IMG/VR virus record: IMGVR_UViG_3300034082_002068 | Span: 1 to 23,278 of that record | Direction: 5' to 3' (one strand) | Origin: a virus | DNA length: 23,278 nucleotides | In this document: piece after piece, positions 1 through 23,278 of the stretch | How positions within the stretch are numbered: the first letter of the stretch is position 1 | Layout of the letters: each line of letters starts with the position of its first letter | The notes under the pieces: generated by a model | What the model was told of the DNA's origin: nothing | The model's input: only the letters and a program-made list of their open reading frames with translations | Database searches by the model: none | Program-made: the position numbers and the translations under genes

Positions 1-14
1 CAGTAATTTGTCAT
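1..14 (-). CDS. Start of a divergent gene cut by the left edge
   Basis: An ATG on the minus strand at 14-12 opens a frame (Met-Thr-Asn-Tyr) that runs off the left edge after four codons. The support is its upstream region: the minus strand reads AATATATAAAAGAAAA before the ATG, nearly the same as the TTATATAAAAGAAAA in front of the PhoH gene on the other strand. Nothing can be said about the product. The call rests on promoter symmetry only. Confidence 0.4.
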
Positions 15-99
15 GTTCGTTTTTTCTTTTATATATTAAAAAATTAATCCAAGATTATCAATTGTTATATATTTATTATATAAAAGAAAACAATATACT
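15..99. promoter_or_regulatory. Divergent promoter region, left-edge gene / phoH
   Basis: This 85-bp AT-rich interval separates two divergent starts. Each side carries ATATAAAAGAAAA within about 30 nt of its ATG (the minus-strand copy lies around 20-38, the plus-strand copy around 77-90). The shared 13-mer in both orientations suggests one promoter type used twice. No Shine-Dalgarno is seen on either side, as expected for a Bacteroidota host. Confidence 0.5.
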
Positions 100-852
100 A
101 TGAGTAGATCAAAATCAAATATTAAAAACGAAATTGATAATGAAGTCAATGAGTATAGAAAAAGTAAAATAATGAAGAGAAGTTCTTTGAATAGAGAAGA
201 ATTTCAAAATTCAAATAGAGTAACTCTTTCAGAAAAACAAAATGAATTATATAAAAATATTAGAACAAATACACTAACAATAGTACATGGTCCAGCTGGA
301 ACAAGTAAGACCTTTACAAGTTGTTATACCGCTTTATCTCTCCTGGCTGACAAAAAGATAGAGCAAATTATTATAACTAAACCAAATATAGAAAGCGGTC
401 CATCATTAGGTCTATTACCTGGTACAATAGATGAGAAGATTGATCCATATAAACAATCATATTATACAAACTTTTGTAAAATATTAGATAAAAAAACAAT
501 AGATTTCTTATTCTCAACAGAGGAAATAAAATTTGAACCATTATCATATATGAGAGGATCTACATATGATAATTGTTTAATGTTGTTAGATGAATGTCAG
601 AATTCTAGCATATCTCAATTAATGCTATGGTCTACTCGACTAGGAAAAAATTCAAAGGCTGTTATGATGGGAGATACATCACAATATGATGTAAGAAAAA
701 AAGATTCAGGATATATTGATTTTATAAAAATGACAGATAATATGGATAATCTTTGTTCTTTTCAATTTCAAAATGAAGATATTGTAAGAAATAAATTCCT
801 AATAGAACTAACAAATAGATATGACAAATACAGATATGAGAAAGACATTTAA
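100..852 (+). CDS. phoH: PhoH-like P-loop ATPase
   Basis: This 250-residue protein matches the PhoH family, ATPases common in large phages whose exact role there is unsettled (RNA-related helicase or nuclease activity has been proposed). Visible motifs are the Walker A GPAGTSKT (residues 64-71), the family-typical LLPGTIDEKIDPY (about 105-117), MRGSTYDN (151-158) and the Walker B LMLLDEC (160-166, Asp164-Glu165). GDTSQYD (191-197) is the sensor-like motif. A basic, polar N-terminal stretch of about 40 residues precedes the ATPase core. The ATG follows an ATATAAAAG-type promoter, and a strong hairpin terminator begins a few bases after the stop. It is transcribed alone. Confidence 0.93.
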   Translation: MSRSKSNIKNEIDNEVNEYRKSKIMKRSSLNREEFQNSNRVTLSEKQNELYKNIRTNTLTIVHGPAGTSKTFTSCYTALSLLADKKIEQIIITKPNIESGPSLGLLPGTIDEKIDPYKQSYYTNFCKILDKKTIDFLFSTEEIKFEPLSYMRGSTYDNCLMLLDECQNSSISQLMLWSTRLGKNSKAVMMGDTSQYDVRKKDSGYIDFIKMTDNMDNLCSFQFQNEDIVRNKFLIELTNRYDKYRYEKDI

Positions 853-856
853 CATT

Positions 857-888
857 AAAAAAACCACTCATTAATGAGTGGTTTTTTT
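857..888. terminator. Bidirectional intrinsic terminator between phoH and the 1819-890 gene
   Basis: A perfect palindrome, CCACTCATT (864-872) facing AATGAGTGG (873-881), is flanked by seven A on the left and seven T on the right. It can therefore end transcripts from both convergent genes. The minus-strand gene stops at 890-892, immediately beside it. Confidence 0.9.
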
Positions 889-889
889 A

Positions 890-1819
890 TTAGTTTTCAT
901 CCCATTCAGGATCGGGTTCTGGTTCTGGCTCAACAGAACCGTTACTTTGAATTAAAATATAATCATAATTCCACTTTCTACTATTAGAAAAGGTTCCTTT
1001 ATATTCATTAAAATATTTAAATGTATCTAAATATGGATAATACCTAAAGTCACAATTTTCTAACTTAACAATAAAATCAATTGTAGATGGAACACCACCA
1101 ATATCAAATATTTTTTCTGTTTTTGCACTCTGAGTCCATTTTGGAATATATCCATTTTCATTAGCCCATTTCTTAAATAAGATAACATCATGATCATAAA
1201 CAGAATAAATTCTATCCATTATTTTATAAGTATTACCTTCAAGATCAACAACATCATTCCAAAGAAGAGCTCTACATCTTACTTTATTATCAACTAAAAA
1301 TACAGCCATTTTAATATTAGGATTTTTAGCATAAATTTTCATATACTTATTACGGTCATAATATCTCATACAAGAATTCCACAAAGATCCAAATCTATTA
1401 CCATTTGGTGCGTAGTAATTTTCTTCCAAATACCATTTTAATATTTCATCACCTTCTACTATTTTAATAGATTCAGTAGTAGCGTTAAAATATGATTTAA
1501 AAGAATTAACAAAAGATTCAATTGTTTGGTCATTAATTGAAAATGTACTAAAAGATTTTTCAGAAATAAATTTTCTAATAAATCTGCCTATTTTTATTTT
1601 AACTCTACCTATTCCTTTCTCATAAGGATCAAATTCATCTACTTTACTATACTTTGATTTTGGTAAATAAGATAAAAAATCATCATCTTCTTTTTTGATA
1701 AAATTACCTTCTTCTAAGATTAAATCACCACTTCCGTGTATTAGGATATCAGATATTTTATTTGAAGTCAGTGACAAGAAGTCAATCATTTCTGAATTAA
1801 AAATAAGCCGTTTGAACAT
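890..1819 (-). CDS. Conserved phage protein with SLWNSCMR and RALLW motifs
   Basis: This 309-residue protein resembles a family of uncharacterised proteins seen repeatedly in large phages; no activity is known to me. The conserved-looking core covers about residues 118-228. It contains NRFGSLWNSCMRY (141-153), IYAKNP (162-167), CRALLWNDV (182-190), MDRIYS (201-206) and FKKWANENG (215-223). The alternation of aromatic, Cys and Arg motifs suggests a folded nucleic-acid- or nucleotide-binding domain, but that is inference. The tail is a PEPEPDPEWDEN acidic repeat (298-309). Its ATG lies only 15 bp from the divergent ATG at 1835, so both genes share one TATATA promoter-like core. The 3' end abuts the bidirectional terminator. 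Confidence 0.8.
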   Translation of the reverse strand: MFKRLIFNSEMIDFLSLTSNKISDILIHGSGDLILEEGNFIKKEDDDFLSYLPKSKYSKVDEFDPYEKGIGRVKIKIGRFIRKFISEKSFSTFSINDQTIESFVNSFKSYFNATTESIKIVEGDEILKWYLEENYYAPNGNRFGSLWNSCMRYYDRNKYMKIYAKNPNIKMAVFLVDNKVRCRALLWNDVVDLEGNTYKIMDRIYSVYDHDVILFKKWANENGYIPKWTQSAKTEKIFDIGGVPSTIDFIVKLENCDFRYYPYLDTFKYFNEYKGTFSNSRKWNYDYILIQSNGSVEPEPEPDPEWDEN

Positions 1820-1834
1820 TTAATATATAGTTTT
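1820..1834. promoter_or_regulatory. 15-bp bidirectional promoter-like spacer
   Basis: The whole spacer between two divergent ATGs is 15 bp, with AATATATAG at 1822-1830. The ATATAT core is palindromic and can serve both strands. On the plus strand the box is 4 nt from the ATG, matching six other genes in the window. If it is the -10/-7 element, both mRNAs would be leaderless or nearly so. Confidence 0.55.
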
Positions 1835-2047
1835 ATGAAGTTTCTGCTTGAATATAAATCTTTTTACAATGAAGGTGACATTATACTTATTGAATATTGG
1901 TATAATGATATGATAACTCCTGTTAGAATCATTGAAAAGGTTTCTAAACAATCTTATAAAGTTACTCACAACATTCCTAATTCTAAAATTAAGAATGCCC
2001 CAGATGAAATAATAAAAACAAAGGATATTATTGATATTGCTCGTTAA
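1835..2047 (+). CDS. Small protein with capsid-targeting-like N-terminus
   Basis: This 70-residue protein has no family I recognise. The N-terminus MKFLLEYKSFYNEGD contains Y-x-x-F-Y-x-E, a weaker match to the T4 capsid-targeting peptide MKTYQEFIAE and to the N-termini at 5002, 18058, 18723 and 19097. If cut after Glu13 like a gp21 substrate, about 57 residues would remain, rich in Ile, Lys and beta-prone stretches (DIILIEYWYN, PVRIIEKVSKQSYKV), perhaps a small SH3/KOW-like barrel. It carries the AATATATAG-N4-ATG start. Its last 20 bp overlap the 3' end of the convergent peptidase gene. A 76-codon frame on the opposite strand is rejected in its favour because of the motif and the start context. 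Confidence 0.65.
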   Translation: MKFLLEYKSFYNEGDIILIEYWYNDMITPVRIIEKVSKQSYKVTHNIPNSKIKNAPDEIIKTKDIIDIAR

Positions 2048-3197
2048 CATATTGAACTAAATAAGTATAAAATAATTTATCAGAGTTATTATCCATATCC
2101 AAGTATTGTTCTTTTATAACATCTAAATCATCTTCTGTTAATTTACCAACAAATTTAGACATAATCCAATCATAAGAGTCTCCTCTTTTATTAGAGTTTG
2201 TATTAACAATTTTTTTATTTTCAGTGATATCAATTAATTCACCACCATTATCATAGTATTTTCTACCTTGTTTCTTAAAAGATTCACTTTGGTCATACCA
2301 ATCATCGTGATATCCATAATCCTTTCTAGTTGACTTTTTAGTTCCAAAATCACGACTTCTCCAATTATCATCATCACTAGACCATCTATGTGTTGGTGTT
2401 GTTTTTCCATAAGAACCATATCCATAGTTATGAGATTTGTATTCAGTTTTAGTCATATCTCTTTTAGTAACTAAATCTTCCCAATTAACTAATAAACAAG
2501 CTTTTGCTAATTTTTGTAAGTGTTCAATATCTTGTTTTTCACCAGTAGTATGTTCTTTATAATAACCAACAGATAAATTAGTACACTCTGGAATAATATC
2601 AACAAACTCAGCAGAGTCAGTGTAAATACCAGTATCATCTGTTTTATAAGATAATCCAGATTTATTTAATTTTTTTGCTAATTGTTTACCAAAATCATCT
2701 GAACAGCATCTTGATGAAGATTGATAAGTAATTACAGAATCTAAACCTCTACGGTCAAATGAAATCATTCTATCATATTTACCTTTGAAGTCACCATATT
2801 TAGAAGCTAATCCAGATCCAACACAACCAACTTCTTCACCTATAAAGAAGTAGTATAATCCAGGAATATTATGTAACATCATCCATAACATAATAGTCAT
2901 ACCTGCTTTATCATCTGCTCCTAAAATAGTTTTACCATCTGTTTCAATCATGTTACCTCTGAAAACATGAGATACTGAAGTGTGATCTTTACAAGCAGTG
3001 TCTAAGTGAGAAGAAAATATAGTTCTTGATTCACCAATTTTTATGAAATAGTTTCCGTGTTGGTCTTTTTGAATTTGTTCAGGAAATAGACCAGATTTAA
3101 TCATTTCTTCAGCTAATACATCTTCATATCCATATGGATATGTATTTGAAGTTAGTTTCAAAAATGTTTCAAATATAAAGTTATCTTTTTTTATCAC
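2028..3197 (-). CDS. M20/M28/M42-type zinc peptidase with low-complexity tail
   Basis: This is a di-zinc aminopeptidase/deacylase-fold hydrolase of 389 residues. Zinc-ligand motifs are in the expected order: HLD (His64, Asp66), GADDKAG (Asp95/96), GEE (Glu121 catalytic, Glu122), FDRR (Asp148) and KEHTTGE (His216). The peptidase core ends near residue 240. About 130 further residues are Tyr/Gly/Ser/Lys/Asp-rich and probably disordered, ending in a helical segment. No signal peptide is seen, so it acts in the host cytoplasm or in the virion. The start is GTG at 3197-3195: an in-frame stop lies 9 nt upstream, the next Met is residue 32, and residues 8-31 look like the family's N-terminal helix. 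A good Bacteroidota-type promoter lies upstream. The substrate cannot be told. Confidence 0.88.
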   Translation of the reverse strand: MIKKDNFIFETFLKLTSNTYPYGYEDVLAEEMIKSGLFPEQIQKDQHGNYFIKIGESRTIFSSHLDTACKDHTSVSHVFRGNMIETDGKTILGADDKAGMTIMLWMMLHNIPGLYYFFIGEEVGCVGSGLASKYGDFKGKYDRMISFDRRGLDSVITYQSSSRCCSDDFGKQLAKKLNKSGLSYKTDDTGIYTDSAEFVDIIPECTNLSVGYYKEHTTGEKQDIEHLQKLAKACLLVNWEDLVTKRDMTKTEYKSHNYGYGSYGKTTPTHRWSSDDDNWRSRDFGTKKSTRKDYGYHDDWYDQSESFKKQGRKYYDNGGELIDITENKKIVNTNSNKRGDSYDWIMSKFVGKLTEDDLDVIKEQYLDMDNNSDKLFYTYLVQYVNEQYQ

Positions 3198-3217
3198 TTT
3201 TATTTAGATTGATTATA

Positions 3218-3246
3218 CAAATATACGGAATTTTAACTGAAAACAA
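3218..3246 (-). promoter_or_regulatory. Bacteroidota-type promoter of the peptidase gene
   Basis: Read on the minus strand, TATATTTG (3225-3218) fits the Bacteroidota -7 box TAnnTTTG, and TTG (3246-3244) lies 18 nt upstream as the -33 box. The surrounding TCCGTATATTTGTATAA recurs nearly unchanged upstream of the gene starting at 10120. The expected start site leaves a leader of roughly 15 nt before the GTG. Confidence 0.65.
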
Positions 3247-3270
3247 AATTATTAGTAACAATAAATAAAT

Positions 3271-3279
3271 AATATATAG
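3271..3279 (+). promoter_or_regulatory. AATATATAG start-proximal box
   Basis: AATATATAG sits 4 nt before the ATG at 3284, the same arrangement as at 1835, 5002, 17899 and 18058. Confidence 0.5.
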
Positions 3280-3283
3280 AGAT

Positions 3284-3829
3284 ATGAGTTATGTTATTGA
3301 TAAAGGAATGGAATGGGATGGTATTTACAAATATACCACAGATTCTGGTATTTCTTACATGGTTAAAATACATGAGACTGCACCTGGATCAGGTTATTGG
3401 ACAATTGATTTTATAAAACTATCTAAAGATTCTGGTAATGTTAGAGAAGTTTTCTCTATTATGAGTATGTTAATGGAGTTGAGTATGGGATATGCTGATA
3501 TTAGAAACATACAAAATGTTATTATCTTCATAAGCGGTGAAAATAGAGAACAAATTAATCAAAAAACAAGAATATTTACCAGATGGATAAAAGATTATTG
3601 GAACTATCAAATTGTATCAAATCCAGAGGTAATTATTCCTGGTAAAAGAGATGGTAGAATAACAATTCCAACAAATGGGATATTTATGACAAGAAAACAA
3701 GGTTTAGTAACTCCTATTGAGACTACAACTTTATCAAGTGTTGAAATTAAGTTCTGTTATAATTGTGGAACTGAAAATAACAATTTTAAATTCTGTCCAA
3801 AATGTGGAACAAGTTTACAACAAGAGTAA
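3284..3829 (+). CDS. Phage protein with C-terminal zinc ribbon
   Basis: This 181-residue protein ends in a four-cysteine zinc ribbon, FCYNCGTENNNFKFCPKCG (about residues 157-175; two CxxC pairs). Such ribbons typically bind nucleic acid or protein partners. The N-terminal 140 residues form a mixed alpha/beta domain (MVKIHETAPGSGYWTIDFIKL, then a long helix around residues 50-75 and NVIIFISGENREQ) that I do not recognise. It resembles small unannotated proteins in T4-like phages, but I cannot name a family. It is the first of three plus-strand genes and carries its own AATATATAG box. A structured intergenic stretch follows before the SHOCT gene. Confidence 0.75.
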   Translation: MSYVIDKGMEWDGIYKYTTDSGISYMVKIHETAPGSGYWTIDFIKLSKDSGNVREVFSIMSMLMELSMGYADIRNIQNVIIFISGENREQINQKTRIFTRWIKDYWNYQIVSNPEVIIPGKRDGRITIPTNGIFMTRKQGLVTPIETTTLSSVEIKFCYNCGTENNNFKFCPKCGTSLQQE

Positions 3830-3943
3830 ATATTTTTTATATATAATTTAGCTGTTCGCTACACTTATGTCGGGTATCAATTGGATATCGCTGAGATTTT
3901 GAAAAGAATCAAAGATATAGGATAAAATAAAAAAAGAATAACT
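3830..3943 (+). other. Structured intergenic leader with two hairpins
   Basis: This 114-bp gap is less AT-rich than its surroundings between 3850 and 3895. It can fold as UAGC-UGUUC-GCUA (3849-3861) and as GGUAUC-AAUUG-GAUAUC (3873-3889, one G-U pair). A TATATATAA box lies just upstream (about 3838-3846), so the RNA would form a leader of the 3944 gene. One frame stays open across it to a TAA at 3923-3925 (ending in EILKRIKDIG) but has no normal start codon and uses CGC and GGG, which are rare here. It could be a leader RNA, a decayed small gene, or chance. Confidence 0.35.
3847..3860 (+). repeat. Left arm of inverted repeat flanking the SHOCT gene
   Basis: TTTAGCTGTTCGCT here is matched in inverted orientation by AGTGAACAGCTAAA at 4948-4961, 13 of 14 positions with 11 in a row. 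The two arms bracket exactly one gene. They may be recombination junctions, paired binding sites, or chance. Confidence 0.5.
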
Positions 3944-4939
3944 ATGGCAAAATCAATTGCACAAACAGGCACAAAACCAAGTGCTTGGATCGTAACTCCT
4001 AGCGACAAAGGGAGAAAATCAATTAAAAACGGAAAAACATTCTTAAATGACGGAGAAGAATTCGAAATTGAATTGTTTAACCCACTAACCGTTTCAGTTC
4101 TATCTGATATTAAATTAAACGGTCAATCAATCTCAAAAACAGGATTAGTTTTAAAACCAGGTCAAAGATTTTATCTTGATTGTTTTGTTGATGATAAAAA
4201 GAAGTTCATCTTTTCCACATATGAAATAGATGGTAGTCAAGAGTCATTAGACGCAACTCAAAATAATGGTCTTTTAGAAGTTTTCTTCTATAAAGAAGAT
4301 ATTATCACTTTAGATAACTGGAAAACAAAAATGGATAAAGTAATTATTGAGAGATATTATCCCGTTTACTATCCAACTTATAGATCTTACCCATGGAATA
4401 ATATCTATTGTGGTGGTTCTTTTGGAAATGCTGGATATGGTACAACTAATTGTATTATTGGAAACACTACAACTAATACATCCAATATTGCATTTGGTGG
4501 TACCACAGTAACAAATACGACTATGTATACATCAAACTCAGCGGATTTATCTACAACTCCCATATCAGCTAATATGATGTCAGATTTGGAAACAGGTAGA
4601 GTTGAAAGGGGTTCATCATCTTCTCAAAAATTTACTGAGATAGAAATGGACTTTGAAAAGAATTATATCTCTTCAACTATTATCCAAATCTTACCTGAAA
4701 GTAGAAAGCCAGTAGAGGTAAGTGAGATACTCAATAAAAAAACAGGTGAGATTAATTTTAAAAATGATCCTACAAAAAAGAAGAAATCAGGAACAAGTGG
4801 AGAGTGGCCTCATCAATATGAAACTAATACTGACGGAGTAATAGAACTAATCAAAAAATTAGCCGATTTACATTCAGCTGGTATCTTAACAGATGAAGAG
4901 TTTTCTGAAAAGAAATCAGAATTATTAAGTAAAATTTAA
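3944..4939 (+). CDS. SHOCT-domain protein with N-terminal beta-rich domain
   Basis: This protein has 331 residues in three parts. Residues 1-135 are a beta-rich domain with LNGQSIS...GLVLKPGQRFYLDCF and KKFIFSTYEID, a pattern I associate with poorly characterised viral proteins, possibly virion-attached. Residues about 145-215 are a Tyr/Pro/Gly/Asn/Thr-rich low-complexity linker. Residues about 297-331 form a clear SHOCT domain (ELIKKLADLHSAGILTDEEF then KKSELLSKI), a short helical hairpin usually placed at protein ends for oligomerisation. There is no signal peptide. The gene is isolated between a structured leader and a strong terminator and is bracketed by a 14-bp inverted repeat. A virion or scaffold-like role is possible but unproven. 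Confidence 0.8.
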   Translation: MAKSIAQTGTKPSAWIVTPSDKGRKSIKNGKTFLNDGEEFEIELFNPLTVSVLSDIKLNGQSISKTGLVLKPGQRFYLDCFVDDKKKFIFSTYEIDGSQESLDATQNNGLLEVFFYKEDIITLDNWKTKMDKVIIERYYPVYYPTYRSYPWNNIYCGGSFGNAGYGTTNCIIGNTTTNTSNIAFGGTTVTNTTMYTSNSADLSTTPISANMMSDLETGRVERGSSSSQKFTEIEMDFEKNYISSTIIQILPESRKPVEVSEILNKKTGEINFKNDPTKKKKSGTSGEWPHQYETNTDGVIELIKKLADLHSAGILTDEEFSEKKSELLSKI

Positions 4940-4947
4940 AATAAATA

Positions 4948-4961
4948 AGTGAACAGCTAAA
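4948..4961 (-). repeat. Right arm of inverted repeat flanking the SHOCT gene
   Basis: AGTGAACAGCTAAA is the inverted partner of 3847-3860 with one mismatch. It starts 9 nt after the stop codon and its A-rich end merges into the terminator. Confidence 0.5.
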
Positions 4962-4990
4962 AAAGAGAGACAAATAGTCTCTCTTTTTTT
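4959..4990 (+). terminator. Intrinsic terminator after the SHOCT gene
   Basis: The stem AGAGAGAC (4964-4971) pairs with GTCTCTCT (4977-4984) around the loop AAATA and is followed by a T run to 4990. A-tract symmetry would also let it work on the minus strand. The next gene's TATATATAG box starts at 4990, so one gene's terminator touches the next gene's promoter. Confidence 0.88.
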
Positions 4991-4998
4991 ATATATAG
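4990..4998 (+). promoter_or_regulatory. TATATATAG start-proximal box
   Basis: TATATATAG lies 3 nt before the ATG at 5002 and directly after a terminator, so this gene needs its own promoter. That supports the box being transcriptional. Confidence 0.55.
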
Positions 4999-5001
4999 TA
5001 T

Positions 5002-6336
5002 ATGAAGTTAAAGAAATATATACAATTCATAAAAGAATCTATTAAAGAAGATATAGAAGAACAATCTATCTGGAAAATATCAGAAGATGAGATTCAAGAT
5101 TATCTAAGAGATTTAGATGATGAAGGATATATTATAGAAGTTGAATTTGGTTTCTGCCAAAAAGTTACTCAACATAACTACAATAAACCCACAACAGAAA
5201 AAGATGTTTTTACCGAAAAAGTTTTAGCAGGTGATTCTATTAGACCAGCTTATTGGATTAGAATATCCGAAAGTGATAGAGTATCTAATGAAGATGTTAG
5301 TGATTCTATTAAATTTGCTTATAGTATAATAAAAGAAAAAGCTGATGCTGATATATCTATACATGATGAGGATGGTGATATTGGTGATATAGAAGGAATT
5401 GAAGTTAAAGGAGGTTTATTCTTTACAGATAATTGGAATTCACCTGAACCAGAATTATTAGAGGCCGATGGTTATATATCACTATTTGTTAAACAAAAAG
5501 AAGTAATTAAATTCACACAAGCTGATTTAGTTGATTATTACGAATGGGAAAGTGGTTGTGAAGTAAAAGGCGATAATATTTATATTGAAGTTGATATAGA
5601 AGATATGGCGGATGTTATGTTATCGAGAAATTCAGATTATAAAGATATTTTAGTAAAAGGAGAAGAATCTATGTATGATAATTACCACGGACACGATTAT
5701 CAACCTGATATACAATCAATGTTTCAATATTCACTAACTAAAGAAAATGAAATTCTTTTAGTTAAATCCATGATTAAAGAAATTGGAGGATTAGAAATTT
5801 TTATATCAGAATTTAAAAATGAAAATTTAGAAGGAAAATCAGAAGAAGAAGTTATTGAATTTTTATTAAAGGAAAGATTCTACGAAACATTAAAAAAATT
5901 ATGTAAAGATTCCGAAATATGTCAAGAAGTAAGACAAAATATTGGAGACTGGGAGATGAACGCACATGTTGATAGAAACTATAAAGAAGTTCTTGATGAA
6001 TTTGATGAAATAGTTGAAAAGGAATTCTCATACACCAAAACAGAAAAAGAAGTTACTAAATATTATACATCAAAAGACACTGAAGGTAATCAAACAAAGA
6101 GAGAATATCAAGTAACAGAAACATTTTATATAATTCAATTTAATAATGATTGGACTGAAAATACAGATGCAGAATATTTAAAAGGTAGAGACTTAGTAGA
6201 CTTATTCAAAGAATATTGTGGCGAAATGAGTTTTAACTACAAAATAGAACCTCATTTTTCAGATTGGGGAGATGTTGATAAAGTAGCTTTAAATAAAGAT
6301 ATTAATTCAGACCTAAAAAGATACTTACCTAAATAA
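5002..6336 (+). CDS. Large acidic protein with capsid-targeting-like N-terminus
   Basis: This 444-residue protein is rich in Glu and Asp with no family I recognise. Its N-terminus MKLKKYIQFIKES aligns with T4 MKTYQEFIAE (Y-x-x-F-I-x-E), the signal that brings internal proteins into the prohead and is removed by the gp21 protease after the Glu. The remainder looks alpha/beta and globular: a segment with DADISIHDEDGDIGDIEG (about 113-130), a central helical region (about 253-310), and a C-terminal domain starting near residue 340 with KYYTSKDTEGNQTKREY. Acidic charge is common in proteins packaged with DNA or mimicking it. The gene is monocistronic, with a terminator upstream, and ends flush against the convergent Nudix gene. 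Packaging is inference from the N-terminus. Confidence 0.78.
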   Translation: MKLKKYIQFIKESIKEDIEEQSIWKISEDEIQDYLRDLDDEGYIIEVEFGFCQKVTQHNYNKPTTEKDVFTEKVLAGDSIRPAYWIRISESDRVSNEDVSDSIKFAYSIIKEKADADISIHDEDGDIGDIEGIEVKGGLFFTDNWNSPEPELLEADGYISLFVKQKEVIKFTQADLVDYYEWESGCEVKGDNIYIEVDIEDMADVMLSRNSDYKDILVKGEESMYDNYHGHDYQPDIQSMFQYSLTKENEILLVKSMIKEIGGLEIFISEFKNENLEGKSEEEVIEFLLKERFYETLKKLCKDSEICQEVRQNIGDWEMNAHVDRNYKEVLDEFDEIVEKEFSYTKTEKEVTKYYTSKDTEGNQTKREYQVTETFYIIQFNNDWTENTDAEYLKGRDLVDLFKEYCGEMSFNYKIEPHFSDWGDVDKVALNKDINSDLKRYLPK

Positions 6337-6903
6337 TTATTGATTAAGATATTCTTTAATCTTCATTAACATATAATCTGTTATTAAGTCTGATGGATTA
6401 AGTGATTTAATATATTTAACATCTACTTTTACAGATTTACTAATATCTTCAGCTTTAGAACCATCACCTTTAGCAATAACTTCATGATAATCTCTTTCAG
6501 TTAAAGTTAAAATATAAGGATAATATTTATTAGCTGTTCCTTTAGTCATAAAAAGAGGTTTCATTTCTTCTAATTTAAAATCTTCTCTTAAAACAATACC
6601 AGCTTCTTCTTCTAATTCTCTAACAATAGCCATTTCTGGACTTTCACCAACTTCTATACCACCACCAACTAAAGTAACATGATATTCTTGACCATCTACA
6701 TACTTAAATGTAGGAATATACTCATATCTTAAAACAATTTGATTAGTATCAATTAAGTAAGGAATACAAACCGCGATATCACGGTCTTTTATTACAGACC
6801 AATCTTCAAACTGAACAATTTTTATATTTTTATCAGAAAAAAGAACCTTTTCTTTTCCTTCTTTAAATTCATCCTTTGGTTTTAAACTACTGAACCTCTC
6901 CAT
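6337..6903 (-). CDS. Nudix hydrolase, ADP-ribose pyrophosphatase-like
   Basis: This 188-residue protein has a perfect Nudix box, Gx5Ex7REUxEExGU, at residues 81-103 (Glu87, Arg95, Glu96, Glu99, Glu100, Gly102). Length and layout, with an N-terminal beta-sheet domain before the box, resemble ADP-ribose/NDP-sugar pyrophosphatases more than MutT. The family hydrolyses nucleoside diphosphates linked to another group, using Mg2+ bound by the box glutamates. In phages such enzymes recycle NAD or ADP-ribose or clear signalling nucleotides; the substrate here is unknown. Upstream is AATATATAAGAAAAAC about 20-30 nt before the ATG. Its stop codon directly abuts the stop codon of the convergent 5002 gene. 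Confidence 0.9.
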   Translation of the reverse strand: MERFSSLKPKDEFKEGKEKVLFSDKNIKIVQFEDWSVIKDRDIAVCIPYLIDTNQIVLRYEYIPTFKYVDGQEYHVTLVGGGIEVGESPEMAIVRELEEEAGIVLREDFKLEEMKPLFMTKGTANKYYPYILTLTERDYHEVIAKGDGSKAEDISKSVKVDVKYIKSLNPSDLITDYMLMKIKEYLNQ

Positions 6904-6933
6904 TAAAATATAAGTTTTTCTTATATATTAAAA

Positions 6934-6960
6934 TAAAAAAACCACCTATTTCAGATGGTT
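6934..6960 (-). terminator. Intrinsic terminator of the zinc-ribbon gene
   Basis: On the minus strand AACCAUCU (6960-6953), loop GAAAU, AGGUGGUU (6947-6940) forms an 8-bp stem that needs one U-G pair, followed by a U run (6940-6935). On the plus strand the same position would be a C-A mismatch, so it is best as a minus-strand terminator. Confidence 0.75.
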
Positions 6961-6968
6961 GATTTTAA

Positions 6969-7172
6969 TTAGCCAAACTTGGCTATATTTTTATATTTCT
7001 TTTTAATATCTTCTATCTCACTCATTGCCTCATTAAACTTACCTTTAATCTCATCATTTACGGTAAAGTCTAATATTATACCACAACCTGGACAAATAGA
7101 TACTGGGTGTTTGATTATAAATTGTAAATCCATACCTAATGGAGTTTTACAAGCGGGACAAGGCATTGGCAT
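6969..7172 (-). CDS. Small zinc-ribbon protein
   Basis: This 67-residue protein carries two CxxC knuckles, CPAC (residues 4-7) and CPGCG (27-31), 19 residues apart, followed by a charged helix (about 45-64). This is a treble-clef/zinc-ribbon layout seen in small phage accessory and tail-adaptor proteins, but no family can be fixed. The ATG is 3 nt after AATATATAA, so it may be transcribed separately from the DUF2589-like gene upstream, whose stop codon lies 16 nt before. A terminator follows directly. A weaker second Met (residue 3) exists but does not fit the 3-nt spacing. Confidence 0.72.
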   Translation of the reverse strand: MPMPCPACKTPLGMDLQFIIKHPVSICPGCGIILDFTVNDEIKGKFNEAMSEIEDIKKKYKNIAKFG

Positions 7173-7175
7173 AAT

Positions 7176-7184
7176 TTATATATT
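7176..7184 (-). promoter_or_regulatory. AATATATAA start-proximal box
   Basis: On the minus strand AATATATAA lies 3 nt before the ATG at 7172, squeezed between it and the upstream gene's stop codon (7191-7189). Confidence 0.5.
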
Positions 7185-7188
7185 ATTT

Positions 7189-7680
7189 TTAAGTAGTTCC
7201 TGGATCATCTAATTTCTGAATATAAGAATCTATTAATCTTGATATCATTTCTGGTTTTGTATCAGACTTAAATTTAACTTTGATTTTAGCCATCCCAGAA
7301 CCATCATCATTTCTACCAGAGTCAACTTCAATTGATTTAATATTATGAGTTGAATCTGTACTAATTTTTCCGTCTTTTTTATTTTTAAAAATACCTAACA
7401 AACTTCTTTTAAGATCTGATGCTTGATTATCACCAATAACCAATCTTGCTTCAAATTCAACATCTAATTCTTCTAATCCTATAGATGAATGGTCAGCTAA
7501 AATATAAAGAGGAACATCTATATCTCTTTCACCTATTTTGAATTTTTGAATTTTAGGTGTGCCATCAACATTAAAATAATTAACTAGATTACTTATGTGT
7601 TGTTTTTCGGTAATACTTTGAGCAACCATACCGGCTTCAAGTAATCCACTAACTAATTCTTCGATATTTAATCTCGCCAT
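7189..7680 (-). CDS. DUF2589-like protein, divergent paralogue
   Basis: This 163-residue protein shares the plan of the neighbouring 8380-7778 gene: a helical N-terminus (MARLNIEELVSGLLEAGMVAQ), then the beta-strand segment IDVPLYILADHSSIGLEELD followed by VEFEARL. That segment corresponds to the DUF2589 core in which a hydrophobic 'PLLxLxPxPSL' strand precedes a 'xIEFxxxV' strand. The C-terminal MAKIKVKFKSDTKPEMISRLIDSYIQ resembles the final strand and helix of the family. The proline-rich centre is degraded, so it is a divergent member. Function is unknown. On the minus strand the start is preceded by AAAAAGGAATATAATA, one of the few AAGGA sequences near a start here. Confidence 0.65.
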   Translation of the reverse strand: MARLNIEELVSGLLEAGMVAQSITEKQHISNLVNYFNVDGTPKIQKFKIGERDIDVPLYILADHSSIGLEELDVEFEARLVIGDNQASDLKRSLLGIFKNKKDGKISTDSTHNIKSIEVDSGRNDDGSGMAKIKVKFKSDTKPEMISRLIDSYIQKLDDPGTT

Positions 7681-7730
7681 TATTATATTCCTTTTTGTTT
7701 ATAAGAAAAAAAGTGAATAAAGTTTTAAGA

Positions 7731-7763
7731 AAAAAAAAGAGACTAATTTCTTAGTCTCTTTTT
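7731..7763 (-). terminator. Intrinsic terminator of the 8380-7778 gene
   Basis: A perfect 13-bp stem (7734-7746 with 7751-7763, loop TTTC) has eight A on its left, giving a U run for minus-strand transcripts. The right side ends in five T, so it may act weakly on the other strand too. Confidence 0.9.
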
Positions 7764-7777
7764 AATAATATTACTGA

Positions 7778-8380
7778 TTATTTTCCTTTAGTATCTTCAG
7801 TAAGTGGAATTAATGATGGCTCTAACATTTGTGTTAGGTAATCAGATAATTTCAACATACCCTCAGTTGCGGGTAATTGTTCAGCATGTACTTTTACATT
7901 ATACTTAGCTGAGTTATCAGTGCTACGAGTATTTTCTTTATGAGTAGAAACTTTACCAGCCATAGAAACTGAATATTTCATTCCCCAGAATCCACCAGAT
8001 GCTGAAACTGAAGCCGAAGTTTCTGTATCAGTGCTTGATTTATCTACTTCTGAAGTTTTTACTTCCATTGTAAATTCAATATCAGCTGATGTAATAGCTA
8101 ATGAAGGAAGTGGAACCAAAGGTAACATAGGAACTTTAGAATATAAAGTTTGTATTGTTTGTTCTCCAGTTGCTCCATCTGTTACAACTCTGTTCATTTC
8201 AACGTCTAAAGATCTTGCTGATGTTTTTCCGTCTTTGTCTGTTACGAAAGCAACTTCAGAAATGTATTTCCAAGTTACATCGTTTAATTTTGCTTGTCCT
8301 TTTGCCATACCAACTATTGGAGAAACTATTAAGTCCTCAATCGGTAATCCAGCGAATTGTTGTGCGATATTATCTGCCAT
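7778..8380 (-). CDS. DUF2589 family protein
   Basis: This 200-residue protein is a good match to DUF2589. It has the N-terminal helix SPIVGMAKGQAKLND (about 20-34), the long beta-rich centre, the signature YSKVPMLPLVPLPSLAIT then SADIEFTMEV (about 80-107), a Ser/Thr-rich middle (SSTDTETSASVSASGG), and the closing YNVKVHAEQLPATEGM before the C-terminal helix. The family occurs in bacteria and phages, often as neighbouring paralogues as here, and has no known function. It is followed by a strong terminator, so the two DUF2589-like genes are separate units. The ATG is preceded by GATATATAAAAATAAAACTTAAT. Confidence 0.85.
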   Translation of the reverse strand: MADNIAQQFAGLPIEDLIVSPIVGMAKGQAKLNDVTWKYISEVAFVTDKDGKTSARSLDVEMNRVVTDGATGEQTIQTLYSKVPMLPLVPLPSLAITSADIEFTMEVKTSEVDKSSTDTETSASVSASGGFWGMKYSVSMAGKVSTHKENTRSTDNSAKYNVKVHAEQLPATEGMLKLSDYLTQMLEPSLIPLTEDTKGK

Positions 8381-8420
8381 ATTAAGTTTTATTTTTATAT
8401 ATCATATTAAAAAAGTGAAA

Positions 8421-8452
8421 AATCCTCTAAATTTTTATAAATTTAGAGGATT
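8421..8452 (-). terminator. Long hairpin, probable terminator of the ligase operon
   Basis: A perfect 14-bp stem (8421-8434 with 8439-8452, loop TTAT) lies 57 nt downstream of the ligase gene. On the minus strand it is followed by TTTTTCACTTTTTTT, an interrupted U run. AGAGGATT occurs again at 8464-8471. It could also be an RNA stabiliser for the same mRNA. Confidence 0.6.
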
Positions 8453-8508
8453 CCCTTTGTAATAGAGGATTATAATTAATTAGTGAAAATTAAAATTTTT
8501 GTATAAAA

Positions 8509-9147
8509 TTAATACTTGTAGTTCTTTGTAGGTTTCCTTGACTTTAATTGACTTTTAGTATTATTGTTTTCAGAAGTACCTAATTCTAATTTAGCATTCA
8601 TTCTTTTCATTACTAAACCCTCAATCATATCTATTGGAGTCAATTTATCAAATAAAGGTTTGAAACTATTATAATAAGATTTAACACGGTAAACATTTTC
8701 AGATATTCTATAAAGATAATCTTTTTCAGAATCTACTTGACCATATAATTTATCTAATAACTGAATTCTTTGTTCAAATGTATCACCAACTAAATACTCA
8801 CCATCAAATGTTAGAATATCAAATATAACAAACTTATGATTAAATACCTGACCATTTTCATCAGACTTTGATTTATTCATATACTCACCATTAATTACCA
8901 TCCACTCACCATTCCCACAGTAAATATCTTTAATCTCATTATCAGTAAGTTGAAAGTTAGTCAGTCTTTGACCATGTCGGTTCATAACAATGTGTTTAAC
9001 TCCATTAGTATAAATAGTAGTATTTGAACCATTTAACTTTGGTTGAGCAACTAATGAACCATTATCCCAAAATTCTAATTCACTATCTTGAATTGCATTA
9101 CGAGGCCTTGGTGGAAAAATATATCGGTAGTTTGTGTATTTTGGCAT
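8509..9147 (-). CDS. ATP-dependent DNA/RNA ligase-type nucleotidyltransferase
   Basis: This 212-residue protein has the covalent nucleotidyltransferase motifs in order: I KLNG (Lys37, the expected adenylated lysine), Ia-like NRHGQRLT (56-63), III INGEY (Glu88), IIIa FVIFDIL (106-112) with the EQR helix (125-127), IV EGLVMKR (176-182) and V SQLKSR (199-204). The substitution KxNG for KxDG, followed by Ser-Asn, recalls T4 Rnl2-type RNA ligases (K-x-x-G-T-N), while FDIL...R...L recalls DNA ligases. It stops right after motif V, so there is no C-terminal OB-fold domain. The start is the ATG of MPKYTNYR at 9147; a TTG two codons upstream lies inside the promoter box. It is the last gene of a three-gene unit. 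Confidence 0.82.
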   Translation of the reverse strand: MPKYTNYRYIFPPRPRNAIQDSELEFWDNGSLVAQPKLNGSNTTIYTNGVKHIVMNRHGQRLTNFQLTDNEIKDIYCGNGEWMVINGEYMNKSKSDENGQVFNHKFVIFDILTFDGEYLVGDTFEQRIQLLDKLYGQVDSEKDYLYRISENVYRVKSYYNSFKPLFDKLTPIDMIEGLVMKRMNAKLELGTSENNNTKSQLKSRKPTKNYKY

Positions 9148-9150
9148 ACA

Positions 9151-9181
9151 CAAATATACTAAATTCTTTCCGGAGTTCCAA
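9151..9181 (-). promoter_or_regulatory. Bacteroidota-type promoter of the ligase gene
   Basis: On the minus strand TATATTTG (9158-9151) is the -7 box and TTG (9181-9179) the -33 box, 20 nt apart. Only three bases (TGT) separate the box from the ATG, so the mRNA would start at or next to the start codon. The -33 box lies inside the upstream gene's 3' end. Confidence 0.6.
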
Positions 9182-9716
9182 TAAATATTCTAGTTAAATC
9201 CTCATTGTGTTTATCAGATTTACCTTCTATAGCCATTTTTATTTTAAGGTCTAATATCTCAATTGGATTATGAATTCTAATATATCTACTATTTAGAAAA
9301 TCACCAACTTCTATTTCTGTAAAATTAGATCCAAGGTCTTCAAAAAAGTCAACTTCATATTCTACTTTTTTAGAAAAAATATTTGGTCTATATTTAAAAG
9401 ATTTATAACCTAATCTATTTGTAATTTCAAATTCATAATCATCTTCAATATAAGAGTATCTATCTTTGTCTTTAATCAGAATATCAATATCACTTGATTC
9501 TCTATGTAATAAACCAAATAATCTAAGAGCAATTGATCCTGTTAAAATATCATCTTCTCTAAAAGTGTCTTTTATAAAATCTAGTTCCTCACTTAAATCA
9601 TCAATAGCATCATTAGTGATATTAAAAACAATATCACCATTCATAACTTTTAGTTTGAAATCTCTAAATTCCCTGACCAACTCATCTGGAGTTAGCCTAC
9701 CATACCATCTATCCAT
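9159..9716 (-). CDS. Pol-beta-fold nucleotidyltransferase (AbiEii/MNT-like)
   Basis: This 185-residue protein shows the minimal nucleotidyltransferase signature: the hG[GS] motif ILTGSIALRLFG (57-68, Gly60-Ser61), the metal-binding pair SDIDI (Asp76, Asp78) and a third acid in YEVDFFED (Asp123). The C-terminal IHNPIEILDLKIKMA and KHNEDLTRI (about 150-177) resemble the conserved 'I/P-x-x-I-x-x-x-K...K-x-x-D' end of AbiEii-type toxins. The family adds nucleotides to RNA or protein. In a phage it could act on tRNA ends or host factors; the target is unknown. It sits between an HExxH peptidase (1-nt TAATG overlap) and a ligase, all on one strand. The third acid appears intact, so activity is plausible. 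Confidence 0.75.
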   Translation of the reverse strand: MDRWYGRLTPDELVREFRDFKLKVMNGDIVFNITNDAIDDLSEELDFIKDTFREDDILTGSIALRLFGLLHRESSDIDILIKDKDRYSYIEDDYEFEITNRLGYKSFKYRPNIFSKKVEYEVDFFEDLGSNFTEIEVGDFLNSRYIRIHNPIEILDLKIKMAIEGKSDKHNEDLTRIFIGTPERI

Positions 9717-10120
9717 TATTTTGTATAAGTGTTAAAACATACAGAAGCATATTTATCATAGTCTTCTTTGTTTATATTTATTCCAAGTTTCTTAGAAAGT
9801 TTAAATCCTTTCTCCCAAGCTTGTATTTCTTCTCTTAGTTGTTTATACTTATAAAGAAGACCTTTTGTGTGCCTACCATCTAAATATCCTTTATTAAGTA
9901 TTTTATAGTTCTTATTATAAGATTTTTTATCAGATACTATAATATGTCCACATTCATGTAAAAATGAATACATAATTTTATCTTTATTCTTTTGACCACA
10001 GAGAGTTATCTCTTTATCTGTATAGTTAACCTCATCAATTCTTGAAAATCTTACAGTATAACCATGAGATTTTACCCACTTTTCTAACTTCTTAAACTCT
10101 TTATCTTTATCCATATCCAT
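9716..10120 (-). CDS. HExxH zinc metallopeptidase-like protein
   Basis: This 134-residue protein has the zinc-peptidase motif LHECGHI (His55, Glu56, His59) and a downstream REEIQAWEKG helix (96-105) whose Glu97 or Glu98 is the likely third ligand. This layout is typical of small phage proteins of the ImmA/IrrE-like or WLM/SprT-like groups. ImmA peptidases cleave repressors, SprT-like ones act on DNA-bound proteins; which applies cannot be told. There is no membrane segment. It is the first gene of a three-gene unit, with TATATTTG 8 nt before its ATG and a 1-nt overlap with the next gene. It starts with MDMDKDKEF; a start at Met3 is also possible. Confidence 0.72.
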   Translation of the reverse strand: MDMDKDKEFKKLEKWVKSHGYTVRFSRIDEVNYTDKEITLCGQKNKDKIMYSFLHECGHIIVSDKKSYNKNYKILNKGYLDGRHTKGLLYKYKQLREEIQAWEKGFKLSKKLGININKEDYDKYASVCFNTYTK

Positions 10121-10128
10121 TATTTATA

Positions 10129-10136
10129 CAAATATA
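10129..10136 (-). promoter_or_regulatory. TATATTTG -7 box of the peptidase-nucleotidyltransferase-ligase unit
   Basis: On the minus strand TCCGTATATTTGTATAAATA precedes the ATG at 10120. The 15-base core TCCGTATATTTGTAT is identical to the promoter at 3218-3228. No TTG lies 17-21 nt upstream, so the -33 box is missing or poor. Confidence 0.5.
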
Positions 10137-10144
10137 CGGATAAT

Positions 10145-11239
10145 TTACTCAATTAAGGAATCTTTTATTAAGTTTTCTATGTAGTCTTTTATACTGATAT
10201 TCTTATCTTTTAGATGTTCTTTTAACTTATCATAGATGTTATCATCAATTGTAATAGAATTTTTTTGTTCTATTAATGTATCAATTTTTGTCTGTAATTT
10301 ATTAAACAAGAAAACAATATCAGATGCAGCTACCTGTGATTCTTCTTTTTCCCTTTTAGGTTTTTCTTTTTGCTTAGGCTTTTCAGGTTTCTTTGGTTCT
10401 TCTTTTTTAGGAGCCTTTGATGGGTCAGGATCAGTGAACAATTCTTCGCTAAATATCATGGTTCCAGTTACATCAACAGTGCAGATATATTGAAATTGAA
10501 ATTGAAATTGAGTTTTAGCATCTTCATCTGAGAAGTTATAAGGAATTCCCTCAAAAGATGACCAATATTCTTTTGGTATAGAAGTAACAGGATATGATTC
10601 AGTTATTACTTTACAAATAATACATTCATTACCCCATTTAGAAATAAATTTTACTATATCACCATTATTAAATATTTCTTCATGTGAAACAGCAATCTTT
10701 TTTCTTTCTTTTATAGAATCAAATATTTTATTGATTCCTATTTCTAATAATATTTTTGAATTCTTCTGATATGTTAATGTTTCAATAATAAAGTCCTTAG
10801 CATTCATTATCTCAGCATGTGATGGAATTCTCATCCAAGTTCTACCGGTCTCATTATCATATTGTAAATGATCTTTCAAACATTTACACAAATATTTATA
10901 AGTTAATGGACATTTAGTTTCTAAACCATCTAATCTACCATATCCTTTTTCTGATAAAACTATTGTTTTACCTAACATTAAATAATTTTTAATCTTTAAA
11001 ATATCCTCAAATATGTATTTTCTATTTTGTATAAATTCAGAATCATTATAAAAGGCAGCAGATTTAGTATTGGGTCCTTTTTTAATTCTAAGACCAACTG
11101 TATTTGGTAAGTCACGGATTATAGATTGACCTACTTTACCTTGTTTAAAGGTGTTATCACTATAAACAAATATTTTATTAGGATTTTCTCTAACATAATC
11201 AGTTGTCCAATTTCCTTTGAATATCTCTATATTCTTCAT
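10145..11239 (-). CDS. Phage protein with a YSDNT/KGYGRLDGL domain and Lys/Pro/Glu linker
   Basis: This 364-residue, three-part protein has residues 1-125 carrying NPNKIFVYSDNTFKQGKVGQ, GLRIKKGP, DSEFI and VLSEKGYGRLDGL. This is a phage family usually reading 'VFGDNxxRxGKGGQ...GIxTKxxP...PxxGxGTGLAxL'; here several Gly/Pro positions are replaced, so it is divergent. I know of no proven activity. Residues about 175-250 form a second beta domain containing a QFQFQFQ repeat. A Lys/Pro/Glu-rich linker (about 257-295) leads to a C-terminal helical segment (DNIYDKLKEHLKDKNISIKD). The chosen ATG at 11239 has AGGTGA a few bases upstream; a GTG three codons earlier is possible. It overlaps the upstream gene by 41 nt, suggesting coupled translation. 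Confidence 0.72.
   Translation of the reverse strand: MKNIEIFKGNWTTDYVRENPNKIFVYSDNTFKQGKVGQSIIRDLPNTVGLRIKKGPNTKSAAFYNDSEFIQNRKYIFEDILKIKNYLMLGKTIVLSEKGYGRLDGLETKCPLTYKYLCKCLKDHLQYDNETGRTWMRIPSHAEIMNAKDFIIETLTYQKNSKILLEIGINKIFDSIKERKKIAVSHEEIFNNGDIVKFISKWGNECIICKVITESYPVTSIPKEYWSSFEGIPYNFSDEDAKTQFQFQFQYICTVDVTGTMIFSEELFTDPDPSKAPKKEEPKKPEKPKQKEKPKREKEESQVAASDIVFLFNKLQTKIDTLIEQKNSITIDDNIYDKLKEHLKDKNISIKDYIENLIKDSLIE
10490..10511. repeat. Hexanucleotide tandem repeat inside a coding region
   Basis: TTGAAA is repeated 3.7 times without error, encoding alternating Gln and Phe on the minus strand. Changes by whole units would keep the frame and add or drop a Gln-Phe pair. Confidence 0.85.
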
Positions 11240-11603
11240 ATAAATCACCTATTGTTATTTTTTGAAACTCTTTTGATAAGCCTAATATTATATCTATGTT
11301 TTTATCTCTCATTATTTCTTTTGAATAAACAGTTTTCATATCCACCATTCTACCGATACGAGGTTTTTTACCAAAAGACATTAATAATCTACCTCCTCTA
11401 AATAAATAAATAAGATTGCATTCCTCATCTTCTAAATACTCAAAATCATCAGTATAGTAGCCACAACATACCGCACAACAACATCCATAATAAGGATCAT
11501 CATAGTAATAATCATCATATCCTTCACTAAAGTATTCTTCAATAGCGGATTCTAATGATATGGTTCTATCAAGTAATTCAGTTTTATTTTTAGTTATCGC
11601 CAT
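11199..11603 (-). CDS. Unknown protein with Tyr/Asp- and Cys-rich cluster
   Basis: This 134-residue protein is of no family I recognise. Residues 27-57 are extreme in composition: SEGYDDYYYDDPYYG, then CCCAVCCGYY (Cys41, 42, 43, 46, 47), then TDDFEYLEDEEC. Five cysteines in seven positions could bind a metal or iron-sulphur cluster, or be a spot for disulphides after lysis. The flanks look ordinary (LLMSFGKKPRIGRMVDMKTVY; a charged C-terminal helix). It overlaps the upstream gene by 14 nt and the downstream gene by 41 nt, so it is part of a translationally coupled set. Its codon use looks like its neighbours', so recent import is not obvious. Confidence 0.68.
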   Translation of the reverse strand: MAITKNKTELLDRTISLESAIEEYFSEGYDDYYYDDPYYGCCCAVCCGYYTDDFEYLEDEECNLIYLFRGGRLLMSFGKKPRIGRMVDMKTVYSKEIMRDKNIDIILGLSKEFQKITIGDLYEEYRDIQRKLDN

Positions 11604-11928
11604 CTATAATATTATTTATTCTCCAGTCTCTAATATTTATTTTGAAATCTTCAAAAGAGTGTGATTGAGACATTATATCTATTCTTGTATTTATTTCTTT
11701 TATTAAGTCACTTAATTCTGTTTCTCTAATTTTAGATTTGCCATCATAAACACATTCAACTTTGTTTATATCTGATGCAATTGTCCAAACAGTTATATTA
11801 TTATAAATATCAAACATTTTTTTAGTTCTAAGAAGATACTCATTGGCTGTTTCTGAAGATAGATTAGAAACATCAACATAAGCCACAAATATAGGATTGT
11901 CTAAATTAAGATCAATTTTATCAAGCAT
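11590..11928 (-). CDS. Conserved small phage protein of unknown function
   Basis: This 112-residue protein looks like alpha/beta: NPIFVAYVDVSNL (11-23), a helix SSETANEYLLRTKKMFDIY, NITVWTIASD (44-53), then VECVYDGKS (57-65) and helices. The 'IFVAY-xx-V...ITVW...VECVYDGK' pattern is one I have seen in uncharacterised proteins of Flavobacterium and other T4-like phages; no function is known to me. It is the first gene of a three-gene overlapping set (11928-10145). The 36-bp gap upstream is AT-rich, with TATAATAAATAAAAATATTATT before the ATG in place of the AATATATA box. Confidence 0.65.
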   Translation of the reverse strand: MLDKIDLNLDNPIFVAYVDVSNLSSETANEYLLRTKKMFDIYNNITVWTIASDINKVECVYDGKSKIRETELSDLIKEINTRIDIMSQSHSFEDFKINIRDWRINNIIDGDN

Positions 11929-11964
11929 AATAATATTTTTATTTATTATACTGTAAAATACTAT

Positions 11965-12444
11965 TTAGTTTATCATGTCTAGTAGATGAACTACTCTATG
12001 GAAGATTCTATGTTTAGCTTCTTGTTTAGGTAAAAAACCACACCAATCAATTTCAGATAATTGTAGTTTTTCTTTTGGAATTATTTCTGAATCTAAACCG
12101 ATTTCAGAGATATCATTTATATAAACTGTATATAAATATAATTGTTTATACTTTTTTTCACCTTTCTTGTTGATATAATCAATAATAATAGGACTATTTG
12201 GATTTGTAATTTTAGACTTATCAATAATAACTGATGATTCTTCTCTTAGTTCTCTGATAGCAGCTTCTATTTCAGTCTCTCCACTTTCTAATCCACCTTT
12301 AGGAAAAGAATAAGTACCAAACCATCTTGAGTTGGTTGGATGGCAAAGTAAAACTTTTTGTCCTTTTAGTATAATAATAATTCCTGCGGACTTTTTCATC
12401 TTACTTTCAAACGGATCAAAATCAAACCATCTACTAATCATCAT
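11965..12444 (-). CDS. Nudix hydrolase, MutT-like
   Basis: This 159-residue protein has the Nudix box at 50-72: Gly50, Glu56, Arg64, Glu65, Glu68, Glu69, but Ser71 replaces the usual Gly. All metal-binding glutamates are kept, so activity is likely. SAGIIIILKGQKVLLC (19-34) and WFGTYSFPKGGLESGE (41-56) match the MutT-like start of the fold, including the FPKGG typical of diadenosine polyphosphate and inositol-phosphate pyrophosphohydrolases. The family hydrolyses nucleotide or polyphosphate anhydrides using Mg2+; the substrate is unknown. It starts with two adjacent Met codons. On the minus strand TTAATATATAACTCAAAATAAAAACTAT precedes the ATG in two parts: the AATATATAA box and a short leader. 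Confidence 0.9.
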   Translation of the reverse strand: MMISRWFDFDPFESKMKKSAGIIIILKGQKVLLCHPTNSRWFGTYSFPKGGLESGETEIEAAIRELREESSVIIDKSKITNPNSPIIIDYINKKGEKKYKQLYLYTVYINDISEIGLDSEIIPKEKLQLSEIDWCGFLPKQEAKHRIFHRVVHLLDMIN

Positions 12445-12472
12445 ATAGTTTTTATTTTGAGTTATATATTAA

Positions 12473-12952
12473 TTATTCCAAGTGTCTTACATCTTTATGA
12501 GATGGTTTAGACTCATTAGAATGTGACCATAATCTAGCGAATGGTGTAGTGAAGAAATCATTATAAATTAGAGTATCATCAATATGCAAAGAGATGTTAT
12601 TTACTCTACAATAGTCAGCCTTAATATGATCCCAAGAACCATTTTCAAACCTCTTTTGAATAGTACCATCTGGAAATTGAACTTCTCCAATTGTATTAGA
12701 ACCTATTTCTATCAAATGGTCATATACAGAGAACTTATGAGTCCACCTAATACCATAAGATCTTACTTGATTCTCTAATTCAGTTGTCCAAGATCCACCA
12801 GTTAAAATATGAACTTCACCACCCGATGAAACAATAGCATTTGATAGAAACTTGAATTCATTTGGTATTGAATCTATAACACCGTGTAAGTCTAAACCTA
12901 ATTTAAATTTATCACTATCACTTTCATTTATCATATGACTGAATTTAATCAC
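12473..12952 (-). CDS. HAD-like phosphatase with His in motif I; GTG start
   Basis: This 159-residue HAD-fold protein has motif I LDLHGVID (Asp21, with His23 where the second Asp normally lies), motif II HILTGG (Thr51), a likely motif III Lys111 and motif IV HIDDT (Asp125-Asp126). Asp-x-Asp normally supplies the nucleophile and the general acid; Asp-x-His may keep binding or altered chemistry. The start is GTG at 12952-12950: AATATATAA lies 3 nt upstream, the same spacing as six other genes, whereas the next ATG (residue 7) would be about 21 nt away. With the GTG start the N-terminus reads MIKFSHMINESD, a weak capsid-targeting match (F-x-x-M-I-x-E). Substrate unknown. Confidence 0.8.
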   Translation of the reverse strand: MIKFSHMINESDSDKFKLGLDLHGVIDSIPNEFKFLSNAIVSSGGEVHILTGGSWTTELENQVRSYGIRWTHKFSVYDHLIEIGSNTIGEVQFPDGTIQKRFENGSWDHIKADYCRVNNISLHIDDTLIYNDFFTTPFARLWSHSNESKPSHKDVRHLE

Positions 12953-12955
12953 ATA

Positions 12956-12964
12956 TTATATATT
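12956..12964 (-). promoter_or_regulatory. AATATATAA start-proximal box, decides the GTG start
   Basis: On the minus strand AATATATAA-TAT-GTG follows the box-N3-start pattern exactly and argues for the GTG at 12952 over the ATG 18 nt downstream. Confidence 0.5.
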
Positions 12965-12981
12965 AATATTTACTTATCTTT

Positions 12982-13788
12982 TTAAATCTTTACATAAGAC
13001 TTAACATATTTATCCCACAATTCAGATGGGAACTCATTTTGATGTTCTAGTAAAAAAGAATAGTATTTAGAGTATGTTTCTTTAATTATTTCAAATCCAC
13101 ATCGGTCTAAAGACTTAGATGAAATATCTTTAGAATTTATCTTATGATTATCAAAATTATTTGGATTGTTAATATCACCACTTTGTTTATGACCAGCCAT
13201 ATCTGATGGATCAGACCAATTAAAACAATAAGATGGAATATAATAAGTAAAATACTCATCTAATTGTTTCTCATCTCTTAGTTTAGTGTACCAACTTAAT
13301 CCTTCATATCCAGTTAGGTCTTGTCTAAAACCAATTTCTTTAATTCTACTCATTTTAACAATAACAGAAGCCTCAAGTGTATTTCTTGTCAGTTCTAATT
13401 TATTATTTGTAGCGAAGAAACTTCTTTCTGGCTTCCAAGCATCTCTACCATTTGATATAATACCATCTATAGCTTGTCTGAAATGCCAAGGTAGATAAAT
13501 ATCATCATCATCTGCCAACATAAAATAATCACCAGTTGAATGAGTAACAGCATCTCTACAAATCGCACCACGATTAGTATATGGTAATTTGGTTTGATAA
13601 TCTATACCGTTATTAATAACAGTTATATTTGAGTATTCAAGACTTGGATTAAGAGAAAACGGGTTTTCTTCATCTGTGTTAAAAATAACCAACTCTGAAT
13701 TTCTATAATCTTGTTGTAAAAATTGTTCAATGATGCGCTCAACACATCTATATCTACGGAATGTAGTGCATATAAAACTTAACTTCAT
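12982..13788 (-). CDS. Family 2-like glycosyltransferase
   Basis: This 268-residue GT-A fold protein begins MKLSFICTTFRRYRCVERII, the first strand and helix of the nucleotide-sugar-binding fold. NITVINNG and TNRGAICRDAVTHSTGDYFM lead to the metal-binding acidic run LADDDD (Asp93-96, the DxD position). The C-terminal part (WYTKLRDEKQ, YYIPSYCFNWSD) fits the acceptor region. Such phage enzymes modify DNA bases, host surface sugars or phage proteins; the acceptor cannot be read here. No membrane segment. The ATG at 13788 overlaps the upstream stop as ATGA. An earlier frame-open ATG at 13833 would add 15 residues inside the upstream gene and is less likely. Confidence 0.83.
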   Translation of the reverse strand: MKLSFICTTFRRYRCVERIIEQFLQQDYRNSELVIFNTDEENPFSLNPSLEYSNITVINNGIDYQTKLPYTNRGAICRDAVTHSTGDYFMLADDDDIYLPWHFRQAIDGIISNGRDAWKPERSFFATNNKLELTRNTLEASVIVKMSRIKEIGFRQDLTGYEGLSWYTKLRDEKQLDEYFTYYIPSYCFNWSDPSDMAGHKQSGDINNPNNFDNHKINSKDISSKSLDRCGFEIIKETYSKYYSFLLEHQNEFPSELWDKYVKSYVKI

Positions 13789-14180
13789 AAAAATTCTCTC
13801 CAATTTGGGTTTTCGACATGAATAGTCACGCACTTGTGATCATTCTGTTTACAAGCTTGATTTATTAATTGAACTTCATATTCGGAATTTTCAAAGTGCA
13901 TTTCAATTCCTAATTTTATAATATGAGAAAATTTCATTTCTCTATTGGTAAAATAAATTTTAGTAATTCCTAGTTCCTTAGCTAATTCATAAACAAGTAA
14001 ATGTTCATTTACTTTTCCTAAATGTCTATTATTAGAGTCAAATCTTTTTGTAATGATACAAACATCACTACCTTCATCAACATATTTTTTAGCAAGAGAT
14101 TGAATCTCTTCTTTTACTATGTTGTAACCTCCATCAAACTCATCATCTAATGTTCCGTCAAAATCAAAACTTATCTTCAT
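13785..14180 (-). CDS. HAD-like phosphatase, motif IV altered
   Basis: This 131-residue HAD-fold protein has motif I SFDFDGTLDD (Asp6, Asp8), motif II CIITKR (Thr44), a Lys at 83 in REMKF as possible motif III, and MHFENSEYE (94-102) where HxDDs is expected. Glu97-Asn98 replace the usual Asp-Asp metal ligands, so Mg2+ binding may be weakened. Small size and lack of a large cap suggest a small-phosphoester or nucleic-acid substrate. It starts 1 nt after the GreA stop (TAA-t-ATG) and overlaps the glycosyltransferase by 4 nt, so it lies inside a coupled operon. Confidence 0.82.
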   Translation of the reverse strand: MKISFDFDGTLDDEFDGGYNIVKEEIQSLAKKYVDEGSDVCIITKRFDSNNRHLGKVNEHLLVYELAKELGITKIYFTNREMKFSHIIKLGIEMHFENSEYEVQLINQACKQNDHKCVTIHVENPNWREFL

Positions 14181-14181
14181 A

Positions 14182-14652
14182 TTACGCAGTTATTTCTAAA
14201 ATTTCAAACTCAATTGTTCCAGCAGGGATAACAACTTTTGCAGTTTCTCCTACTTTTTTACCTAATAAACCAACAGCTATTGGACTATTTAAGGATATCT
14301 TACCCATCTTAATATCAATATCTGTTTCAGGAACTATTGTAAACTTCATTTCACCTTTAGTTGTCTTATTAAGAAGTTTTACAGTTGATAAAACAGACAC
14401 TTGACCAGTATCAATACCAGCAGTGCTAATCAAAACCGAATTAGCCAGTTTTTTTTCTAAATTAACTATCTTAAGTTGTAGTTTTTGATATTCATCTTTA
14501 GCAATTTCATACTCTGAGTTCTCAGAAACACCTCCCCTATCTCTAGCATCAGCAAGTTCATTTATCAGTCTTGTTTTTTCTGTAGTTGATAAAAAGTGTA
14601 GTTCATCTAATAACTTCTTTTTACCATCTGATGTTAAAATCATCTTTGTCAT
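14182..14652 (-). CDS. greA: GreA-type transcription elongation factor
   Basis: This 156-residue protein is full length for GreA. The N-terminal coiled coil spans about 1-75 with tip sequence ARDRGGVSENSEYE (36-49). The C-terminal FKBP-like domain has TVKLLNK, FTIVPETDID and ISLNSPIAVGLLGKKVGE (about 118-135). GreA enters the RNA polymerase secondary channel and stimulates cleavage of backtracked RNA. The usual tip is G-D-[LR]-x-E-N; here Asp41 is Gly41 while Glu44 stays. Asp41 helps hold the second catalytic metal, so cleavage is probably reduced and the protein may instead occupy or retune host polymerase. It lies in a tight operon with SLOG-like and HAD genes. Confidence 0.92.
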   Translation of the reverse strand: MTKMILTSDGKKKLLDELHFLSTTEKTRLINELADARDRGGVSENSEYEIAKDEYQKLQLKIVNLEKKLANSVLISTAGIDTGQVSVLSTVKLLNKTTKGEMKFTIVPETDIDIKMGKISLNSPIAVGLLGKKVGETAKVVIPAGTIEFEILEITA

Positions 14653-14656
14653 TATA

Positions 14657-15280
14657 TTATTTGTTTTTTAAGGATTTTTCATATATATCACGGATTGCTT
14701 TCAATCCATTTGGTTCTAATTCTCTTGTTCCTATACCAGCAAAGTCATTATTAGTTATAACAGGAGTATCTTTAATCTCTACAAACTGTAGAGTAGAATA
14801 AGACCATCTAAACCATTTATCTCTTACTTGATCAAAAACAAAAACTTCTCTTTCATTATTAATACCCATTTGAACAGCATATCCAGTACCACCATCAACT
14901 ATATCATACTTACCTTTATTGTAATAACCTTTTGAGTTTTTTTCACCAGGTTTGATAATAGTTCCAATAGCAAATACTTGTTTAGAGTATTTAACTTGAG
15001 CCCAATTTCTCGCCAAAAGATTCATATACTTATGAATACCATATCTATTGAGAAACTTATTTGCTTTATTTACTTCAGAAATACCTTCTTTATAATCTTC
15101 ATCGGATATTTCTACTTTGTTTGATGATGTATGTACTTTAGTTTTATATGAATAAGCTTTTGTCTTAACACCAAACTTTTCTCCAATTTTTTCCCAAGCA
15201 GTATCTGATCCCTCAGCACCACCAGAATGACAAACAATGTTTGCCATATCAATTGGTTTTTTATCAAAAATATCTATCAT
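14657..15280 (-). CDS. SLOG/DprA-like Rossmannoid protein
   Basis: This 207-residue protein has IVCHSGGAEGSDTAWE (15-30), the nucleotide-binding 'SGGAxGSD' loop of SLOG-superfamily Rossmannoid proteins. It also has RNWAQVKYSKQVFAIG (91-106), a VDGGTGYAVQM loop (128-138) and VFVFDQ (146-151). The end, FAGIGTRELEPNG (180-192), is a motif often at the start of related phage proteins. SLOG proteins bind or hydrolyse nucleotides and NAD-derived ligands and occur as sensors in defence systems; in phages the role is unknown. The ATG at 15280 overlaps the upstream stop as ATGA; an earlier Met at 15313 would lie deep in that gene. Confidence 0.75.
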   Translation of the reverse strand: MIDIFDKKPIDMANIVCHSGGAEGSDTAWEKIGEKFGVKTKAYSYKTKVHTSSNKVEISDEDYKEGISEVNKANKFLNRYGIHKYMNLLARNWAQVKYSKQVFAIGTIIKPGEKNSKGYYNKGKYDIVDGGTGYAVQMGINNEREVFVFDQVRDKWFRWSYSTLQFVEIKDTPVITNNDFAGIGTRELEPNGLKAIRDIYEKSLKNK

Positions 15281-16149
15281 TTTAATTCTATTTTTAAACC
15301 ATCTACATTCCAAATGGCTAAATTGCCATCCATTCTAAAATAAAGGTCTCTTATATCTAAAGGTTCATTAAAAATATACTGTTTAAGTAATAAGAAGAAT
15401 GAATTTCCGTTACATCCAATCATTTCTTTATATAGAAAGTTTTCACTCTCATCCATATAGGAATTAATTCGAAAATCTTGTACTCTCTTTACTGTGAAAA
15501 GTTTAATTTTAAACCTTTTACTATCTATTTCATTTATAATTTGAATAATATCATCAAATGACTCAAATGAGTAAATAACCTCATCATTTTTAACACAAGC
15601 TATTTCTAAATTCAAATAACTATACTTGTCAAGTATCTCTTGAATCATCAATCTTTGAGCCTTACCTTGTCTTTTTGGATTAATATTACCAAAGATATAT
15701 TGTCTAAATTGTTTAGAATTCCAAAATACTTCAGGTACATCAAATCTTTTAAGTAAATCAACATAACTATCGCCTAATTCATTTAAGAACTCTGGGTCAT
15801 ACTTTTTAAGAGATTGCCAGTTAGCCATTCTCATATCAATAGAAATATATTTCTTATCTTCTGAGTATTGAAAACTTTTTGTAGTAGGTAAGTCAGGAAT
15901 TAAATTATCATCATTTAATTCATTTAAGGCACGAGTTGATTGTAAAAACTGAACAATCTTATTAGACTTCTCAATTTTTAAAGCAAAGATATCACTAAAT
16001 TCCTCTTCAGCTTTCTCATAGAGAGGAATCATATCTTTAATATTTTTGAATTTTTCTAACCGAGCAAATTGATTGATATAGTAATCAAACTCATTATGTT
16101 CGGGAATACTTAAATCAAATAATTTACAAAATCCTTTTATATCTCTCAT
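15277..16149 (-). CDS. Conserved viral protein with DMRMAN and SKQFRQYIFG motifs
   Basis: This 290-residue protein is of unknown activity. Recognisable segments are YISIDMRMANWQSLKKYDP (about 100-118), VFWNSKQFRQYIFGNINPKR (about 141-160) and the strand-rich end NLEIACVKNDEVIYSFESFDD (about 180-200). I have seen this combination in uncharacterised proteins of large phages and giant viruses but know of no function. The Asp/Arg-rich centre suggests an enzyme. It overlaps both neighbours by 4 nt (ATGA) and so is co-translated with the small upstream gene and the SLOG-like gene. Confidence 0.72.
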   Translation of the reverse strand: MRDIKGFCKLFDLSIPEHNEFDYYINQFARLEKFKNIKDMIPLYEKAEEEFSDIFALKIEKSNKIVQFLQSTRALNELNDDNLIPDLPTTKSFQYSEDKKYISIDMRMANWQSLKKYDPEFLNELGDSYVDLLKRFDVPEVFWNSKQFRQYIFGNINPKRQGKAQRLMIQEILDKYSYLNLEIACVKNDEVIYSFESFDDIIQIINEIDSKRFKIKLFTVKRVQDFRINSYMDESENFLYKEMIGCNGNSFFLLLKQYIFNEPLDIRDLYFRMDGNLAIWNVDGLKIELK

Positions 16150-16328
16150 AGGTTGAATATCTTTTTAATTTTATTTTTCCTCATTTTTATAGTAATAATT
16201 CTTATTCTTAGTTGATAAGCTTTATTTAACATTGATTTGTCTGTATTAGTGGTGGATTTACTACCAACACCATAGTTAGAATTAATCAACATTTTATAAT
16301 AAGCTAGTTCGGTATATAATTTTTTCAT
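16146..16328 (-). CDS. Small basic protein
   Basis: This 60-residue, strongly basic protein (MKKLYTELAYYKMLINSNYG, then a Lys/Arg/Ile-rich helical end IRIITIKMRKNKIKKIF) could bind nucleic acid; I know no family. The ATG at 16328 is 1 nt after the phosphoesterase stop (TAG-t-ATG), the same junction as at 14180. An ATG five codons upstream (16343) is the alternative and would overlap that gene by 14 nt. It ends with an ATGA overlap to the next gene. The 4-nt junction supports it being real despite its size. Confidence 0.6.
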   Translation of the reverse strand: MKKLYTELAYYKMLINSNYGVGSKSTTNTDKSMLNKAYQLRIRIITIKMRKNKIKKIFNL

Positions 16329-16329
16329 A

Positions 16330-16935
16330 CTAATCTTCTCCATGATGGTCTATCTTTTCTATAGTTCTCTTTGACATGATATTAGTAATATCACCAATAT
16401 TAAAAGGTCTATATTCACCAAACTTCTTAAAAGCAACATCAACTCCAACATCCATAGATTTTCCATAATCAGGAATAGAACCATGTGAGTGACCATAAAG
16501 ATGTATAACACCTTTATGACTACCTAGCCAAACTCTATGTGAATAATGTGATAGAAAAAGTTTAGTTTTTCCAAGTTCAATAGTTAAAACATCTTGAACA
16601 GATGAGAAAAGTTCAATTGGGTTAAATGTAGTATCGTGATACTTTATCTCTTTATCAATTATATGTTGATCATGGTTGCCTAAAATCAAGTGTATATTTT
16701 TACAAATAATATAGTTTCTAAATTGAAATATATTTTGAACACCACCAAAACTCCAATCACCAAGGTGGTAAAGAATATCATCTTCTTTTACATACTTATT
16801 AATACCATCAACAAGTGCCATATTCATTTCATGCACAGAATTAAAGTCTCTGTATCCAGAAGACCAAGTAGAAATTTTAGGACCCGCAATGTTAGTGTGT
16901 CCAAAATGACTATCACTAGTAAACCATATATTCAT
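16330..16935 (-). CDS. Calcineurin-like metallophosphoesterase
   Basis: This 201-residue protein carries every motif of the fold: TSDSHFGH (Asp8, His10), HLGDWSFGG (Asp60), GNHD (Asn87, His88), LSHYSH (His130) and YGHSHG (His149, His151). It would use two metals to cleave phosphodiesters or monoesters. Small phage members of the group are often annotated as phosphoesterases of unknown substrate, with cyclic phosphodiester or nucleotide substrates possible. The ATG at 16935 is taken because MNIWFTSDSHFGH is the normal start of the family, and TATATTTG lies 4 nt upstream. A longer frame to 17046 would add 37 hydrophobic residues over the promoter and is rejected. It is the first gene of the long minus-strand operon. 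Confidence 0.92.
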   Translation of the reverse strand: MNIWFTSDSHFGHTNIAGPKISTWSSGYRDFNSVHEMNMALVDGINKYVKEDDILYHLGDWSFGGVQNIFQFRNYIICKNIHLILGNHDQHIIDKEIKYHDTTFNPIELFSSVQDVLTIELGKTKLFLSHYSHRVWLGSHKGVIHLYGHSHGSIPDYGKSMDVGVDVAFKKFGEYRPFNIGDITNIMSKRTIEKIDHHGED

Positions 16936-16939
16936 ATTA

Positions 16940-16947
16940 CAAATATA
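16940..16947 (-). promoter_or_regulatory. TATATTTG -7 box of the long minus-strand operon
   Basis: TATATTTG on the minus strand is separated from the ATG at 16935 by TAAT. If the G is at -5 the mRNA starts exactly on the ATG. No clear TTG -33 box is present. Confidence 0.55.
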
Positions 16948-17009
16948 TAAATTATTTTTGATTAAACTATCATAATTTAGATATATAAAACATAAAAATA
17001 AACATATTA

Positions 17010-17882
17010 ATGAAAAAATTATCCTCTGGAGTTGGTCAAACACCACTTATAAAAATCTCTGAAAGAATCTTCGCAAAATTTGAAGGACAAAATCCAAGCG
17101 GTTCAATAAAAGACAGAATGGCTTCTTATATAATAAATGACGCCGAGAAGAATAATCTTATTAAAAAAGGTGATACAATTATTGAAGCAACATCTGGTAA
17201 CTCAGGAATTGCTTTTGCTTTCTTAGCAGCAGAAAGAGGTTATAAATGTATTATTGTTATGCCTTCTAATATGAGCGAAGAAAGAAAACAAATGTTACGT
17301 TTATATGGTGCTAAACTTATTGAAGTCCCAGATGGTAAATTTGATGACGCTATTGCTTTAAGAAATAAAATGGCTTATGAAAATGGTTACTTTAACCCTA
17401 ATCAGTTTCATAACCCACTAAACATAGAAGCACATGAAAAAGGAACTGCTGTTGAGATTTTACATCAGTGTAAAGGTAGAATTGCAGCCTTTGTTGATGG
17501 AACAGGAACCGGTGGAACTCTTATGGGAACTTCTCGTGTTTTAAAGATGTATAATCATTTAATGAAAGTTGTAGCAGTTGAACCAGCAGAATCACCAGTT
17601 ATGTCAGGTGGTCAAGCAGGACTCCACGGTATTCAAGGAATTGGTGATGGTTCTAAATTCTTAGTTGATTTGAAAGAAGTTGATGATATTATGATTATAT
17701 CAACTGAAGAAGCTAAAGAAAGAGCTAGAAGATTAGCTAAAGAACAAGGTCTATTTGTAGGAATTAGTTCAGGTGCTAATATTTTAGCATCAGAAAGATT
17801 GTTAGAAAAATACCCAGAAATGGAAGGTAATATTATAACTATATTGTGTGATAGAGGTGAAAGATATCTTTCTTGTTTCTAA
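17010..17882 (+). CDS. cysK: Cysteine synthase (PLP-dependent)
   Basis: This 290-residue protein is a full-length O-acetylserine sulfhydrylase/CysK-CysM-type enzyme. It carries the PLP lysine in NPSGSIKDR (Lys34), the phosphate and substrate loop TSGNSG (61-66), GTGTGGT (164-170) binding the PLP phosphate, GISSGAN (251-257, the pyridine-contacting Ser) and the C-terminal CDRGERYLS. The reaction makes L-cysteine from O-acetylserine (or O-phosphoserine) and sulphide. Such a gene is an auxiliary metabolic gene in a phage, giving cysteine, glutathione-type thiols or sulphide control during infection. No catalytic residue is missing. It is about 15-30 residues shorter than typical CysK, mainly at the N-terminus. 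TAGATATATAAAAC (16978-16991) is a likely promoter. No SD is seen. Confidence 0.93.
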   Translation: MKKLSSGVGQTPLIKISERIFAKFEGQNPSGSIKDRMASYIINDAEKNNLIKKGDTIIEATSGNSGIAFAFLAAERGYKCIIVMPSNMSEERKQMLRLYGAKLIEVPDGKFDDAIALRNKMAYENGYFNPNQFHNPLNIEAHEKGTAVEILHQCKGRIAAFVDGTGTGGTLMGTSRVLKMYNHLMKVVAVEPAESPVMSGGQAGLHGIQGIGDGSKFLVDLKEVDDIMIISTEEAKERARRLAKEQGLFVGISSGANILASERLLEKYPEMEGNIITILCDRGERYLSCF

Positions 17883-17886
17883 AAAT

Positions 17887-17895
17887 AATATATAG
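17887..17895 (+). promoter_or_regulatory. AATATATAG start-proximal box
   Basis: It lies 3 nt before the ATG of the 51-residue gene and 5 nt after the cysK stop. Confidence 0.5.
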
Positions 17896-17898
17896 ATA

Positions 17899-18054
17899 AT
17901 GAAACACTTAAAAAGATATGATGAATCTATACACGAAAGAGAAGTAGTATTCACTAATAAAAGAAATCCAAGATTAGAAATAATTGTGACTAAATTGCCG
18001 TTCCTCAAGGACATGAATGGAGACATATTTTCCCTCACAAATTTTAATATATAA
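17899..18054 (+). CDS. 51-residue protein with capsid-targeting-like N-terminus
   Basis: This is a short gene easily missed. The N-terminus MKHLKRYDESIHER has Y-x-x-S-I-x-E, matching the capsid-targeting pattern of its neighbours (MKKLKTYENFINEE next door), with Ser in place of Phe. After a cut at Glu13 only about 38 residues would be left (VVFTNKRNPRLEIIVTKLPF, then a short end), about right for a tiny internal peptide. Support: the AATATATAG-N3-ATG start, the peptide match, and the exact fit between cysK and the next gene. Its stop codon lies inside the next gene's AATATATAA box. No function can be named. Confidence 0.62.
   Translation: MKHLKRYDESIHEREVVFTNKRNPRLEIIVTKLPFLKDMNGDIFSLTNFNI
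18046..18054 (+). promoter_or_regulatory. AATATATAA start-proximal box
   Basis: It lies 3 nt before the ATG at 18058 and contains the stop codon of the previous gene (18052-18054). Confidence 0.5.
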
Positions 18055-18057
18055 ACT

Positions 18058-18726
18058 ATGAAGAAATTAAAAACATATGAAAACTTCATTAATGAAGAAA
18101 TAGATTTCAGAAGAGGAATCGCAGCAGCTGGATTAATAGGTGCTCTTGCTGCTTCACCAGTAGCAGCTCAAACTAAAACACCAACTTCTATGTCAGTTCA
18201 ATCTGAACAAGGAATTGATGTTTATAAGAATCAAATTGAAGAAATATCTACAATTAGAAAAGAAAAATCTAAAGATGTGAAACTTTCAATAATATTAGAT
18301 GAAATTAAATCTAATATCAATAGTAAAGATTCTGCTAAATTCATTGAATTATACACTAAATTAGCTTCTCATATTGAATCAGAATATGGTTACAAAATCC
18401 CTGAACAAAAAGTTGAAGAACTAACTGAAGCTGGTATTGCAGGTATGGTTAAAAATATGACTATATTTGAAATAATGGGTTGGTTAGGATCAATCTGTTT
18501 AGCAATCTGTGGTATTCCACAAGCTTGGCAATCTTATAAAGATAAACACTCTGATGGTATATCTTGGGGATTTGTTCTTCTTTGGGCATTCGGTGAAGTA
18601 TTCGCACTAGCTTATGTTTATGATAAATTAGACCTGCCATTACTCCTAAATTACGCAACTAACATCCTAATCTTAGGTGTTATTCTATACTATAAAGTAA
18701 AGCCACAAAATAAATTAGAATTATGA
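18058..18726 (+). CDS. SemiSWEET/PQ-loop membrane protein with capsid-targeting-like N-terminus
   Basis: This 222-residue protein has three parts. Residues 1-13, MKKLKTYENFINE, match the T4 capsid-targeting peptide. Residues 18-38 (RRG, then a hydrophobic Ala/Gly/Leu run ending SPVAAQ) resemble a signal peptide with a possible AxA-type cut. Residues 55-130 are soluble and helical. Residues 136-212 are a single PQ-loop unit of three membrane helices (about 136-156, 169-187, 193-212) with the diagnostic CGIPQAWQSYKDKHSDGISW (151-170; Pro154-Gln155). One such unit is a SemiSWEET half-transporter, which dimerises to carry sugars or other small solutes. Virus-borne PQ-loop proteins are unusual. 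The stop overlaps the next start as ATGA. Packaging and transport are inferred. Confidence 0.82.
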   Translation: MKKLKTYENFINEEIDFRRGIAAAGLIGALAASPVAAQTKTPTSMSVQSEQGIDVYKNQIEEISTIRKEKSKDVKLSIILDEIKSNINSKDSAKFIELYTKLASHIESEYGYKIPEQKVEELTEAGIAGMVKNMTIFEIMGWLGSICLAICGIPQAWQSYKDKHSDGISWGFVLLWAFGEVFALAYVYDKLDLPLLLNYATNILILGVILYYKVKPQNKLEL

Positions 18727-19094
18727 TAAAGAAATACAATCAATTTGTAAATGAGAATAATCAAGTTCCTGGACCTAACACACCAGGATCTCTTAAATTA
18801 GATATTAATGAAACTGAAGCTGAATTATTTTTAAATGAACCTGAATTAGGTGAGTTAATTGCTGATCAAAAAGTTTCTTTAAGTCCGCCACACTTATGGT
18901 GTGAAAACAAAGAAGATACTATTAATGTTCTAAGGAATTATAATTTTAAAATACCCACTGATGTTAAAGAATCGGTTGATTCTAAAGGAAAAGAAGAACT
19001 TGAAGAGTTATCTAAGAGAATCAAAGAACTTCAAAAAGAATATGAAAAGAAAGCCAAAGAACTTGGTGTTGAAGCTAAAAAAAAACATAAATAA
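18723..19094 (+). CDS. Coiled-coil protein with capsid-targeting-like N-terminus
   Basis: This 123-residue protein starts MIKKYNQFVNENNQ (Y-x-x-F-V-x-E). The middle is acidic (ETEAELFLNEPELGEL) and the end is a Lys/Glu coiled coil (about 85-120, EELSKRIKELQKEYEKKAKE). No family. The first 36 bases are almost the same as those of the next gene, and half of the differences are silent, so the peptide itself seems to be under selection. The ATG overlaps the upstream stop (ATGA), and only 2 nt separate it from the next gene. It is a candidate packaged protein; the coiled coil could hold it in the core scaffold. Confidence 0.75.
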   Translation: MIKKYNQFVNENNQVPGPNTPGSLKLDINETEAELFLNEPELGELIADQKVSLSPPHLWCENKEDTINVLRNYNFKIPTDVKESVDSKGKEELEELSKRIKELQKEYEKKAKELGVEAKKKHK

Positions 19095-19096
19095 TT

Positions 19097-19657
19097 ATGA
19101 TAAAGAAATATAACCAATTTATAAAAGAAAATAGAGAAGATTCTATTACCGTACCAGGATTCACAAAAGAAGAATTGAATAAAATTAAAGAAACAGCTAT
19201 GCGTTTGTTATCACCAGGTTTTCATGAAGATTATGAGGTTGGTGCATATCTTAGTTCTGTTGCCAATGATGATCCTAAAATTGAAAAATTATTAGTTGAA
19301 TGGTTAAAATCACAAGGTGCAAATTTTTATCAACCTGAATACCGTGATTCTATTAGTGAAAAAGACGAGTATAAAGATTTAAGTATGCATAATCCATACT
19401 ATGGTGATGATAAAGAAGATTTAAAACCTATTGGTGTTGATAATCTTGAATCACAAGGAACTAATGGATTAGTTTCAATATTTAGTCCATTAGAAAGTGA
19501 TATGGTAGAGGGTTGGAATAATGATGAAAAAGTTAAAAAATTCATTGAAGAAGGAAGATTATTCCTTAATGAACTTAGTTATGATGAATGGTCAATATAC
19601 GGTATTGAAGGTGACGATGAAGTTAAGAACTATGTAATGAAAAATTATTCTTGGTAA
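19097..19657 (+). CDS. Acidic protein with capsid-targeting-like N-terminus
   Basis: This 186-residue protein starts MIKKYNQFIKENRED (Y-x-x-F-I-x-E), close to the previous gene's start. After the peptide the sequence is unlike its neighbour: a helical section (TKEELNKIKETAMRLL, EKLLVEWLKSQG), then an Asp/Glu/Tyr-rich centre (ISEKDEYKDLSMHNPYYGDD) and an acidic end (YDEWSIYGIEGDDEVKNY). I recognise no domain. Expression probably depends on the upstream gene, as no promoter-like box fits in the 2-nt gap. Acidic, DNA-mimic-like proteins can block host nucleases; that is only a possibility here. Confidence 0.75.
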   Translation: MIKKYNQFIKENREDSITVPGFTKEELNKIKETAMRLLSPGFHEDYEVGAYLSSVANDDPKIEKLLVEWLKSQGANFYQPEYRDSISEKDEYKDLSMHNPYYGDDKEDLKPIGVDNLESQGTNGLVSIFSPLESDMVEGWNNDEKVKKFIEEGRLFLNELSYDEWSIYGIEGDDEVKNYVMKNYSW

Positions 19658-19664
19658 AAATTTA

Positions 19665-20228
19665 ATGTTTAAAGTAGAAACAAACAATCCTCTTATACAC
19701 AGATTCGATAATTTTATAACTGAACAAGAATGTGATATTCTATCACATTTTATGATAAATATGTGTAAAAAAGACTCATATAAAGTAGATGTTTTACCTT
19801 GGTTTGATGGTGATAGAATTTCAATAAAAAAAATTGAAGATAAAACAGTAAAAGAAATTCTAAATAATCATAGAAATAAACTATCCGATATATCATCTTC
19901 TTTATATAAAGAAGTATTATACCCAATTCTTACAGATATTGTTTTATGGAGATGTGGTAAGAAAATGGACATACATAAAGATAATGGATATGATGATTCT
20001 GGTGAATTTATTAATAGACATTATTCATCAGTAACATATATAAATGATGACTATACAGGTGGCGAAACTATTATAGATAATTATGTTAGTATTCCGAAAA
20101 AAGGTTCTATTGTTATATTTACAAGCGATGAAAGATGTTTACATAAAGTAAACACTATAGAGTCAGGTACTAGAATTGTTGTTCCTATTTGGCTAACTAG
20201 AAATATTGAACAAATAGAGGTTATTTAA
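19665..20228 (+). CDS. 2OG-Fe(II) oxygenase, prolyl-4-hydroxylase-like
   Basis: This 187-residue protein has the double-stranded beta-helix Fe/2-oxoglutarate signature: HxD in MDIHKDN (His104, Asp106), the second His in CLHKV (His160) and the 2OG-binding Arg in SGTRIVVPIWL (Arg170). RHYSSVTYIND...YTGGETI (119-136) is typical of P4H-like phage enzymes. It would hydroxylate a protein, nucleic-acid or small-molecule substrate; the target is unknown. It lies 7 nt after the last capsid-targeting gene, so it is probably cotranscribed with it. Its 3' end overlaps the convergent endonuclease gene by 8 nt. Confidence 0.88.
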   Translation: MFKVETNNPLIHRFDNFITEQECDILSHFMINMCKKDSYKVDVLPWFDGDRISIKKIEDKTVKEILNNHRNKLSDISSSLYKEVLYPILTDIVLWRCGKKMDIHKDNGYDDSGEFINRHYSSVTYINDDYTGGETIIDNYVSIPKKGSIVIFTSDERCLHKVNTIESGTRIVVPIWLTRNIEQIEVI

Positions 20229-21267
20229 TATATGTCTTTAAATTATCCCAAAGTATTCTATAAATATCTTCAATCTGGTCATATCTAATCCTAATTAAAC
20301 TAATATAATTATCCTCACAATAATCAGATTTAATCTTGTCATTAACCTTTAATCTATCAAGAGCCACCTGACCACCAAAAAAAGATAAAGGTAGAAAATG
20401 TTGCTCCCCATCGAATTCAATACACGTCCTCATAGAAGGAATATAGAAGTCAAATGGTAATTGATATATATTTTTACAATCCGGAAATTTATGCTGTCTA
20501 TCATAATTTATATCATACTTACTAAGAAACTTTGCAATTTCTTTCTCACCTTTAGATTCATTACAATGTGGACAACCAACTCCCTTTAAATGATGATTTG
20601 GTCTCTGAGTAAAGTCACCGTGTATCAAACAAGTAATAATAACCTTTTCTCTATCCGTTAAATATATTGTTTTATCATAATTAAATTTATCATCATGTAT
20701 AATATTAGATTCCTTTATAAATTGTTCAGTTGTTTTTCTTTTAAGAACTCTTTCTGGAGCATATTTCAAATGGTTATGAGCTGTTTGTTCATATATAACA
20801 CCATCTAATATTACTTTAATCTTTGTATTTGAGTTTTTAAATTCAACTAAGGAGTAATTATATTTTGTTCCCCATTTCTTTTTAGCCTTTTGTAGGAATA
20901 TACTCTGATCTAAGAATCCTTCAACTGGATATCCAGATAGATGAGAATTTGGATATTGCTCATATATAATATCATCATATATTATCTTAACTCTAATCTT
21001 AGAACTAATATATTCAGTTAATGAATAATCATATTTATCAAACCAAACTAACTTTGACTCTGATATAAATTGCTCAGTTGTTTTTCTAACTTGTTTTTGC
21101 TCAGGTCTACTACCTTTAAGATGTTTTAAAACTCTCTGTTCATAAACAATATCATTATACATAACATTTATAATGTCTTTTTGCATAACTATATCATTTA
21201 GGTTAGGATATGAATATCTATACCCGTGAGTTATCCTTGCTTTTTCTAAAAATTTACCTTTTTTCAT
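20221..21267 (-). CDS. Homing-type endonuclease with four N-terminal repeats and a PD-(D/E)xK-like nuclease domain
   Basis: This 348-residue protein has four tandem modules of about 50-60 residues over residues 1-230, each ending in 'I/V-Y-E-Q...N/K-H-L'. The last has the canonical LIHGDFTQRPNHHLKGVGCP-HC ending of the DUF723-type DNA-binding repeat, whereas the first three have lost the cysteines. The C-terminal nuclease domain has GEKEIAKFLSKYDINY, FDFYIPS, CIEFDGEQHF (key Glu-x-Asp-Gly-Glu-Gln-His) and NDKIKSDYCEDN, of the Vsr/DUF559-like group. Such free-standing genes spread between phages by cutting. The ATG at 21267 (MKKGKFLEKARI) is chosen because an upstream extension to 21324 would translate the inverted repeat. 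It interrupts the gene order next to uvsX. Confidence 0.83.
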   Translation of the reverse strand: MKKGKFLEKARITHGYRYSYPNLNDIVMQKDIINVMYNDIVYEQRVLKHLKGSRPEQKQVRKTTEQFISESKLVWFDKYDYSLTEYISSKIRVKIIYDDIIYEQYPNSHLSGYPVEGFLDQSIFLQKAKKKWGTKYNYSLVEFKNSNTKIKVILDGVIYEQTAHNHLKYAPERVLKRKTTEQFIKESNIIHDDKFNYDKTIYLTDREKVIITCLIHGDFTQRPNHHLKGVGCPHCNESKGEKEIAKFLSKYDINYDRQHKFPDCKNIYQLPFDFYIPSMRTCIEFDGEQHFLPLSFFGGQVALDRLKVNDKIKSDYCEDNYISLIRIRYDQIEDIYRILWDNLKTYIK

Positions 21268-21280
21268 ATCATATATATAA

Positions 21281-21352
21281 AATAAATAGTCCTCTCCTGA
21301 AATAAATATGAGATAAATTATCATTTTATACCGGAGGAGAGGACTATTTATT
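21281..21352. repeat. Perfect 18-bp inverted repeat between the endonuclease and uvsX
   Basis: Arms 21281-21298 (AATAAATAGTCCTCTCCT) and 21335-21352 (AGGAGAGGACTATTTATT) are exact inverted copies 36 bp apart. Outside each arm is an AT box (TATATATAT toward the endonuclease, AATATATAA toward uvsX). So each divergent gene is preceded by AGGAGAGGACTATTTATT and then a TATATA-type box: the same promoter unit in both orientations. There is no T run for termination. It may be paired operators or a duplicated promoter. Confidence 0.7.
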
Positions 21353-21384
21353 AATATATAAAGTATAAAAATAATTAATTAAAA

Positions 21385-22614
21385 ATGGCAAAAAAGGAAG
21401 CAAAAGAAGTAAAAAAGTTCGAATTCAGTAAGATTGGTTCGATATTAGATAATATAGCAAAATCAATTCCTATTCAAATTGAAAAAGAAATTAAAGAAAA
21501 GAAGTTCATCACAACAGGAGTTTATTTATTAGACGCTGCTTTGTCTGGTAGATTATTAGGTGGTGGTGTTGCTACTAATAGAATAACAGCATTCGCTGGT
21601 GAATCAGGAGCAGGTAAATCATTTATCGCTTATTCTGTTTCTAAACACGCTCAAAAAGCAGGATATTCAGTTATCTATATTGATACAGAACAAGCAATTG
21701 ACTTAGAAGATTTACCAAAATTTGGAATTGATCCATCTTTGGAAAAATTCAGACTTATTAGGTCTAATAAGGTAGAAGATGTTAATATGGTTTTATCTCA
21801 ACTTGTTGATGAATTGAAAACTCAAAAATTAGATGGATATGAAATTCCAAAATTAATGATTGTTCTTGACTCACTTGGTCAAATGGCATCAAATAAAGAA
21901 AAGGCTGATTTATTAAAAGGTGATATTAAACAAGATATGACAAAAGCAAAAGCTTTAGGATCTATGTTTAGATCTATTAACACAGACTTAGGATACTTAG
22001 AAATACCAATGATTGTATGTAATCACACATACCTAACACTTGACCTTTATCCGGCTGAGAAATTAAAGGGCGGAAATGGTCTATTATATTCAGCATCAGT
22101 AATTGGATTTATGAGTAAGTCAAAACTAAAAACAGGTGAAGAAGATGATATGGACTTAGGTCAATCAGGTATTTCGGTTTTATTTAAAACATCAAAAAAC
22201 CGTATGGCTAAACCAAAGAAAATCAGATTTGATATATCTTTTGCTCACGGTATGAACCCATACACTGGATTAGACGCATTCTGTAGACCAGAATATTTTG
22301 ACCAAGTTGGAATCGCTTGTGGTAAAATGGATGTTGATAAGAAGACAGGAGAAATGACTTTTGTACCAGGTGGTAACAGATGGTATGTAAATCACTTAAA
22401 CAAATCAGTTCCAACTAAGCAATTATTTTCTGCTGAGATATTTACACCAGCGGTTTTAGAAAGAATGGCACCGATTGTAAATGATTACTTTAGATTTAAG
22501 TCATTAGATGAAATTGAAGAAGTTGAAAAGAAATTCAATGAGGTGATGGGAGATGATGAGGATAATTCAAATGGATTTGTTGATTCGGCAGATGCGGATG
22601 ATATCTTTAGTTAA
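21385..22614 (+). CDS. uvsX: UvsX/RecA-type recombinase
   Basis: This 409-residue protein is a strand-exchange ATPase of the T4 UvsX/RecA group. It has a Lys-rich N-terminal helix (1-25), Walker A GESGAGKS (72-79), the acid-containing YIDTEQAID (98-106), Walker B LMIVLDSLG (157-165), and the loop HTYLTLDLYPAEKLKGGNGL (213-232) with the DNA-binding L2 region. The end is very acidic (VMGDDEDNSNGFVDSADADDIFS), as in proteins that displace or contact single-strand-binding protein. It coats single-stranded DNA and drives recombination-dependent replication and repair. The upstream leader of about 30 nt has the TTAATATATAAAG box after the inverted repeat. The small basic gene follows after 47 nt. 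Confidence 0.95.
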   Translation: MAKKEAKEVKKFEFSKIGSILDNIAKSIPIQIEKEIKEKKFITTGVYLLDAALSGRLLGGGVATNRITAFAGESGAGKSFIAYSVSKHAQKAGYSVIYIDTEQAIDLEDLPKFGIDPSLEKFRLIRSNKVEDVNMVLSQLVDELKTQKLDGYEIPKLMIVLDSLGQMASNKEKADLLKGDIKQDMTKAKALGSMFRSINTDLGYLEIPMIVCNHTYLTLDLYPAEKLKGGNGLLYSASVIGFMSKSKLKTGEEDDMDLGQSGISVLFKTSKNRMAKPKKIRFDISFAHGMNPYTGLDAFCRPEYFDQVGIACGKMDVDKKTGEMTFVPGGNRWYVNHLNKSVPTKQLFSAEIFTPAVLERMAPIVNDYFRFKSLDEIEEVEKKFNEVMGDDEDNSNGFVDSADADDIFS

Positions 22615-22661
22615 TAATAAAAACCAAACCCTTTATGGGTTACAAAAATAAAATAAATAAT

Positions 22662-22838
22662 ATGAACAAACAAGAACTTTATGTAGAATTAAAAAAGTTA
22701 TGGGAATCATTTGAAGTGAATCATAACAAAACAACTAAGAAATCTGATGCTGATGCTCGTAAGGCTTTAGGTGAGATTAAGAAGTTAATTACTCCATATA
22801 GAGCAGCTTCAACTGCTGAGGGTAAATCTTCAAAATAA
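22662..22838 (+). CDS. Histone-H1-like (Hc1-like) small basic protein
   Basis: This 58-residue protein reads MNKQELYVELKKLWESFEVN, then HNKTTKKSDADARKALGEIKKLITPYRAAS, ending in a Lys/Ser tail. The pattern 'K-x-A-x-x-ARKALxEIKKLxxxYR' resembles Hc1/H1-like nucleoid proteins found in Bacteroidota and their phages, which bind DNA through the basic tail; the match is by eye. The start at Met10 of the longer frame (22635) is chosen because the family begins with this helix and an ATG preceded by AAATAAATAAT fits the local style. It sits directly downstream of uvsX, so it may help DNA handling. Confidence 0.65.
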   Translation: MNKQELYVELKKLWESFEVNHNKTTKKSDADARKALGEIKKLITPYRAASTAEGKSSK

Positions 22839-22859
22839 TTAAAAAAATAATTTAATTCA

Positions 22860-23072
22860 ATGAGACATTTAATTCAAGAACTAATAAGACAGAGAAATGT
22901 TAAAAACTTTTCAGTCGATGATTTATATAAAGTAGGTATGGAGAATGTCAAACAAAACATTGAGTTTTATTATGACAAAACATACACTTGTGAATCAGTC
23001 ATAAAAGAGTTATTCATAAGAGGAGTTGTCAGTTATATTGATAAAGATAAGTTTCCTTGTTTAGAAAAATAA
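22860..23072 (+). CDS. Small protein of unknown function
   Basis: This 70-residue protein begins MRHLIQELIRQRNVKNFSVDDLYKVGMENVK, then NIEFYYDKTYTCESVIKELF, looking mainly helical with a small winged-helix-like size. No known family. It follows the H1-like gene after 21 bp of A/T-only spacer and ends before a double hairpin and terminator, so the uvsX-H1-like-this gene set probably forms one transcript. The chosen ATG is the only good start. Confidence 0.65.
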   Translation: MRHLIQELIRQRNVKNFSVDDLYKVGMENVKQNIEFYYDKTYTCESVIKELFIRGVVSYIDKDKFPCLEK

Positions 23073-23083
23073 GGTGGTGGATC

Positions 23084-23102
23084 GTCGACAAAATTGGTCG
23101 GC
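23084..23102 (+). other. Hairpin just before the terminator
   Basis: GUCGAC-AAAAUUG-GUCGGC forms a 6-bp stem with one U-G pair, within a GC-richer patch (23073-23104). It lies a few bases before the terminator hairpin. It may protect the 3' end of the uvsX-region mRNA or be part of a small RNA. Confidence 0.4.
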
Positions 23103-23105
23103 CCT

Positions 23106-23137
23106 AAAAACCCTCTAATTATTAGAGGGTTTTTTTA
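23106..23137. terminator. Intrinsic terminator at the end of the uvsX set
   Basis: The stem AAAAACCCTCTAAT (23106-23119) pairs with ATTAGAGGGTTTTT (23121-23134) and is followed by more T. It can act on both strands. The likely minus-strand gene at the right edge stops inside it. Confidence 0.9.
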
Positions 23138-23278
23138 TTGTAGTGACATAATATCTTAAAAAGAAAATTGACCAGAATATTAGGTTAAATATACAATTAA
23201 ATACCCAAAACCATCTAATATTATATCTATAGATTAGAATAGCATCTATAAATATAGACACAATTGATAACATTAGAA
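23115..23278 (-). CDS. Possible partial membrane protein, cut by the right edge
   Basis: On the minus strand a frame stays open from the right edge to a TAG at 23117-23115. From the first Met (23273) it encodes 52 residues, with two hydrophobic stretches (MLSIVSIFIDAILIY and FWVFNCIFNLIFWSIFFL) around a short RYNIRW loop and a KKPSNN tail. The stop falls in the bidirectional terminator, as expected for a convergent gene. AT-rich non-coding DNA easily gives Phe/Ile-rich frames, so this is tentative. The true start may lie outside the window. Confidence 0.42.
   Translation of the reverse strand, partial: LMLSIVSIFIDAILIYRYNIRWFWVFNCIFNLIFWSIFFLRYYVTTIKKPSNN

What the first reader, a model, noticed from the sequence alone, without database searches (positions are those of the whole stretch)
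18058..18726. A SemiSWEET/PQ-loop half-transporter in a phage, fused behind a capsid-targeting-like tag
Seen: residues 1-13 match the tag, 18-38 are signal-peptide-like, and 136-212 hold three predicted membrane helices with the PQ motif (CGIPQAW). Known: SemiSWEETs are three-helix units that dimerise to move sugars or other small solutes. Inference: a membrane protein tagged for the capsid is odd. It might be delivered with the DNA to act on the host membrane at once, or the tag may be cut and the hydrophobic segment then exposed as an export signal.
Basis: partly seen in the sequence, partly recalled or inferred. Interest (0 to 1): 0.78.

Follow-up and report, generated by a model that had tools for sequence, protein, structure and literature searches.

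The report
Phage PQ-loop protein, capsid-and-export double address
A huge phage of Bacteroidota carries a small sugar-transporter-like membrane protein whose front end holds two addresses in a row, a T4-type 'pack me into the capsid' tag and then a bacterial export signal, which suggests (not yet shown) that the phage may deliver ready-made envelope proteins into its host.

Summary
The 222-aa ORF (18058-18726, +) has a T4-like capsid-targeting tag (MKKLKTYENFINE; T4 IPII/IPIII: MKTYQEFIAE), a signal-peptide-like stretch, a ~95-aa linker and a three-helix PQ-loop domain (PF04193 1e-12; best PDB fold matches all SemiSWEETs). It is a relative of SemiSWEETs, not a proven one: no match to the MtN3/SWEET Pfam model, and the sugar-pocket Trp/Asn positions are Ala/Tyr. 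Five relatives in huge phages keep the whole plan, including 642-kb Mahaphage LR756502; a sixth swaps the tag and ends its signal in a lipobox. Stand-alone untagged PQ-loop genes occur in unrelated phages. The tag is genome-wide (154 of 984 LR756502 ORFs), and these phages encode a gp23-type capsid protein beside a gp21-type head protease. The signal stretch follows the grammar of the phages' other secreted proteins. Tag plus signal recurs in about four other protein families. Best reading: packed by the tag, tag cut by the head protease, injected, then exported N-out into the next host's inner membrane as a small-solute carrier. Packaging, cleavage, export and transport are all inferred.

The parts
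18058..18726 (+). ORF, 222 aa: tag + signal-like stretch + linker + PQ-loop domain
   Evidence: full-length homologues
18058..18096 (+). residues 1-13, T4-type capsid-targeting-like tag MKKLKTYENFINE; candidate head-protease cut after E13 (INE|E)
   Evidence: T4 IPII/IPIII MKTYQEFIAE; enrichment
18100..18168 (+). residues 15-37, signal-peptide-like stretch; candidate signal peptidase I cut A37|Q38
   Evidence: A/S then Q at the end of the stretch in 5 of 6 tagged family members, lipobox in L027
18169..18456 (+). residues 38-133, helical linker, predicted periplasmic
   Evidence: AlphaFold helices 51-70, 74-86, 92-110; loop charges
18463..18699 (+). residues 136-214, three-helix PQ-loop domain
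   Evidence: PF04193; PDB profile match 4qnc 2.5e-11; Foldseek
18723..19094 (+). next ORF, 123 aa, also tagged (MIKKYNQFVNE), overlaps the PQ-loop ORF end by 4 bases
19097..19657 (+). next ORF, 186 aa, also tagged (MIKKYNQFIKE)
5002..6336 (+). 444-aa ORF, also tagged (MKLKKYIQFIKE)

Best explanation
It is an accessory PQ-loop membrane protein of Mahaphage-like huge phages of Bacteroidota, with a double N-terminal address. Proposed working: the T4-type tag binds the prohead core and takes the protein into the capsid. The gp21-like head protease cuts at INE|E, leaving the signal peptide as the new N-terminus. After injection with the DNA, the host Sec machinery exports the chain and signal peptidase I cuts at A37|Q38. 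The ~95-aa linker then sits in the periplasm and the three helices insert N-out/C-in as a dimer that passes a small polar solute. Shown by computation: domain, fold, tag match, signal grammar, conservation, and presence of the head protease and gp23-type capsid gene in relatives. Inferred: packaging, cutting, injection, export, dimerisation, transport and substrate.
For: PQ-loop and fold. Same plan (tag, hydrophobic stretch, linker, PQ) in L001, L002, L004, L005, L006, and with a different N-terminal motif in L027; in LR756502 the gene lies apart from the window's RecA-type neighbourhood, so the plan does not depend on its neighbours. T4 tag match with T4 spacing, far above chance; in T4, residues 4 and 7 matter for targeting and 8 and 10 for processing (PMC9026906), and all four have a counterpart here. 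gp21-type protease-scaffold fusion beside a gp23-type capsid gene in four relatives (phrog_207 head maturation protease 4.8e-28), the order annotated in Tenacibaculum phage PTm1. Signal grammar: the same phages' other signal-like proteins end in AxA|Q in 15 of 40 and a lipobox in 6 of 40, against 3.2% and 0.45% background. Tag plus signal recurs in other families: L062 19307 / L016 45899 (KMQA|Q and KVQA|Q), L020 30926 (lipobox LATAC), L006 5869 (OmpA domain 1.3e-7), L010 45993 / L019 44852. Loop charges fit N-out/C-in. Capsid relatives have Bacteroidota hosts; >634-kb Mahaphages are predicted to infect Bacteroidetes (PMC7162821).
Against: No virion proteomics was found for these phages. The tag sits on about 16% of LR756502 ORFs, partly in runs of similar small genes, which is many for capsid cargo. 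Only nine tagged ORFs in LR756502 carry a hydrophobic stretch near the tag (9/154 vs 1/131 control, p = 0.019), and some of those are not signal-like. A membrane protein inside a DNA-filled head needs a way to stay soluble. Its signal could send it to the membrane of the producing cell before packaging. The AlphaFold N-terminal part is low confidence. No trained signal-peptide predictor was available.
Confidence: 0.42

Rival explanations
1. Made and exported in the cell that is being infected, not packaged. The tag is only a long n-region of the signal peptide; the protein works in the infected cell's inner membrane, for example moving solutes or changing the envelope against superinfection.
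For: A 17-residue basic n-region is compatible with Sec export (general knowledge). Untagged stand-alone PQ-loop genes exist in many phages, so the domain is useful without packaging. Huge phages encode predicted membrane and surface proteins proposed to affect superinfection (PMC7162821).
Against: The tag keeps the T4 targeting and processing residues and occurs at the start of many ORFs without any signal stretch in the same genomes, so it is not just an n-region. The phages' other signal-like proteins start directly with a short basic n-region.
Confidence: 0.3
2. Membrane tether for head assembly. The tag stays cytoplasmic and binds the prohead core, while the hydrophobic stretch and PQ-loop anchor it, so tagged envelope proteins hold growing proheads at the inner membrane.
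For: [quoted passage not shown] Tag directly followed by a hydrophobic stretch in several families.
Against: Signal peptidase or lipoprotein-peptidase sites after the stretch would cut the tag off the anchor; an OmpA domain points to a periplasmic job.
Confidence: 0.12
3. True SemiSWEET sugar carrier used to feed or drain the infected cell.
For: Fold and profile match to SemiSWEETs; a close stand-alone phage protein is annotated COG4095.
Against: This protein gives no listed match to the MtN3/SWEET Pfam model; only 3 of 8 family members do, best E 0.02. Pocket Trp (Ec W50) aligns with A183 and Asn (Ec N66) with Y199, though N198 is invariant next to it. The phage group is split from the two SemiSWEETs in the tree, which is poorly resolved inside.
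Confidence: 0.1

Closest known systems
SemiSWEETs (e.g. Leptospira 4qnc, E. coli 4x5m)
   Same: three-helix unit, PQ motif in helix 1, fold match TM 0.60-0.71 by target length for the best hits, profile E 2.5e-11
   Different: sugar-pocket Trp and Asn not at the aligned positions; N-terminal tag, signal stretch and linker added
Pfam PF04193 PQ-loop / PHROG 25992 stand-alone phage genes
   Same: same domain; PF04193 1e-12, phrog_25992 2e-4
   Different: those seen here (L007, L008, L028-L031, L035) are 82-98 aa, with no tag, signal or linker
T4 internal proteins IPII/IPIII (capsid-targeting sequence)
   Same: N-terminal Y-x-x-F-I-x-E, hydrophobic-x-E cut motif, phage with gp21-type protease and gp23-type capsid
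   Different: T4 cargo is soluble internal protein; here a polytopic membrane protein with an export signal behind the tag

Membership tests
PQ-loop superfamily (PF04193) | match above Pfam gathering score with Pro-Gln in helix 1 | tested here: met
   48.1 bits vs cutoff 22; P154-Q155 invariant in 14 of 14
SemiSWEET | three-helix SWEET fold | tested here: met
   AlphaFold domain pLDDT 85; the first 12 Foldseek PDB hits are SemiSWEETs, prob 0.69-1.00, E 0.02-1.1
SemiSWEET | MtN3/saliva Pfam model PF03083 | tested here: not met
   not listed for the window protein; 3 of 8 members, best E 0.021
SemiSWEET | central-pocket Trp and Asn (Ec W50, N66) | tested here: not met
   aligned residues A183 and Y199; invariant N198 is one residue off
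SemiSWEET | dimer that moves sugar | not testable with these tools
   no complex prediction or assay available
T4 capsid-targeting sequence cargo | N-terminal tag with targeting and processing residues at T4 spacing | tested here: met
   Y7, F10, I11, E13 against T4 Y4, F7, I8, E10
T4 capsid-targeting sequence cargo | phage encodes gp21-type head protease and gp23-type capsid | tested here: met
   in four relatives, not in the 23-kb window record itself
T4 capsid-targeting sequence cargo | protein found in the virion with tag removed | not testable with these tools
   needs virion proteomics
Sec signal peptide | hydrophobic core plus signal peptidase site | tested here: met
   by sequence rule only, no trained predictor:

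The most novel reading that the evidence does not exclude
Huge phages of Bacteroidota use a double-address N-terminus, a capsid-targeting tag that the head protease removes to expose a Sec or lipoprotein signal, to inject ready-made envelope proteins that install themselves in the next host's inner membrane and periplasm at the start of infection.
Probability: 0.35. Interest if true: 0.85.

Novelty: new variant of a known kind. Interest (0 to 1): 0.58.

Why it matters
The T4 internal proteins studied so far act inside the cell. A packaged protein class with its own export signal would be a new way for a phage to remodel the host envelope from the first moments, and would give a sequence rule (tag, NEE, signal peptide) for finding such proteins in the largest known phages. 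The PQ-loop protein is a clean test case because its domain, fold and expected topology are known.

Tried and rejected
Weak matches of residues 44-125 to PdxJ (0.0026) and replication factor C (0.001) taken as chance: isolated weak hits to unrelated families over a low-complexity helical linker. Operon link to the cysteine-synthase-like gene upstream (17010-17882): kept in L001, L004, L005, L006 but no such gene was found in LR756502, so not a fixed partner. Lining up the gp23 cut site with the invariant INE of the relatives' capsid proteins: MAFFT did not place them opposite each other, so kept only as a hint. The hydrophobic-x-E and small-P1' counts are part of the motif itself and not independent proof of cutting. 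A first, too strict tag pattern undercounted the tag. Genome-contig scan found only one cellular relative, in Synechocystis, so the origin of the gene is open. Literature searches found no report of tagged or exported PQ-loop proteins in phages; the library lacks most subscription papers.

Full report
Observation. Between the window and its closest relative L001 it is under purifying selection, strongest in the PQ domain (dN/dS 0.13).

The PQ-loop domain. Residues 136-214 hold the PF04193 match at 9.6e-13. A profile of eight relatives finds SemiSWEET structures in the PDB, best 4qnc at 2.5e-11. AlphaFold models the domain at pLDDT 85 and pTM 0.72, and the first twelve Foldseek PDB hits are SemiSWEETs; E-values are modest (0.02 to 1.1), probabilities 0.69-1.00 and TM by target length 0.55-0.71. 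It is not a textbook SemiSWEET: the window protein is not listed against the MtN3/SWEET model, and the pocket residues known from E. coli SemiSWEET (Trp50, Asn66; PMC4309421) align with Ala183 and Tyr199, with an invariant Asn198 next door. In a 17-row tree the phage and cyanobacterial rows are split from two SemiSWEETs (100/100), with little resolution inside.

Relatives. Five relatives keep the whole plan: L001 (385-kb contig, 91%), LR756502 = L002 (642-kb huge phage, 56%), L004, L005 and L006. A sixth, L027, beside a tail-sheath-like ORF, has a different N-terminal motif and a signal stretch ending in the lipobox VVSC. Seven other phage loci (L007, L008, L028-L031, L035) carry a stand-alone 82-98 aa PQ-loop gene without tag or signal. 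So the domain is widespread in phages, and the tagged, exported-looking form belongs to a group of huge phages. Capsid-protein matches place that group with the genomes LR745206, LR756501, LR756502 and LR756504; the >634-kb genomes of that study form part of the Mahaphage clade and are predicted to infect Bacteroidetes (PMC7162821). Among the annotated phage records the full-length gene was found only in LR756502, so it is an accessory gene.

The tag. T4 internal proteins II and III begin MKTYQEFIAE; in T4, positions 4 and 7 matter for targeting and 8 and 10 for processing (PMC9026906). The window tag has all four at T4 spacing: Y7, F10, I11, E13. This core begins 4 of 37 window ORFs (0.1 expected), 22 of 470 in the 385-kb relative (1.8) and 28 of 984 in LR756502 (2.9). 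A broader form begins 154 of 984 LR756502 ORFs against 4 of 3157 internal methionines and 52 of 470 in the relative. Four relatives carry a gp23-type capsid gene with a protease-scaffold ORF beside it, which matches the PHROG head maturation protease at 4.8e-28; Tenacibaculum phage PTm1 is annotated with the same pair.

The signal stretch. Across the six tagged family members it ends in a small residue before Q in five, LIA|N in LR756502, and in the lipobox form in L027. The phages' own signal-like proteins follow the same grammar: of 40, 15 have AxA|Q and 6 a lipobox, against 3.2% and 0.45% in random stretches. Loop charges favour N-out/C-in, which fits a cleavable signal in front of a long periplasmic N-terminal part.

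The arrangement recurs. Tag, often NEE, then a signal stretch, also appears in a 120-128 aa family in two phages (KMQA|Q, KVQA|Q), a 152-aa protein with lipobox LATAC, an OmpA-domain protein (PF00691 1.3e-7), and a paralogue pair L010 45993 / L019 44852. In LR756502 nine tagged ORFs have an uncharged hydrophobic stretch near the tag against one of 131 further in (p = 0.019); not all nine look like signals.

Interpretation. The simplest account that uses both addresses is sequential: capsid first, export after delivery. No step of that route has been observed, and export in the producing cell is a serious rival. Confidence is therefore moderate for mechanism and high for anatomy.

Noticed in passing
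LR756502.1 (L009-L021): About 16% of ORFs start with the T4-like tag, including runs of small similar genes with a 'DILLDLxDDG'-like motif; far more than T4's handful of internal proteins.
   Followed up: partly
L062:19307-19690 (-) and L016:45899-46258 (-): A second conserved family with tag, NEE and a signal ending QA|Q, function unknown, in two huge phages.
   Followed up: partly
L020:30926-31381 (+): Tagged protein whose hydrophobic stretch ends in a lipobox (LATAC): a candidate packaged lipoprotein.
   Followed up: no
window 17010-17882 (+): Phage-encoded pyridoxal-phosphate enzyme of the cysteine synthase type (PF00291 2e-70) just upstream, kept in four relatives.
   Followed up: partly
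L036:1447-3360 and relatives L038, L040: Head protease fused to a long scaffold-like part in one ORF, as annotated in Tenacibaculum phage PTm1.
   Followed up: partly
L027:7623-8270 (+): A different N-terminal motif (MQSLNEEIVRIKKLMNINE) takes the place of the tag before a lipobox signal and the PQ-loop, beside a tail-sheath-like ORF; may be another phage group's equivalent tag.
   Followed up: no
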